From an uncultured Bacteroidia bacterium (GTDB lineage: Bacteria; Bacteroidota; Bacteroidia; Bacteroidales; UBA932): a stretch of DNA of 64,000 nt. The stretch is taken from NCBI GenBank assembly GCA_902782225.1, contig CACZMF010000001.1, positions 62,001-126,000 of the forward strand. Direction: 5' to 3'. The stretch's first letter is position 1. Every line of letters starts with the position of its first letter. Below, piece after piece: positions 1 through 64,000 of this stretch. The notes beneath the pieces were generated by a model. It made no database searches, had not been told where the DNA came from, and saw only the letters and a program-made list of their open reading frames with translations. The position numbers and the translations under genes were made by a program.

Positions 1-270
1 GTTAGCTTCAGCCCTTGCTGCCCGGGCCTTGATGCGTCTTGCATTCAACTGGGCCTCCGAGACGGGGCGGTAGAATCCGTCCGCATCGAGCGCCACCGTC
101 TGTCCGGAAGCGTCGGTAGTCCAGTGGCAGAACTCATCGCCGTGGAGACGTATCCTGATCACGCTGCCGTCCGGCTGGGTATAGGAACGCCATCCGGGGT
201 AGGCAGGTACTGCAAGCGTTGAAACGCAGCAGCATAAAGCTGCAATCGCGATTGCGAATATCTTCTTCAT
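1..270 (-). CDS. Secreted M6-like metalloprotease, N-terminal part only
   Basis: The frame opens at an ATG at 270 and runs off the left edge, so only 90 residues are visible. It begins with a signal peptide (MKKIFAIAIAALCCC, then a hydrophobic run to about residue 22), followed by PGWRSYTQPDG and DEFCHWTTD. In Bacteroidetes this arrangement of a QPDG motif, a GDE motif and an aromatic/Trp pair is the usual N-terminal region of secreted M6-family metalloproteases; the zinc motif HExxH would lie beyond the edge, so the catalytic assignment is inference. The start lies 8 bases after the stop of the upstream lipoprotein, which makes it the last visible gene of the minus-strand surface operon. It could instead be another secreted protein sharing this prodomain. 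Confidence 0.6.
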   Translation of the reverse strand, partial: MKKIFAIAIAALCCCVSTLAVPAYPGWRSYTQPDGSVIRIRLHGDEFCHWTTDASGQTVALDADGFYRPVSEAQLNARRIKARAARAEAN

Positions 271-278
271 AGCCGGAC

Positions 279-2012
279 TTACTTTTTGATGATTGCGCCC
301 TTGCCGTTCCCGTCACTGAGCCAGACCATCGGTCCCTGCTCCTTGATGACGGTCATGGTGTATCTTGCGCTGTTCAGGCGGTTTACTCTGCCGTAACGCC
401 AGTTGACCGTAAGGGTAACCCGGTCTCCCTTGATGTTCGACTTCTTGTAGCCGCTTATCTCCAGTTCTTCAACCGTATCGGGATTGATGATGGTGTAGGT
501 GAGCACTCCGTCCGTGTCGTAGGCGCGGGTCACCTGATTGACGCCGGGGTCCAGGGCCCACTCTAGGCCGGTTCCGAGCCAGCAGCCGTAGTCGGTCTTC
601 GAAAGCATCGGGTCGTTGGCTGAAATTCCACCGCCTGAAGCGCTGCGCCGGTAGATGGAAACGTCTGTCTGGCCCGAAGAATAGCAACTGAATCGGGGAG
701 AACTGGAATTGTATTTCAGAAGCGTCCTCGACCCTGCCTTGGCAGTAACAGTTGCGGTGCCATTACTGACCACGATGCTCCAGCTGGCATTGTCGTTTAC
801 AGAGGTAAGCGTGCTGAGAAGATAATTCTTATCCGTAGTCGGACTGGAAAGGTAATAACTGCCATCGAGGAAAGCAAACGTTCCGTTTGATGTTCCAGCC
901 TTAAGAGTCAGCACAGTCGCATCACCCGGGTCGGAAATAGCGTTGTTGGAAACAGTCACGTCAGCAGGAAGGCGGTAATTGCCGTTACTCTCTCCGAGAG
1001 CCACGTATTCGTCGGTGGGGGCTAAACTTACAATCAGCACCTCATCCCCGGCCTTCAGCGTGGAAGCGTCGGTAACAAGTTCGAATGCGCCCGAGCTGCC
1101 GCTTCCGGACCCGCTGCCGGCGGCAGTAAATTCAGCCCCGTCCATATCCACGGAGAACACGGCCACCTGCCCGGCGTCGAACTTCCTGCCGGCGGGGAAT
1201 TCCACCAGCTGCTCATGGCAGCCTGCGGAGGTGTACACGGTCACGGTCATAATCTGCTCCGACACGTCCACCGGAGAGCAGGCGAACCAGATGTCCGACG
1301 TGCGTGAAGTGTTGATGGTGAGGGTCGAAGAGGCGCCGTAGTCGGTGATGCCCGATCCGGAAGTCTCCCAGTACCAGTCGCCTACGATGGGGGTGGTGAC
1401 GGTTAGTTCCACGGCGGATACCGTTTCTCCGTCAGCCAGAGCCAGATTCAGAAGGGACATGCGTCCGTAGGCCGTAAGGTGGCTGAAATAAAGGTTGACG
1501 TCCCCCACCTGCACGGCAGAAGCGAACTCGTCGCTGGCGGCGGCAAGAATTATTCCCGCCTCGTCGGGAGACGCATCCGACGGCGTCTGCTCGCAAGGGA
1601 TGGACACTTTCCATGCCGAGCGGCTGGGGCTGAGCGCCAGGGCTGCCGAGGCAGGGGAGACCGAATAGAATGTATATGGACCGCTGACTTCGGATAAATC
1701 GAAAGTCGCCTCGAACGAAGCCGTCCCAAAATCGGAAGACGGCACGACTCCGGCCGCTACGGCGCTGCCGTAGTTGAGGGAGAGTTTGACTTCCGAGTCA
1801 TTGCTCGTCCAAAGCGTGGGGCGTACGCCGTTGCCGTAATCCTCTCCGAAGCGGGCCTTGGTGTCCGCCTGGGACGCGTGGAAGCGCACCACGCTGGGGC
1901 CGTCGGCCCGGCCGACGGCCTCCTCCGGTGCGAAATCACGCGTGCAGGCAAAAGCCGCAATGGCGGCGCCAAGAAGCGCCGCCAGTTGCATAAATTTGTC
2001 GAGGAATGTCAT
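279..2012 (-). CDS. Fimbrillin-like surface lipoprotein
   Basis: A 577-residue protein predicted to be a lipoprotein: the start MTFLDKFMQLAALLG leads into a hydrophobic segment and a lipobox ending AAFAC, so Cys is the acylated residue. A longer frame opens upstream, but only the ATG at 2012 places the signal peptide at the N-terminus. Residues about 40-305 have the beta-rich character of fimbrillin-like proteins (PYTFYSVSP, VGDWYWET). A Gly/Ser linker (GSGSGSGSSG) then joins a second domain with repeated aromatic and YYLSS/NYLLS motifs, of the kind found at the end of Bacteroidetes secreted proteins. The start codon shares one base with the stop codon of the endonuclease frame (TGATG), so translation is probably coupled. 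Its ligand is unknown. Confidence 0.7.
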   Translation of the reverse strand: MTFLDKFMQLAALLGAAIAAFACTRDFAPEEAVGRADGPSVVRFHASQADTKARFGEDYGNGVRPTLWTSNDSEVKLSLNYGSAVAAGVVPSSDFGTASFEATFDLSEVSGPYTFYSVSPASAALALSPSRSAWKVSIPCEQTPSDASPDEAGIILAAASDEFASAVQVGDVNLYFSHLTAYGRMSLLNLALADGETVSAVELTVTTPIVGDWYWETSGSGITDYGASSTLTINTSRTSDIWFACSPVDVSEQIMTVTVYTSAGCHEQLVEFPAGRKFDAGQVAVFSVDMDGAEFTAAGSGSGSGSSGAFELVTDASTLKAGDEVLIVSLAPTDEYVALGESNGNYRLPADVTVSNNAISDPGDATVLTLKAGTSNGTFAFLDGSYYLSSPTTDKNYLLSTLTSVNDNASWSIVVSNGTATVTAKAGSRTLLKYNSSSPRFSCYSSGQTDVSIYRRSASGGGISANDPMLSKTDYGCWLGTGLEWALDPGVNQVTRAYDTDGVLTYTIINPDTVEELEISGYKKSNIKGDRVTLTVNWRYGRVNRLNSARYTMTVIKEQGPMVWLSDGNGKGAIIKK

Positions 2013-3217
2013 CACAGGGTGCCCCAGTTTTTGTCGGAGACGGAGGAGAGGTTGGAAGTGGACGTGAAGTTGCTCCAACTGGTGTTGGATTCTGCAGCCT
2101 TTTCAATCCCGGAATCGTTGTCGCCAGGCAAGTTGGGGAAGAAATCGAATCCTGTCCAGGTCTCTATCTGATCAACGCTGCAGACATATTCAGTATAGCT
2201 GTGGCCCTTCAAGTCCTGATGAGGAATCCAGACTCCGATTGCCTTTGCCGCGGTGATGTTGCCTCCGCTTCTTGTAACTTTGAGTACAACCTTCCAGTAA
2301 TAATTGGGCACGGGCAGTACTTTATTGTCACGCGTGTTCGTGATGGTGGTGATGCTCTCCGACCCTCCTTTCTTGCGGAATGCGGCTCCGGTGACCACGT
2401 AAACCGTATCGGTAGAACTGGTCTGTGCTCTTACCGCATCTTCCAAGTCACTCCACAGAGGGCTGTTGAAGCCGTTTTGAATCTGAGGTGTCACGTTGGT
2501 GATGTAGTAAGTCTGGGACTGCATGGCAGAAACCCCGTTACGGTCGGCGTTTGGAATCTGATGTCCACGGGAATACAGGTTGCTCGGGTAATTAGTCGTA
2601 GCTATGTTCACTCCATATGCACCATCTGTTACATTGGTCTGCTTGGATGAAGGAACATCCGGATCATACGAGAAACTGCTAAGGCTGCCAGATCCCAAAT
2701 GGGCGGAGCAGAGAGGATAAGCTACCCAATACGATGCGTACATCGCAGGATCATACAGGCAGGTGTAATTGCGCTGTTGCTTCCCTCCCATCGACGCCCT
2801 GTGAGTCACTTCATACAAATCATTAAGATTTGAAGAAGTAGTACCGGACATCAAAGATTTAGTATAGGCCGGCAATTCCAGCCAATTATGGCTGACTGAC
2901 GGCTGCGCAGCACTTGTAGTGAAAGAATACTTGCTACCGTAGCGATACTCATATTCGCCGGTACTTTCATTGTACTCGGCTACGAAGGCCCTGTAATAAT
3001 AAGTGGTGGACTCCGACAAGGAAGTAAGCGTGCAGTTGATGCTTCCGCTTGCTACATTTCCAATGCTCGTATCATCGTACGCCCAGTTAAGGGAGGCAGT
3101 GTTGGCAGTGGGATCGTCAAGTAGAGACGAATTGGCCCCCAAAACAATACCTGTACTGTTAATCCTTCCACTCGCTCCGGAGAAGGAGCCCGACAGGGTT
3201 GCCCCTGTCGAGCTCAC
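2012..3217 (-). CDS. DNA/RNA non-specific endonuclease domain, separated from upstream lipoprotein by a stop
   Basis: This frame encodes a fibronectin-III/beta-sandwich-like segment followed by an Endonuclease_NS (NUC1) domain. The catalytic block is YSRGHQIPNADRNG, the Bacteroidetes form of the DRGH motif with the catalytic His, followed by YYITNVTPQ, where the Asn is the usual magnesium ligand. Such enzymes cut DNA and RNA outside the cytoplasm. The start shown is a GTG, but the frame is open further up to 3289 and is in the same phase as the 989-codon lipoprotein gene, from which it is divided by a single TGA at 3290-3292. The intervening codons read as a Gly/Ser-rich linker. Without readthrough there is no signal peptide, so the product may be non-functional or the gene may be a recently interrupted C-terminus. 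Confidence 0.7.
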   Translation of the reverse strand: MSSTGATLSGSFSGASGRINSTGIVLGANSSLLDDPTANTASLNWAYDDTSIGNVASGSINCTLTSLSESTTYYYRAFVAEYNESTGEYEYRYGSKYSFTTSAAQPSVSHNWLELPAYTKSLMSGTTSSNLNDLYEVTHRASMGGKQQRNYTCLYDPAMYASYWVAYPLCSAHLGSGSLSSFSYDPDVPSSKQTNVTDGAYGVNIATTNYPSNLYSRGHQIPNADRNGVSAMQSQTYYITNVTPQIQNGFNSPLWSDLEDAVRAQTSSTDTVYVVTGAAFRKKGGSESITTITNTRDNKVLPVPNYYWKVVLKVTRSGGNITAAKAIGVWIPHQDLKGHSYTEYVCSVDQIETWTGFDFFPNLPGDNDSGIEKAAESNTSWSNFTSTSNLSSVSDKNWGTL

Positions 3218-3289
3218 TCCATTCGGAGTGCTGGCGGTTGTTACTGAAGCTGTGGGCGTTTGCCCCCCGGCGCCACCGCCGGATCCGCT

Positions 3290-6259
3290 TCAGTTGGTTC
3301 CGTAGAATTTAGCTTCTGAGAATTCGACGAACTTGTTAGATGTTCCGGAAACAGTTACGTTGTAAACAATCTTGTAGTAGCAGTTGCTCCAATCTTTACC
3401 GTCCGGCCGATCAACTGTCACAGTATCATTGGCAACAAAACTGGGTGTCAATGTTGAAACAGGGCTAGAGAAATCAGCATTTTTCGAAACTATAACAGTC
3501 ATGGAGTTAACAGTGATGCTGCTTGCCGTTCCATGAGTAATCTCAATCTTACTAATATTCTTAGCCAAAGCAGTTTTGCTATAAAGGGCGCGATCAACTC
3601 CACTCAGGGATTTACCACCAATTCGCCAAGGAATTTGTTGAGAATTACCTGTGAGATTCCAGGTAATGCCGTCAATCTCTATATCGCAATTCCCAGTGTA
3701 ACTGTTATTGCTTCCTGATTCAGGTGTAAGTGTATACTGTAGGGTTGGTGTAGAAGGAACGGTACCAGCAACAAAGGACGCGGTCACAGTCACAGGGCTT
3801 GCCGGCATGGTAAACTTATTGTTTGCAACAGCCACTGCGTCATCATTCTCATCGACAACACTGAGCTGGTCAAGCGCGTAACCAGCATCAGGAGTAACAG
3901 TAAGGCTTACCTCATCGTATTGAGCAGCAAAAGGTACGGCAGTGACAGAACCGTTAGTAGTAGAGTTGACATTAACAGCATAATATATCTCACCTGCCAC
4001 GTCACTGTCTTCATAGTCAGTTTTTACTGCGTAAGTTTCAATCGTAGCCTCATTTGAACCGGAAATGTCTATAGGTGCGCTATATTCTTCAAGATTAGCA
4101 CTATTAAGGGAGTACCAGATTGTCGCGCCATCGGTGGCACAGGCAATGGATACCTCGGTGCCAGAAATGCTGATTGTCGGAGTCGCAACCTTAGGGGTAG
4201 CAGGGGTACCAGCTTCTGCATTCACGCCCCAAACAACGAAACGCTTTGCAGAAGACGAAGTGAAGGTAATATCAGTATCAGCCGTGATGTTGGAAAGCTC
4301 GATGACGAAATAGAAGTCCGCAGGGTTACCAGCAAGCGTGAAAGGACTATTATCGGAAATACCAGAATCAGCCGTAAGAGCAATTGAAGCAGGAGAAACA
4401 GTTGCTCCGCTGATATTAAGCGAGAGGCCAGTTACACCGTTCCAAGCAGCAGCGTGCAAGTGGAGTTTAGTGGTTCCTGCAGGAACAGTAACGGTCATAT
4501 TTCCGCCAGCCTTGCTACTACCAACCTTAATGGCATCTTTGCCATTAACAGTTGCAGCAGAACCATTGGTTCCTGCAGTAAGAGTCACATTGCTGGTTTC
4601 AATCTTTGAATAGTCAATGGCTGCGCCAGCACCTGCTGCCTGGCTCACTGTAACATTAACAGATTTGGCTCCAGTATAGGCAAGGGTGATTGTAGCCTCG
4701 CGAGCGGCTGCAGCGGTTTCCTGAGAATCAACATCGAAGGTTACACTCCCGGATGTGGCATAGCTCAGATTCTTGATCCATGTTGCCTCAGTAGATGCTG
4801 TTAGACTCACACCACTAGTCGGATTATCAATAGAATAGGCTATCGTCTGCGCGCCACCTGTATTGGCAACTTCGAGAGGATTAGATGAGGTAACTTTAAT
4901 TACCGGAGGAACCGCATAAGTACCAGAAGCAATGACGAGATTCTTGATGTAACTACGTGAATTAGAGGTTATCGTCACTGATGAAGCCGCTGTCGCAGCA
5001 GAGCAATTAACATAGTATGTATTAAAGTCAGCCAGGAGAGGAGCACTGGTATAAACCAAATTATCATCTACAGAAATCTCCAATGTAGGATTATCAGATT
5101 CTTTATAAGCTCTTGCATCGATGGCAATATAGAAATCAGAAGATAGGTTGATGCTGTTTGTTTTAATATAGCCGTTATTTCCACTATTGCCTAACTTTAT
5201 ACCATCAGATCCTTTATATGCATACGAAGAGGAATCATAAATCTTCTTTGTGCCCTGCACAGCTGTAAGATCTGCAGCGCTCATTGCAGCAGTTGCGTCT
5301 GAGCCACCGGTCATTCCCCAAGTCATCTCATCTTCAACAGGAAGGGCAAGAGCGGTATTGGCAACACCTGCAGGAAGGGCGAAGTTAAATTTGGTGAACT
5401 GACCAAGATTGAAATCAATGGACTTGCCTGCGGCGAAGGTCTTGGTGTAGATAAACTGGTCTGTAGTGACCTCAACAGTGAGAACGTGGCCAGTTTGAGG
5501 AATGGCTGTGAAGAAAACGGGGAATTGCCCGTTGTCATTAGTTACCGGTGCACTGCTGTTGTAGTTCAAAGTGAGAACTTTGCCGCTACCAATAGCTGTT
5601 TTAGCGTTGGTATCATAATAACCAGTAAGATTCTGAGTTGAGGTGATGACTATCTTGTCAATAACCTCTCCTTTTGTCAAATTCTTAAGGGTCATTTTGT
5701 TGACAACCACAAGACGGCGGAAGGATAACTCCATCGCCTCAGTTGGAATGGTCGCTTGTTCCGAAGCACCAACAGTGACTTCTTTATCGTCAGAAACAAG
5801 AACATCAGCGGCACTGTCATAGTTCGAAAGGCTAGGATATTGAGTGTTGTTAACACGAGGTTTTGTTCCATCGTTAGTCCAACTGCCGGCGAGCACAGCC
5901 CTAAAGGTGTAAGTGGCGTTGGGCGCAACCTGAGCGGCAATTGTGAGTTTTGTCCCAGATACCTTGTTGACAGTGATATTGGATACCGATGTAAGAACTT
6001 CTTTTCCATCTTTATCTTCCGATACCACGAAAAGCCTCATATGATCGACATCGCTATCTGTCCATTCATAAGAAACGGAAGTTTCGCCTTCAACGGCAGC
6101 GGTCTTGGTGTCTATGCCAGCTTTCTCAGCGTTGAAAGTGATGGTTACAAGTTCCTCGGAAGGAGTAAGTACCTCATTAGTGGCCTGCTCTTTCTGACAT
6201 GATGAGAATGCAATTGCTGCTGCAGCAAGAATTCCCAGTGAGTAAACGATCTTCTTCAT
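3290..6259 (-). CDS. Large fimbrillin-like / BACON surface lipoprotein
   Basis: A 989-residue lipoprotein. The start at 6259 (MKKIVYSLGILAAAAIAF) gives a signal peptide with lipobox FSSC and is preceded by GGAGGA at 6266-6271; an earlier in-frame Met would lack a signal. Domains in order: a fimbrillin-like region (about 40-330), a beta-sandwich binding-type module, a BACON-like repeat (motifs SSNPLEVANTGG and VTVSQAAG), a CHB_HEX_C-like module (GATIWYSLNSAN), an InlB-B-like repeat (FTMPASPVTVTASF) and a last beta-sandwich ending EFSEAKFYGTN. This is typical of Bacteroidetes cell-surface proteins that bind host or dietary polymers. The codons are AT-richer than the nucleotide genes further right. 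Its stop is a lone TGA in phase with the endonuclease frame. Confidence 0.75.
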   Translation of the reverse strand: MKKIVYSLGILAAAAIAFSSCQKEQATNEVLTPSEELVTITFNAEKAGIDTKTAAVEGETSVSYEWTDSDVDHMRLFVVSEDKDGKEVLTSVSNITVNKVSGTKLTIAAQVAPNATYTFRAVLAGSWTNDGTKPRVNNTQYPSLSNYDSAADVLVSDDKEVTVGASEQATIPTEAMELSFRRLVVVNKMTLKNLTKGEVIDKIVITSTQNLTGYYDTNAKTAIGSGKVLTLNYNSSAPVTNDNGQFPVFFTAIPQTGHVLTVEVTTDQFIYTKTFAAGKSIDFNLGQFTKFNFALPAGVANTALALPVEDEMTWGMTGGSDATAAMSAADLTAVQGTKKIYDSSSYAYKGSDGIKLGNSGNNGYIKTNSINLSSDFYIAIDARAYKESDNPTLEISVDDNLVYTSAPLLADFNTYYVNCSAATAASSVTITSNSRSYIKNLVIASGTYAVPPVIKVTSSNPLEVANTGGAQTIAYSIDNPTSGVSLTASTEATWIKNLSYATSGSVTFDVDSQETAAAAREATITLAYTGAKSVNVTVSQAAGAGAAIDYSKIETSNVTLTAGTNGSAATVNGKDAIKVGSSKAGGNMTVTVPAGTTKLHLHAAAWNGVTGLSLNISGATVSPASIALTADSGISDNSPFTLAGNPADFYFVIELSNITADTDITFTSSSAKRFVVWGVNAEAGTPATPKVATPTISISGTEVSIACATDGATIWYSLNSANLEEYSAPIDISGSNEATIETYAVKTDYEDSDVAGEIYYAVNVNSTTNGSVTAVPFAAQYDEVSLTVTPDAGYALDQLSVVDENDDAVAVANNKFTMPASPVTVTASFVAGTVPSTPTLQYTLTPESGSNNSYTGNCDIEIDGITWNLTGNSQQIPWRIGGKSLSGVDRALYSKTALAKNISKIEITHGTASSITVNSMTVIVSKNADFSSPVSTLTPSFVANDTVTVDRPDGKDWSNCYYKIVYNVTVSGTSNKFVEFSEAKFYGTN

Positions 6260-6272
6260 AGGGCATCCTCCA

Positions 6273-6419
6273 TTAAAAATCTTCATCATAGGCATTGTAA
6301 ATGTCATTAGCGCCAGCCTGTCCAGCTTTTCCAAGTAGAGGAGAGGTAACCAGGAAGCAGCCCCCGACTCGTACCACGAGGACTTTTGTTGTTGGTTGTT
6401 CGTAGAGTTTTTTACTCAT
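6273..6419 (-). CDS. 48-residue small protein preceding the lipoprotein
   Basis: A short frame of 48 codons starting MSKKLYEQPTTKVLVVRVGG and ending NAYDEDF. Its stop lies 13 bases before the lipoprotein start, with the GGAGGA ribosome-binding-like site in the gap. Bacteroidales surface operons often begin with small proteins of this general pattern: a basic start, the run Y..P.t.vl.v, then a Gly-rich and acidic tail. Their role is not established. It has no signal peptide and no Cys lipobox. A strong promoter-like pair lies upstream at 6595-6626. Confidence is moderate because of the size; the family resemblance and the operon position are the support. Confidence 0.55.
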   Translation of the reverse strand: MSKKLYEQPTTKVLVVRVGGCFLVTSPLLGKAGQAGANDIYNAYDEDF

Positions 6420-6816
6420 GATGTATAAAATTTAAAATGTTAAATAATTAATTTCAAACACATTGAGGTCTCTTGAAACAAACGCATCCGGCCGTAAGGC
6501 AAAGCGCGGCGGGGGCCACACTCAGTTCGGCCAAGGCAAGGCGGTACGCCCACGGTTCGTTGTACTGTTTCAATCTATCCCTATATTGAACTCACAAATA
6601 TAACTTTTATTTATTGTGAATGCAAGAAGAATCGCCCCTTTTTCTTATAGAAAACTCAAAATAATTTTGAACTTTAAAAATTCGCAAAAACTCATTTACG
6701 ATTTTTTCGATTCCATTGCAGTCTGGGAAAATCGTTTCATCTTAGCGGCGGCATTGCCTAGTTGCAATGCCTGGCCTCTTCCACGGTGGAGGATGGCATA
6801 GGTTTAAACTTTTACT
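6420..6816. other. Divergent intergenic region between the surface operon and rpn
   Basis: About 400 bases without a convincing gene. It holds the minus-strand promoter at 6595-6626, a GC-richer stretch at about 6485-6565 that would be the untranslated leader of the surface operon, and a plus-strand -7 box TAATTTTG at 6662-6669 with T-rich sequence about 19 bases upstream, a candidate promoter for the first Rpn gene. A 61-codon frame at 6616-6801 has no recognisable features. Confidence 0.5.
6595..6626 (-). promoter_or_regulatory. Bacteroidetes-type promoter of the surface operon
   Basis: On the minus strand TATATTTG (6602-6595) matches the TAnnTTTG -7 box, with CTTG/TTGC 19-20 bases upstream (6626-6622) as the -33 element. 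It would give a leader of about 170 bases before the 48-residue gene. A second, weaker pair (TTTG at 6458-6455 and TAAATTTT at 6434-6427, 20 bases apart) lies almost against the start codon. Confidence 0.5.
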
Positions 6817-7755
6817 ATGATGTCACGAAACAATGTAATTGCCGGAAAGGGCCGATATGCCTATATCCTGACAGACGCCGCCTTTAAGGTCGTCGTATGC
6901 ACTCCAGAGAACGAAGATCTTCTCATCGAAATCCTCGAACTGCTGCTGCCGGGAAAGCACATCGCAAGCATCGATTTTGTAAATAAGGAGATGCACGGCC
7001 TTGTTATTGAAGAAAAAAGCAGTAACTTTGACCTGCTGTGCACGGAAAAGGACACCGGGGAGAAATTCCTGGTCGAGGTGCAGAACAGGCCGCACGACAG
7101 TTACCGGGACAGGATGCTCTACTACGCCACCTTCCCGCTTCGAGAGCAGATGACGGAGAAGATAAAGAAACTTAGGGAGGAGTTGGAGAAGCATCCGGAC
7201 GGCACCGGGACGACGAACAATGACAAGATGGACTACAGCCTGCGGCCGGTTTACGTCCTGAGCCTGGTGAACTTTGAACTTGAACACGAGAATGAGGACG
7301 CCCTTGAGCAGGAGTACATCAGCCGATACGGTGTCCGGAATGAGAAGAACGGGGAACGGTTCAACGGAACGCTGAACTTCGTGTTCTTGGAGATGGGGCG
7401 ACTGAAACTGGGACCGGACGACAAGGACAAGTGCCGAAACCTTCTGGAGAAGTTCATCTTCTCGATGAAGTATATGCACGAGATGGAGCAACGCCCGGAC
7501 GGCTTTGACGACCCGCTGCTGGTTCATCTGTACACGGCCACTGAATTGGCAACAATGACAGTAATACAACGACAAAACTACGACAAAGTTATGACTACAG
7601 AAATCGACAGGATGTGCGAAATCTCCTACGCCAAAAAGCAAGGTGTTGAGGAAGGGAAAGAGGAATCTGCTCGGGCTATGCTGGCGGATGGAATGAATAA
7701 ATCGCTGGTAGCCAAATACACTGGTCTAACGTTGGAGAAGATTGCCGCGCTGTAG
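6817..7755 (+). CDS. Rpn family nuclease / PDDEXK_2 transposase-like protein 1
   Basis: A 312-residue protein of the Rpn (recombination-promoting nuclease) / PD-(D/E)XK transposase-like family. The nuclease core is visible as SSNFDLLC (Asp72) followed by FLVEVQNRPHDSYRDR, giving the family's D...ExQ metal site (Glu87, Gln89), then RMLYYATFPLREQM and RPVYVLSLVNFEL, both characteristic. The C-terminal tail EGKEESARAMLADGMNKSLVAKYTGLTLEKIAAL is nearly the same as in the second Rpn gene. Members act as DNA nucleases and some Escherichia coli relatives restrict phage. Translation may start at either of two adjacent ATGs. An in-frame ATG at 7591 could give a separate tail protein. Confidence 0.85.
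   Translation: MMSRNNVIAGKGRYAYILTDAAFKVVVCTPENEDLLIEILELLLPGKHIASIDFVNKEMHGLVIEEKSSNFDLLCTEKDTGEKFLVEVQNRPHDSYRDRMLYYATFPLREQMTEKIKKLREELEKHPDGTGTTNNDKMDYSLRPVYVLSLVNFELEHENEDALEQEYISRYGVRNEKNGERFNGTLNFVFLEMGRLKLGPDDKDKCRNLLEKFIFSMKYMHEMEQRPDGFDDPLLVHLYTATELATMTVIQRQNYDKVMTTEIDRMCEISYAKKQGVEEGKEESARAMLADGMNKSLVAKYTGLTLEKIAAL
7591..7755 (+). CDS. Possible internal small protein (Rpn C-terminal tail, gene within gene)
   Basis: In-frame ATG at residue 259 of the first Rpn gene, preceded by an A-rich stretch (acaaagtt), starting MTTEIDRMCE and giving 54 residues. In E. coli Rpn loci, a small protein translated from an internal in-frame start and equal to the C-terminus blocks the full-length nuclease. 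The same position in the second Rpn gene also has an ATG followed by Thr-Thr codons, and that tail exists again as a separate frame downstream. Expression of the short form is inference. Confidence 0.35.
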   Translation: MTTEIDRMCEISYAKKQGVEEGKEESARAMLADGMNKSLVAKYTGLTLEKIAAL

Positions 7756-7891
7756 CAGGTCTGCAGTTAGGTGGTAGGACCTGGCACGTTTTGGGGCGAT
7801 TTCGTAGCAGGTCCCGACGCCGGATGATAGACCTGGCACGGTGCGGCCCCTCTCCCGTGCTCAAATCCGGCCTCCAGCGCCCCCGGGCCTG
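7741..7891 (+). repeat. Rpn-associated 151-bp hairpin repeat, copy 1
   Basis: The last codons of the first Rpn gene and about 135 bases after it recur at 9227-9376 with about 11 substitutions and one indel by my alignment. Within it are two tandem units 52 bases apart, each with CAGGTC and GACCTG separated by exactly 16 bases (7756-7761/7778-7783 and 7808-7813/7830-7835), so each can form a hairpin. The block is non-coding after the stop. It occupies most of the 325-base gap before the next gene; the remainder holds a promoter-like pair. Confidence 0.7.
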
Positions 7892-7909
7892 AATCCCCGC
7901 CACTTTTAC

Positions 7910-7940
7910 TTGCAGGATTCGGATTTTATTCCCATCTTTG
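7910..7940 (+). promoter_or_regulatory. Possible promoter of second Rpn gene
   Basis: TTGC (7910-7913) and CATCTTTG (7933-7940) are 19 bases apart, one base off the TAnnTTTG consensus. The leader would be about 135 bases and contains an AGGAGG-like stretch and a GCGAG/CTCGC inverted repeat near 7982-8017. Confidence 0.3.
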
Positions 7941-8080
7941 CACTACTACAAGTCTGTGTGCCGTAGTTCTAGGAGGCTACAAAGCGAGTTTGGCTATATC
8001 GTGCTGAGCTCGCTTTGTGCGTTTCATGGGGCTCCGGCGGCAGGTAGGACTAAGCTTAAATTGTTTAAAACTAAAGGATT

Positions 8081-9073
8081 ATGTTTAATTATCGACTCGA
8101 CGACCCTCTCAATGCACGAATGTATTTCGACGATGCCCCCGTAGGGGTGCTCAATTCTCCGCAGATCCACCGCCCCCGGCGCGGCACGATCGGCCGGTAT
8201 GTGAATATCCTGCTGGACGAATGGTTCAAGAAGATCCTCGGCGCGAGCAAGAACAAGGACATCCTTCTGAAGATCCTGCAGGAACTCATCCCCGAGCGTG
8301 AGATCGTGGACATTGAATACAACCGGAAGCCGGTCCGCAAGCGCAACGTGTTCAAGGGCTGCCACGACGCCTTCTTCGACGTGGAGTGCGTCGACGGCTA
8401 CGGGACTCGGTTCGTGGTGGAGATGCAGCGTGCGCACCAGGAGCACTTCCACGACCGTGCGCTGTTCTATTCAACCTTTCCGCTGCAGGAGCAGGTGCTG
8501 GCGCGGGGGAAGGACGCGGATAAGGAGCCTGAGTCGCACGACCTTCACTTCGACTACCCTCCGGTGTATGTGGTGAGTTTCCTGAACTTCTCGTTCCATC
8601 CTTTTTCGGAGCGGATAGTGTACCGGTACGACCTTCGTGAGCGGGAGAGCGGCGAGCTGATGACGGACCGTGTGAACTTCATCTTCCTGGAGATGACCAA
8701 CTACAAGCGGGGCTACAAGGAGCCCCATCCGGAAGACAGCTTCGCGGAAAAGCTCTCATGGGCCTTCACGCACATGTCGTCGCTGACGGAACGTCCCGTG
8801 GCGCTGATGGAGGAAGTCTTCGCGAAGATATTCGAGGCGTGCGAAGTGCGCGCGCTTGATGCTGAAGAACGTAAAGAATATAGAAAAGACATGACAACAC
8901 AGTGGGATATAGATGATATTGCCAATACCCGTTATTGGGAAGGGAAGGCGGAAGGGAAAGTGGAAGATGCCAGAGCGATGCTGGCGGATGGAATGAAGGA
9001 ATCGCTGGTAGCCAAATACACCGGTCTAACCTTGGAGAAGATCAGCGAATTACAATCGAGTAAGAATGTTTAA
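8081..9073 (+). CDS. Rpn family nuclease / PDDEXK_2 transposase-like protein 2
   Basis: A 330-residue paralogue of the preceding nuclease. The core reads HDAFFDVECVDGYGTRFVVEMQRAHQ, giving Asp100 and Glu114-x-Gln116, followed by DRALFYSTFPLQEQ and PPVYVVSFLNFSFHP. The N-terminal part (IGRYVNILLDEWFKKIL) differs strongly from that of the first copy, whereas the last 35 residues (ARAMLADGMKESLVAKYTGLTLEKI) are almost the same, down to codon level. This pattern suggests that tails are exchanged or conserved independently of the nuclease domain. An in-frame ATG at 8891 preceded by an A-rich tract could start a separate tail protein. Likely role: DNA cleavage in recombination or defence; the target is unknown. 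Confidence 0.85.
   Translation: MFNYRLDDPLNARMYFDDAPVGVLNSPQIHRPRRGTIGRYVNILLDEWFKKILGASKNKDILLKILQELIPEREIVDIEYNRKPVRKRNVFKGCHDAFFDVECVDGYGTRFVVEMQRAHQEHFHDRALFYSTFPLQEQVLARGKDADKEPESHDLHFDYPPVYVVSFLNFSFHPFSERIVYRYDLRERESGELMTDRVNFIFLEMTNYKRGYKEPHPEDSFAEKLSWAFTHMSSLTERPVALMEEVFAKIFEACEVRALDAEERKEYRKDMTTQWDIDDIANTRYWEGKAEGKVEDARAMLADGMKESLVAKYTGLTLEKISELQSSKNV
8891..9073 (+). CDS. Possible internal small protein of Rpn 2
   Basis: In-frame ATG at residue 271, starting MTTQWDIDDIANTRYWEG and running 60 residues to the Rpn stop. The bases before it (tagaaaagac) are A-rich, as favoured for translation starts in Bacteroidetes. The same first 21 residues open the separate frame at 9089, which supports this Met as a functional module boundary. 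That it is translated separately is inference by analogy with E. coli RpnS proteins. Confidence 0.4.
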   Translation: MTTQWDIDDIANTRYWEGKAEGKVEDARAMLADGMKESLVAKYTGLTLEKISELQSSKNV

Positions 9074-9082
9074 GATAAGAGA

Positions 9083-9241
9083 ATGCATATGACAACACAG
9101 TGGGATATAGATGATATTGCCAATACTCGTTACTGGGAGGGGAAAGCGGAAGATGCTCGGGCGATGCTGGCGGAAGGAATGCCCATAGAGCGTATCGCCA
9201 AATACACCGGCCTGACTCCGGAGGCGATTGCCGCGCTGTAG
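9083..9241 (+). CDS. Free-standing copy of Rpn C-terminal tail (52 aa)
   Basis: A short frame opening MHMTTQWDIDDIANTRYW and ending YTGLTPEAIAAL, directly after the second Rpn gene (9-base gap). From the second Met it matches the internal tail of Rpn 2, with a seven-codon gap and divergence toward the end (EGMPIERIAKYTGL). No nuclease residues are present. It is either a degenerate leftover of a third Rpn gene or a small independent protein that could act on the nucleases. It is followed by the second copy of the hairpin repeat, just as the first Rpn gene is. Confidence 0.5.
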   Translation: MHMTTQWDIDDIANTRYWEGKAEDARAMLAEGMPIERIAKYTGLTPEAIAAL

Positions 9242-9376
9242 CAGGTCTGCAGTTCTGTGGTAGGAGCTGGCACGTTTTGAGGCGATTTCGTAGCAGGCCC
9301 TGCCGTCGGATGGCAGACCTGGCACGGTGTGGCCCCTCTCCCGTGCCAAATCCGGCCTCCAGCGCCCCCGGGCCTG
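9227..9376 (+). repeat. Rpn-associated hairpin repeat, copy 2
   Basis: About 92% identical to 7741-7891 by my alignment, again placed over the stop codon of an Rpn tail. The two hairpins are weaker here: GACCTG has become GAGCTG in the first and CAGGTC has become CAGGCC in the second. The rest of the 211-base gap before the serpin gene holds TATCTTCG at 9399-9406, a near-consensus -7 box. Confidence 0.7.
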
Positions 9377-9452
9377 GCGGGCATTTCCATTTTTTTAGTA
9401 TCTTCGCACCGTACACGCAAGATTCGGCTGGAATCTGCATTTTATTATTGTC

Positions 9453-10688
9453 ATGAGAATCCTTCACATAGCGGCGGCCGCACTTCTGCTTGCAGGCACT
9501 TCCTGCCAGGGCATCATCAATGATATCGATGCCAGGTTGAATCCGTATAAGCCCCTCGAACTCTCCACCAAATCCGCGGAGTTCGTGGACAAGAGCGATG
9601 ATTTCACTTTCGCATTCCTCGACCGCATCAACGCCGGGGCAAAGGAAGACTACATCATTTCTCCTCTCAGCATGCAGTTCCTGCTCGGGATGCTGCTGGA
9701 CGGCGCCCGGGGCGACACAGCCGCCGAAATCGCCAAGGTGCTCGGCTACGGGGCCGGCGAGGTGGACGCAGTCAACGAGTACTGCCTGTCGATGCTCAAG
9801 CAGCTGCCCGAGCTGGACAAGAAGACCAAGCTCTCAATTGCGAACGCCATCTTCGTGGATGACGGCTGGCCGCTTCTGGACAGCTACACAAGCATGGTCG
9901 GAAAGTACTACCGGGCGGAGGTCGCCAATCTGGACTTCAGCGACTCCAAAGGCTCGCTGAAGAAGATCAACGGCTGGAGCAACAAACAGACCAACGGGCT
10001 GGTGCCCAAGGTGTTGGACAGCGTCGACCCGGATATGCTCGCCTACCTCCTGAATGCCCTGTATTTCAAGAGCCAGTGGAAGGAAAAGTTCCCCAAAGGG
10101 TCCACCGCACCGGAAACTTTCACCTACGAAAACGGCAGCACCGGAAAGGCCACGATGATGAAAATAGACAAGGACTTCAGTTACGACGAGAACGACATCT
10201 ACAAAATCGTCCGCCTCCCATATGGCAACGGCGCTTTCTCCATGGTGGCCCTGCTGCCCCAGCCCGGGCACAGCGTGGCCGAAGTCACGAAAGCCCTTCG
10301 CAAGAAGGACTGGAAAGAGATTCTCCGCTCCATGGTGAGCTGCAAAGTGGACCTGTGGCTGCCGAAGTTCGAGACCAAGTACCATATCAACCTGAATGAG
10401 ATTCTTTCGGCGATGGGAATGCCGAGCGCGTTCGACGAGGAGAAGGCGGATTTCAAGGCCATGTCGCAGTTCGCCCTCTGCCTGAGTTTCGTGCAGCAGG
10501 ATGCGGTGATCAAGGTCGATGAGGAAGGCACCGAGGCCGCTGCCGTGTCCGTGGGAGGAATGATGAAAGATGCCGCAGTCGAACCGGGCCAGCGTGTTGT
10601 TTTCCACGCAGACCGCCCGTTCATCTACCTGATTACGGAAAGCAGCACCGGTGCCGTGCTGTTTGCCGGGCGCTACGGAAGCAAGTGA
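9453..10688 (+). CDS. Serpin family lipoprotein (protease inhibitor)
   Basis: A 411-residue serpin with a lipoprotein signal (MRILHIAAAALLLAGTSC). Serpin landmarks are in order: DDFTFAFLDRI, IISPLSMQFLLGMLLDGARGDTA, NALYFKSQWKEKF, the hinge IKVDEEGTEAAAVS, and the closing block VVFHADRPFIYLI...GAVLFAGRYG. The hinge keeps the E-E-G-T-E-A-A-A pattern expected of an inhibitory serpin, with the reactive loop lying in about SVGGMMKDAAVEPG. Attached to the cell surface or periplasm it would trap host, diet or competitor serine or cysteine proteases; the target cannot be read from the loop. Bacterial serpins are scattered and often thought to be acquired. The next gene starts 10 bases on, so the two may be co-transcribed. 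Confidence 0.9.
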   Translation: MRILHIAAAALLLAGTSCQGIINDIDARLNPYKPLELSTKSAEFVDKSDDFTFAFLDRINAGAKEDYIISPLSMQFLLGMLLDGARGDTAAEIAKVLGYGAGEVDAVNEYCLSMLKQLPELDKKTKLSIANAIFVDDGWPLLDSYTSMVGKYYRAEVANLDFSDSKGSLKKINGWSNKQTNGLVPKVLDSVDPDMLAYLLNALYFKSQWKEKFPKGSTAPETFTYENGSTGKATMMKIDKDFSYDENDIYKIVRLPYGNGAFSMVALLPQPGHSVAEVTKALRKKDWKEILRSMVSCKVDLWLPKFETKYHINLNEILSAMGMPSAFDEEKADFKAMSQFALCLSFVQQDAVIKVDEEGTEAAAVSVGGMMKDAAVEPGQRVVFHADRPFIYLITESSTGAVLFAGRYGSK

Positions 10689-10697
10689 TTTTCAGCT

Positions 10698-11330
10698 ATG
10701 AAGTTCGCTTTCAAGACGCTTGCCGTCCTGGCTCTGCTTGCGGCCGCTTTTGTGCTCTATTGCAACGTCCGCATCCAGAGCTATGCCGCGCCCCGGATCT
10801 ACGATGATGTCCGGGACGTGCCGCACAGGCATGCCGCGCTCCTGCTGGGCACCTCGCCCAATGTCCGTGGCGGACTCCAGAACATGTACTTCGTCTACAG
10901 GATCGAAGCCTGCGCCGAGCTCTTCGAGGCGGGAAAAGTGGACAGGATCATAGTCAGCGGCGACAACCGCCACCTGAACTACAACGAGCCCGAGGCGATG
11001 CGCAAGGCACTCGTGGCAAGGGGCATTCCGGGCGAGGTCATCTTCCTCGACTACGCCGGCTTCCGCACCCTGGATTCCGTGGTGCGCGCCCGGGAAATCT
11101 TCGGACAGGACGCGTATATCATTGTGAGCCAGCGCTTCCACAATGAACGTGGGATCTTCATCGCAAGCCGCAAGGGCATCGACGCCATAGGCTACAACGC
11201 CCGCGACACCCGTCTCAGATACGGCTTCAAGACAAGGATACGCGAGGTGTTCGCCCGCTGCAAGGTGTTTATCGACCTCATTATGGGCAAGCAGCCCCAC
11301 TTCCTGGGCGAGCGTATAGATATAGGATGA
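10698..11330 (+). CDS. SanA/YdcF-like DUF218 membrane-anchored protein
   Basis: A 210-residue protein with an N-terminal membrane anchor (about residues 5-24) and a DUF218 domain facing outwards. Family motifs include HAALLLGTSP, IIVSGDN, NEPEAM and the block YIIVSQRFHNERGIFIASRKG, which closely resemble E. coli SanA, a protein linked to envelope barrier function and vancomycin resistance at high temperature. The catalytic role of this family is not settled. It follows the serpin gene by 10 bases and meets the convergent next gene with one base between the stops. Confidence 0.75.
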   Translation: MKFAFKTLAVLALLAAAFVLYCNVRIQSYAAPRIYDDVRDVPHRHAALLLGTSPNVRGGLQNMYFVYRIEACAELFEAGKVDRIIVSGDNRHLNYNEPEAMRKALVARGIPGEVIFLDYAGFRTLDSVVRAREIFGQDAYIIVSQRFHNERGIFIASRKGIDAIGYNARDTRLRYGFKTRIREVFARCKVFIDLIMGKQPHFLGERIDIG

Positions 11331-11331
11331 A

Positions 11332-11850
11332 TCAGAGGCGCTCGAACTTGTAGCCCAGGCGGCAGAGTTCGATGGAAGCGCCGATCTTGTACATTACTTC
11401 CACCGTGATCAGGAAGAGCCGGTAGGCCTCGGCCGTGCCGGGCTCGACGCTGCGCCGCATCAGGAAATGATATGCCGAGGCGGCTGTGGACTGCATTGCA
11501 TCGACGCTGTGCCTGTGGTCTTTGAGGATGGTGTCGGTGATGTGGTCGTCCATATCGTCGAACTTCCTTTCACCCTGGAAGAAGGAGTACGGGGTGTCTT
11601 TGTATTTCTGCCAGTCCTTGTCCCAGAGGTGCGCCACAGCCATGCCGAGATACCCCGCGCAGCCCAGGCTGTATTCGGGATAGCCGTTGAACTCGCGCAC
11701 GGCGTCTCCGTAGTACGACGGTGCGTACCGGAGCCACGCCGAATCAATGTCTTCCGTCTCCAGGAGCGTGCCCTTGAGGTATCCGTTGCCGGTGCAGACC
11801 TCCAGCAGGTATCTGGTCAGGTCTTCCCTGTATTGTTCTTCCTTTGTCAT
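11332..11850 (-). CDS. Unrecognised cytoplasmic protein
   Basis: A protein of 172 residues (start MTKEEQYREDL) with no signal peptide or membrane segment, mostly helical and rich in aromatic and acidic residues (GYLGMAVAHLWDKDW, KFDDMDDHITDTILKD). I do not recognise the family. A frame beginning 7 codons earlier exists, but those codons overlap TAACTTCG at 11867-11860, a near-consensus -7 box, so the ATG at 11850 is preferred. It converges on the SanA-like gene and diverges from the threonine aldolase gene. Confidence 0.6.
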   Translation of the reverse strand: MTKEEQYREDLTRYLLEVCTGNGYLKGTLLETEDIDSAWLRYAPSYYGDAVREFNGYPEYSLGCAGYLGMAVAHLWDKDWQKYKDTPYSFFQGERKFDDMDDHITDTILKDHRHSVDAMQSTAASAYHFLMRRSVEPGTAEAYRLFLITVEVMYKIGASIELCRLGYKFERL

Positions 11851-11958
11851 AGTGCCTGCGAAGTTAGGCATTTTTTCGTTCCGATGAAAACCGAAGGTTT
11901 GGCGACGGTATGGCCGGTTTCTTGAAAAGATTTATTAACTTGCCCCAAATTAACGATT

Positions 11959-12996
11959 ATGCTGTCATTCACCTGTGACTACAGCGAAGGCGCCCATCCG
12001 CTGATACTCAAGCGCCTTGCCGAAACCAACCTCGAACAGGAGCCGGGCTACGGCTTCGACCGATTCACCGAAAGCGCCCGCGCCCTCATAAGGGAAGCCT
12101 GCGGGTGCCCGGAAGCCGACGTGTTCCTGCTTGTGGGCGGCACCCAGACCAATGCCACCGTCATCGACGCCCTGCTTGCGGGCTACGAAGGCGTCGTGGC
12201 TGCCGAGACGGGCCATATAGCCATCCACGAAAGCGGCGCCGTGGAATTCTGCGGCCACAAAGTGCTCACCATCCCCGGCCACGCCGGCAAGATTGACAGT
12301 GCCGGACTCGAGGCCTACCTCCGCTGGTACCATTCCGACCCATCAAAAGACCACATCGTCTATCCGGGCCTTGTCTATATTTCATTCCCCACCGAATACG
12401 GCACAATCTACTCGAAAGGGGAGATAGAAGCCATACGCGCCGTCTGCGACTCCTACGGGATCAAGCTCTTCATCGACGGAGCGCGCCTGGGCTACGGCCT
12501 GGCGGGCGTGGGCTGCGACGTGACCCTTCCCGAAATCGCCTCCCTGTGCGACGCGTTCTACATCGGCGGCACCAAGGTCGGGGCCCTCTGCGGCGAAGCC
12601 GTGGTGTTCCCTAAAGGCGCTCCCGCCCATTTCTTCTCCACCGTCAAGCAGCACGGAGCCCTCCTCGCCAAGGGACGTCTGCTTGGGCTTCAGTTCGAGA
12701 CCCTCTTCACCGACGGACTGTATTTCAAGATCGGCCGTGAAGCCGTCGAAAAGGCGATGCAGCTGAAGGCTATGTTCACGGCAAACGGCATCCCGCTCCA
12801 CATCAATTCCCCGACCAACCAGCAGTTCCCTATCCTCTCAAAAAGCCAGGCGGAGGCCATCGGGGAGCAGGTATGCTTCGAAATCTGGGAGGAACTTCCG
12901 GACGGGCGGCTCGTCACCCGTTTCGCCACCAGCTGGGCAACCGGCCAGGCCCAGATCGACGCTCTTTCAGCAATTGTTGCAAACGTGAAAAAATAA
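11959..12996 (+). CDS. ltaE: Low-specificity L-threonine aldolase, PLP-dependent
   Basis: A 345-residue fold-type I PLP enzyme of the threonine aldolase / beta-eliminating lyase family, splitting L-threonine (or allo-threonine) into glycine and acetaldehyde. The N-terminus MLSFTCDYSEGAHPLILKRL is characteristic of this branch. Other markers are LLVGGTQTNATV near the phosphate site, ETGHIAIHESGA, the PLP ring Asp in KLFIDGARLGYG, and the Schiff-base Lys in FYIGGTKVGALCGEA. Length fits the family. The glycine produced could feed purine synthesis, though the pur operon is far away. The promoter of the next gene overlaps its last codons, so it is likely a single-gene unit. Confidence 0.85.
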   Translation: MLSFTCDYSEGAHPLILKRLAETNLEQEPGYGFDRFTESARALIREACGCPEADVFLLVGGTQTNATVIDALLAGYEGVVAAETGHIAIHESGAVEFCGHKVLTIPGHAGKIDSAGLEAYLRWYHSDPSKDHIVYPGLVYISFPTEYGTIYSKGEIEAIRAVCDSYGIKLFIDGARLGYGLAGVGCDVTLPEIASLCDAFYIGGTKVGALCGEAVVFPKGAPAHFFSTVKQHGALLAKGRLLGLQFETLFTDGLYFKIGREAVEKAMQLKAMFTANGIPLHINSPTNQQFPILSKSQAEAIGEQVCFEIWEELPDGRLVTRFATSWATGQAQIDALSAIVANVKK

Positions 12997-13008
12997 TGAC
13001 TATATTTG
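12977..13008 (+). promoter_or_regulatory. Promoter of the TapB-like/hyp operon
   Basis: TTGC (12977-12980) and TATATTTG (13001-13008) are 20 bases apart, a full match to the pattern seen at other genes in this window. The ATG at 13013 is only 4 bases after the box, so the transcript would be leaderless or nearly so. Confidence 0.55.
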
Positions 13009-13012
13009 CGCT

Positions 13013-13663
13013 ATGAAACATTTTATATCTATATTGTCCGTGATGCTGGCCTTCAGCGCCTACGCATCTGCCCAGACCTGGTTCTGCACTGAGCCCGGCA
13101 CCCGCGTGTCCTATATCCAGAAAGACGCCATCGGAGCGCCCCAGAACGGCGCCGTCCAGTATGCAATCAAGGATGTGGCCCGCACCGGCTCTTCGACCGT
13201 AATCACCTACGACGTGACCGTGGCCGACAAGAGCGGCGCTTCCGTATCCCACCCCGGCTGCGTTGCAAAGTCCGACGGAAAGGCGTTCACCGCCGATGCC
13301 GGAGCCGCGATGGGGCAGTTCGACAAGGGCCTCGACATCAAGGGCAGCGCCCCCGGGATCCCCGAGAATCCTGTGATAGGCGAGAAGATTGCGGACACCT
13401 CCATTTCCATCGAATCCCTGATGGCCAACGTCAGCTATTCCAATATCCGCTTCACAAAGCACGAGCAGGTCACCACCCTCGCCGGCTCTTTCGACTGCTG
13501 GTGCCTGGAATATGACGTACGCGGCACCGTGGCCTTCATCAACCTCGACACGAAGGTCGAGCAGTGGATGGCGAAGGGTGTCGGCGAAGTGCTTGTCATC
13601 ACCCGGAACAAGGGCGGCAAGGTCCAGAACGTCAAGGAACTCGTCAACATAGTCAAGATGTAA
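13013..13663 (+). CDS. Secreted DUF3108/TapB-like protein
   Basis: A 216-residue protein with a cleavable signal peptide (MKHFISILSVMLAFSAYASA, then QTWF) and a beta-rich body. The C-terminal part (GSFDCWCLEYDVRGTV, then VEQWMAKGVGEVLVITRNKGGKV) resembles periplasmic DUF3108/TapB-like proteins of Bacteroidetes, which I recognise only loosely. The function is unknown. Its stop overlaps the hypB start (TAATG), so it is the first gene of the hyp operon, although nothing in it suggests a link to nickel. Confidence 0.6.
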   Translation: MKHFISILSVMLAFSAYASAQTWFCTEPGTRVSYIQKDAIGAPQNGAVQYAIKDVARTGSSTVITYDVTVADKSGASVSHPGCVAKSDGKAFTADAGAAMGQFDKGLDIKGSAPGIPENPVIGEKIADTSISIESLMANVSYSNIRFTKHEQVTTLAGSFDCWCLEYDVRGTVAFINLDTKVEQWMAKGVGEVLVITRNKGGKVQNVKELVNIVKM

Positions 13664-14334
13664 TGGACCCGGTCAAAGTCATCGAGATAAAGAAAAGCGT
13701 TTTCGCCGACAACGACCGCGATGCGGACCTTCTCCGCAAGGAACTCAAAGAACGGGGAGTATATCTCCTCAACCTGATGTCCTCCCCGGGCAGCGGCAAG
13801 ACCACCACTCTCATCCAGCTGATAAACAGGATAAAGGACAAGGTCCGCGTGGCCGTGATGGAAGCCGACATCGACAGCGACGTCGATGCCGTGAAGATCA
13901 AGGAAGCCACGGGGATTCAGTCCATCCAGCTCCACACCGGCGGCATGTGCCACCTGGATGCGGAGATGACCCGCCAGGGCCTCGGGGGCCTGGATCTGAA
14001 GGAGACCGACCTGGTGATACTCGAAAACGTGGGCAATCTCGTGTGCCCCGCTGAATTCGACACCGGCTCCTGCCGCAACATGATGATCCTATCCGTCCCG
14101 GAAGGGGAGGACAAGCCGCTCAAGTACCCGCTTATGTTTTCCGTCTGCGACCTGGTGGTCATAAACAAGATAGATGTGCTGCCGTATTTCGACTTCGATA
14201 TGGACAAGTGCCGGCAGTACATAAAGATGCGCAATCCCGCAGCGGAAGTGATCCCGATATGCGCCAAAAGCGGAGAGGGGATAGATGCCCTGGCCGGCTG
14301 GGTGCTGCGCGAACTTGAAAACTGGAAACACTAA
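13663..14334 (+). CDS. hypB: HypB nickel-insertion GTPase
   Basis: A 223-residue SIMIBI-class GTPase that drives nickel delivery to [NiFe] hydrogenase (or urease) precursors. Walker A is NLMSSPGSGKTTT (about 36-48), the Cys/His metal site is GGMCHLDAEM, switch region LVILENVGNLVCPAEFD, and the guanine-specificity motif is VINKID. There is no N-terminal His-rich nickel store. The start at 13663 overlaps the previous stop and gives the normal N-terminus; the longer open frame belongs to another gene. It is followed 10 bases later by an iron-sulfur flavoprotein gene and then hypA, but no hydrogenase subunit or hypCDEF gene is in the window. Confidence 0.92.
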   Translation: MDPVKVIEIKKSVFADNDRDADLLRKELKERGVYLLNLMSSPGSGKTTTLIQLINRIKDKVRVAVMEADIDSDVDAVKIKEATGIQSIQLHTGGMCHLDAEMTRQGLGGLDLKETDLVILENVGNLVCPAEFDTGSCRNMMILSVPEGEDKPLKYPLMFSVCDLVVINKIDVLPYFDFDMDKCRQYIKMRNPAAEVIPICAKSGEGIDALAGWVLRELENWKH

Positions 14335-14344
14335 AACAACCGAT

Positions 14345-17173
14345 ATGCCTGAAATGTCAACCCGTTTTGTCCCCAAGCACAAAGGAGACAAAAACCCGAA
14401 CCCGAAACTTCTTAAATTCGTCCGTCACGTCACAGACCGTATTCCAGGCAAGATAAAGATGACCACCGACGCCCCCGAGTACTGGGGGCTCGCGTGCATT
14501 TTCGAAGACGAAATGGACGCCGCCACGAGGGAAGCCTCCCTCGACCTGCTGCTGGACATGCTTCCGCCCAACTTCTTCAAGGTCAGGGAACACCGCAGCT
14601 ACGCACTGCTCCACGAATGGAACGCCAAAAAGCACTATACCCCCGACGACAAGTCCTTCGACGAACTGCTCGACAAGCTGTCCTATTTCGGCATGCTGGA
14701 GTATGACTACGGCGACAAGTACACCAAGGACGGCCCCGTGCCCGGCACCACCTACAACCGTGAGGACAGGATCTACTGGGTGCCTATGTTCGTGCCCGGT
14801 TCCGCCGAGTACACGAACATGAACACCGACCTGATGGACAAGCATCCGGAGCTCGCCATGTTCTTCGAGCGCATGACCTTCCTCCCCCTGGAGAAGATCA
14901 CCCCGATGGTCCCTATGGGCGGCTCTGGCATAGGCATGCACGTTATTCCCGTGGAGAAGGCAATCAGCATGGAGAACCAGTCCGTGGACATAGAGCACAT
15001 CTCATACTGGCTCAAGAAGTATGAAGGGCACCTCGGAGTGGGCATCTGCTCCTGCCGCTACGGCCGCAAGAAGCTCGACGAGGGCTGCGCCGACGACTAC
15101 CGCGACTGGTGCATCGGCGTGGGTGACATGGCCGACTACCTGGCCGAGACCGGCCGCGGCCACTACATCACCTACGACGAGTGCATGAAGATACTCAAGA
15201 TAGCCGAAGACAACGGCTTCGTGCACCAGGTCACCAACATCGACGGCGAGGGCAAGATTTTCGCTATATGCAACTGCAACGTGAAGATATGCAACGCTTT
15301 GCGCACCTCCCAGCTGTTCAATACCCCCAACATGTCCCGCAGCGCATATGTGGCGAAGGTAGATCCGAAGAACTGCGTGGCCTGCGGCCGCTGCGTGGAA
15401 TACTGCCCCGCAGGCGCGGTGAAGCTCGGCCAGAAGCTCTGCACGGGCAAGGGCGCCATCGAGTATCCCAGGCAGGAACTTCCCGACGCCGTCAAGTGGG
15501 GCCCGGAGAAATGGAACGAAGACTACCGCGACCGCAACCGCATCAACTGCTACCCGACCGGCACTTCGCCATGCAAGACCGCCTGCCCGGCCCATATTGC
15601 CGTGCAGGGCTACCTGAAGAAGGCCGCCGAGGGCAAATACCGTGAGGCCCTGGAGCTTATCAAGCGCGAGAATCCGTTCCTGGCAGTCTGCGGACGCATC
15701 TGCAACCGCCGTTGCGAGGATGCCTGCACGCGCGGCACCGTGGACCAGCCGGTCGCCATCGACGCCGTGAAGAAATTCATCGCCGAGCAGGATCTCAACG
15801 CCGAGCACCGCTTCGTGCCCGAAATCAATATTGCATCCAGCGTGCAGAAGCGCTGGGACGAGAAGATAGCCATCATCGGCGGCGGCCCCGCCGGCCTCAG
15901 CTGCGCCTACTACCTGGCTTCCGTCGGCTATCTCCCGACCGTGTTCGAAAAGAACGAAGAGCCCGGCGGAATGCTCCGCTACGGCATACCTTCATATAAG
16001 CTCGAGAAAGACGTCATCAAGGCCGAAATCGACATCATGCGCGAAATCGGCGTGGAGATCAGGACCGGCGTCGAGGTGGGCAAGGACATCACCATAGCCC
16101 AGCTTCGCGAGCAGGGCTACAAGGGCTTCTACGTGGCCATCGGCTGCCAGGGCGGCCGTCTGCCCGGCATCCCCGGCGAGACCCTCGAAGGCACCACCAC
16201 CGCCATAGACTTCCTCCACGAAGCCAATTGCGGAAAGGTGAAGGTGAGCGGCAAGGTGGTTGTGGTGGGCGGTGGCAACGTCGCTATCGATGCGGCCCGC
16301 GTGGCCCTTCGCAGCGGCGCCTCCCAGGTCACGATGCTCTCGCTCGAGACCGAGGACATCATGCCCGCATCCCTCGAGGAGCGCCGCGAGGCCCGTGAAG
16401 ACGGGGTGGTGATCAATCCCGGCTGGGGCCCGAAGGAAGTGCTCGGCGATGGCAAGGTCAGCGGCATCGTGTTCAAGAAGTGCACCTCCGTTTTCAACGC
16501 AGAGCACAAGTTTGCTCCCGAATACGATGAGAATGAGCTCATTACCCTCGACGCCGACATGGTCATCTTCGCCATCGGACAGACCGTCGTGCTCAAGGAC
16601 CTCCTGAAAGACACCAAGGTGGAATTCTTCCGCGGAGTCTATCCCGTGGCCGACAAGCTGACCTACCAGACCGCAGAGCCCGACATCTTCGTGGGCGGCG
16701 ACGTCTTCACCGGCCCCAAGTTCGCGATCGACGCCATAGCTGCCGGCAAGGAGGCCGCCGAGTCGCTCCACCGCTATGTGCAGCACGGCCATATGACCAT
16801 AGGCCGCAACAGGCGTGACTTCATAGAGCTCGACAAGAAAGACATCGTGCTCGAGTCCTACGACAATTCGTCCCGCCAGGAGCCCGGAGTGGAGCCGAAG
16901 GAGAATCCGTTCCGCGACTACCACCTCACCCTCACCGAGGAGCAGGTGCGCAAGGAGACGGCCCGCTGCCTGGGCTGCGGCGCATCCGTGGTGGATCCCA
17001 ACAAGTGCATTGGCTGCGGCATCTGCACCACCAAGTGCGGTTTCGACGCCATCCACCTCTACCGCGAGCATCCCGAGGCCAGCCATTTCGTGACTTCCGA
17101 AGACAAGTTCAGCGGCATCCTGCCGTACATGATCAAGCGCGGCTCGCGCCTCCTGTTCAAGAAGAAGCAGTAA
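14345..17173 (+). CDS. Large Fe-S / FAD NAD(P)-dependent oxidoreductase (GltD-like)
   Basis: A 942-residue multidomain redox protein between hypB and hypA. The first 320 residues are not recognised but contain Cys-rich motifs (GVGICSCRYGRKK, ICNCNVKICN). Then follow a 4Fe-4S ferredoxin motif (CVACGRCVEYCPAG), a Fer4_20-type domain (CKTACPAH, CGRICNRRCEDACTRG), a GltD-like FAD site (IIGGGPAGLSCAYYL), a second dinucleotide site (VVVGGGNVAIDAARVA), the closing FAD motif IFVGGDVFTGP and a C-terminal ferredoxin motif (CIGCGICTTKCGF). It probably moves electrons between NAD(P)H and ferredoxin or a partner; the placement suggests a hydrogenase-linked electron unit or a maturation reductase. The start at 14345 follows the hypB stop by 10 bases; the hypA start overlaps its stop (TAATG). 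Confidence 0.85.
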   Translation: MPEMSTRFVPKHKGDKNPNPKLLKFVRHVTDRIPGKIKMTTDAPEYWGLACIFEDEMDAATREASLDLLLDMLPPNFFKVREHRSYALLHEWNAKKHYTPDDKSFDELLDKLSYFGMLEYDYGDKYTKDGPVPGTTYNREDRIYWVPMFVPGSAEYTNMNTDLMDKHPELAMFFERMTFLPLEKITPMVPMGGSGIGMHVIPVEKAISMENQSVDIEHISYWLKKYEGHLGVGICSCRYGRKKLDEGCADDYRDWCIGVGDMADYLAETGRGHYITYDECMKILKIAEDNGFVHQVTNIDGEGKIFAICNCNVKICNALRTSQLFNTPNMSRSAYVAKVDPKNCVACGRCVEYCPAGAVKLGQKLCTGKGAIEYPRQELPDAVKWGPEKWNEDYRDRNRINCYPTGTSPCKTACPAHIAVQGYLKKAAEGKYREALELIKRENPFLAVCGRICNRRCEDACTRGTVDQPVAIDAVKKFIAEQDLNAEHRFVPEINIASSVQKRWDEKIAIIGGGPAGLSCAYYLASVGYLPTVFEKNEEPGGMLRYGIPSYKLEKDVIKAEIDIMREIGVEIRTGVEVGKDITIAQLREQGYKGFYVAIGCQGGRLPGIPGETLEGTTTAIDFLHEANCGKVKVSGKVVVVGGGNVAIDAARVALRSGASQVTMLSLETEDIMPASLEERREAREDGVVINPGWGPKEVLGDGKVSGIVFKKCTSVFNAEHKFAPEYDENELITLDADMVIFAIGQTVVLKDLLKDTKVEFFRGVYPVADKLTYQTAEPDIFVGGDVFTGPKFAIDAIAAGKEAAESLHRYVQHGHMTIGRNRRDFIELDKKDIVLESYDNSSRQEPGVEPKENPFRDYHLTLTEEQVRKETARCLGCGASVVDPNKCIGCGICTTKCGFDAIHLYREHPEASHFVTSEDKFSGILPYMIKRGSRLLFKKKQ

Positions 17174-17514
17174 TGCACGAACTCGGAATAGTCTTTTACA
17201 TCATCCGCGACGTCAAGGAGGCGGCCCGGGAGCACGGTGTGGAGCACGTCAATGCCGTTGTGATGAACATCGGCGAGGTGTCCACCGTGGTGCCCGAATA
17301 CCTGACCGACTGCTGGCGCTGGGCCGCCGACAAGGAGGAGCTGCTCAAGGGCTGCGCCCTCAAGGTCAACATCATCCCGGCTGTGACCAGGTGCGACGGC
17401 TGCGGCGCCGAATACGGCACCGTGGCGCACGGAAAGACCTGCCCGGTGTGCGGCAGCGACCAGACTTGGCTGCTGCGCGGCAATGAAGTGGAAATCAAAG
17501 AAATAGAAGTTTGA
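17173..17514 (+). CDS. hypA: HypA nickel metallochaperone
   Basis: A 113-residue HypA. The N-terminus MHELGIV carries the nickel-binding Met-His-Glu needed at positions 1-3, which fixes the start at 17173. The zinc ribbon is visible as CDGCGAEYG and CPVCGSD (two CxxC pairs), and the family motif GEVSTVVPEYL is present. It partners HypB in nickel insertion. It is the last gene of the operon that begins with the TapB-like protein. Confidence 0.92.
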   Translation: MHELGIVFYIIRDVKEAAREHGVEHVNAVVMNIGEVSTVVPEYLTDCWRWAADKEELLKGCALKVNIIPAVTRCDGCGAEYGTVAHGKTCPVCGSDQTWLLRGNEVEIKEIEV

Positions 17515-17553
17515 ATTGTTTTAATAACACTTTAATTACTAACAAAAAATCCT

Positions 17554-18651
17554 ATGTTTTTTCAAGTTTACGGGGCTAACGCCCTCTCTCAGTGGGGAAT
17601 GCTGCTGGTAGTGCTTGCCGGCCTCATCCTCTTCAATGAATTCGCCCGCCGCACCAAGTTCGGCGGCATCTTCACCTTCCTGGTGATCCCTCTGGCCCTC
17701 ACCGCCTACTTCCTCGCCATCTGGATCGGCGTGAAGACCGGCGCCCAGTGGGCCCTCGAGAACCAGACCCATGTCTATATGGCCGGCTGGTTCCACTACG
17801 CCAAGCTCTATGCGGCCACTGCCGGATGTATCGGCTTCATGATGATCAAGTACAAGTGGGGCATCGGTGCCAAGCACTGGTTCAAGCCCTTCCCGTTCAT
17901 CATCGTGGCCATCAACATCCTGATCGCCTGCGTCTCCGACTTCGAGAGCGCCGTGATGGGATGGAACAAGTGGTGGCTCACCTCCGAAGGCGTATGGCAG
18001 TACGGCGGCTGGCACAACGTGATGAACGGTGTGGCCGGTCTGATCAACATCTTCTGCATGACCGCCTGGTGGAACGTCTATCCTTCCAAGGACAAGAAGG
18101 ATATGATCTGGGCCGATATGACCTGGGTCTATATCGTCGTGTACGATATCTGGAACTTCGCCTACACCTACAACTGCCTGCCTACACACAGCTGGTACTG
18201 CGGTATCGCCCTGCTCCTCGCTCCCACCATCGCAGCTCTCTGCTGGAACCGTGGCGGCTGGATCCAGAACCGCGCCAACACCCTGGCTATCTGGTGTATG
18301 TTCGCACAGGTGTTCCCCCTGTTCCAGGAGACCTTCAAGAACGGTCAGCAGTGGTTCAGCTGGGCAACCCTTCCGGTGCTCTATCCCCAGGGAGTCGCCA
18401 CCATCGAGCAGCTTTATGCCGCTGCCGGCGGTGAGGCCGCAGTGATCGGCACTACCGTGGATCCTTCCGTGGTCGCCGCCAACCCGACCATGATGACCGT
18501 CATCAGCGCCCTCGCCCTCGTGACCAACGCAGTGGCCCTCTGCTACATCATCCTCCAGTCACGCAAGCGCCACATAAATCCTTACAAGGAAGACGTCTTC
18601 GTGAACCAGAAGTACTACAAGGATGCAGTTGCCCGCGCCGAAATGGCCTGA
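17554..18651 (+). CDS. Polytopic membrane protein, DUF5692-like
   Basis: A 365-residue integral membrane protein with about nine hydrophobic segments and many Trp residues (GWNKWWLTSEGVWQYGGW, DMTWVYIVVYDIWNFAY). It resembles the DUF5692 family known mostly from anaerobic gut bacteria; the function is unknown. The cytoplasmic C-terminus is basic then acidic (SRKRHINPYKEDVF). TTTG at the hypA stop and an A/T-rich stretch lie in the 39-base gap, so it may have its own promoter. A strong bidirectional terminator follows. Confidence 0.7.
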   Translation: MFFQVYGANALSQWGMLLVVLAGLILFNEFARRTKFGGIFTFLVIPLALTAYFLAIWIGVKTGAQWALENQTHVYMAGWFHYAKLYAATAGCIGFMMIKYKWGIGAKHWFKPFPFIIVAINILIACVSDFESAVMGWNKWWLTSEGVWQYGGWHNVMNGVAGLINIFCMTAWWNVYPSKDKKDMIWADMTWVYIVVYDIWNFAYTYNCLPTHSWYCGIALLLAPTIAALCWNRGGWIQNRANTLAIWCMFAQVFPLFQETFKNGQQWFSWATLPVLYPQGVATIEQLYAAAGGEAAVIGTTVDPSVVAANPTMMTVISALALVTNAVALCYIILQSRKRHINPYKEDVFVNQKYYKDAVARAEMA

Positions 18652-18664
18652 GTGCTTGCTGCCC

Positions 18665-18708
18665 ATAAATAGAACAAGCGGTCCACGGGGACCGCTTGTT
18701 CTATTTAT
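18665..18708. terminator. Bidirectional terminator between converging genes
   Basis: A perfect inverted repeat with 20-base arms and a 4-base loop (arms include ACAAGCGGTCC and GGACCGCTTGT), flanked by A/T-rich ends that would give U-tracts in either direction. It lies between the converging DUF5692-like gene and the CPBP protease gene and overlaps the latter's stop codon. Confidence 0.9.
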
Positions 18709-19343
18709 ATCGGGAGCCAGACAAATACCAGCGCATCCCACAGGGCGTGGCTGATTATCAGCGCAGGAAGGGCCTTGGGGCATAGCCGGTAGATGAAACC
18801 CCACACGGCGCCTGCCACCAGCGCCGCTATTATCAGCATGAAGTTCAGCGACCAGATGTGCACGAGAGCGTAGATAAGCACCGTGGAGAGGAACGCCAGG
18901 TCGGCAGGGTACTTCCGGCCTTTGAAAAGACGGCTGAAAGTGCGCTGCACATAGCCCCTCCAGAAGAATTCTTCTGCAGGCCCTATGACGAGCAGCAGCA
19001 GTGCGGCGATTGCGCCCACAGGCAGCCCGCTCTTCATTGAATATATTGAATCCACCCCGGGACGGGCGAAGTCGAAGAGCCAGGCCGACACCTTGTCTCC
19101 GATCCAGAATATGCCCCACAGGGCAAAGGCGATCGCAATGCCTCCGGCTATCTGCAGCAGCGGCTTTTCGACCACGATCCTCTCTTTCTGCCGGAAGGCC
19201 AGCGCGAGCCCGGTCAGGGTCAGGGCGGCGCAGGACATGGTGATCCAGAAATTGGTCAGCCCCTTGGTCCAGGGGCTGAACATATAGAACCAGAGCAATG
19301 CGGCCACCGCTATGGCGATGGCCAGTCTGCGGCCGTCTTTCAC
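18705..19343 (-). CDS. CPBP family intramembrane metalloprotease
   Basis: A 212-residue membrane protein with the CPBP (CAAX/Rce1-type) active-site motifs: EEFFWRGYVQR (motif 1, EExxxR), then H in LVHIWSLNF (motif 2) and ISHALWDA (motif 3). It starts with GTG at 19343, overlapping the upstream prenyltransferase stop by four bases (GTGA), so translation is probably coupled; codons further upstream belong to that gene. These proteases may process prenylated or signal-type peptides; the pairing with a UbiA-type prenyltransferase is suggestive but unproven. Confidence 0.85.
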   Translation of the reverse strand: MKDGRRLAIAIAVAALLWFYMFSPWTKGLTNFWITMSCAALTLTGLALAFRQKERIVVEKPLLQIAGGIAIAFALWGIFWIGDKVSAWLFDFARPGVDSIYSMKSGLPVGAIAALLLLVIGPAEEFFWRGYVQRTFSRLFKGRKYPADLAFLSTVLIYALVHIWSLNFMLIIAALVAGAVWGFIYRLCPKALPALIISHALWDALVFVWLPI

Positions 19344-20242
19344 AGGAATGCAGCTACCAGGAGACCAACGGACAGAAGACTGGAGAACACCAGCTGGAGC
19401 TGGGCGGAACCGAGATCCAGGCCCTCCATTGCCTTGATGCCTTCGGTCTTGAAGGTGGAGGCTTTCTTGAAATTCTTCCAGGCCGGAATGGCGGCAATGA
19501 GCGAAAGGAGGGCCAGCGGATGCAGGCGCCCCACGGCCACGGCTCCAATGATGCACAGGAACGGGACGGCCATATAGACGCGGTAGAGTATGCTGGAGGC
19601 CTTGCCGCCAATAACCATCGCGAAGGTCTTGATGCCGGCAGCGCGGTCGGATTCGATGTCGGAGGTGTTGTTGGCATGGAGCACGGACACCGTGATGATG
19701 CCTATCGGCAGCGACAACACGAGCGCATCCCAGTAGAAATCACCGGTGATGGCGACGGCGGTGCCGAGCACCGTGAGCACGCCGAAGATGATGAAGATGT
19801 CCAGGTCGCCGAGGGCATGGTACTTGAGTAAGGAGTAGGCGAGCGTCAGGACCACACCTATGCCTCCGACAATGAGCAACTTGGGAGTCGTGAGCAGTAC
19901 TATGGCCACTCCGATGCAGCAACCCACGGCGAAGAGCAGGGCGCTGAACCACAGGTACTCCTTGGGCTCGAACTGCTTGAACACCAGGAAGGGCACGGGG
20001 CAGGATTCCTCATTGTCCACTCCGCTGCGGTGGTCGGACCAGTCGCTGAGCACGTTGCCGGCTGCGTGGAGTATCACCACGCCCAGCACGGAGAGGAGGA
20101 ACACCGCAATCGGTTTGACTTCCAGGGGCACCAGGCCTATGCTGCAAAGATAAGCGAAAGTGGCTACTACTGGCATTGCCGAGACAGGGAAAGACCAGTA
20201 ACGGGTCACTGCAAACCACTCTTTCAAGCTGTGTTTTTTCAT
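19340..20242 (-). CDS. UbiA-family prenyltransferase (MenA-like)
   Basis: A 300-residue membrane protein with about eight helices and both aspartate-rich motifs of the UbiA superfamily: NVLSDWSDHRSGVD (about 62-75) and DIESDRAAGIKT (about 194-205), which bind magnesium-prenyl diphosphate. By size and sequence style it is closest to 1,4-dihydroxy-2-naphthoate prenyltransferase (MenA, menaquinone synthesis), but other quinone or haem-related members are possible. It forms a two-gene operon with the CPBP protease and has a good promoter 55 bases upstream. Confidence 0.8.
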   Translation of the reverse strand: MKKHSLKEWFAVTRYWSFPVSAMPVVATFAYLCSIGLVPLEVKPIAVFLLSVLGVVILHAAGNVLSDWSDHRSGVDNEESCPVPFLVFKQFEPKEYLWFSALLFAVGCCIGVAIVLLTTPKLLIVGGIGVVLTLAYSLLKYHALGDLDIFIIFGVLTVLGTAVAITGDFYWDALVLSLPIGIITVSVLHANNTSDIESDRAAGIKTFAMVIGGKASSILYRVYMAVPFLCIIGAVAVGRLHPLALLSLIAAIPAWKNFKKASTFKTEGIKAMEGLDLGSAQLQLVFSSLLSVGLLVAAFL

Positions 20243-20296
20243 TGAACGAAAAGCTATTCTTTGGAGAGTTAATACTTATGTATAGTTAAAACAATG

Positions 20297-20327
20297 TAAA
20301 GTTACAACGCAAATAAAACATATGCAA
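20297..20327 (-). promoter_or_regulatory. Promoter of the prenyltransferase operon
   Basis: On the minus strand TTGC (20327-20324) and TAACTTTA (20304-20297) are 19 bases apart, one base from the TAnnTTTG consensus. Confidence 0.45.
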
Positions 20328-20354
20328 GTTTTTGATTTTAGAAACGACCTACAT

Positions 20355-20438
20355 CGACAGAGGTGTCCCGGTTTTTGGGACACCTCTGTCGTTTTCGCCG
20401 TATTTTGCAGGAGGTGTCCGTGTTGCCGGGACACCTCC
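20355..20438. repeat. REP hairpin pair, copy 1 (order A-B)
   Basis: Hairpin A: CGACAGAGGTGTCCC (20355-20369) and its exact complement (20377-20391) around loop GGTTTTT. Hairpin B: GGAGGTGTCC (20410-20419) and complement (20429-20438) around loop GTGTTGCCG. The two share the core GGTGTCC/GGACACC. They lie on the 3' side of the RAYT gene and are mirrored by a pair on its other side. Confidence 0.9.
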
Positions 20439-20441
20439 ATC

Positions 20442-20482
20442 GGTAGTGTTTGGTAGTGTTTCATTGAGTGTAGGTAGTGTTT
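20442..20482. repeat. Three copies of GGTAGTGTTT
   Basis: GGTAGTGTTT occurs at 20442-20451, directly again at 20452-20461, and at 20473-20482, between REP hairpin B and the RAYT stop. TTTCAT follows the last two copies. Confidence 0.6.
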
Positions 20483-20522
20483 CATCGAGGGTGTCTGGAT
20501 CCCCTGATTGGGGCCGACAACA

Positions 20523-21398
20523 TCAGACATTGTCAAGAAGTCTGGAAACCTCTTTATATGACAAGCCACACACACGTGCAAGCTGGTGCGTGTCGGCGCT
20601 GAAACGGAACCGGAGTTGACGCAGTATCTCAACCTGCTCATTTATGGAAAGCATTTCAAACGACTTCTTGTCGAACAGTGTCCTGCACAATTCATTGACG
20701 GCCGGCAAAATGATTTGGTCGCGAAAAGACGGAAGATTACTGTCCGTGGACTCAAGTCTCATTTTTGCCTTGGAAGAATTCCGGTAAAAATAATCCAACC
20801 GCTGGGGTGTTTTGAAACAGTCCTCAACAGCTTTGACATTCACATACGATTCCGGAAGTATGTAACCGTCTCCAGAGACAATCCAATCATCCGGAAGGGA
20901 GATACCCTCACTATGAAGCATCCTTTTGAGGGCCCGACCGGACATATCCCCAACCCGGATTCCGTCTTTTTTCAAAGACGGGTTGAAAAACACATTCCCG
21001 GTGCCCCACGGATACTGGCAGGGGTGCGAGCAGATATTAGCCGCCACGCAATTCATCTGCACATACGCATAGGCCCTCTCCGGAGCTTCATCGGCAAACT
21101 CGATTACCTTCACATCCACTTTGTTGTTCCGTAGGAATTCCCTGACGCCATATTTCCGCCTGACATACTGCGAGTATCGCCGCTTGAACTGGTTGATGAA
21201 CGAAATGACGTCTTCCCGCTTTCCATACAGCACAAAATGAACGTGGTTGGACATTAGAATAAACACCAAAACGGTGACATTGGAAAACTTTGCGGCAAGG
21301 ACTGCCACATAATTCATACCGACTCTGAAGTCGTCTTCGGAGCGAAACCATACCGTGCTTTCAAGATGCTCCGTGCTTATCAAATACAATTTCCTCAT
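20523..21398 (-). CDS. REP-associated tyrosine transposase (RAYT, Y1_Tnp)
   Basis: A 291-residue single-strand transposase of the HUH/Y1 class. The HUH motif is ILMSNHVHFVLYG (His52, His54), and the candidate catalytic Tyr lies in FKRRYSQYVRRKYG (Tyr75 or Tyr78). The conserved YVQMNCVAANICSHPCQYPWGTG region is the RAYT equivalent of the family's W-S block. The C-terminus (INEQVEILRQLRFRFSADTHQLARVCGLSYKEVSRLL) looks like a helix-turn-helix, a recurring addition in Bacteroidetes members. It is flanked on both sides by REP hairpin pairs in opposite orientation, the expected target and product of such an enzyme, so gene plus hairpins form one 'REPtron'. The frame is intact and has a full promoter. 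Confidence 0.9.
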   Translation of the reverse strand: MRKLYLISTEHLESTVWFRSEDDFRVGMNYVAVLAAKFSNVTVLVFILMSNHVHFVLYGKREDVISFINQFKRRYSQYVRRKYGVREFLRNNKVDVKVIEFADEAPERAYAYVQMNCVAANICSHPCQYPWGTGNVFFNPSLKKDGIRVGDMSGRALKRMLHSEGISLPDDWIVSGDGYILPESYVNVKAVEDCFKTPQRLDYFYRNSSKAKMRLESTDSNLPSFRDQIILPAVNELCRTLFDKKSFEMLSINEQVEILRQLRFRFSADTHQLARVCGLSYKEVSRLLDNV

Positions 21399-21431
21399 AG
21401 TTTAAGCTCCGGATTCTTATTCCGGATTGGA

Positions 21432-21462
21432 CAAAGATATCAAATTCCAGGAACTATAGCAA
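21432..21462 (-). promoter_or_regulatory. Promoter of the RAYT gene
   Basis: TTGC (21462-21459) and TATCTTTG (21439-21432) are 19 bases apart on the minus strand, an exact TAnnTTTG match, 33 bases before the ATG. Confidence 0.5.
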
Positions 21463-21503
21463 CCCTTTTATGGGTTTTTCCAAATCATCTTCCATTGCGG
21501 TGT

Positions 21504-21587
21504 GGGAGGTGTCCAAAAATCAAGGACACCTCCCGCAAAAAGCCCAGATATTGACAGAGGTGTCCCAAAAACCGGGACACCTCTGTC
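21504..21587. repeat. REP hairpin pair, copy 2 (order B-A, inverted relative to copy 1)
   Basis: Hairpin B': GGGAGGTGTCC (21504-21514) and complement (21524-21534) around AAAAATCAA. Hairpin A: GACAGAGGTGTCCC (21553-21566) and complement (21574-21587) around AAAAACC, the reverse complement of the loop in copy 1. Together with copy 1 it brackets the RAYT gene as an inverted pair. Confidence 0.9.
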
Positions 21588-21661
21588 GATGCGCACTCAT
21601 TTCAAAACATTTCGGAACGCTCTCTCTGCGGGCTCCTGTATAGAGCGCTGATTTCGGAAGG

Positions 21662-22390
21662 CTAGAAGATCGCGATAAAGCAGAGGGCTGCCAGGAGGCA
21701 ACCGACCACAGGGCCGGCTACCGGCACCCAGCTGTAGGACCATCCGCTGCTGCGCTTGCCGCGGATGGGAAGTATCGCATGGGCGAGGCGCGGGGCAAGG
21801 TCACGGGCAGGGTTGATTGCATAGCCGGTAGCGCCGCCCAGAGACATACCGATGGCCATGATGAGGCAGGTCACGGGGAAGGCTCCGAGAGAGCCCATGC
21901 CGAGGGTGGGGGTATTTTCGGCGGTGGCGAACATCAGGATCACGAAGACCAGCAGCCAGCTGGCGAGGGCCTCGCAGAAGAAGTTGCGCCACACATTGCG
22001 GATTGCAGGCATGGTGCAGAAGACCCCAAGTTTGGTGTCGGCATCTTCGGTGGCGTCGAAATGATCCTTGTAGAACAGATACACTGCGATGGCGCCGAGG
22101 AATCCGCCGACCATCTGTGCTGCGATGTAGGGCAGCACATCGGCCCAGGCGAAACTGCCGGCCGCGGCAAGGCCTATGGTCACCGCAGGGTTGAGATGGG
22201 CCCCGGAATACGGGCCGGCGATGAACACGCCGCACATCACGGCGAAGCCCCAGCCGAGGGTGATGACGGCCCAGCCGCCGCCGAGTCCCTTGGACTTCCT
22301 GAGGGTAGTACAGGCGACAACTCCGTCGCCGAGAAGGATCAGCACGAAGGTGCCGATCAGTTCAAACAGACACTTAGTCAACAGTTCCAT
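21662..22390 (-). CDS. glpF: Glycerol facilitator / aquaglyceroporin
   Basis: A 242-residue MIP-family channel with both signature loops, GAHLNPAVTIG (first NPA) and GYAINPARDLAPR (second NPA), and six hydrophobic helices. The Asp directly after NPAR (NPARD) is typical of glycerol-conducting members rather than strict water channels. It lies 6 bases after the glycerol kinase gene and would feed it glycerol, which the kinase traps as glycerol-3-phosphate. Confidence 0.93.
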   Translation of the reverse strand: MELLTKCLFELIGTFVLILLGDGVVACTTLRKSKGLGGGWAVITLGWGFAVMCGVFIAGPYSGAHLNPAVTIGLAAAGSFAWADVLPYIAAQMVGGFLGAIAVYLFYKDHFDATEDADTKLGVFCTMPAIRNVWRNFFCEALASWLLVFVILMFATAENTPTLGMGSLGAFPVTCLIMAIGMSLGGATGYAINPARDLAPRLAHAILPIRGKRSSGWSYSWVPVAGPVVGCLLAALCFIAIF

Positions 22391-22396
22391 ATGTCA

Positions 22397-23872
22397 TTAT
22401 TTGGTTAGTGTTCTTGAAATGGCCTCCTGCCAGCCTTGGACGGCGGCGGAGACGGTCTCCTGGGAGGCCTCGGGCCTGAAGGTGCGCTCTGCTTTCCACT
22501 GGGCGCGGAGTTCGTCCAGGGAACTCCAGAAGCCCACGGCAAGGCCGGCGAGATACGAAGCTCCCAGGGCGGTAGTCTCCGTCACGACGGGACGCACCAC
22601 ATCGGTGCCGAGTATGTCGGCCTGGAACTGCATCATCAGGTTGTTGCGGGACGCACCGCCGTCCACTTTCAGGGAACGGAGGGCGATTCCGGCGTCCTTG
22701 CGCATCGCATCCACCACGTCCATAGTCTCGAAAGCTATGCCTTCGAGGGCGGCGCGGGCGATATGGGCCGCCGTGGTGCCACGGGTGATGCCGGTCACCG
22801 TGCCCTTGGCATAGGGATCCCAGTAGGGAGCGCCGAGGCCGGTCAGGGCAGGCACGAGATAGACGCCGCCGTTGTCGGGCACCTGCGCCGCCAGAGCTTC
22901 GATTTCGGAAGACTGCCTGATCAGGCCGAGGCCGTCGCGCAGCCACTGCACAATGGAGCCGGCCACGAAGACGCTGCCTTCGAGGGCATAATCCACCCTG
23001 TCGCCGATCTTCCATGCTATGGTGGTGAGGAGCTTGTTCTGCGAACTGATGGCCTTGGAGCCGCTGTTCATCAGCAGGAAGCAGCCGGTGCCGTAGGTGT
23101 TTTTCACGTCGCCGGGCTCGGTGCACATCTGGCCGAAGAGGGCCGCCTGCTGGTCGCCTGCAGCGCCTGCCACGGGCACGCCGCCGAGCATCTCGCAGTT
23201 GCCGTAGATTTCGCTGGACGAGCGCACCTGCGGCATCATGGATGCAGGTATGCCGAGGAGGTCGAGCAGCTCTTCATCCCAGCGGAGCGTGTGGATGTTG
23301 AAGAGCATGGTGCGGGACGCGTTGGACACGTCGGTGCAGTGCACGCGGCCGTCGGTAAGCTTCCAGATGAGCCAGCTGTCCACGGTGCCGAAACGCAGGC
23401 GTCCGGCGCGGGCAAGGTCGCGTGCGCCCTCGACGTTTTCCAGGATCCAGCGTATCTTGGTGCCGCTGAAATAGGCATCTATGAGCAGGCCGGTCTTGTC
23501 GCGTATCTTTTCGGTGAGTCCCAGGGCCTTGAGCGAATCGCAGTACTCGGAGGTGCGGCGATCCTGCCAGACGATGGCGTTGTGGACGGGCTTGCCGGTC
23601 GCGGCGTCCCATACGATGGTGGTCTCACGCTGGTTGGTGATGCCGATTGCGGCGATTTCCGACACGTCGGCGCCGAGTTTGGCGATGACGTCCTTCATCA
23701 CCCCGGATTCGCTGTCCCAGATTTCTTCGGGATCGTGTTCAACCCAGCCGGGACGGGGGAAATACTGCGTGAATTCCTTCTGGCTGACGGCAAGAGGAGT
23801 GCCGTCGTGATCAAAGATGATGGCACGGGAACTGCTGGTTCCCTGATCGAGTGCTAAAATATATTTTTTCAT
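22397..23872 (-). CDS. glpK: Glycerol kinase
   Basis: A 491-residue FGGY-family kinase converting glycerol and ATP to glycerol-3-phosphate. Markers are the N-terminal phosphate loop [41 protein letters not shown], the FGGY signature region starting [20 protein letters not shown], and [17 protein letters not shown]. The ATG at 23872 gives the canonical N-terminus; codons upstream of it are intergenic. It is first in a two-gene operon with glpF and diverges from a glycerophosphodiesterase gene, giving a compact glycerol/glycerophosphodiester unit. Confidence 0.95.
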
Positions 23873-23884
23873 AATAGTCTTTCG

Positions 23885-23913
23885 CAAATATATGGTTTTT
23901 TTTGGTAATTTTG
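23885..23913. promoter_or_regulatory. Divergent promoter boxes for glpK and the phosphodiesterase gene
   Basis: Minus strand: TATATTTG (23892-23885), 12 bases before glpK. Plus strand: TAATTTTG (23906-23913), 20 bases before the phosphodiesterase ATG. Both match TAnnTTTG; the -33 elements are poor. The boxes are 13 bases apart, so the two promoters could exclude each other. Confidence 0.45.
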
Positions 23914-23933
23914 TGGAATTAAAAACCATTACG

Positions 23934-24794
23934 ATGAATCATTTCTTCAGAATTTCAGCACTGGCGGCCATTGTCCTGGCCTCAGTCGCTTGTTCTTCGA
24001 CAAAAAAGCTTTCCTATTCTCCCCAGGGTTTCCCCATCGTGGACCAGGGCGGCAAGGTCGCCATCGTGGCGCACCGGGGCTTCTGGAACTGCGAGCAGGC
24101 CGGATTCAGCGAGAATTCCATCGCTTCCCTGAAAGCCGCCCAGGACGCCGGTCTATGGGGCAGTGAATGCGACATCCACGTGACCGCCGACGACGTGGTG
24201 ATCGTGAACCACGACCCGAGCATCAACGGCAAGGCCATCGGCACCCACAAGTTCGCCGATTTCGCCTCCGACCTCCTGCCGAACGGCGAGCGCCGTCCCA
24301 CTTTCGACGAATACCTGGTGCAGGCCGCAAAATGCAAGACCACGTTCCTCGTCATCGAGCTGAAGAAGCAGATGAACAAAGACCGCGAAGACAGGCTCCT
24401 GGACCTGACCATCGAAGCCCTCAAGGCCCATAAGCTCCTGGATCCCACCCGCGTGCTCTTCATAACCTTCAGCAAGTACATGTGCGAGAGGATTGCCAGG
24501 GAGCAGCCCCTCTTCATCAACCAGTTCCTCTCCTCCGATCCCATCCTGAATGAGGATCCTGCAATCTACGCCGCCCTGAAAATCAACGGTGTGGACTACC
24601 ACAGGAAAATGTTCATGGCCCACCCCGAATGGGTCAGGAACGCCCACGACATCGGTATGTCCGTGAATGTGTGGACGGTCAACAAGGCGGATGAAATAAA
24701 GAAAATGATCGAGATCGGCGTGGACGCCATCACCACCAACGAGCCCCTGCTCGTACGCGAACTCCTCGGAAGCAACGAATATAAAAAAAAATAG
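23934..24794 (+). CDS. Glycerophosphodiester phosphodiesterase lipoprotein
   Basis: A 286-residue GDPD-family enzyme that releases glycerol-3-phosphate from deacylated phospholipids. It has a lipoprotein signal ([20 protein letters not shown]), so it acts in the periplasm or at the surface. Catalytic motifs are AHRGFWN (HR), [18 protein letters not shown] (E, D and second H) and FLVIELK, then [16 protein letters not shown] and [10 protein letters not shown] near the end. Upstream codons before 23934 form no signal. It diverges from glpK-glpF and is followed 5 bases later by pgi. Confidence 0.9.
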
Positions 24795-24799
24795 ATCCA

Positions 24800-26128
24800 A
24801 TGGTTAAAGTTAATTTACACGGCTGCGATTCCTTCGTAAAGGACGCCGAATATCAGAAATATGTAGAAAAGGCCCTCGCCGCCTATGACGTGCTCGACAA
24901 GGAGACCGGAGAGGGCAACGACTTCCTCGGCTGGAAGCAGCTTCCCGACGGCACTCCCGAATCCCTTATCCAGGCCTGCGAGGCCGTTCGCGACGACTGG
25001 AAGGCCCGCGGCGTCAACCTCGTCATCGTGATCGGCATCGGAGGTTCCTACCTCGGCGCCCGGACCGCCCTCGAGGCCCTGAACCACCAGTTCATCCAGG
25101 ATCCCGCCAAACCGCGCGTGGTCTTCGCCGGCAACAACCTCTCGGAGGAGTATCTCGCCGAAATGATGGACCTTGCTGCAGAAAGCAGCGTAGCCTGCAT
25201 AGTGATCTCCAAATCCGGCACCACCACCGAGCCCGCAGTGGCTTTCCGCGTGGTCAAGGAGCACATTGAAGCCCGTTACGGCAAGAAGGAAGCGGCCGGC
25301 CGCATCGTGGCCGTGACCGACGCCGCCCGCGGCGCCCTCAAGACCCTCTCCACCCAGGAAGGCTACCGCACCTTCGTCGTCCCCGACAACGTGGGCGGCC
25401 GTTTCTCCGTGCTTTCCCCGGTGGGCCTGCTGCCCATCTGCGTGGCCGGTTATGACGTGCGCGCAATGCTCAGGGGCGCAGCCGCGGCCAAGAAGCAGGT
25501 CAGCGTGCGCAGCGCCGACAACCCTGCAGTCCAGTACGCCGCCATGCGCAACCTGCAGTACTTCGAGGCCGGCAAGAAGGTCGAGGTGCTCGTGACCTAC
25601 AACCCCCGCCTGATGTTCTTCGGCGAATGGTGGAAGCAGCTCTTCGGCGAGTCCGAAGGCAAGGACGGCAAGGGCATCTACCCCGCCTCCGCCAACTTCA
25701 CCACCGACCTCCACTCCATCGGCCAGTTCATCCAGGACGGTGATCGCTGCATGTTCGAGACCGTGGTGGGCGTGGAAAAATCGCAGCGCAGCATAGTGAT
25801 CGGAAGCGACGAGCAGAATCTCGACTGCCTCAACTACCTTGCAGGCCAGCACGTCGAGCACTGCAACGCTATGGCGGCCCTCGGCACCAAGCTCGCCCAC
25901 ATCGACGGCGGCGTGCCCCAGATAGAAATCGGAATCGAGCGCGTGGACGAGTTCTGCATCGGAGAGCTCTTCTATTTCTTCGAAGCAGCCTGCGGTATCA
26001 GCGCCTACCTCCTCGGAGTCAACCCCTTCAACCAGCCCGGTGTCGAAGCATATAAGAAGAATATGTTCGCCCTGCTTCGCAAGCCCGGCTACGAAGCCCA
26101 GACTGAGGAAATCTTAAAGAGACTCTAG
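24800..26128 (+). CDS. pgi: Glucose-6-phosphate isomerase
   Basis: A 442-residue isomerase interconverting glucose-6-phosphate and fructose-6-phosphate, of the shorter bacterial type. Markers are VIGIGGSYLGARTALEAL, VISKSGTTTEPAVAFRV, VGGRFSVLSPVGLLP, and the C-terminal GVPQIEIGIERVDEFCIGELFYFFEAAC followed by NPFNQPGVEAYKKNMF with the conserved Lys. It starts 5 bases after the phosphodiesterase stop and is probably co-transcribed with it. A REP hairpin pair lies 10 bases past the stop. Confidence 0.95.
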   Translation: MVKVNLHGCDSFVKDAEYQKYVEKALAAYDVLDKETGEGNDFLGWKQLPDGTPESLIQACEAVRDDWKARGVNLVIVIGIGGSYLGARTALEALNHQFIQDPAKPRVVFAGNNLSEEYLAEMMDLAAESSVACIVISKSGTTTEPAVAFRVVKEHIEARYGKKEAAGRIVAVTDAARGALKTLSTQEGYRTFVVPDNVGGRFSVLSPVGLLPICVAGYDVRAMLRGAAAAKKQVSVRSADNPAVQYAAMRNLQYFEAGKKVEVLVTYNPRLMFFGEWWKQLFGESEGKDGKGIYPASANFTTDLHSIGQFIQDGDRCMFETVVGVEKSQRSIVIGSDEQNLDCLNYLAGQHVEHCNAMAALGTKLAHIDGGVPQIEIGIERVDEFCIGELFYFFEAACGISAYLLGVNPFNQPGVEAYKKNMFALLRKPGYEAQTEEILKRL

Positions 26129-26138
26129 ACGATCCGAT

Positions 26139-26222
26139 GGAGGTGTCCCGGCAACACGGACACCTCCTGCAAAATACGGCGAAAACGACAGAGGTGTCCC
26201 GGTTTTTGGGACACCTCTGTCG
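26139..26222. repeat. REP hairpin pair, copy 3 (order B-A)
   Basis: Hairpin B: 26139-26148 and 26158-26167 around CGGCAACAC. Hairpin A: 26186-26200 and 26208-26222 around GGTTTTT. The whole unit, including the 18-base spacer, is the reverse complement of copy 1 except that the loop of hairpin A is not reversed. It lies between the converging pgi and DUF5020 genes and could act as a terminator for both. Confidence 0.9.
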
Positions 26223-26292
26223 GTTAGATTCTTCGCTGCGCTCAGAATGACAATCGGTTCGAAATGGCAGTCGACGCGGAGTGGCAGCCGGT

Positions 26293-27021
26293 TCAGAATG
26301 AAAGCTTGAGGCCGGCGGAGGGGCGGGCGCGGAAGCCGAAGCAGCCGAGCCAGTGGTAGGAGAGTTCCACCTCGGCCCCTATGCTGAGGCCCTCGAGATT
26401 GATGAACTGGCCGAAGGCGTACCAGATCTGGGGATTGGCCGTGAGTATCATCTGGCCGATCATGCCGTTGTTCGGCTTTTCTTCTCCATACCAGTAGCGG
26501 GTGTTCTCTCCCCAGCCCTTGGCAAGGCCGCGGAATTCCAGGCCCCGGACTCCGAAGAGGTCCGGAAGGCGCCACATAAGGGTGAGCTGTACGGGGAAAA
26601 TGGAAGTGGCGCTGCCGTTGAAGGTCTTGTAGGACACGGTGGCGCGAAGCAGGTTCTTTTCCACGGGCAGCGTGTAGGACACACCGAAGAGCCAGTTGCT
26701 GTTGCCCATATTGAAAATGGCATTGTATTCAGCGTGGAGGCTGAAATCCTTAAGGACGGGCACATTGTGCCACAGGTTGATGTCCCTTGCCACCTCTATG
26801 CGTCCGTCCCGGAGCGAAAACGGCTCGGCTTTCATCCCGAAACCGCCCTGGAAAAAGGTGTCTCCCCAGTTGTCGGTGCCGAAACTCTCCACCCAAAGGG
26901 TGCCGACGGAATCGCTGCCGTAGATGTTGTAGAGCGCCCGGATATCGGTCTGGGCACCGGCCGCGTGGGAACCGAAAAGAACGGCGCCAAGCAGCAGGAC
27001 GGATGCGTAAATCTTCTTCAT
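26293..27021 (-). CDS. Outer-membrane beta-barrel protein, DUF5020-like
   Basis: A 242-residue protein with a signal peptide (MKKIYASVLLLGAVLFGSHAAGAQ) and alternating aromatic/hydrophobic strands ending in the barrel-type terminus AGLKLSF. It resembles DUF5020, a Bacteroidetes family related in shape to Tsx-like channels. The repeated motifs ATVSYKTF, IWYAFGQF and VELSYHWLG fit transmembrane strands. The substrate is unknown. The start at 27021 is preferred over one three codons earlier because TATCTTTG lies at 27035-27028 immediately upstream. Confidence 0.7.
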   Translation of the reverse strand: MKKIYASVLLLGAVLFGSHAAGAQTDIRALYNIYGSDSVGTLWVESFGTDNWGDTFFQGGFGMKAEPFSLRDGRIEVARDINLWHNVPVLKDFSLHAEYNAIFNMGNSNWLFGVSYTLPVEKNLLRATVSYKTFNGSATSIFPVQLTLMWRLPDLFGVRGLEFRGLAKGWGENTRYWYGEEKPNNGMIGQMILTANPQIWYAFGQFINLEGLSIGAEVELSYHWLGCFGFRARPSAGLKLSF

Positions 27022-27027
27022 ACGCCG

Positions 27028-27035
27028 CAAAGATA
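27028..27035 (-). promoter_or_regulatory. -7 box of the DUF5020-like gene
   Basis: TATCTTTG on the minus strand, an exact TAnnTTTG match 6 bases before the ATG, lying in the gap after the pyrB stop. No clear -33 element. It suggests this gene is transcribed separately from the pyr operon. Confidence 0.4.
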
Positions 27036-27036
27036 A

Positions 27037-28116
27037 TCAATTTGCCGGAATCTTGGCATCGCAGTAGGCGCAGCGCACCACTCCTTCGTCGGTGCGGCGG
27101 AAGCGCGGCTCCACACTCTCGCAGTTGCAGATGCACTTCGGATTGGTGCAACGGCCGGCGAATTCGGCAAGGGGACGCTCCGGCATCTGGTGCGCGGGGT
27201 CGTCTTTCCAATCCAGCAGCTTGCTGATCAGCGCCATACGCACGAACTTGCCGTTCTCCACCTGGCGGAAGTAGGCGGCGCGGGGGTCGGAATCCACCTC
27301 CTGCAGGATCTCGTTCACCCTCGGCAGGGGATGCAGCACGGCCATCTTCTCCTTTGCCAGCGACATCTTTGCGCTGTCCAGCACGAAACTGTCTTTCACC
27401 CTGTCGAATTCGTCCTCATCCAGGAAGCGCTCCTTCTGCACGCGCGTCATATAGAGCACGTCCAGCTCCGGCATCACCTCCTCGATGGTGCGGACCTCAC
27501 GGTAGCTGACGCCCATCTTTTCGCATACGTCCTGCTTGATGTAGTCGGGCAGGCGAAGCTCGTCCGGGGCGATCAGCACCACCTTGATGCCCTCGTAGCG
27601 CGCCAGGGCCTTGATCAGCGAATGCACGGTGCGGCCGAAGCGCAGGTCGCCGCAGAAACCGATGGTGATGCCGTCGATGCTTCCGAGCTCGCGCTTGATG
27701 GTGAGCAGGTCGGTCAGCGTCTGGGTGGGGTGGCTGTGGGAGCCGTCGCCGGCATTGATTATGGGCACGGGGGAGACCAGCGAAGCGGCGAGCGGCGCGC
27801 CTTCGATGTAGTGGCGCATCGCGATCACGTCTGCAAAGCAGCCGACCACGCGCACGGTGTCCTGCACTGTCTCGCCCTTGCTCACAGAAGAGTTGCGGGC
27901 GTCGGAGAAGCCGAGCACGTTGCCTCCTAGCTCCATCATGGCCGAGGTGAAACTCAGGCGCGTGCGGGTGCTGGGTTCATAGAAAAGCGTGGCGAGCTTG
28001 CGGTGCGCGCAGCGCTCGTAATACTTGTCGCGGTGTGCGATAATATCTTCGGCGAGAGAGACGATCTCATCGGTTTCGGCCTTGGTGAGGTCTGTAGGGT
28101 CGATAAGGTGTTTCAT
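27037..28116 (-). CDS. pyrB: Aspartate carbamoyltransferase with fused PyrI-type zinc domain
   Basis: A 359-residue protein. Residues 1 to about 310 are the catalytic chain: carbamoyl-phosphate loop [59 protein letters not shown] and HPLPRVNEI. The last 38 residues are a zinc ribbon with Cys323 and Cys328, then Cys349 and Cys352 (CTNPKC...CAYC), matching the C-terminal zinc domain of the regulatory chain PyrI (E. coli Cys109/114/138/141). The N-terminal allosteric nucleotide-binding domain of PyrI is absent. The fused domain probably stabilises assembly rather than giving CTP control. It is the last gene of the pyr operon; its ATG overlaps the pyrE stop (ATGA). Confidence 0.95.
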
Positions 28117-28721
28117 AGACTGTTACGGAATTCAATAATGCTTTTTTTCTGTTCAGGGGCAATATAACCCTCATCGGCGGCGACCTCGACAAGGGCGTCG
28201 AGGTTGCTGAGGGAATAATTGACTACTTCTGCCTGCTGCAGGCGCTCGAGGCCCCGCCGGATGCCGTAGGTGAAGATGCTGACTATTCCAAGCACTTCCG
28301 CACCGGCTTCCCTCAGGGCACCGACCACTTCGATGACGCTGCCTCCGGTGCTGATGAGATCTTCGACCACGACTACTTTCGTGCCCGGATCCAATCGTCC
28401 TTCTATGCGGTTGGTGCGGCCGTGGCTCTTGGCCTCGCCGCGCACGTAGCCCATGGGCAGGCCGAGCAGCGTAGCGGTTATGGCGGCGTGGGCTATGCCG
28501 GCGGTGGAAGTGCCCATAAGCATTTGGCACTCAGGGAAATGCTCCCGCACCAGGGAGGCGAGTCCGGCCTCTATCTTCTCCCGCACCGAGGGGGCCGAGA
28601 GGGTGAGGCGGTTGTCGCAGTAGATAGGGCTCTTGATGCCGCTCGCCCAGGTGAAAGGGTCGTCGGGCCGCAGGAATACGGCGCCGATCGAAAGGAGTTC
28701 TTTTGCTATTTGTTTTTCCAT
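28113..28721 (-). CDS. pyrE: Orotate phosphoribosyltransferase
   Basis: A 202-residue enzyme making OMP from orotate and PRPP. The PRPP-binding motif is [14 protein letters not shown]; the N-terminus [18 protein letters not shown] and [18 protein letters not shown] are characteristic of the Firmicutes-type enzyme. A start eight codons earlier is possible but would overlap pyrF; the ATG at 28721 lies 7 bases after the pyrF stop and matches the family N-terminus. Confidence 0.95.
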
Positions 28722-28728
28722 ACCGATT

Positions 28729-29430
28729 TTATTGGCAAAACTCATTCAGGCAACGCTTGTAGGCGGCCACCGGGTCGGGGGCGGCGGTGACGGGACGGCC
28801 CACCACGATGTAGTCGGAGCCCAGCTCCCGGGCGCGGGCAGGGGTGGTGATGCGCACCTGGTCGTCGGCGGTGGCCCCTTCGAAGCGTATGCCCGGGGTC
28901 ACGGTGAGGAAATCCCCCCCGCACATCTCCTTCACGAGCCCGGCCTCGCGGGGCGAGCACACCACGCCGTCCAGCCCCGCCTTGCGGGCGTTCAGGGCGT
29001 AGCAGGCGATAGTGTCCTCCATCGTGGCGCCGATCAGCAGTTCGCTCTGCATGCGCTCCTCGCTCGTGGAGGTCAGCTGGGTCACGGCAATAAGCAGCGG
29101 GCGGCTGCCGTCCGGGCGGGTGAGGCCCTCGCGGGCGGCCTCCATCATCGCGATGGTGCCTGAGGCGTGCACGTTGACCATATCCACGTCGAGCCCGGAC
29201 AGGACGGCCATCGCCTTGCGCACGGTGTTGGGAATGTCGTGGAGCTTGAGGTCCAGGAAGATACGGTGGCCGCGGCGCTTGATTTCCCGCACGATTTCCG
29301 GGCCCTCGCTGTAGAACAGCTCCATCCCTATCTTCACGAAGGGTTTGCGGCTCTCCTTGAAAAGGTCGAGAAAATCCGTGACCTGGGTCTTGCCGCTGAA
29401 GTCGCAGGCTATGATCACATCCTTGTTCAT
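28729..29430 (-). CDS. pyrF: Orotidine-5'-phosphate decarboxylase, class I
   Basis: A 233-residue TIM-barrel decarboxylase, OMP to UMP. The catalytic Lys-Asp array is [13 protein letters not shown]; other markers are [34 protein letters not shown] and [16 protein letters not shown]. It is of the short class I type found in Firmicutes; to my knowledge Bacteroidetes usually carry the longer class II form. The ATG overlaps the pyrD stop (ATGA). Confidence 0.95.
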
Positions 29431-30338
29431 ACGCATCCGATTATATCGCTTAAACATTCAATGCCAAGCTCTTCCATCACGTCCGGCAGAGCTTCGACTA
29501 TCTCCTTGCAGGCATAGGGATTGCGGATGTTTTCCGCACCCACCTGCACGGCGCTGGCCCCGGCCATCATCATCTCTATGACGTCCCGGGCCCTTGCAAC
29601 TCCGCCGCAGCCCATTACCGGGATGCGGCAGGCCTTGCTGACCTGGTGGACCATACGCAGCGCGATGGGGAAGATGGCAGGGCCGGAAAGGCCGCCGGTG
29701 CGGTTGGCGAGCACCGGCTTGCGCGTCCCTATGTCTATCCTCATCCCGAGGAAAGTATTCACCAGCGTGAGTCCGTCTGCGCCCGCATCCTCGCAGGCGC
29801 GCGCTATCGCCACTATGTCGCTGACGTTGGGGCTGAGCTTCACGAAAAGGGGCTTGGAAGTGGCCTTGCGCACTGCGGCGGTCACTTCCGCTGCGGCCGC
29901 CGGGTCGGTGCCGAAGGCCATACCGCCGCCGTGCACGTTGGGGCAGGAGATGTTGAGCTCTATGATGTCTATGTCCGGACTGCCGTCCGCAACCTTGCTG
30001 CAGGCGGCGTATTCATCCACGGCAAAGCCGCTGATATTAGCTATGATACATCCGCCATAGATGCGCCGGAGCGCCGGCACTTTGTCCCGCACCAGGGCTT
30101 CCGCCCCCGGGTTCTGGAGGCCGACTGAGTTGAGCATTCCGGCTTCACATTCGGCGATGCGCGGCGTGGGATTTCCGAATCGCGGCTCCAGCGTGGTGCC
30201 TTTCAGGGAAATGCCTCCGAGCACATTGAGGTCGAAGCTGCCGGAGAGTTCCAGCCCGAAGCCGAAAGTGCCGCTCGCCGGAATCACCGGATTCTTCAGG
30301 GTGATGCCGCAAAGCGTTGTGGACAGGTCCCTTACCAT
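29427..30338 (-). CDS. pyrD: Dihydroorotate dehydrogenase class 1B, catalytic subunit
   Basis: A 303-residue FMN enzyme oxidising dihydroorotate to orotate. The class 1 active-site Cys is in IELNISCPNVHGGG; FMN contacts include NPVIPASGTFGFG and GGVARARDVIEMMMAGA. It works with the FAD/2Fe-2S subunit PyrK, whose gene lies directly upstream and overlaps it by seven bases, so electrons go to NAD. This suits an anaerobe. Confidence 0.95.
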   Translation of the reverse strand: MVRDLSTTLCGITLKNPVIPASGTFGFGLELSGSFDLNVLGGISLKGTTLEPRFGNPTPRIAECEAGMLNSVGLQNPGAEALVRDKVPALRRIYGGCIIANISGFAVDEYAACSKVADGSPDIDIIELNISCPNVHGGGMAFGTDPAAAAEVTAAVRKATSKPLFVKLSPNVSDIVAIARACEDAGADGLTLVNTFLGMRIDIGTRKPVLANRTGGLSGPAIFPIALRMVHQVSKACRIPVMGCGGVARARDVIEMMMAGASAVQVGAENIRNPYACKEIVEALPDVMEELGIECLSDIIGCV

Positions 30339-31069
30339 ATTAAGTCCTCCTTTTTGAACACGGGTCCGTCGGCACAGACGCGGGCGGGACCACCGGCGGT
30401 CTGTATGGTGCAGCCGTAGCAGAATCCGGCACCGCAGCCCATCCTTTCCTCCATGCTGAGCTCTCCCGGGCCTTTGATGGCTCCGCAGACTGCCCTGAGC
30501 ATGGGCCTGGGCCCGCAGGCGTAGAAGTAGTCGTAAGACAAGTTCTTGATTCTCAGCACGTCCGTGACAAAGCCCCTGGTGCCGGCTGAGCCGTCCATCG
30601 TGGCGATATGGACCCGGGCATTAAGATTCGCGAAGTCCTCTTCAAGCATAATTTCCTCCGCCGTGTTGAATCCCAGGACTACGGTGGCTTCCTTTCCCTG
30701 CGCGCAGAGTTCCTTTGCCAGGAGGTAGAGCGGGGCGGCTCCCACGCCTCCTCCGAGCAGCAGGGCCTTGGAGCGGCAGGCGTCGATGTCGAAGTTGTTG
30801 CCCAGGCCGGTCAGTGCGCTGAGTTTGTCACCCGGTCGCATTGCAGACATGGCCTCCGTGCCTTCGCCCACGACCTTATATACCAGCGTGAGCGTGTCCC
30901 AGTCGCAGTCGTGGACCGAAATGGGCCTCCTGAGGAACTTGCCGGGCAGGGCTATCTGCACGAATTCGCCGCTGCCGCGTATGCCGGACGTGTCGCCGGA
31001 CAACTTCATCCAGAAGGTCCGGGGCGCGATCCCTGCATTTTCCAGCACGGTGAAGGTGACTTCTTTCAT
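30332..31069 (-). CDS. pyrK: Dihydroorotate dehydrogenase electron-transfer subunit
   Basis: A 245-residue ferredoxin-reductase-like protein. FAD site: FLRRPISVHDCD; NAD region: LLLGGGVGAAPLYLLAKEL and YACGPRPMLRAV; 2Fe-2S ligands in ERMGCGAGFCYGC and RVCADGPVF (four Cys). It carries electrons from PyrD to NAD. The ATG overlaps the carB stop (ATGA). Confidence 0.95.
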   Translation of the reverse strand: MKEVTFTVLENAGIAPRTFWMKLSGDTSGIRGSGEFVQIALPGKFLRRPISVHDCDWDTLTLVYKVVGEGTEAMSAMRPGDKLSALTGLGNNFDIDACRSKALLLGGGVGAAPLYLLAKELCAQGKEATVVLGFNTAEEIMLEEDFANLNARVHIATMDGSAGTRGFVTDVLRIKNLSYDYFYACGPRPMLRAVCGAIKGPGELSMEERMGCGAGFCYGCTIQTAGGPARVCADGPVFKKEDLIW

Positions 31070-34000
31070 TTGTACTCGGCGTCGATCGTGGACACGGTGA
31101 AACTGATTTCCTCCAGCACGTCGAGGAGCACGCGGACGGTCTCCAGCGAGGTGAAGGTGGTGATGTTGTTCTCCACGGCGCAGCTGCGGATGTCGTAGCC
31201 GTCGAGGTGGGAGGATTTCTGGTTGAGGTCTATCGTGTTGATGACGTAGCTGACGTGGCCTTTTCGGAGACTGCGGAAGATGTCGTCGCTGCCTTCGCTG
31301 AGCTTGTGGAGGGTGCGGGTGCGCAGACCGTGCTCCTTGAGGAAGCGGGCCGTGCCGCTGGTGGCCTCCAGATTGAAGCCCAGGTCGTAGAAGCGGCGTA
31401 TCAGCGGGAGGGCCTCCTCCTTGTCCTTGTCGGCGAGGGTCACGAGCACGGTGCCGTAGGGACGCACCTCCATGCCGGATGCCTGCAGCGACTTGTAGAG
31501 CGCGCGGGTGAGCGACTTGTCGTAGCCGATGGCCTCGCCGGTAGACTTCATCTCAGGAGACAGGTAGGAGTCTATTCCCTTGATCTTCCCGAAGGAGAAC
31601 GCCGGAGTCTTGACGAAGTGGCGCTTGCGCTCGGGGAAGTAGAGGTCGGTGATTCCCTGCTCCTTCAGGGAGTGCCCCAGCATCACGCGGGTAGCTATCT
31701 TTGCGATGGGGATGCCGGTGGACTTGGAAATGAACGGCACGGTGCGCGAGGAGCGGGGATTGACCTCGATCACGTAGACGTTGTCGTTGCCGTCCACTAT
31801 GAACTGGATGTTGAAAAGTCCCTTGATGCCTATGGAGAGGCCGAGCTGCACGGTGTCGTCGATGATCTGCTTCTTCACCTTTTCGCTGAGGCTGAAGGAA
31901 GGATAGACGCTGATGCTGTCGCCGGAGTGGATGCCTGTGCGCTCCACGTGCTCCATGATGGCGGGGATGAAAACGTCCTTGCCGTCGCAGATGGCGTCCA
32001 CTTCCGTTTCCCGTCCCATTATGTAGTGGTCCACGAGCACGGGCGAATCTTCGCTCACTTCCACGGCGTTGGCAAGGTAGTGGCGCAGCATTTCCTCGTT
32101 GCCCACTATCATCATGGCGCGTCCGCCCAGCACGAAACTGGGGCGCACCAGCACGGGATAGCCGATTTCAGCCGCGGCGCGCACGCCGTCCTCGACGTTG
32201 GTCACGGCCTTCGCCTTGGGCTGGGGAATGCCGGTCTTGCGGAGTATCGCTTCGAAGAGCTTGCGGTCCTCGGCGTTGTCTATGGCCTGGAGGTCGGTGC
32301 CGATGAGGGGCACGCCGAACTCGGAGAGGGGAGCCGCCAGGTTGATGGCGGTCTGGCCGCCGAGGGTCACGATCACGCCCTCGGGCTGCTCGAGGCGTAT
32401 GACGTTGAGGACGTCTTCGGCGGTGAGCGGCTCGAAATAGAGCTTGTCGGAGATGCTGTAGTCGGTGGAGACGGTCTCGGGGTTGTTGTTGATGATTATG
32501 GCCTCGAAGCCCGCCTCGCGTATGGCCTGGATGGCGTGGACGGTGGAATAGTCGAACTCCACTCCCTGGCCGATGCGGATGGGACCGGAGCCGAGCACGA
32601 GTATCTTCCTGCGGTCGCTGCGCACCGATTCGTTCTCCTCTTCGTAGGTGGAGTAGAAATACGGCACATATGTGTCGCGCTCGCCCGCGCAGGAGTCTAT
32701 CATCTTGTAGACTGGCCTGATGCCGAAGGATTCGCGCAGGCGTATCACGTCGGTCTCGCTCATCCCGCGCACCTGGCCTATGTACTTGTCGCCGAAGCCC
32801 ATGCGCTTGACTTTGCGAAGCAGTTCCGCGTCCAGCTCGGGGGCGGCGGCAAGCTCCCTTTCGAGACGCACTATGTTGTAGATCTTCTCCAGGAAGAGCA
32901 GGTCTATCTTGGTGCGGTCGTAGATGCGGGAGAGGTCGATGCGCAGGCGCAGGAGCTGGGCGATGGCGTAGATGCGGTCGTCGGTGGGCTTGCAGATGTA
33001 GCTGAGCAGACGCTCCTCGTCCCAGTCGTCGAATTTCTTGTTGTGGATGTGGCAGCAGCCGTTTTCCAGGGAACGCATCGCCTTCAGGATGCTCTCCTCC
33101 AGGGTGCGGCCTATGCTCATGACCTCTCCGGTGGCCTTCATCTGCGTGCCGAGCTCATTGGAGGCCTCGGTGAACTTGTCAAAGGGGAAGCGCGCCACCT
33201 TGGCCACCACGTAGTCGATTGCGGGCTCGCAGCAGGCGGGAGCGCCGGCAATGGTGATTTCGTCCAGGGTGAGTCCCACCGCTATCTTTGCCGTCACGCG
33301 GGCTATGGGGAAGCCGCTGGCCTTCGATGCGAGGGCCGACGAACGCGACACGCGGGGGTTGACTTCTATCAGGTAGTACTTGAACGACAGCGGGTCGAGG
33401 GCGAACTGCACGTTGCAGCCGCCGGCGATTCCCAGGGCGCGTATGAGCTTCAGGGCGGAGTCGCGAAGGAGCTGGTACTCCTTGTCCGTGAGGGTCTGTG
33501 CGGGAGCGACCACGATGGAGTCGCCGGTGTGGACGCCCACGGGATCGACGTTCTCCATGCTGCACACGGCAATGGCAGTGTCGGCGGCGTCGCGCATCAC
33601 CTCGAACTCTATTTCCTTATATCCCTTGATGCTCTTTTCCACGAGCACCTGGTGCACGGGGGAGAGGGCAAGCGCTGTGCGCATCAGGTCGCGCAGTTCT
33701 TCTTCGTCGTCGGCAAAGCCGCCGCCGGTGCCGCCGAGCGTGAAAGCGGGGCGCAGGATCACCGGGTAGCCGATCTCGGCGGCCACACGCACGCCGTCCT
33801 CTATGCTGTAGCAGATTTCCGACGGAATCACGGGCTCGCCTATGCTGATGCAGAGCTCCTTGAACTTTTCGCGGTCTTCGGCCTTCTCGATGCCTTCGAG
33901 GGTGGTGCCGAGTATCTCCACGCCGCATTCTTCGAGTATGCCCTTGCGGGCCAGCTGCACGGCGAGGTTGAGGCCGGTCTGGCCGCCGAGCCCGGGTACT

Positions 34001-34257
34001 ATGGCGTCCGGACGCTCGTAGCGTATGATCTTGGCTATGTACTCAAGCTTGAGCGGCTCCATATACACCTTGTCGGCGATATGGGTGTCGGTCATGATGG
34101 TGGCGGGGTTGGAGTTGACCAGAATCACCTCGTAGCCCTCTTCCTTGAGCGCCAGGCAGGCCTGGGTGCCGGCATAGTCGAATTCAGCGGCCTGTCCGAT
34201 GACGATAGGACCGGAGCCTATCACCATAACTTTGCGTATGTCAGTTCTTCTGGGCAT
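31066..34257 (-). CDS. carB: Carbamoyl-phosphate synthase large subunit
   Basis: A 1063-residue synthase of full length with two ATP-grasp halves (first half MVIGSGPIVIGQAAEFDYAG, second half LVLGSGPIRIGQGVEFDYS), an oligomerisation region and a C-terminal MGS-like allosteric domain (ATSGTARFLKEHG). Both nucleotide sites look intact, including IEVNPRVSRSSALASKA and IEVNPRSSRTVPFISK. It makes carbamoyl phosphate from bicarbonate, 2 ATP and ammonia. The ammonia is normally channelled from CarA, but the CarA here lacks a glutaminase site. It overlaps carA by 17 bases. Confidence 0.97.
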   Translation of the reverse strand: MPRRTDIRKVMVIGSGPIVIGQAAEFDYAGTQACLALKEEGYEVILVNSNPATIMTDTHIADKVYMEPLKLEYIAKIIRYERPDAIVPGLGGQTGLNLAVQLARKGILEECGVEILGTTLEGIEKAEDREKFKELCISIGEPVIPSEICYSIEDGVRVAAEIGYPVILRPAFTLGGTGGGFADDEEELRDLMRTALALSPVHQVLVEKSIKGYKEIEFEVMRDAADTAIAVCSMENVDPVGVHTGDSIVVAPAQTLTDKEYQLLRDSALKLIRALGIAGGCNVQFALDPLSFKYYLIEVNPRVSRSSALASKASGFPIARVTAKIAVGLTLDEITIAGAPACCEPAIDYVVAKVARFPFDKFTEASNELGTQMKATGEVMSIGRTLEESILKAMRSLENGCCHIHNKKFDDWDEERLLSYICKPTDDRIYAIAQLLRLRIDLSRIYDRTKIDLLFLEKIYNIVRLERELAAAPELDAELLRKVKRMGFGDKYIGQVRGMSETDVIRLRESFGIRPVYKMIDSCAGERDTYVPYFYSTYEEENESVRSDRRKILVLGSGPIRIGQGVEFDYSTVHAIQAIREAGFEAIIINNNPETVSTDYSISDKLYFEPLTAEDVLNVIRLEQPEGVIVTLGGQTAINLAAPLSEFGVPLIGTDLQAIDNAEDRKLFEAILRKTGIPQPKAKAVTNVEDGVRAAAEIGYPVLVRPSFVLGGRAMMIVGNEEMLRHYLANAVEVSEDSPVLVDHYIMGRETEVDAICDGKDVFIPAIMEHVERTGIHSGDSISVYPSFSLSEKVKKQIIDDTVQLGLSIGIKGLFNIQFIVDGNDNVYVIEVNPRSSRTVPFISKSTGIPIAKIATRVMLGHSLKEQGITDLYFPERKRHFVKTPAFSFGKIKGIDSYLSPEMKSTGEAIGYDKSLTRALYKSLQASGMEVRPYGTVLVTLADKDKEEALPLIRRFYDLGFNLEATSGTARFLKEHGLRTRTLHKLSEGSDDIFRSLRKGHVSYVINTIDLNQKSSHLDGYDIRSCAVENNITTFTSLETVRVLLDVLEEISFTVSTIDAEYK

Positions 34258-35332
34258 TTTTCTGGTCCTCCATCATTTTAATGAACTTGTCGATAATGGG
34301 CATGAAGTCGTGGGGTCCCGGTCCGGCCTCGACCTGGAACTGGCAGCCCATCACGCGGTCTTCCGTATTCTCGAATCCCACCACATACCCTTCGGGCACC
34401 GTCACGTGGGTGGCCGTGAGACCCGTGCCTTCCACGGAAGGGAAGCACCAGGTCTGGTTGAGCACCGCAATGCCTATGCGGCCGTCCTGCAGGTCGCGGA
34501 CCGGGTGGTCGCCATGGATGCCGCAGCCAAGCCGCTGGGCCTTGGCTCCGTACTCCACGCCTATGATTTCCTGCCCCAGGCCTATTCCGAGCACGGGGCG
34601 GCTGCCCTTGAACTCACGGTAGAGTTTGGCGAGCCCGGGCACGTCCAGCACGCTGTCGGGGCCGTTGGACAGCAGGATTCCGTCGGGATTGTAGGAAAGC
34701 ACGGCTTCGGCCGGGGTGTCGTAGGGCACGATGACCACGTTGCATCCCTTTGCCGTCAGAAGGCGCAGCACGGAATGCTTGATGCCGTAGTCCACGGCAA
34801 CCACCTGGTAGAGGTGGTTGGGGGTGCGGGTGAGCCAGCGCTTGCGGCAGCTGACCCTGGGCACCCAGCTCTCGTGGCGCGGGGCCTCGGCTATCAGCTT
34901 CAGGGCCTCCTCGAGGGGCATTTCTTCCTCCACGATGGCGGCCATAGGGCGGCCGAGCTCCCGGATGACCTTGGTCAGACGGCGGGTGTCGATGTCGCTC
35001 AGGCAGGGGATTCCGTGGTCTTCAAGCTCTTCCTCGAGAGTCTTGGTCATACGGAAATTGCTCGGGGTGTCGCAGCATTCGCGCACAACTATTCCCCCGA
35101 TGTTCGGGAACTTGGACTCGAAATCCTCGTCGGTGATGCCGTAGTTGCCTATCAGCGGATAGGTCATGACCACGATCTGTCCGGCGTAGGACGGGTCTGA
35201 AATGATTTCCTGGTAGCCCACGACGGACGTGTTGAAAACGATCTCGCAGACGCTCCTGCAGTCTGCTCCGAATCCCATTCCGTGGAATTCCATGCCGTTT
35301 TCAAGCACCAGTTTCTTCTTTGGACGAATCAT
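34241..35332 (-). CDS. carA: Carbamoyl-phosphate synthase small subunit with defective glutaminase site
   Basis: A 363-residue protein of normal CarA length. The N-terminal CarA domain is intact (GEIVFNTS-like block CEIVFNTSVVGYQEI, DPSYAGQIVVMTYPLIGNYG). The class I glutaminase domain is degraded: the nucleophile motif GICLGHQ reads GIGLGQE, so the Cys is Gly251 (codon GGC at 34582-34580); HPE reads QVE, so the catalytic His is Gln333, with only Glu335 kept. The usual region around NHGYAV reads VLNQTWCFP. The C-terminal GPHDF block is normal. The frame is uninterrupted, so selection seems to keep the protein, probably as a structural partner that lets CarB use free ammonia, comparable to ammonia-dependent CPS I, which has Ser at this position. 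It overlaps pyrC by 32 bases and carB by 17. Confidence 0.92.
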   Translation of the reverse strand: MIRPKKKLVLENGMEFHGMGFGADCRSVCEIVFNTSVVGYQEIISDPSYAGQIVVMTYPLIGNYGITDEDFESKFPNIGGIVVRECCDTPSNFRMTKTLEEELEDHGIPCLSDIDTRRLTKVIRELGRPMAAIVEEEMPLEEALKLIAEAPRHESWVPRVSCRKRWLTRTPNHLYQVVAVDYGIKHSVLRLLTAKGCNVVIVPYDTPAEAVLSYNPDGILLSNGPDSVLDVPGLAKLYREFKGSRPVLGIGLGQEIIGVEYGAKAQRLGCGIHGDHPVRDLQDGRIGIAVLNQTWCFPSVEGTGLTATHVTVPEGYVVGFENTEDRVMGCQFQVEAGPGPHDFMPIIDKFIKMMEDQKNAQKN

Positions 35333-36572
35333 ATACTAAATAACCGTTATAAAATGTCTTTTCAATGCGGCCTGTGACCTCCATGCCATCAAAAGGCGTC
35401 GAGCGCCCCTTGGAGAGGAAGCGGCTGCTGTCGATGCGCCACCGGGCGTCCGGGGCGATCAGGCAGAGGTCCGCCCTTTCGCCGGGGCGCAGGGCCCCGC
35501 CGAGCCGGAAGATGCGTCTGGGGCCCTCGCAGAGGGCTTCGAGCAGCCTCTCCATACTGATGCGGCCAGTGCGCACAAGGCAGGTGTTCAGCACCGGGAA
35601 TGCGGTCTCCAGCCCCACGATGCCCATGGCGCTGCCTTCGAGCCCGCGGCTCTTCTGCTCAGCGGTGTGGGGCGCATGGTCGGTGGCAATCGCGTCGATG
35701 GTGCAGTCGCGAAGGCCTTCTATGAGGGCTTCCCTGTCTGCTGCGCTGCGAAGGGGCGGGTTCATCTTGAAGCGGCCGTCTTCCTGAAGGTCGTCTTCGC
35801 AGAGGGTGAGGTAGTGGGGCGCGGTCTCGCAGGTCACGCGCACCCCGCGCGCCTTTGCCTCGCGGATCAGCTCCACGCTCCTTGCGGTGGATATGTGGCA
35901 GACGTGGTAGCGGCAGCCGGTCTCCCCGCAGAGGCGGAGGTCCCGTTCTATCTGCTTCCATTCGCTTTCGGAGCAGATGCCTTTGTGGCCGTGGGCGGCG
36001 CACCAGCGGCCGTCGTGGATGTAGCCTCCGTGCAGCAGGGTGTTGTCTTCGCAGTGGGCGGCGATGATGCAGTCTTCGCGGGCGGCGAGCTCCATTGCCT
36101 TGCGCATCATCGCCTCGTCCTGCACTCCGGAACCGTCGTCGGAAAATGCCGCGCAGCTCTTTTTCAGAGCACCCATATCCACGAGCTGCAGCCCTTTGCG
36201 GCCGGTGGTTATGGAGCAGTAGGGGAGCACCTCGATGCGGGCGTCGCGCCTTATGATGTCCATCTCGGCCTGCAGGTGCTCCTCAGTGTCGGGCACAGGG
36301 TCAAGGTTGGGCATGGCGCAGACTGTGGTGTAGCCGCCGCGGGCTGCGGCAAGGGAACCGCTGAGTATGGTCTCTTTTTCGGGGGCTCCGGGCTCGCGGA
36401 AATGGACGTGGATATCGGCAAAGCCGTAGCTGAGAAGGGCGCCGCCTCCGTCAAGTACCGGGACATCTGCGGGAGCGGGGATGCCGAGAGCGGCGATACG
36501 CCCGTCCTCTATCAGCACTGAACTCTTTCCTGATAGAGTGAACACGTTGGATATGAATAACTTATCTTTCAT
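35301..36572 (-). CDS. pyrC: Dihydroorotase
   Basis: A 423-residue amidohydrolase of the longer bacterial type. Metal site: FADIHVHFREPG (HxH), later HCEDNTLL and VCHISTARSVE, and the catalytic Asp in IATDHAPHTAEQK. It cyclises carbamoyl aspartate to dihydroorotate. The ATG at 36572 is preferred over a TTG two codons upstream. It is the first gene of the pyr operon and has a promoter-like box and a palindrome about 25-45 bases upstream. Confidence 0.95.
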   Translation of the reverse strand: MKDKLFISNVFTLSGKSSVLIEDGRIAALGIPAPADVPVLDGGGALLSYGFADIHVHFREPGAPEKETILSGSLAAARGGYTTVCAMPNLDPVPDTEEHLQAEMDIIRRDARIEVLPYCSITTGRKGLQLVDMGALKKSCAAFSDDGSGVQDEAMMRKAMELAAREDCIIAAHCEDNTLLHGGYIHDGRWCAAHGHKGICSESEWKQIERDLRLCGETGCRYHVCHISTARSVELIREAKARGVRVTCETAPHYLTLCEDDLQEDGRFKMNPPLRSAADREALIEGLRDCTIDAIATDHAPHTAEQKSRGLEGSAMGIVGLETAFPVLNTCLVRTGRISMERLLEALCEGPRRIFRLGGALRPGERADLCLIAPDARWRIDSSRFLSKGRSTPFDGMEVTGRIEKTFYNGYLVYDSSKEETGA

Positions 36573-36596
36573 CCACAACGCCTGTGTTCATTTCTG

Positions 36597-36616
36597 TGCA
36601 CATTTGTGCAAAGGTA
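36597..36616 (-). promoter_or_regulatory. pyr operon -7 box with overlapping palindrome
   Basis: Minus strand TACCTTTG (36616-36609) is an exact TAnnTTTG match; the -33 element is weak (TTCA 19 bases upstream). The 14-base palindrome TGCACATTTGTGCA (36597-36610) overlaps the end of the box and the likely transcription start, so it could be an operator. No PyrR-type attenuator hairpin was seen in the short leader. Confidence 0.4.
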
Positions 36617-36708
36617 GGGAAAACTCGCTGAATTATGAAAAAAAATTATGAACAACGGGCTGTGGATAAATAATGCATTTTTTCTTCATTTGTGTGGAAT
36701 GAAAAGAT

Positions 36709-36716
36709 TAACTTTG
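36709..36716 (+). promoter_or_regulatory. -7 box of the pur operon
   Basis: TAACTTTG, an exact TAnnTTTG match, 19 bases before the purE ATG; TTTG at 36689-36692 is the nearest -33 candidate but is 16 bases away, slightly short. No purine riboswitch fold was recognised in the 163-base gap between the divergent pyr and pur operons. Confidence 0.4.
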
Positions 36717-36735
36717 TGACCTAGTGTATACGTCT

Positions 36736-37224
36736 ATGAAATCTGATCAAGTTCCAATGAAAGTAGGAGTGCTGATGGGATCCAAAAGCGACTGGGGCGT
36801 CATGTCCGCCGCTTGTGAGATCCTGGAAGAGTTCGGTGTGCCGTATGAGAAAAAGGTCCTGAGCGCGCATCGCACGCCCGCGGAATTTATGGAATATATG
36901 ACCGGCGCGCGCGAGCGCGGCCTTTCCTGCGTTATCGCGGGAGCCGGCGGGGCGGCACACCTCCCCGGAATGGCCGCCGCCCTGACCACCCTGCCAGTCA
37001 TCGGAGTGCCCATAAAGAGTGCGGCGCTTAACGGCCTGGACTCCCTGCTGTCCATCGTGCAGATGCCGTCGGGAATCCCGGTCGCCACCATGGCCATCGA
37101 CGGCGCCCGCAACGCAGGCCTCTTCGCCGTGACCATCCTCGCCCTCCAGGACCCGGAGCTTGCGCGCCGGCTGGAGGCCTTCCGGAAAAAACAGTCAGAA
37201 AAAGTTTTGCAGACAGAACTTTAG
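36736..37224 (+). CDS. purE: N5-carboxyaminoimidazole ribonucleotide mutase (class I PurE)
   Basis: A 162-residue PurE of class I type: [37 protein letters not shown] and [18 protein letters not shown]. Class I enzymes convert N5-CAIR, made by PurK, to CAIR. No purK is present here or elsewhere in the window. The start is taken at 36736; a Met seven codons later would also give the full fold, and a GTG four codons earlier is less likely. It is first in the pur operon, 3 bases before purL. Confidence 0.93.
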
Positions 37225-37227
37225 GCA

Positions 37228-40200
37228 ATGAACATACACCGCATCTACGTAGAAAAGTATTCGGAGTTTCAGGTTGAGGCAAGGAGCCTCCGCGACGAAT
37301 TCAACGAAAACCTTTCTCTGGGACTGCGTTCCCTGAGGTTGATAAACGTCTATGATCTCTTCGGCTTCAGCGACGAACTGCTGGAGGCCTGCCGCTACAC
37401 CGTCTTCGGCGAGCGCGTGACCGACTGCGTGTCAGATTCCTGCCCCCTTGAAGGCGCCAAGTACCTTGCGGTGGAATACATTCCCGGCCAGTTCGACCAG
37501 CGGGCTTCGTCCGCAGTGGACTGCGTCCACCTCATCGACCCCGACGCCGACGTGCAGATACGCTCCTCGCGCCTCCTGATCTTTGATCCCGACCTTTCCG
37601 ACGAAGCGCTGGAGGCGATACGCCATTATTTCATCAACGGCGTGGAGTGCCGCGAGAAGGACCTTTCCCGGCTGGAGGCGCCAGGTCGTGCCGAGGTGCG
37701 GCCCGTGGCTTCCCTCGACGGATTCCTGGATCTGCAGGAGGACGGGCTGGCAGATTTCTGCCGAAGATGGGGCCTTGCGATGAACGAAGACGACCTCCGC
37801 GAGGTGCTGCGCTACTTCCGGACCGAAGGGCGCAACCCCACCGAGACCGAACTCCGCATCCTCGACACCTACTGGAGCGACCACTGCCGGCACACCACAT
37901 TCACCACCAGCCTGGACGAAGTCCGGGTCGAAGATTCCTTCATTAAACCTGCCGTGGAGGCCTCTCTGGAGGAGTTCAGGGCGGTGCGCAGGGAGCTCGG
38001 GCGAGAAGAGAGGCGCTTCTGCCTGATGGAACTTGCCACTATCGGGGCAAGGTGCCTTCGCAGGCGCGGCCTGCTCGACGACCTGGAACAGAGCGAGGAA
38101 AACAATGCCTGCAGCATCTACGTGGACGTGGATGTGGACGGCCGCATCGAAAAATGGCTGTTGCAATTCAAGAACGAGACACATAACCATCCCACGGAAA
38201 TAGAGCCTTTCGGCGGTGCGTCCACTTGCCTTGGCGGCGCCATCCGCGACCCCCTTTCCGGGCGCGCCTATGTCTATCAGGCAATGCGCGTCACGGGAGC
38301 GGGAGATATATGCCGCAGCGTCGCCGAAACGCTTCCCGGCAAACTTCCGCAGCGGGTGATCAGCCGCAAAGCGGCCGCCGGCTACTCCAGCTACGGCAAC
38401 CAGATAGGCCTTGCGACCACCCACGTCCGGGAAATCTACCACGAAGGCTACACTGCCAAGCGCCTCGAAGTCGGCGCCGTGGTCGGGGCCGTGCGGGCTG
38501 CCGACGTGCGCCGCGAGAGCCCTGCGCCCGGCGATGTGATCCTCCTGCTCGGGGGGCGCACGGGACGCGACGGCATAGGAGGGGCCACCGGCTCGTCCAA
38601 GAGCCACACGGGCACTTCCCTCGAAACCGCCGGCAGCGAGGTGCAGAAGGGCAATGCGCCCGAGGAACGCAAGCTCCAGCGCCTCTTCCGCCGGCCGGAA
38701 GCAACCCGCCTCATCAAGAAATCCAACGATTTCGGAGCCGGCGGCGTGAGCGTCGCCATCGGGGAGCTCGCCCCCGGGCTGGAAATCCACCTGGAGCGCG
38801 TTCCCGTCAAATACTCCGGCCTGAATGCCACCGAGCTTGCGATCAGCGAGTCCCAGGAGAGGATGGCGGTGGTCGTGGCGGCTTCCGACCGTGCTGAATT
38901 CGAACGCCTCGCCCGGGCGGACAATATTGAAGTCACGCAGGTGGCGGAAGTCACCGGCACCGGGCGCATGCGCATGTACAACGGTTCCGTCCTCGTGGCG
39001 GACCTGCGGCGCGACTTCATCGACAGCGCCGGCGCCGCGCATCACGCAAAGGCTGCCGTGCCGGCCGTGGAGCAGCGCGATCCGTTTGCCGCCGTGCCCG
39101 CCGGGGAAAGCCTGAAAGAGCGTATGCTCAATCTTATGAAGCTGCGCAACGTGGCCTCCCAGAGGGGTATGGTGGAGATGTTCGACTCCACCATCGGACG
39201 TTCCACCGTGCTGATGCCCTATGGCGGAGTCACCCAGGGCACCGAGACCCAGGTCTCCGTGCAGAAATTCCCCGTGGACGGCACCACTTCCACCGCCAGC
39301 ATGATGGCCTTCGGCTTCAACCCCGACCTGAGCAGCTGGAGCCCCTACCATGGAGCCGCTTATGCCGTGGTCGAAGCGTGCGCGAAGGTGGTTGCCGCAG
39401 GCGGTGACTGGTCGCGCATGCGTTTCTCATATCAGGAGTATTTCGAGCGCCTGGGCAGCGACCCGCACCGCTGGGGCAAGCCTCTGGCTGCCCTTCTGGG
39501 CGCCCTCCGCATGCAGCTCGCCCTCGGCCTGCCCTCGATCGGAGGCAAGGATTCTATGAGCGGCAGTTTCGAGACGCTCGACGTGCCCCCGACGCTGATT
39601 GCCTTCGGAATCACGCCCGTGAAAGTGTCCGATGTGATTTCTCCCGAGTTCAAGTGGGACGGCAACCGCATCTATCTGGTCCGCCACACCCCTCTTGCCG
39701 ACTATATGCCCGATACCGACAGGCTGCGCCGCTGCTGGGACTTCGTCCACGCCCGCATCCTGTCCGGCGACATAGTTTCCGCCTGGGCCGTGGGCTTCGG
39801 CGGAGTGGGGGAGGCGCTTGCGAAGATGTGCTTCGGCAACCGCTTCGGAGCCAGCGTAAAGATAGAGGAGTCAGACCTTTACCGTCTTTCCTACGGTTCG
39901 ATTGTGGTGGAGTCCTGCGTGCCGCTGGACGACCCGCTTGCAGAGTATCTGGGAGTCGTGACCGACGGTGAGGACGGACTGCTGCGCATCAACGGCACCC
40001 GCATCCGGCTGGACTCCCTGGAGGAAGCGTCCAATTCAGTTTACGGCAAGGTGTATCCGCAGGAGGCGGAACCGCAGCAGCCTGCGCCGCTTCATGTGCC
40101 CGCCCCTGCGCCGCGAAAGTTCAGGTATCCCGGAGCCCCTGTGGAGCACCCGCTGGTCTATATCCCCGTGTTCCCCGGCACCAACTGCGACTACGACACG

Positions 40201-40920
40201 GCAAAGGCTTTCCGCACTGCCGGTGCCGAAGTGCGCAGCGAGGTGTTCCGCAACCTGGATTCCGGCGACGTGCGCGATTCCATAGCGGCAATGGCGAAGT
40301 CCATTTCCGAGTGCCACATACTCGCCCTTGCGGGTGGTTTTTCCGCCGGCGACGAGCCCGACGGCAGCGGCAAGTTCATCGCTTCCGTACTTTGCAACAG
40401 CGTGATAGCCGCCGAGATAGAGAAACTACTCGGCAGGGGCGGCCTGATCCTCGGTATCTGCAACGGCTTCCAGGCCCTGGTCAAGAGCGGCCTGCTGCCC
40501 TACGGCAAGCCCGGCTCGGTGACCCGCGAATCGCCGACCCTTTTCCGCAACGACATCAACCGCCACGTCTCGCGCCTCGTCACCACGCGCGTGGCCTCGG
40601 TGAACTCTCCCTGGCTGTCCGGTTTCCGCATCGGCGACCACCACACCATTGCCGTGAGCCACGGCGAAGGCAAGTTCATGGTGGGCGCTGAAATGGCCCG
40701 CAAGCTGTTCGAAAACGGTCAGGTGGCATTCCAGTATGCCGACGGCACCAATCCCAACGGCTCCTGGTACGATATAGAAGGCATAGTGAGCCCGGACGGG
40801 CAGATACTCGGCAAGATGGGCCATTCCGAGCGCTACGAGCGCGGAGTGTTCCGGAATATCGAGGAAGAGCTGGAGCAGCCTATCTTTAGCAACGCAGTCA
40901 AATACTTTCAGCATAAGTAG
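37228..40920 (+). CDS. purL: Phosphoribosylformylglycinamidine synthase, single-chain PurL
   Basis: A 1230-residue FGAM synthase with an N-terminal PurS-like part, two AIRS-type halves and a C-terminal glutaminase. Markers are DTYWSDHCRHTTF, NETHNHPTEIEPFGGA, FGAGGVSVAIGEL and GKDSMSGSF. The glutaminase looks intact: PVFPGTNCDYD, ILGICNGFQAL with the nucleophile Cys, and GHSER in place of GHPER, keeping His and Glu. The N-terminal sequence (IHRIYVEKYSEFQVEA) is of the clostridial single-chain type. It uses FGAR, ATP and glutamine. In contrast to CarA and PurF in this window, glutamine use here appears normal. Confidence 0.95.
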   Translation: MNIHRIYVEKYSEFQVEARSLRDEFNENLSLGLRSLRLINVYDLFGFSDELLEACRYTVFGERVTDCVSDSCPLEGAKYLAVEYIPGQFDQRASSAVDCVHLIDPDADVQIRSSRLLIFDPDLSDEALEAIRHYFINGVECREKDLSRLEAPGRAEVRPVASLDGFLDLQEDGLADFCRRWGLAMNEDDLREVLRYFRTEGRNPTETELRILDTYWSDHCRHTTFTTSLDEVRVEDSFIKPAVEASLEEFRAVRRELGREERRFCLMELATIGARCLRRRGLLDDLEQSEENNACSIYVDVDVDGRIEKWLLQFKNETHNHPTEIEPFGGASTCLGGAIRDPLSGRAYVYQAMRVTGAGDICRSVAETLPGKLPQRVISRKAAAGYSSYGNQIGLATTHVREIYHEGYTAKRLEVGAVVGAVRAADVRRESPAPGDVILLLGGRTGRDGIGGATGSSKSHTGTSLETAGSEVQKGNAPEERKLQRLFRRPEATRLIKKSNDFGAGGVSVAIGELAPGLEIHLERVPVKYSGLNATELAISESQERMAVVVAASDRAEFERLARADNIEVTQVAEVTGTGRMRMYNGSVLVADLRRDFIDSAGAAHHAKAAVPAVEQRDPFAAVPAGESLKERMLNLMKLRNVASQRGMVEMFDSTIGRSTVLMPYGGVTQGTETQVSVQKFPVDGTTSTASMMAFGFNPDLSSWSPYHGAAYAVVEACAKVVAAGGDWSRMRFSYQEYFERLGSDPHRWGKPLAALLGALRMQLALGLPSIGGKDSMSGSFETLDVPPTLIAFGITPVKVSDVISPEFKWDGNRIYLVRHTPLADYMPDTDRLRRCWDFVHARILSGDIVSAWAVGFGGVGEALAKMCFGNRFGASVKIEESDLYRLSYGSIVVESCVPLDDPLAEYLGVVTDGEDGLLRINGTRIRLDSLEEASNSVYGKVYPQEAEPQQPAPLHVPAPAPRKFRYPGAPVEHPLVYIPVFPGTNCDYDTAKAFRTAGAEVRSEVFRNLDSGDVRDSIAAMAKSISECHILALAGGFSAGDEPDGSGKFIASVLCNSVIAAEIEKLLGRGGLILGICNGFQALVKSGLLPYGKPGSVTRESPTLFRNDINRHVSRLVTTRVASVNSPWLSGFRIGDHHTIAVSHGEGKFMVGAEMARKLFENGQVAFQYADGTNPNGSWYDIEGIVSPDGQILGKMGHSERYERGVFRNIEEELEQPIFSNAVKYFQHK

Positions 40921-40922
40921 TT

Positions 40923-41645
40923 ATGGAGAAAAGGGAAAAACTCTTCGACGGTAACGAGAAGCAGGTGTTCGCGACCGACAATCCCGACCTGGTGATTTTC
41001 CGCTACAAGGACGTCACGGTGGCCTACAACAACGTCAAGCGCGCCCGCTTCCCGGGCAAGGGCATACTGGACAACCAGATATCGGCGATGCTGCTCGACT
41101 ATCTCAACCGCAACGGCGTGGAGACCCATTTCGTGGAGAAACTGGGCGAGCGGGAACAGCTCTGCCGCAAGATAGAGATCATCCCCCTGGAAGTGGTGTT
41201 CCACAACCGCATAGCCGGCACTCTTGCCTCCCGGCTCGGAGTCGAAGACGGGTTCAAGCCCGGCAACGTGATAGTGGATCTGTGCTACAACAACGACGAG
41301 CTTGGCGATCCCCTTGTCAACCAGGACCAGGCGGTGGCCCTGAAACTCGCTACTTATGAGGAACTTGAGAAGATGTTCAGCATAGCCAGGCGGGCCGGGG
41401 CACTGCTCACTAAGCTCTTCCACGAAGCGGGCATCGAAATGGTGGACGCAAAGCTGGAATTCGGACGGGCTTCCGACACCGGAGCCATCATCATTTCCGA
41501 TGAGATAAGCCCGGATACCTGCCGCCTCTGGGACGAAAAGACGGGGGAGAGGCTGGACAAGGACTGTTTCCGTCTGGATATCTGCGACGTGGCCGAGGCC
41601 TATGCCAAGGTCCTTGACAAACTGAATTCAATAAAGATCAAATAA
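40923..41645 (+). CDS. purC: SAICAR synthase, short Firmicutes type
   Basis: A 240-residue enzyme joining CAIR and aspartate to SAICAR. It is of the compact B. subtilis type: IPLEVVFHNRIAGTLASRLG, DAKLEFGRASDTGAIIISDEISPDTCRLWD. It is followed by purF with one base between stop and start. A second SAICAR synthase gene of a different subfamily lies at 47355, so the operon carries two enzymes for this step. Confidence 0.93.
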   Translation: MEKREKLFDGNEKQVFATDNPDLVIFRYKDVTVAYNNVKRARFPGKGILDNQISAMLLDYLNRNGVETHFVEKLGEREQLCRKIEIIPLEVVFHNRIAGTLASRLGVEDGFKPGNVIVDLCYNNDELGDPLVNQDQAVALKLATYEELEKMFSIARRAGALLTKLFHEAGIEMVDAKLEFGRASDTGAIIISDEISPDTCRLWDEKTGERLDKDCFRLDICDVAEAYAKVLDKLNSIKIK

Positions 41646-41646
41646 T

Positions 41647-42999
41647 ATGGGCGTACTCGGGGTTTACGGCGTGCAGGGCGCTTCCACTTTCCTGTATTAC
41701 GGTCTCCACAACCTCCAGCACCGCGGCCAGGAAGGCGGCGGCATGGCTACCTTCGATGAGAACGGGGTGTCCCACCGATATCGCGGGCTGGGCCTCCTGA
41801 ACGAGGTCTTCACCAACGGGGAAGTGGGGGAACTGAAGGGCGACAAGGGCATAGGATGCGTCAAATATGCCAACGTGTCCAAGAGCGGCCTCGACAACGT
41901 GGGCCCGCTGTTCTTCCGCCACCGGACCGGCGATTTCGCTGTCGTAGGCGACGGCAATCTCGTGAATTCCAAGCAGATAGCTGATTACCTGGAGAAGCGC
42001 GGCACGATTTTCCAGACCGACACCGACGTAGAGCTCCTGGCGCACCTCATCAAGAAGAATTCCAATGAGGACCGGGTGGGCAACATAGTCAAGGCCCTGA
42101 ACATGATGGAAGGCGGTTTCACCTTCATCATCCTGACCCCCAACCGCATGTATGCCTGCCGCGACAAGTATGGCATCAAACCGCTGTGCATCGGCAGGAT
42201 AGGCGACGGCTACGTGGTCAGCAGCGAGTCCTGTGCCTTCGAGATCATGGGGGCGGAATTCATACGTGACGTGCGGCCCGGCGAGATTGTGTCCATGGAT
42301 GCCAAGGGATTGCGCAGCACCTTGTATTCCAGCTACTGCCGCCACCGCATGTGCGCGATGGAATACATCTATTTTGCCCGTCCCGACAGCGATATCGACG
42401 GATGCAACGTCCACGCCTACCGCAAGGAAGCGGGGCGCCGTCTCTACCGGGAGTGCCCGGTCGAGGCCGACATCGTGGTGGGCGTGCCGGAATCCAGCCT
42501 TAGCGCCGCAATGGGCTACAGCGAGGAAAGCGGCATCCCCTACGAGATGGGCCTGGTCAAGCACAAGTACGTGGGCCGCACCTTCATTGAGCCCGTGCAG
42601 TCGATGCGCGAACTGGGCGTGAAGATGAAGCTTTCGCCGGTGCGCAGCATCGTGAACGGCAAGCGTATCGTGCTGGTGGACGACTCGATAGTCCGTGGCA
42701 CCACGTCCCTGAAGATAGTGCGCCTGCTGCGTGAAGCGGGGGCGAGCGAGGTGCACGTGCGCATAGCAAGCCCGATGATGCGCTTCACCTGCCATTACGG
42801 AGTGGACACATCCACGCCCGAGGAGCTCCTCTGCTCCCACAGGAGCCTGGAGGAGGCGCGCATCGCCATAGGAGCCGATTCCCTCGGCTACCTGAGCCCG
42901 GAATCCACCCGCGACTCCTGTTTCGGCTGCGCGGACCCCTGCCAGGCGTGCTTCACCGGCGAATACCCCACTTTGTTGTATGATGAAACTGATGAATAG
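41647..42999 (+). CDS. purF: Amidophosphoribosyltransferase lacking the N-terminal catalytic Cys
   Basis: A 450-residue PurF of the B. subtilis Fe-S type. The phosphoribosyltransferase half is intact ([18 protein letters not shown] loop, [14 protein letters not shown]) and four Cys fit the 4Fe-4S ligands ([24 protein letters not shown]). The glutaminase half is altered. The protein begins [11 protein letters not shown] where the family has Cys-Gly-Val-Phe-Gly, so the Cys nucleophile is missing, and the frame upstream meets TAA within five codons, leaving no other start. Further changes: GHVRYAT reads GCVKYAN (Arg to Lys73), and the oxyanion HNGNL reads GDGNL (Asn to Asp102). HRGQE remains. 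It probably makes phosphoribosylamine from free ammonia. Confidence 0.92.
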
Positions 43000-43001
43000 A
43001 T

Positions 43002-44030
43002 ATGGCCAAGACTTATGAAAACGCAGGCGTGAACCTGGAAGCCGGATACGAAGTTGTCCGGAGGATCAAGCAGCATGTGGCATCGACGGCCCGCACGGGC
43101 TCGATGGGCAATATAGGCTCGTTCGGAGGTATGTTCGACCTTTCGGCCCTGGGCCTCAGGGAACCGGTGCTGGTCAGCGGCACCGACGGCGTGGGCACCA
43201 AACTGAAGATTGCCTTTGCGATGGACAAGCACGACACCATAGGCATCGATGCCGTGGCGATGTGCGTCAACGACGTGCTGGCGCAGGGGGCCGAGCCGCT
43301 GTTCTTCCTTGACTATGTGGCGCTCGGGCACAACGAACCCGCGAAGGTCGAGGCGATAGTGGCTGGCGTGGCCGAGGGCTGCCGCCAGGCGGGCTGCGCG
43401 CTCGTGGGCGGCGAGACCGCCGAGATGCCGGGAATGTACGGCGGCGGTGAATACGACATAGCCGGCTACACAACCGGCGCCGTGGAGAAGTCGAAACTGA
43501 TAGATGGCTCCAAGGTTGAGGTGGGAGACTTGCTGGTAGGAATCGCCTCCAGCGGAGTCCACTCCAACGGCTTCAGCCTGGTGCGCAAGATAGTCGCCGA
43601 CGCCGGCCTAGGCTACACCGACTGCATCCCGGAATTCGGCGGCAGGCGCCTCGGTGACGTGCTGCTGACCCCGACAAGGATATACGTGAAGCCCGTCCTG
43701 GACGTGATACGCAACTGCAATGTCCACGGCATCAGCCACATAACTGGCGGCGGCTTCGACGAAAACATACCACGCGTGCTAAAGCCCGGCCAGGGCATTA
43801 GCGTGCAGGAGGGAAGTTGGGAGATACTGCCGGTGTTCCGCTTCCTGGAGCGCCTCGGCGGCGTGCCGCATAGGGAAATGTTCAATATCTTCAACATGGG
43901 CATAGGCATGGTCATCGTCCTCGCCCCCTCCGAAGCGGACAAGGCGATAGAGATCCTTTCCGCCCACGGCGAGAAAGCCACCGTCATCGGCCGCGTCACC
44001 TCCACCCCCGGCGTCAGCATAGAGTCATGA
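43002..44030 (+). CDS. purM: AIR synthase
   Basis: A 342-residue phosphoribosylformylglycinamidine cyclo-ligase. Markers: [70 protein letters not shown] and [13 protein letters not shown]. It closes the imidazole ring using ATP. Two bases follow the purF stop, and its own stop overlaps the purN start (ATGA). Confidence 0.96.
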
Positions 44031-44608
44031 AAAAAATAGCAGTATTCGCCAGCGGCACCGGCACCAACTTCGAGGCCATCGCCAAGGCCTGCGAGGACGG
44101 CCGCATAGCCGCGCAGGTCGCCCTAATGGTCTGCGACAAGCCAGGCGCCGAGGTCGAGCATCGCGCCCGTCGCCACGGCATCCCGGCCTTCGTATTCTCG
44201 CCCCGCAGCTACGCCTCCAAGGCGGACTTTGAGCGTGAGATCGTCGCGCGCCTCGACGCCGCCGGCGTCTCCCTCGTGTGCCTTGCCGGCTACATGCGGC
44301 TGATAGGGCCGACCCTGCTGGACGCTTACCGCGGCCGCATCATCAACATCCACCCGTCGCTGCTGCCCGCCTTCAAGGGCGCCCACGCCGTCGAGGATGC
44401 CGTCGCCTACGGCGTCAAGGTCTTCGGCATCACCATCCACTATGTCGACGAAACCCTCGACGGCGGCCCCATCATCGCCCAGCGCGCCTTCCCCTACGAA
44501 GGCTCAGACCCCGCCGAAGTCCACCGCCTCGGCCAGATCATCGAACATCAACTGTATATAGAAACTATTCAAAAAATAATAGATGAGAGCATTAGTAAGT
44601 GTCAGTGA
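44027..44608 (+). CDS. purN: GAR formyltransferase, folate-dependent
   Basis: A 193-residue enzyme transferring formyl from 10-formyl-THF to GAR. Catalytic Asn, His and Asp are seen in [14 protein letters not shown] and [13 protein letters not shown]; the phosphate loop is [11 protein letters not shown]. The formyl donor could be supplied by FolD encoded at 53 kb. The 3' end overlaps purH by 26 bases. Confidence 0.95.
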
Positions 44609-46112
44609 CAAGAGTGGAGTCGTGGATTTTGTGAAGGGACTGAAGGACCTCGGATGGGAAATAATAGCCACCGGGGGAACACAAAAAATGTTGGAAGAAG
44701 CCGGCGTGAAGACGACGGGAATCAGCCAGGTTACCGGTTTTCCTGAAATCTGCGACGGCAGAGTCAAAACCCTCCATCCCAAAGTCCACGGCGCCCTCCT
44801 CGCCCGCCGCGACGTTCCCGGGCACATGGAAGCCTTGAAACAGAACGGCATAGGCCTCATAGACCTCGTCTGCGTCAACCTCTATCCTTTTGCGAAAACC
44901 ATCGCGAAGGAAGGCGTCACCATGGAAGAAGCCGTCGAGAACATAGATATCGGCGGCCCCTCCATGCTCCGCAGCGCGGCAAAGAACTGGCGCGACGTCA
45001 CCGTGGTCTGCGATCCCTCCGACTACGGCCGCATACTATCCGAATTGAAGCAGAACGGCACTACCACACCCCAGACCCGTCTCGAACTCTCCGCCAAGGC
45101 CTACACCCACACAGCCGAATACGACTGCCGCATAGCCGCCTACATGCGCGCCCAGGCCGGCCTCCCCGAGCGGATGTTCCTCGAATATGAGCTGAAGCAG
45201 CCCCTCCGCTACGGCGAAAATCCCCACCAGCAGGCCTCCTTCTATGCCGCCATGCAGCCGGAGCCATACTCCCTCGCCACGGCCCGGCAGATCCAGGGCA
45301 AGGAGCTGTCCTACAACAATATACAGGATGCTAACGCAGCATTGAACGTGCTCCGCGACTTCGCCGAACCGTTCTGCCTTGCGCTCAAGCACATGAATCC
45401 CTGCGGCGCTGCCGTTGGCAAGACTATAGAAGCAGCCTGGCAGGCGGCGTATGAAGCCGACAAGGTCAGCATCTACGGCGGCATAGTCGGCGTGAACCGC
45501 GAGCTGACCGCCGAAGTGGCCCTCGGCATGAAGCCCATCTTCCTCGAAATCGTAATAGCCCCCTCATTCACCCCCGAGGCACTGGAAATACTCGCCTCCA
45601 AGAAGAACCTCCGTGTCCTTCAGGTGGATATGACCCCAAGCGAGGGACCTGTTCGGCAGTTCGTCGGAGTCAACGGCGGGATGCTGGTCCAGCAGCTTGA
45701 CACGCAGGTCGAGGCCGCTGAGTCGTTCCGCTGTGTGACCGAAAAGACTCCCGACAAGTCGCAGCTTGCCGACCTCGAATTCGGCTGGAAGATAGTCAAG
45801 CACGTCAAATCCAACGCCATAGCCGTGGTCCGTGACGGCCACACGGTGGGCATAGGAGCAGGGCAGACCAACCGTGTCGGCTCCGCCCATATAGCCCTTG
45901 AGCAGGCCCGTGAGGCCGGCTTCACCGATGGTCTCATCCTTGCCTCCGACGGCTTCCTGCCTTTCGCCGACACCGTGGATCTGGCGGCCCGATACGGAGT
46001 CGCTGCCATCGTGCAGCCCGGCGGCAGCATAAGGGACGAAGAGTCCGTGGCAAAGGCGAACGAGCTCGGCATTCCGATGATATTCACTGGTGTACGTCAT
46101 TTTAAGCACTGA
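44583..46112 (+). CDS. purH: Bifunctional AICAR formyltransferase / IMP cyclohydrolase
   Basis: A 509-residue enzyme for the last two steps to IMP. IMP cyclohydrolase half: [52 protein letters not shown]. Formyltransferase half: LRYGENPHQQASFY, LKHMNPCG (Lys and His), VKSNAIAVVRDG, GAGQTNRVGSA and the C-terminal RHFKH, as in the B. subtilis enzyme. Length is normal. It starts inside purN. Confidence 0.96.
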   Translation: MRALVSVSDKSGVVDFVKGLKDLGWEIIATGGTQKMLEEAGVKTTGISQVTGFPEICDGRVKTLHPKVHGALLARRDVPGHMEALKQNGIGLIDLVCVNLYPFAKTIAKEGVTMEEAVENIDIGGPSMLRSAAKNWRDVTVVCDPSDYGRILSELKQNGTTTPQTRLELSAKAYTHTAEYDCRIAAYMRAQAGLPERMFLEYELKQPLRYGENPHQQASFYAAMQPEPYSLATARQIQGKELSYNNIQDANAALNVLRDFAEPFCLALKHMNPCGAAVGKTIEAAWQAAYEADKVSIYGGIVGVNRELTAEVALGMKPIFLEIVIAPSFTPEALEILASKKNLRVLQVDMTPSEGPVRQFVGVNGGMLVQQLDTQVEAAESFRCVTEKTPDKSQLADLEFGWKIVKHVKSNAIAVVRDGHTVGIGAGQTNRVGSAHIALEQAREAGFTDGLILASDGFLPFADTVDLAARYGVAAIVQPGGSIRDEESVAKANELGIPMIFTGVRHFKH

Positions 46113-46113
46113 T

Positions 46114-47358
46114 ATGAAAGTACTTGTCATAGGTTCCGGCGGCCGCGAGCACGCCATTGTGGATGCCCTTTCGCGTTCGGCGAAGGTTTCCAAGATCTAC
46201 TGTGCCCCCGGCAATGCCGGCATAGCGGCGCATGCGGAATGTGTGCCCATTAAAGACACTGATGTGGAGGGCCTGAAGGATTTTGCTCTCGGGAAGGGGA
46301 TTGACCTGACGGTCGTGGGCCCTGAAGCGTCGCTCTCGGCCGGAGTCGCGGACGTGTTCCGTGCCGCAGGGCTGCGCATCTTCGGCCACAGCGCCGCCGC
46401 CACCCGCATCGAGAGCAGCAAGGAATTTGCCAAGCAGCTGATGGCAAAATATGGCGTCCCCACTGCAGCCTATCGCAGTTTTTCCGATTTCGGGGAGGCG
46501 CTCGAATATGTGAAGAGGCGTCCGCTGCCGGCAGTCCTGAAGTACGACGGGCTCGCGGCAGGCAAGGGCGTGGTCATAGCCGGCACGATGGAGGAGGCTG
46601 AAGCCGCCCTGCGCTCAATGCTGCTGGACCACAGTTTCGGACAGGGGAGAGTGGTGGTGGAAGACTTCCTGGAGGGCCCTGAATTTTCCTTCATGTGTTT
46701 TGTCAGTGGCGACGACGTGTATCCCATGCCGCTCTCGCAGGACCACAAGCGCGCCTTCGACGGTGACCTCGGCCCCAACACCGGCGGGATGGGGGCCTAC
46801 ACCGGCCTGCCGTTCATTACTGACGCCGACCGTGAGTTTGCCTACCAGGAAATAATGTGCAAGGCGGCTTCCGGGATGGTCTCCGAGGGCTGTCCGCTCT
46901 GCGGCGTGCTTTACGGTGGATTGATGAAAACCGCCGACGGCATCAAGGTGATTGAATTCAACGCCCGTTTCGGTGACCCTGAGACGGAGGTGGTGCTGCC
47001 GCTCCTGGATAGCGACGCGTTCGAGGTGTTCGACGCCGTGGCTTCCGGCCGTCCGGTGGAGGACCTCCGGTGGAGCGGGGACGTCACAATCGGCGTCGTG
47101 CTGGCCTCAAAGGGGTATCCGGGGCATTATGAAAAGGGTTTCCCCATCTCCGGACTCGACGGTCTGGACGCCCGCGTCTATCATATGGGAACCGCCTTGC
47201 GCGACGGCGGCTACGTGACCAACGGGGGCCGCGTGCTAATGCCCGTGTGCCGTGCCGCCACCCTCTCCGCAGCCCGCGACCGCGTTTATGCCGCCGCCGC
47301 TGGTATTGTCTGCAATAATTTGTATTTTCGCACTGATATAGCACATCAAGCAATATGA
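46114..47358 (+). CDS. purD: Phosphoribosylamine-glycine ligase
   Basis: A 414-residue ATP-grasp enzyme making GAR from phosphoribosylamine, glycine and ATP. Markers: [46 protein letters not shown] and [20 protein letters not shown]. The ATG at 46114 gives the standard N-terminus; an earlier ATG falls in the purH 3' end. The stop overlaps the second purC start (ATGA). Confidence 0.95.
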
Positions 47359-48305
47359 AAGCTCTCGTATCAACCGATTTCCATTTTCCCGGCCAGGAAT
47401 CCAAGTACACCGGAAAAGTCCGGGATGTATACAGCCTCGACAACGGCTTCCTCGTGATGGTCGCCACTGACCGCATTTCCGCATTCGACGTGGTCCTTCC
47501 CGAGGGCATCCCCTGCAAGGGCCAGGTTCTCAATCAGATAGCCGCCGGTTTCCTCGACCTCACAGAAGATATTGTGCCCAACTGGAAGGTCGCCGTGCCC
47601 GATCCCATGGTCACTATTGGCTGGCGCTGCGAACCCTACAAAGTAGAAATGGTGGTCCGCGGCTACCTCGCAGGCCATGCATGGAGGGAGTACAAAGCCG
47701 GTAAGCGCACCCTGTGCGGCGTTGCCCTTCCCGAAGGGCTGAAGGAAAACCAGAAACTTCCGCAGCCCATCATCACCCCCACCACAAAGGCGGCAGAAGG
47801 CCACGACGAGGACATCAGCAAGGAAGAGATCATCGCCCGCGGCATAGTCCCGAAAGACGAATACGAGCAACTGGAGCGCTACACCCTGGCCCTGTTCCAA
47901 AGAGGTACGGAAATCGCCGCGAAGCGTGGCCTCATCCTGGTGGACACCAAGTATGAGTTCGGAAAAAAGGACGGCAGGATAATCCTGATGGACGAAATCC
48001 ACACTCCCGACTCCTCCCGTTACTTCTACGCCGATGGCTATGAGGAGCGGCTGGCAAAAGGGGAGCACCAGAAACAGCTTTCCAAGGAGTTCGTACGCGA
48101 GTGGCTGATGGCCGGCGGATTCCAGGGCAGGGAAGGGGAGAAGGTCCCCGAAATGACCCCCGAAGTGGTTGCCGGTATCACCGACCGCTACGTCGAGCTC
48201 TATGAGCGCATTACCGGCGAAGAATTCCATCCGGCGGACTGCCCCGATGTCGCTGCGCGTATCGAAGCCAATATCAGGAAGTTTATAGACAAGCAAGCGA
48301 TATGA
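47355..48305 (+). CDS. purC: SAICAR synthase, long Bacteroidetes type (second copy)
   Basis: A 316-residue SAICAR synthase. Markers: [91 protein letters not shown] and [14 protein letters not shown]. This is the longer subfamily typical of Bacteroidetes, clearly different from the 240-residue enzyme at 40923. It lies between purD and purB with four-base overlaps on both sides, so it was built into the operon. The two enzymes would do the same reaction unless one is specialised. Confidence 0.93.
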
Positions 48306-49594
48306 TTGAACGCTATTCCCGTAAGGTAATGCGGGACGTATGGACTGAAGAGAACAAGTTCGGCGCCTACCTGGAAGTTGAAATCCTCTCCTGCGAAGCC
48401 TGGAGCAAGCTTGGCGTGATTCCGGCGGAAGATGTGGAAAAGATACGGAAGAACGCCCGTTTTGAGGTCAGCCGCATTCAGGAGATAGAAGAACAGACCC
48501 GCCACGATGTGGTGGCATTCACCCGCGCCGTCAGCGAGAGTCTCGGCGATGAGCGCAAATGGGTCCACTACGGTCTCACTTCCACCGACGTAGTGGACAC
48601 CGCCAACGGCTACCTGCTCAAGCAGGCCAACGCCATACTCCGCAAGGACCTGGAGGAATTCATGGAGGTGTTGCGCCGTCGTGCGCTCGAATTCAAGTCC
48701 ACACCCTGCATAGGCCGCACCCACGGAGTCCATGCCGACATCACCAGCTTCGGCCTCAAATGGGCCCTGTGGTATGAGGAGATGAAACGCAACATGGAGC
48801 GTTTCCAGTATGCCGCCGCCGGGGTGGAAGCCGGCAAGATGAGCGGGGCCGTGGGCAATTTTGCCAACATTCCGCCGTACATACAAGACTACGTGTGCGG
48901 GAAACTCGGAATCGAGAGCGCCCGCATATCCACCCAGGTGCTGCAGAGAGACCGCCACGCCTGCTATGTCGGCACGCTTGCACTCATCGCCTCCACCCTC
49001 GAGCAGATGGCGTTCGAGGTTCGCAATCTCCAGCGCACGGAAGTCCGTGAGGTCGAGGAGGCCTTCCGCAAGGGGCAGAAGGGTTCCAGCGCGATGCCGC
49101 ACAAGCGTAACCCCATCAGCAGCGAGAACATATGCGGCTGCGCCCGCGTCATGCGCGGCTACATGGCCACTGCCTACGAAAACGTGGCCCTGTGGCATGA
49201 GAGGGACATTTCCCACTCCAGCACCGAGCGCATCGTCCTGCCTGACGCCACCGAACTGCTGGACTACATGCTCCAGCGTTTCAAGGGCATACTGGATAAC
49301 CTGGTGGTCTATCCTGAGACTATGCTGGCCAACATCTACCGCACCCGCGGCGTCATCTTCGCCCAGCGCGTGATGAATGCCCTGATTGCAAAGGGGATGT
49401 CCCGCGAGCAGGCCTACGACACCGTCCAGCCCATAGCAATGGAGGCATGGACACAGGACAAGGACTACAAGACGCTTCTCGAAGCCTCGGAGGCGGTTGG
49501 AAATAAATTATCCAGGGAAGAACTGGACAGTTGCTTTACCCTGGATTATTATTTCCGTAACGTCGACGAGATCTTCTCCCGCGTAGGGATCTAG
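48302..49594 (+). CDS. purB: Adenylosuccinate lyase
   Basis: A 430-residue fumarase/aspartase-superfamily lyase acting on SAICAR and adenylosuccinate. Markers: [61 protein letters not shown], and the signature [12 protein letters not shown] with the catalytic Ser loop. It matches the B. subtilis-type protein very closely from memory, whereas Bacteroidetes normally carry the E. coli-like form. It ends the pur operon; its TAG stop shares bases with the convergent purA stop (CTAG). Confidence 0.95.
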
Positions 49595-50871
49595 AGGACG
49601 ACCGTGGCTTCGCGGTCGGGGCCGACGGATACGATCTTGATCCGGCAACCGGTTTCCGCCTCGATGAAGGCCATATACTGTTTGAATGCCTCGGGGAAAT
49701 CCTCGTAGCGGCGGAGGCCGCAGAGCGGGGTTTTCCATCCGGGGAATTCTTTATATACGGGCGTGACGTCCTTTCCTCCGTCGTAGGGGAAACTCTCGAG
49801 TATACGGTCTCCATCCTTGTAGGCTACCGCCACCTTGATGGTGTCGAAGCCGTCCAGGACGTCGGATTTCATCATGATCAGGTCCGTCACGGCATTCATC
49901 ATCACGGCATACTTGAGGGCCACCATGTCGAGCCAGCCGCAGCGGCGCGGCCGGCCGGTGGTGGCTCCGTATTCGTGGCCGATGCTGCGAAGGCGTTCGC
50001 CGTCGGCGTCGAAAAGTTCGGTCGGGAAAGGGCCGCTGCCCACGCGGGTGCAGTAGGCCTTGAATATGCCGTAGATGGAACCGACGCGGCTGGGCGCTAC
50101 ACCGAGACCGGTGCACACTCCCGCCGACAGCGTGCTGGAGGAAGTGACGTAGGGATATGTGCCGAAGTCTATGTCCAGAAGCGAGCCCTGGGCGCCTTCC
50201 GCCAGGATTGGTACGCCTTCGTCAAGGGCCTTGTTCACATAGATTTCGCTGTCTATGAATGGGAAGCGCCTGAGTTCTTCCACCGCCTTGAACCACTGCT
50301 GCTCGTAGGCGTCGAAATCGAAGGGGGACTCGTATGCGGGATACTGCTGAAGTAGCTGCATGTGGCGTTGCTTGCGGGCCTCATAGAACTCACGGTAGTC
50401 TGGCTGGAGAAGGTCTCCGACGCGCAGGCCGTGGCGGCCCGTCTTGTCGGCGTAGGCCGGTCCTATGCCCTTCAGGGTGGAACCTATCTTGGACTTGCCC
50501 ATGGCGCTTTCGCTGGCGGCGTCCAGGGCCCTGTGGGTAGGCAAAATGAGGTGCGCGCGCTTGGAGATGAACAGTTTCTTGTCCACGTCCACGCTCATCG
50601 CTTCGATCTTTGAAATTTCATCCATAAGGATGACGGGATCTATGACCACACCGTTGCCGATGATGTTCACTGTCCCTTCGCGGAAGATGCCGGACGGGAC
50701 GGTGTGCAGCACGAAGCTGTCTCCGTCGAACACCAGTGAATGCCCTGCGTTCGGACCTCCCTGGAACCTTGCAACCATTTTGTAGCCGGGGGTCAGCACG
50801 TCCACGACCTTCCCCTTGCCCTCGTCGCCCCACTGGAGCCCGAGTACTACGTCTATTTTGTTCTTTGTCAT
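49591..50871 (-). CDS. purA: Adenylosuccinate synthetase
   Basis: A 426-residue GTP-dependent ligase, IMP plus aspartate to adenylosuccinate. Markers: [16 protein letters not shown] with the catalytic Asp, [41 protein letters not shown] and [10 protein letters not shown]. The sequence style is Bacteroidetes-like. It lies 7 bases after glnA and is the last gene of the gua-fol-gln operon, meeting purB tail to tail. Confidence 0.95.
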
Positions 50872-50878
50872 GGTGAAT

Positions 50879-53065
50879 CTAGTTGATGAAGAGTAACTCG
50901 CGATACTTGGGAAGAGGCCAGGTGTCGTTGTCGACGATTTCCTCCAGCCTGTCTATGGGCTGCCTGATACCGGGCAGGCTCTCGGCTATTTCATGGTAGG
51001 CGCAGGCCTTGGAATACTCGTCTTCCATCCTGTTGGCCTTCTTGCGGGCTTCTACCATGGCGTCCACCTTGGTCCTTATTTCCTGAACAAGGGCGGAAAC
51101 CTGGTCCGCCAGCTCCAGGGCCACCCCGGCCTTTTCCTTGAAGGAATCAGGCCATACCTCCTTCATAAGAGCCACGTTCTTAAGCAGTTTGCTCTGGTAT
51201 TCAAGGGCGGCGGGGATGATGTGGTTGACAGCCATGCGCCCCATGACCCTGGCTTCAATCTGGACTTTCTTGGAATAGATATCCCATTTGACTTCGTTGC
51301 GGGCCTCAAGTTCTTTGAGGGAATGGATTCCCAGGGATGTGAAGAGTTCGACGGACTCCGGCTTCGTGAATGTCCTGATCATCTCGGGAACGCTGGTTTC
51401 GGCGTCCAGGCCGCGCCGGGCGGCTTCCTTCTTCCACTCGTCGGTGTAGCCGTTGCCGTCGAAGCAGACCACGTCGATGACGGAGCGGATAATGGGCTTC
51501 AGGCTGTCCATCGCGGCGACCTCAAGGCTCTTGCCGGCGGCGAGTTCCTTGTCCAGGTCCGCCTTGTATTTGTTCAGCTGCTGTGCCACCGCGGCGTTGA
51601 GCACGGTCATGGCGCCGGCGCAGTTGGCCGATGAGCCTACCGCGCGGAATTCGAAGCGGTTGCCGGTGAACGCGAAGGGGGAAGTGCGGTTACGGTCGGT
51701 GTTGTCCAGGAAGATCTGCGGGATCTCCACTATGCCCACGGATGCGCCTTTCTTGCCGGCGATTTCAATGGGTGTGCCGGAAGGAACTTCCAGCAGTTTG
51801 TGCAGTACGTCCGTCATCGCATTTCCGAGGAAGGCGGATACGATTGCAGGCGGAGCTTCGTTTGCTCCGAGGCGGTGGGCGTTGGTGGCGCTGGCGATGC
51901 TTGCCTTCAGCAGGGCGTTATGGCGCTGCACGGCAGCCAGTACGTTGACGAAGAAGACGATGAATTGCAGGTTGCCTTTCGGGTCTTTGCCGGGGGCCAG
52001 CAGGGAAGTGCCCGTGTCGGTGCCAAGGGACCAGTTGTTGTGCTTGCCGGAACCGTTGATGCCTGCGAAGGGTTTCTCGTGCAGCAGCACCACGAAGCCG
52101 TGTTTGCGGGCGACCTTGTTCATCACGTTCATTATCATCTGGTTCTGGTCGTTGGCCAGGTTGCATTCCCCGTAGATCGGCGCAAACTCGAACTGGTTGG
52201 GAGCCACTTCGTTGTGCCTTGTCTTGATGGGGATGCCGAGCTTGTAGCCTTCTATCTCCAGCTCCTGCATGAATGCGGCGACGCGGGAGGGAATCGCGGC
52301 GAAGTAATGGTCGTCCAGCTGCTGGCTCTTGGACGATGCGTGCCCCATGAGCGTGCGTCCGGTCAGCATAAGGTCGGGCCTTGCCGCGTAGAGGTCTTCA
52401 TCGACAAGGAAGTATTCCTGCTCCCATCCGAGGTAGGAGTTCACTTTGTTCACTTCGGGGTCGAACAGCCTGCAGATGGGTACTGCTGCGTCGGAAACGG
52501 CCTTGAGCGCCTTTTTGAGCGGGGCTTTGTAGTCCAGCGCCTCACCGGTGTAGGAAATGAACACGGTGGGGATGCAGAGCGTGTCGCCCTGGATGAACAC
52601 GGGAGAAGTGGGGTCCCAGGCGGTGTAGCCGCGGGCCTCGAAGGTGGCACGTATGCCGCCGCTGGGGAACGAAGAGGCGTCAGGCTCCTGCTGGATGAGC
52701 GACTTTCCGTCGAAGGACTCGATCATGCCGCCCTTGTTGTCGTACTCCATGAGGGAGTCGTGCTTTTCGGCGGTCAGGTCGGTCAGCGGCTGGAACCAGT
52801 GGGTGATGTGGGTGACGCCGTGGTCGAGCGCCCATTCCTTCATCCCGCCGGCGACTTTGTCCGCGGTCTCCAGGTCGAGGGGACGGCCGTTGTCGATACA
52901 GTCCACGAGGGCATAGAATACCTTCACGTCGAGGTATTTGCGCATCTGCTCACGGTTGAACACCAGTTCGCCGAAGTAGGCGGAAGGTCGTTTTGCGGGC
53001 GCCTCGACGTCCAGTGCCTTCTTCTTGAAGGCGTCTTGTACTACGTCAAATCTCAGTTTGCTCAT
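50879..53065 (-). CDS. glnA: Glutamine synthetase type III
   Basis: A 728-residue GSIII, the long form typical of Bacteroidetes. Markers: LGWEQEYFLVDEDLY, IPIKTRHNEVAPNQFEFAPI, GINGSGKHNNWSLGT, RLGANEAPPAIVSAFLG, NRTSPFAFTGNRFEFRAVGSS. It assimilates ammonia into glutamine, the nitrogen donor for PurL and GuaA. Placement next to purine genes ties nitrogen supply to nucleotide synthesis. It is 18 bases after folD and 7 before purA. Confidence 0.95.
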   Translation of the reverse strand: MSKLRFDVVQDAFKKKALDVEAPAKRPSAYFGELVFNREQMRKYLDVKVFYALVDCIDNGRPLDLETADKVAGGMKEWALDHGVTHITHWFQPLTDLTAEKHDSLMEYDNKGGMIESFDGKSLIQQEPDASSFPSGGIRATFEARGYTAWDPTSPVFIQGDTLCIPTVFISYTGEALDYKAPLKKALKAVSDAAVPICRLFDPEVNKVNSYLGWEQEYFLVDEDLYAARPDLMLTGRTLMGHASSKSQQLDDHYFAAIPSRVAAFMQELEIEGYKLGIPIKTRHNEVAPNQFEFAPIYGECNLANDQNQMIMNVMNKVARKHGFVVLLHEKPFAGINGSGKHNNWSLGTDTGTSLLAPGKDPKGNLQFIVFFVNVLAAVQRHNALLKASIASATNAHRLGANEAPPAIVSAFLGNAMTDVLHKLLEVPSGTPIEIAGKKGASVGIVEIPQIFLDNTDRNRTSPFAFTGNRFEFRAVGSSANCAGAMTVLNAAVAQQLNKYKADLDKELAAGKSLEVAAMDSLKPIIRSVIDVVCFDGNGYTDEWKKEAARRGLDAETSVPEMIRTFTKPESVELFTSLGIHSLKELEARNEVKWDIYSKKVQIEARVMGRMAVNHIIPAALEYQSKLLKNVALMKEVWPDSFKEKAGVALELADQVSALVQEIRTKVDAMVEARKKANRMEDEYSKACAYHEIAESLPGIRQPIDRLEEIVDNDTWPLPKYRELLFIN

Positions 53066-53083
53066 GGTATGGGGCTATAATAT

Positions 53084-53932
53084 TTATGCGGACAATCCGC
53101 TGGCTTTCAGGGTGTTTTCCATCAGCATCGCGATGGTCATGGGGCCGACACCGCCTGGAACCGGGGTTATCCATCCTGCAACCTGGGATGCGGAGGCGAA
53201 ATCCACGTCGCCCGTCAGGTGCCCGTCTTCGGTGCGGTTGATACCCACGTCGATCACTATGGCGCCGGGCTTGACCATGTCGCCGGTGATGACTCCCGGG
53301 CGCCCGACAGCGGCCACGAGTATGTCGGCCTGGCGCGTCAGGGCTGCAAGGTCACGGGTGCGGGAATGGGCGATGGTCACGGTCGCGTTGCGGTCGAGCA
53401 GCAGTTTGGCGACCGGCTTGCCGACTATGTTGCTGCGTCCGACAACTACCGCCATCTTGCCTTCGATGCTCTCTCCGGTGCTCTCAATCAGGCGTATGAT
53501 GCCCTGAGGGGTGCACGGCACGAAGCAGGGGCGGCCGAGCCACAGGTTGGCGACGTTGACGGGATGGAATCCGTCGACGTCCTTAGATGGAATTATGGCG
53601 TCCAGTACGCGGTCTTCATTGATATGGCGGGGCAGCGGAAGCTGGACGAGTATACCATCCACTCCGGGGTCGGTGTTAAGCGCCTGTATCTCCTTGAGCA
53701 ACACGGCTTCTTCCACATCTTCAGGGAATTCTATGAGGCGGCTGTCCATTCCGGTGTATTCCGCAGCCTTGATCTTGCCGCGCACGTAGGAACGGCTCGC
53801 AGGATTGTCTCCCACGATAATGACCGCGATGCATGGGATGCGCCCGCCTTCAGCCCTTATCACTTCGACTTTCTCTTTCAGCTTTTCCTTGATTTCAAGG
53901 CTGACTGCCTTGCCGTCGATAATATTGCTCAT
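53084..53932 (-). CDS. folD: Methylene-THF dehydrogenase / methenyl-THF cyclohydrolase
   Basis: A 282-residue bifunctional enzyme yielding 10-formyl-THF. Markers: [20 protein letters not shown] with the catalytic Lys, [43 protein letters not shown] and [16 protein letters not shown]. It supplies formyl groups for PurN and PurH. It lies 4 bases after guaA. Confidence 0.96.
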
Positions 53933-53936
53933 ATCG

Positions 53937-58180
<4,244 letters not shown>

Positions 58181-58189
58181 AAGAATTCA

Positions 58190-58217
58190 CAAATATACAA
58201 AATATTTATTAATTTTG
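58190..58217. promoter_or_regulatory. Divergent -7 boxes for the clostripain/gua operon and xerD
   Basis: Minus strand TATATTTG (58197-58190), 9 bases before the peptidase ATG. Plus strand TAATTTTG (58210-58217), 3 bases before the xerD GTG. Both match TAnnTTTG exactly; no good -33 elements were seen. Confidence 0.45.
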
Positions 58218-58220
58218 TAT

Positions 58221-59081
58221 GTGGACCAGTTTTCATATTATCTTTCCATAGAGCGGCAGCTTTCGCCCAACACCGTGGCTTCATACGGTGCCGAGGTGGC
58301 TGCTTTTCTGGATTTCCTGGTCGGGAAGAAGGCGACGGAGTGCAGTTCCGACGACATCGTCGCCTATATGGCGTCCCGTTCCGGGGAGCTTTCCAAGCGC
58401 AGCCAGGCCCACGCCCTGAGCGCCCTCCGGTCGTTTTTCGACTTCCTTATCCTGGAGGGAGAGAGGAAAGACAACCCGTGCGACAAGGTGGATGCCCCGA
58501 AGCTGGGGCGCTATCTTCCTGAGGTCCTGTCAGTCGAGGAGGTGGATGCAATTATCGGCAGCGTGCCCGACAGCAAGCCCTCGGACCTGCGCGACAGGGC
58601 CATTCTCGAGGTCCTGTACGGCTGCGGGCTGCGCGTCTCCGAAGCCTGCGGGCTGCTGATTTCCCACGTGGACTTCGACGAGGCCTTCGTGCGGGTGGTG
58701 GGAAAAGGCGACAAGGAGAGGCTGGTGCCCATAGGGGAGCCGGCCCTTGAGGCGCTGAGGGCCTGGCTTGAGGTCCGCCCCGGGCCCGCCGCCCCGGAGT
58801 ATTCGGACTTTGCCTTCCTGAACCTGCGCGGGAAACCTCTGAGCCGCGTGTCCGTGTTCAATATGGTCAAGAACCGCGCAATGCTGGCAGGCGTGCGGAA
58901 GGAAATCTCCCCGCACACCTTCAGGCACTCATTTGCAACGCATCTGGTGGAAAACGGCGCCGACCTGCGTATAGTGCAGGAAATGCTCGGTCACGAAAGC
59001 ATACTGACCACTGAAATCTACACCCACATAGATTCCAGCACCTGGCAGCGGTCCATCCTGGACCACCATCCCCGCCGTTAG
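58221..59081 (+). CDS. xerD: Tyrosine recombinase XerD
   Basis: A 286-residue site-specific recombinase. An N-terminal SAM-like core-binding domain ([18 protein letters not shown]) is followed by a catalytic domain with Arg in [24 protein letters not shown] (His-x-x-Arg), [14 protein letters not shown] with His and the nucleophile Tyr. It resolves chromosome dimers at dif together with a partner; no dif site was identified here. The start is a GTG at 58221, chosen because the -7 box ends three bases before it and the family N-terminus begins there; longer upstream codons are antisense to the peptidase gene. Confidence 0.9.
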
Positions 59082-59650
59082 GATTCTTCCTCCAGGGCTT
59101 TGTTGTAGCACTCGCGGCAGAGGGGCTCGTAGATGTCTTTCTCGCCCAGGACCACCAGCTTGCGGCTCTTGCTGAGGCGGTGGGAGTGGTTGGCGAGATT
59201 GCCGCATTTCACGCAGATTGCATGGACTTTCTGCACGTCTTCAGCCACGGCCATGAGCATGGGCATGGGCCCGAAAGGCTTGCCGAGGTAGTCGGTGTCA
59301 AGGCCGGCCACGATCACGCGGACCCCGCGATTGGCAAGCGTCTGGCACACGTCCACGAGTTCCGGCCCGAAGAACTGGGCCTCGTCCACTCCGACCACTT
59401 CCACGTCGGGCTCGATTTCCAGCATGTCGGCGGCTTTGGCGATGGGCTTGGAGGAAATCTTGTGGAAATCGTGCGACACCACTTCCACGTCCGAATACCT
59501 GTTGTCTATCGCGGGCTTGAAGATGGCGATTTTCTGGTTGGCGAACTGGGCGCGGCGCAGGCGCCTGATGAGTTCTTCGGTCTTGCCTGAGAACATCGAG
59601 CCGCAAACTACTTCGATGCAGCCGGATTTTTTGTGGTTTTCTGAAAACAT
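59078..59650 (-). CDS. tdk: Thymidine kinase
   Basis: A 190-residue type II thymidine kinase for salvage of thymidine. Walker [18 protein letters not shown]; Walker B region [10 protein letters not shown]; lasso/base-binding [17 protein letters not shown]; zinc ligands in ICVKCGNLA and CRECYNK. The ATG at 59650 gives the normal N-terminus. Its stop overlaps the convergent xerD stop. Confidence 0.95.
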
Positions 59651-59655
59651 TTGCT

Positions 59656-59677
59656 TAGCTTTGTGGAGACAAATATA
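59656..59677. promoter_or_regulatory. Divergent -7 boxes for rsmI and tdk
   Basis: Plus strand TAGCTTTG (59656-59663), 29 bases before rsmI. Minus strand TATATTTG (59677-59670), 19 bases before tdk. Both match TAnnTTTG. Confidence 0.45.
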
Positions 59678-59692
59678 ATAAAAACTTGTGAT

Positions 59693-60442
59693 ATGCCCAG
59701 CGGTATTCTCTACATAGTTCCGACCCCTGTCGGAAATCTGGACGACATCACTCTCAGGGCCCTTTCCGTGCTCCGGGAGGCAGACCTCATCCTGGCCGAG
59801 GATACCCGCACGAGCGCGGTGCTCCTGCAGCACTACGGCATCAAGGGCAAGCTGCTTTCCCACCACAAGTTCAATGAACACGCCACCGTGGGCCTGGTCA
59901 AGGAGCGGCTCCTCCAGGGCCTGACGGTAGCCCTTGTCAGCGACGCCGGCACGCCCGGAATCTCCGATCCGGGATTCCTCCTCTCGCGGGAGTGCGCCGC
60001 CGAGGGCATCGAAGTCCAGACGCTTCCGGGCGCCACTGCATGCATTCCTGCGATAGTCAGTTCCGGCCTGCCCTGCGACCGCTTCTGCTTCGAAGGCTTC
60101 CTGCCGCAGAAAAAGGGGCGCAAAACCCGCTTGACCGAACTCACCAAAGAAACGAGAACTATGATATTCTATGAATCACCAAGGCGTCTTGTCGGGACGC
60201 TGGAGCAATTTGCCGAATTCTTCGGCCCGGAGCGCGAGTGCTCCGTGGCGCGGGAGATTTCCAAACTGCACGAAGAGCACTGCCGGGGGAGTCTGGCCGA
60301 GCTGCTCGCACATTTCAGGGCCGTGGAGCCCAAGGGAGAAATTGTAATCGTCGTGGCAGGCCTGCCCTCCGAAGGGCACCGTGAGCACCACAACAAGTAC
60401 AAGGAGGGGAAGGATCGTGGAGAAGAAGGACAGGAAGGATAG
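59693..60442 (+). CDS. rsmI: 16S rRNA (cytidine-1402-2'-O)-methyltransferase
   Basis: A 249-residue SAM-dependent methyltransferase of the tetrapyrrole-methylase fold. Markers: [72 protein letters not shown] and [12 protein letters not shown]. It modifies C1402 in the ribosomal decoding centre. The ATG at 59693 matches the family start. Confidence 0.95.
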
Positions 60443-61274
60443 CCCGACGGCGGTTTTCAAAGTGGGCGCGATCGCCCTTGCATTTTTAATAATCGGTTAT
60501 CAGTCTGCGCTGTTCGTCCACAGGGCGGCGGAGCTTCGCGTAGCGGCTGCCCGCGACAAGCCGGACACGGTGTACGTTGTGTACAGGGCCCCTGCGGATA
60601 CGGTTCCGGAGGTGGTGCGGCACAATGCCGTCCACAGCGCCCCCGTGCAGCACGCCAGGAACCGGACCCGCCGGGTGGAGAGCTTCCGCTTCAATCCCAA
60701 CACGGTCAGCGTCGAGGACCTTATGCGACTGGGATTCAGCGAGAAACAGGCGCAGTCGATAGACAACTACCGCGCCAGGGGCGGCCGCTTCCGCAGGCCC
60801 TCCGACTTCGCTAAATCCTATGTCGTCGCCGATTCTGTGTTCCAGCGGCTCAAGCCCTGGATCGACATTCCCCGGCTGGATATCAACCGGGCGGATTCGG
60901 CCGCTTTCGATGCCCTTCCCGGCATAGGTCCGTATTTCGCGGCAAAGATGGTGGAATACAGGACCCGGCTCGGCGGCTACTCTTTTAAGGAGCAGCTGAT
61001 GGACATCTACCATTTCGACCGGGAAAAATACGACGGCCTGAGCGACCTCGTTGTCTGCAGCTCTCCAGCTAAACCTTTCAGGCTCTGGCAGATGCCGGAA
61101 GACAGCCTGCGGCAGCATCCCTATATAAAGAACTGGCAGACGGCGCATTCTATCGTGCTTTTCCGGGAAAACAGCCCCCGGGAAGAATGGACCCTCGACG
61201 CCCTCTCCAAAGCATGCATCCTGCCCCCGGAAGATATGGCGAAGCTTGCCCGCTGCTCCATCGCCGCTCCCTAG
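60417..61274 (+). CDS. ComEA-like helix-hairpin-helix membrane-anchored protein
   Basis: A 285-residue protein with one N-terminal membrane segment (about 12-28) and at least two helix-hairpin-helix regions: VSVEDLMRLGFSEKQAQSI and DINRADSAAFDALPGIGPYFAAKM. Such proteins bind DNA at the outer face of the membrane, as ComEA does in DNA uptake, but Bacteroidetes carry several of unknown role. The start is taken as GTG at 60417, preceded by AAGGAGG at 60401-60407; another GTG at 60381 is possible. It overlaps rsmI. Confidence 0.8.
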   Translation: MEKKDRKDSPTAVFKVGAIALAFLIIGYQSALFVHRAAELRVAAARDKPDTVYVVYRAPADTVPEVVRHNAVHSAPVQHARNRTRRVESFRFNPNTVSVEDLMRLGFSEKQAQSIDNYRARGGRFRRPSDFAKSYVVADSVFQRLKPWIDIPRLDINRADSAAFDALPGIGPYFAAKMVEYRTRLGGYSFKEQLMDIYHFDREKYDGLSDLVVCSSPAKPFRLWQMPEDSLRQHPYIKNWQTAHSIVLFRENSPREEWTLDALSKACILPPEDMAKLARCSIAAP

Positions 61275-62716
61275 GCCTTCTTCCTTATCAGCAGGCACAG
61301 CCCGAGGACGGTCAGCAAAGCGTTGACCAGCAGCAGCTCATATCCGAAGCGGTAGCCGCCGAGCCACTGCTCGGAGTGCGATTGCAGCACGTAACAAAGG
61401 ATGGGGGAAAGCACCGCCACCAGCGGCACCCACTTGTCGCGGACAGGCTTCCTGCAGGCGAGCCCGAAGGCGAACATTCCGAGAATAGGTCCGTAGGTGT
61501 AGCTCGCGAGCTTATAGACGGCATCGATGACGCTTTGGGTATTAAGAAGGTAGAAGCCATACACGACGATCCCCATCAGCACGGCCATTGCTATGTGCAC
61601 CCGTTTGCGGGTGCGGCCCACCGCCTCTTCCGGCTTGCCTTCGGTGCCAATGATGTCGGCGGTGAAGGAAGTGGTGAGGGCGGTCAGAGCGGAGCCCCCT
61701 GCTGAAAAAGCGCAGGACACCAGCCCCAGCACGAACAGCACGCCCACTATCATCGGCAGGCTGCCTCCCGTGGCCACCGCAGGGAACAGCAGGTCGCCGG
61801 TCTCCGTGATCCCTTTTTGCGCCGAGAACTCGTAGAGCAGCACGCCAAGGCAGAGGAAGAGGAACACCACCGGCACTTGGAGCAACCCGCTGGTGATCAG
61901 GTTCTTGCGGGAATCCCTGGCGTTGCGGCTGCTGAGCGTGCGCTGCATCAGGTCCTGGTCCAGCCCCGTCATCGCAACCACGGTGAACACCCCCGCAAGG
62001 AACTGTTTCCAGAAGAATCTGGGGTGGTTGGGATCGTCGAAGAAGAAGATGCGCGACATCGGGCTTTCCCGCACGGCCTTTGCCGTGCCTCCGAAATCCA
62101 GCCCCATGTCCCTGGCTATGAACACTATAGCCAGCACGATGGACACTATCATGCACACCGTTTTCAGCACGTCCGTCCAGAGCACCGACTTCATCCCGCC
62201 CCGGAAGGTGTATGCCAGCACTATCAGCATACACACGGCAACGTTCAGGGCGAAAGGCAGCCCCAGCGGCCCGAATACCATGAGCTGCAGGGTCATACAC
62301 ACGAGGAAAAGCCGCACCGCAGCTCCCAACATCTTGGAAATGAAGAAGAACCACGCCCCGGTCTTATGGGAGCTGACTCCGAACCTGTCGTCCAGATACT
62401 GGTAGATGGACACCATATTCTTCCTGAAGAACACAGGCGTGAGCACGAAGGCGATCACGAGGTAGCCGACAAAAAAGCCCAGGACCATCTGCATGTAGCT
62501 CATCGCGGATCCGCCCACCATGCCCGGCACCGAAACGAAGGTGACCCCGGACATAGGCGCACCGATCAGCGCTATAGCAACAATCCACCAGGGGGCTTTC
62601 CGCCCGCCGTTGAAGAAATCGGATGCGCTGCCCTTCCCCCTGGAAGCGACCAGGGAGACTGCAAGCAGCAGGGCGAAATAGCCCAGCATGGTCAGCACGA
62701 CTGCAAGTGGTGTCAT
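61271..62716 (-). CDS. Sodium:solute symporter family transporter
   Basis: A 481-residue SSS-family transporter with about 13 membrane helices. Markers: SASDFFNGGRKAPWWIVAIALIGA, VSVPGMVGGSAMSYMQ, GLDQDLMQRTLSSRNARDSRKNL and CAFSAGGSALTALTTSFTADI with the Ser residues of the second sodium site. The substrate (sugar, sialic acid, amino acid or other) cannot be told. The ATG at 62716 is preferred to a TTG two codons upstream. It converges on the helix-hairpin-helix gene with a four-base overlap. Confidence 0.88.
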   Translation of the reverse strand: MTPLAVVLTMLGYFALLLAVSLVASRGKGSASDFFNGGRKAPWWIVAIALIGAPMSGVTFVSVPGMVGGSAMSYMQMVLGFFVGYLVIAFVLTPVFFRKNMVSIYQYLDDRFGVSSHKTGAWFFFISKMLGAAVRLFLVCMTLQLMVFGPLGLPFALNVAVCMLIVLAYTFRGGMKSVLWTDVLKTVCMIVSIVLAIVFIARDMGLDFGGTAKAVRESPMSRIFFFDDPNHPRFFWKQFLAGVFTVVAMTGLDQDLMQRTLSSRNARDSRKNLITSGLLQVPVVFLFLCLGVLLYEFSAQKGITETGDLLFPAVATGGSLPMIVGVLFVLGLVSCAFSAGGSALTALTTSFTADIIGTEGKPEEAVGRTRKRVHIAMAVLMGIVVYGFYLLNTQSVIDAVYKLASYTYGPILGMFAFGLACRKPVRDKWVPLVAVLSPILCYVLQSHSEQWLGGYRFGYELLLVNALLTVLGLCLLIRKKA

Positions 62717-62732
62717 CGGCAATTCCTTTTTG

Positions 62733-62740
62733 CAAAAATA
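62733..62740 (-). promoter_or_regulatory. -7 box of the symporter gene
   Basis: TATTTTTG on the minus strand, a TAnnTTTG match 16 bases before the ATG. On the plus strand TATATTTA at 62754-62761, one base off consensus, may serve dsbD. Confidence 0.35.
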
Positions 62741-62788
62741 CGAAAAAGATGATTATATTTACCGACCTTTTTATCAGATACACCGCTT

Positions 62789-64000
62789 ATGAAACTCAGA
62801 CATATCCTATCGGCATTGCTGTTATTGCTGCCTCTCGGCGCCTTGGATGCGCAGGTGCCCGATGCCACCGTGCGCTGGAAGGCCGAGGCCACTCAGGCCG
62901 GCGACGGACTGTATGAATTGGTATTCACCGGGGAGACTGCCCCGGATTGGCACACATACGGCACCGCTTCCAAGTATTCCGCCCCTTCCATCACTCTGGA
63001 GAAGCTGCAGGGCTGCGTGCCTGAAGGCGGGCTTTACGATATCACAGAGCCTGTGCTCGAAGATGGCGAGCCCGTGTTCCACGGCAGTTTCAAGCTGGGC
63101 CAGAAAGTGCGGCTCACCGCAGATTCCGGAGCGGCCGGCGGCTATATCACCTGGCTCGCCTGCACGGGCGGAGCTTGCGCGAGTCCGGAGGACTGGGAGT
63201 TCGACCTGAGTCTCGGCGCCGTGCCCGACACGGCCCACAGCAGCGTGATTTCGGACCCTTCGGAAAGTGCCTCAGGGGCCGGCTCCCTTTGGGCCCTGAT
63301 ACTTGAAGCCATATTGTGGGGCTTTGCCATGTTGCTGACTCCCTGCGTTTTCCCCATGGTGCCCATGACCGTGTCTTTCTTCCTTAAGAGCTCCACCACT
63401 GCCGCAGCGGGCCGCTTCAAGGCATTCATGTATGGGCTTTTCATAGTGCTGCTCTACACCGTGCCGATAAGCGTGATCATACTGCTGACGCGGCTGCTGG
63501 GGGGCGATGCGGTGACTGCCGATATCTTCAACTGGCTTGCCACGCACTGGATTCCCAACCTGATTTTCTTCATAGTGTTCATGGTGTTCGCGGCGTCCTT
63601 CTTCGGGGCTTTCGAGATTGTGCTGCCCTCTTCGCTGGTGGGCAAAAGCGACAAGAATTCGGAGAAAGGCGGCCTTGTGGGCATCTTCTTTATGGCGCTG
63701 ACGCTGGTGCTGGTGTCCTTTTCCTGCACCGGCCCGATTGTGGGTTCGGTGCTGATTCGTTCCACGGCCGGCGAGTTCTGGACCCCGATGGTCACGATGC
63801 TGGCGTTCTCCGTGGCTTTTGCCCTGCCGTTCACGATATTTGCCCTGTTCCCTTCGCTGCTCGGCAAGATCAGGGGAAAGAGCGGGTCGTGGCTCAACAG
63901 CGTGAAGGTGGTGCTCGGCTTCATCGAAGTGGCGCTTGGCTTCAAGTTCCTGAGCGTCGCCGACCAGACCTACCACTGGGGCCTGCTGGACCGCGAAGTG
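62789..64000 (+). CDS. dsbD: Thiol:disulfide interchange protein DsbD, cut by right edge
   Basis: The frame runs open from the ATG to the window end (404 codons visible). A signal peptide (MKLRHILSALLLLLPLG) precedes the N-terminal DsbD domain with its Cys pair in WLACTGGACAS. The membrane domain follows, with the two redox Cys in LLTPCVFPMVPMTV and VSFSCTGPIVGS, both next to the conserved Pro. It carries reducing power from cytoplasmic thioredoxin to the periplasm; a C-terminal thioredoxin domain is expected beyond the edge but not seen. Confidence 0.92.
   Translation, partial: MKLRHILSALLLLLPLGALDAQVPDATVRWKAEATQAGDGLYELVFTGETAPDWHTYGTASKYSAPSITLEKLQGCVPEGGLYDITEPVLEDGEPVFHGSFKLGQKVRLTADSGAAGGYITWLACTGGACASPEDWEFDLSLGAVPDTAHSSVISDPSESASGAGSLWALILEAILWGFAMLLTPCVFPMVPMTVSFFLKSSTTAAAGRFKAFMYGLFIVLLYTVPISVIILLTRLLGGDAVTADIFNWLATHWIPNLIFFIVFMVFAASFFGAFEIVLPSSLVGKSDKNSEKGGLVGIFFMALTLVLVSFSCTGPIVGSVLIRSTAGEFWTPMVTMLAFSVAFALPFTIFALFPSLLGKIRGKSGSWLNSVKVVLGFIEVALGFKFLSVADQTYHWGLLDREV

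Follow-up and report, generated by a model that had tools for sequence, protein, structure and literature searches.

The window, i.e., the whole stretch of 64,000 nucleotides that was analysed, carries on its forward strand two Rpn genes of the PD-(D/E)XK nuclease family followed by a short free-standing gene that resembles their C-terminal tails. Rpn gene 1 (6817..7755, 312 aa) and Rpn gene 2 (8081..9073, 330 aa) match PF12784 (E 1.1e-36 and 5e-38) and TIGR01784 (60.2 and 60.4 bits, cut-off 52.1), which places both in the Rpn nuclease domain family as they had originally been read. Their active-site positions are intact, as the D, E and Q columns, which we take to be the catalytic positions, are invariant in 134/134 genes of the genus including those of the window, and D100, E114 and Q116 of gene 2 are invariant in set A2. 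Both genes contain an in-frame ATG followed by two threonine codons exactly where the original prediction had placed it, at 7591 (ATG ACT ACA, a conserved junction methionine) and at 8891 (ATG ACA ACA), and the predicted RpnS-type small proteins starting there would comprise 54 aa (7591..7755) and 60 aa (8891..9073), which are the lengths foreseen. The MTTQWDIDDIANTRYW module is indeed found again by itself after gene 2, as a 50-aa open reading frame at 9089-9241, and a second in-frame ATG at 9083 would give 52 aa for this free-standing tail gene (9083..9241); the gap to the stop codon of gene 2 is 15 nt. Using the free tail as query in a protein search of its own genome, the tail of gene 2 was found at E 2.3e-19, excluding chance similarity of free and embedded tails, and the tail of gene 1 at E 4.2e-8.

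The free tail matches positions 240-271 of the 273 positions of TIGR01784 (E 9.5e-5, 22.3 bits), a score below the whole-protein cut-off of 52.1 as expected for a fragment. A tail profile that includes the gene 1 tail matches the crystallised small form of E. coli RpnA (7th0_A; PDB 7TH0) at E 8.2e-9 over residues 8-46 of 49, and the tails differ in length in steps of four residues, as found in RpnS-homologous tails with variable four-residue repeats. This match was the second row of the search; the first, 8vd6_A annotated as 'CAP REPEAT' (E 5.3e-13), is taken for a composition match. Unlike the free tail of the window, the RpnA small form is an internal form and not a gene of its own. DUF4351 genes were named as separate RpnS genes in some species (PMC10327210), whereas the free tail of the window shows no Pfam match to DUF4351 (PF14261) at E up to 0.1. 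The resolvase helix-turn-helix HTH_7 (PF02796) reached 20.2 bits, below its gathering cut-off of 23.8, and the PADLOC defence models gave a sole match, PDC-M01B to gene 1 at E 0.01. A conserved RNA element was considered and dropped, as positions 6500-9500 gave no Rfam match at gathering thresholds.

It was shown that internal small Rpn proteins act as antitoxins in E. coli, and the statement that they neutralize the full-length nuclease, on which the original prediction drew, is found in the same study, in which experiments showed the small form for genes of E. coli and for one gene of C. difficile (PMC10327210). In the window, the stretches upstream of the two internal ATGs (7566..7590 and 8866..8890) contain 13/25 and 15/25 A (0.52 and 0.60), whereas the 470 positions evaluated in the two genes have a median A fraction of 0.24 and reach 0.48 at the 99th percentile, in agreement with the A-rich context that had been noticed there. 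The 45-base start regions are predicted to be weakly structured or unstructured, with folding energies of -1.0 (7591) and 0.0 kcal/mol (8891) compared to a median of -8.75. Moreover, the synonymous-A score at 7591 lies at the 99.6th percentile within gene 1, and that at 8891 exceeds all other tested positions of gene 2. For the free tail, the corresponding values are 0.48/0.44 for the upstream A fraction and -0.2/-0.4 for the folding energy (starts 9083/9089). An internal start giving a C-terminal small protein is hence present as a sequence signature.

This signature is shared by relatives. Of 149 genes from the genus and from named relatives, 113 have the junction methionine in precisely this column and 141 have it within -1..+3, compared to 14% of 5-residue windows. 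Computed per 60% cluster (49 clusters), the excess of A-ending synonymous codons amounts to +0.24 (95% 0.165-0.312) in codons -8..-3 and to +0.23 (0.172-0.286) in codons +1..+6, compared to -0.04 and -0.06 around 824 other internal methionines. A at the codon third position -13 reaches 0.61 versus 0.14, which falls inside the A motif at -14..-11 described for Flavobacterium start sites (PMC6847099). Among the four published start determinants, A is raised at -6 and -13 around the internal Rpn starts and is not raised at -3 (0.22 vs. 0.28) or -12 (0.04 vs. 0.29). In order-level relatives a methionine is found at the junction column in 0/29 and near it in 1/29 genes. Furthermore, eight genes without a nearby methionine still show an upstream A excess of +0.26 (0.06-0.44, 7 clusters) and no downstream excess (-0.07), and the excess is likewise upstream only in 28 genes with a shifted methionine; the upstream excess is therefore not confined to methionine-bearing genes. 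The comparison with relatives thus strongly supports the internal starts, and both ATGs (7591 and 8891) appear to be true initiation sites.

The DNA surrounding the free tail points to its origin. The 140-nt stretch comprising its last codon, stop and 3' flank (9238..9376) is 91.4% identical to that after gene 1 (7752..7891), and the similarity from 9136 on amounts to 83% over 211 nt. The first 20 residues are identical to the gene 2 tail with four synonymous differences, and the DNA identity to this tail falls from 93% in the shared start segment to 68% in the C-terminal parts. The flank similar to that of gene 1 shows that the free tail arose by recombination, in which an rpn 3' end was either exchanged or duplicated. 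Relatives' DNA that would polarize this duplication was sought in 287 other loci, none of which matched at E up to 1e-3, while the positive control of the search worked. The free tail might be mere debris of this process, a non-functional 3' fragment left by unequal recombination, which we consider unlikely. Besides the flank, this is suggested by the numerous rpn remnants of the genus that have lost internal parts or their frame and by the absence of a free tail behind all 16 named-relative genes having at least 300 nt downstream, which shows that this copy is not conserved. However, the frame of the free tail is intact, its start is A-rich and unstructured, its start segment has no nonsynonymous change, and free tails are repeatedly placed directly behind an rpn stop and show purifying selection as a class.

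The survey of Rpn loci for solitary tails, which the original prediction had proposed, revealed that rpn is immediately followed by a free tail at seven additional loci of Bacteroidales (L109, L110, L126, L134, L146, L221 and L253), in E. coli and in one Leptospira phage record; in L134, the rpn stop and the free-tail start overlap as ATGA. Many other short tails of the genus result from the end of a contig or are clearly decaying, and tails with short frames were dropped when they lay at a contig end or contained internal deletions or frameshifts. Two of the eight downstream matches in the genus set were left out (L132, a split gene; L216, a partial tail without start segment), as were L244 and L246 among three matches in 29 order-level genes; L126 was retained although about a dozen residues are missing from the end of its embedded tail and the start of its free tail is shifted outwards by one residue.

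The original prediction did not know a separate tail gene to be described, but such genes are not new: Zhong et al. (2023, PMC10327210) reported free-standing RpnS genes, namely ypaA downstream of rpnE and another copy of rpnCS behind rpnC, and the K-12 locus likewise carries one. The free tail of the window, directly downstream of a gene to whose tail it is related, is the E. coli rpnE-ypaA arrangement in another phylum. In both, a full-length Rpn with an internal small form is followed by a free tail (12 nt downstream in E. coli), the start segments are identical and the numbers of four-residue repeats are unequal. They differ in that the E. coli start context is AAGGAGA whereas the starts of the window are A-rich, in that the free product (RpnES, encoded by ypaA) was detected with a tag in E. 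coli (PMC10327210) while the free tail of the window is known from its sequence, and in that the E. coli rpn genes are transposase_31 (PF04754; PMC5350276), whereas those of the window are PF12784. The Leptospira phage record KF114876, from yet another phylum, encodes a 316-aa Rpn followed after 9 nt by a 58-aa free tail, which equals the embedded tail minus two repeats and with one residue changed; in the related phage KF114877, the annotation places no free tail in the 306-nt gap behind the tail-bearing gene.

Solitary tails carried by phages as counter-defence were considered and rejected, as 50,697 phage records contained no significant match to the free tail of the window (best E 0.5). 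When the gene 2 tail was searched as DNA, only short chance matches appeared, and the four viral-contig loci L310-L313 show no Rpn domain, only weak helix-turn-helix-like matches. The E. coli ypaA protein found nine phage-collection records at E up to 1, and the Leptospira phage free tail found two Leptospira records. PHROG family 5416 matches the tail; since it gives E 5e-24 on the free and embedded tails of the Leptospira phage alike, it was not counted as independent. Among 72,556 plasmid records, 1,059 match the gene 2 tail at E up to 1 (best 5e-3), and the best 20 of these 1,059 are mostly annotated Rpn of Klebsiella and relatives.

Selection was assessed for free tails as a class. For the start segments of seven pooled Bacteroidales pairs, with L253 excluded from the count, pN/pS is 0.12 (p 3e-11), and p is 7e-6 even assuming that only the free copy is neutral. 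The window pair alone is weak (four synonymous, no nonsynonymous changes, p 0.009; whole tail p 0.05). In E. coli, sampled as 28 of 5,426 genomes, the free gene shows 17 synonymous and five nonsynonymous segregating changes in 14 haplotypes (pN/pS 0.09, p 2e-7). Because the Bacteroidales start segments diverge mostly synonymously and pN/pS is 0.09 in E. coli, free tails are probably kept as proteins, and random decay of solitary tails, which would have spoken against the original prediction, is disfavoured. The synonymous bias might, however, date from a time before the nuclease half was lost. Only the test in E. coli is free of this problem, and its outcome could be confused by gene conversion.

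The free tail might serve as an extra antitoxin for its neighbour, binding the gene 2 nuclease and raising the small-to-large ratio in trans. Its start segment is protein-identical to the gene 2 tail, it lies directly downstream so that the same mRNA is possible, free RpnES is made in E. coli and separately supplied RpnS acts in trans there (PMC10327210). However, the free tail is four residues, i.e., one repeat, shorter than either embedded tail, and the C-terminal parts diverge as described above. Embedded and free tails are unequal in length in 22/23 pairs, the window included, always by multiples of four residues; equal lengths occur in 0/14 distinct E. coli and 1/8 Bacteroidales pairs. 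In E. coli, the RpnC small form no longer inhibited once a single repeat had been added to it (PMC10327210), and by this published rule, which stems from a single E. coli protein, the free tail should not neutralize its neighbour well. These two points somewhat disfavour a trans-acting version of the same control, and such a cognate role appears unlikely to us, even with the weak correlation of free and embedded lengths in the 14 distinct E. coli pairs (r 0.43, one-sided permutation p 0.056). Active avoidance of equal repeat numbers is unsupported: 0/14 compares to 0.86 expected (p 0.38), 1/23 gives p 0.41, and unrelated tails are equal in length in 6.5-8.5%. As independent drift gives the same mismatch, it reflects an absence of exact tracking and not avoidance.

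A further possibility, which appears quite improbable, is that the free tail acts only as a recombination cassette, an untranslated or rarely translated spare 3' end that replaces the embedded tail via the shared start segment. All three E. coli strains read without a free gene (3/3) carry the free-type C-terminus on rpnE, as tail exchange predicts, the N-terminal domain was noted to be fused to the rpnS region (PMC10327210), and in the window pair the DNA identity falls after the shared segment. Yet a mere donor needs no selection at the protein level, which the E. coli free gene shows, and the ypaA product was detected. This possibility overlaps with our preferred explanation, in which tail donation is one of two roles.

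We prefer, at about even confidence, an explanation by dual-start Rpn nucleases accompanied by a third, out-of-register tail kept by selection. Each rpn gene would carry a second start at the junction of nuclease domain and tail, and each mRNA would give the full-length nuclease and a small RpnS-type tail restraining it. The third tail behind gene 2 would be left over from rpn 3' ends that were exchanged or partly duplicated, as in E. coli rpnE-ypaA. We infer that this tail is probably translated from the gene 2 mRNA and kept by selection as a protein, and that, being out of register with both neighbours by one four-residue repeat, it most likely caps the gene 2 nuclease inefficiently. We think that it instead pairs with other Rpn variants, or ancestral ones, and donates its sequence in tail exchange. 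In a broader and more doubtful version, free Rpn tails would form a convergent class of out-of-register spares that arose repeatedly in Bacteroidota, Pseudomonadota and Spirochaetota, selected as proteins to disarm ancestral, sibling or incoming Rpn variants, not the adjacent nuclease, and to donate tails; if this holds true, tail switching would change the specificity of the nuclease.

As a summary, free-standing tail genes had been described before in E. coli (Zhong et al., 2023, PMC10327210), and the analysis extends the gene-within-gene arrangement of Rpn to many nucleases of Bacteroidales, with a signature of the internal start that is readable from the sequence alone. RefSeq labels free tails as pseudogene (K-12) or incomplete (22/25 E. 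coli copies read). Such tails become a testable question, as their protein sequence is conserved although their repeat number is not that of the neighbour which they would be expected to inhibit.

Gene 1 (6817–7755, forward strand) and gene 2 (8081–9073, forward strand) both exceeded the curated cut-offs of the Rpn family models PF12784 and TIGR01784, which bears out their original prediction as Rpn nuclease genes. The short ORF behind gene 2, the free tail (9083/9089–9241, forward strand), matched positions 240–271 of 273 of TIGR01784 (E 9.5e-5); as a fragment it was expected to stay under the cut-off for whole proteins, and did. A profile built from 14 tails found the crystallised RpnA small form 7th0_A (E 8.2e-9); its best row was 8vd6_A 'CAP REPEAT' (E 5.3e-13), which we take for a putative composition match. 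Three nuclease-domain columns (D, E and Q), presumably the catalytic residues, were invariant in 134/134 full-length genus genes. The closest named loci belong to Bacteroidales assemblies, most of them from ruminant gut, and this is the basis for calling the window Bacteroidales here.

The in-frame internal ATGs at 7591 (gene 1) and 8891 (gene 2) had been proposed as starts of a small C-terminal form (RpnS in E. coli), and comparative evidence supports both as candidate starts. Of 179 different full-length genes collected, 178 were scorable; genus searches contributed 132, the order 29 and named relatives, a group overlapping with the genus, 18. At the junction column, 113/149 genes of the genus and the named relatives had Met, and in 141/149 a Met lay at −1 to +3 of the junction, vs 14% of other five-residue windows; among order-level relatives the junction column was Met in 0/29. 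A-ending synonymous codons were compared with the same gene's own usage, which removes protein constraint. Near the junction Met their mean excess over 49 clusters of 60% identity was 0.24 at codons of about −8 to −3 and 0.23 at +1 to +6, compared with about −0.02 in the stretches flanking this signal and −0.04 and −0.06 near 824 other internal Mets. Within their own genes the two window sites scored at the 100th (gene 2) and 99.6th (gene 1) percentile, and the 113 genes had a mean percentile of 0.90, with 69% above 0.9. In Flavobacterium, whose phylum is described as being without Shine-Dalgarno sequences, ribosome profiling showed A to be over-represented at −14 to −11 of start sites, and positive determinants were A at −3, −6, −12 and −13 plus low structure, according to the available part of PMC6847099. 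At the junction Met, A was raised at −6 and at −13, where it falls on the third base of a codon (0.61 vs 0.14), and was not raised at −3 or −12. Genes whose Met is shifted (28) had the A excess upstream and not downstream, and the 8 genes without a nearby Met likewise had only the upstream excess (+0.26, 7 clusters), which suggests that the putative start site is marked by a Met together with A excess on both sides of it.

Free tails recur behind rpn genes, as a survey of Bacteroidales loci, E. coli and a Leptospira phage record revealed. In the genus, 126 of 132 full-length genes had at least 300 nt downstream (128 of 134 in the near-identical set). A tail match followed 8 of these 126, with 6 clean pairs (window, L109, L110, L126, L146, L221), and L134, a locus beginning at a contig edge, is a further pair; since the 40 stretches L109–L148 were picked for short tail frames and not at random, these counts are not a frequency estimate. 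The order set yielded one clean pair (L253, 1/29) and the named relatives none behind 16 genes. The rpn stop and free-tail start overlap as ATGA in L134 and ATGCTGA in L221. In E. coli K-12, ypaA begins 12 nt past rpnE; it shares 19 identical residues with the rpnE tail and has one repeat more. The rpnE-ypaA pair was present in 25/28 strains chosen from match lists for variety, not randomly, all 25 with the 12-nt gap and an open frame. In the Leptospira phage record an Rpn of 316 aa is followed after 9 nt by a free tail of 58 aa that is short of two repeats. Many plain rpn remnants are also present in the genus, and a short tail is therefore no proof by itself. In four remnants (L119, L142, L145, L147) nuclease-domain parts run straight into the tail through internal deletions. 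Genus contigs often end inside rpn, at or just before the tail (L112, L115, L117, L121, L123, L124, L128–L131, L133, L135, L136, L138, L140), as if near-identical copies had broken the assemblies. Two order-level loci (L244 2336–2609, L246 2336–2615) carry a similar ORF of ~90 aa downstream of rpn; the later part of this ORF resembles the region where tails start, and its first ATG and the rpn stop overlap as TAATG. In L258, an order-level Rpn frame of 424 aa, a 12-residue KGREVGIKEGMH-type repeat occurs ~6 times in the tail.

The predicted solitary module at 9089–9241 was recovered: over its first 20 codons it is protein-identical to the gene 2 tail, with 93% DNA identity and 4 synonymous and 0 nonsynonymous differences. 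Thereafter this identity falls to 68%, and from 9136 on the free tail resembles the 3' end and flank of gene 1 (83% over 211 nt; stop and flank 91% over 140 nt); the C-terminal part of gene 2 is 88% identical to gene 1 over 93 nt. These mosaic identities show that rpn 3' ends have been exchanged between neighbouring genes. The flank found behind the complete gene 1 sits behind the free tail and is missing from the end of gene 2; we infer that the gene 2 end is the newcomer and the free tail the older of the two, and the relatives' DNA gave no polarisation of the exchange. Part of this flank, about 40–95 nt (GCAGGTCTGC...GGTAGGACCTGGCACG; window 7755–7860 and 9241–9346, L012–L016), is a dispersed repeat, which in the same genome also occurs with no rpn or tail match nearby (C5:295680; C7:45314–45410, both orientations; C15:21803) and, ~100 nt past the remnant of a tail, at one further place (C11:47405).

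Across seven Bacteroidales pairs, the start segments differed at 29.5 of 85.3 synonymous and 13.5 of 334.7 nonsynonymous sites (pN/pS 0.12, p 3e-11; p 7e-6 on the assumption that the free copy has drifted neutrally since its origin). L126 and L134 account for 11.5 of the 13.5 nonsynonymous changes, and the window, L146, L110 and L109 contribute none. This bias could date from before the loss of the nuclease half. The E. coli test escapes this objection by comparing free copies that are orthologous. The free gene segregates for 17 synonymous and 5 nonsynonymous changes among 14 haplotypes (pN/pS 0.09, p 2e-7), similar to the embedded tail with 13 and 5 among 15 haplotypes (pN/pS 0.11), indicating that the E. 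coli free tail is under purifying selection. RefSeq labels the K-12 copy a pseudogene and, among the other 24, 22 incomplete and 2 intact, whereas the free tail is open from its ATG in 25/25 pairs (L282–L289, L292–L297, L299–L309).

RpnS specifically blocks the full-length RpnL, and for the RpnC small form one added repeat abolished the block, which was restored with the repeat on both partners, as reported in the available part of Zhong et al. (2023; PMC10327210). In the alignments the free tail differs from the embedded tail by −4 residues in the window, −4 in L146, +4 in L110, −8 in L109, −4 in L126, +12 in L221, 0 in L134 and +24 in L253, gap placement being uncertain in diverged Bacteroidales pairs; the difference is −8 in Leptospira, and 0/14 distinct E. 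coli pairs were equal. Overall, 1/23 pairs had equal lengths, as in unrelated tails (6.5–8.5%), so the free tail is not an exact match to its neighbour. The two lengths may be loosely coupled (r 0.43, p 0.056 for the 14 E. coli pairs). If the repeat rule is general, this absence of exact matching would make most free tails poor cognate antitoxins of their neighbour. Each of the three E. coli strains examined that lack ypaA carries a ypaA-type C-terminus on rpnE, which fits a remark in PMC10327210 about the N-terminal domain being fused to the rpnS region.

The original prediction treated a free-standing tail gene as possibly undescribed, which does not hold: the available text of PMC10327210 covers RpnS both as an internal product and as a free-standing gene, repeats that vary in Bacteroides fragilis and elsewhere, and a suspected origin of downstream copies by recombination. 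No other publication on RpnS genes was recognised by title among the matches listed, most subscription journals lying outside the coverage. The Bacteroidales start-site signature, the selection on free tails and the repeat-tracking test were not found in that portion of PMC10327210.
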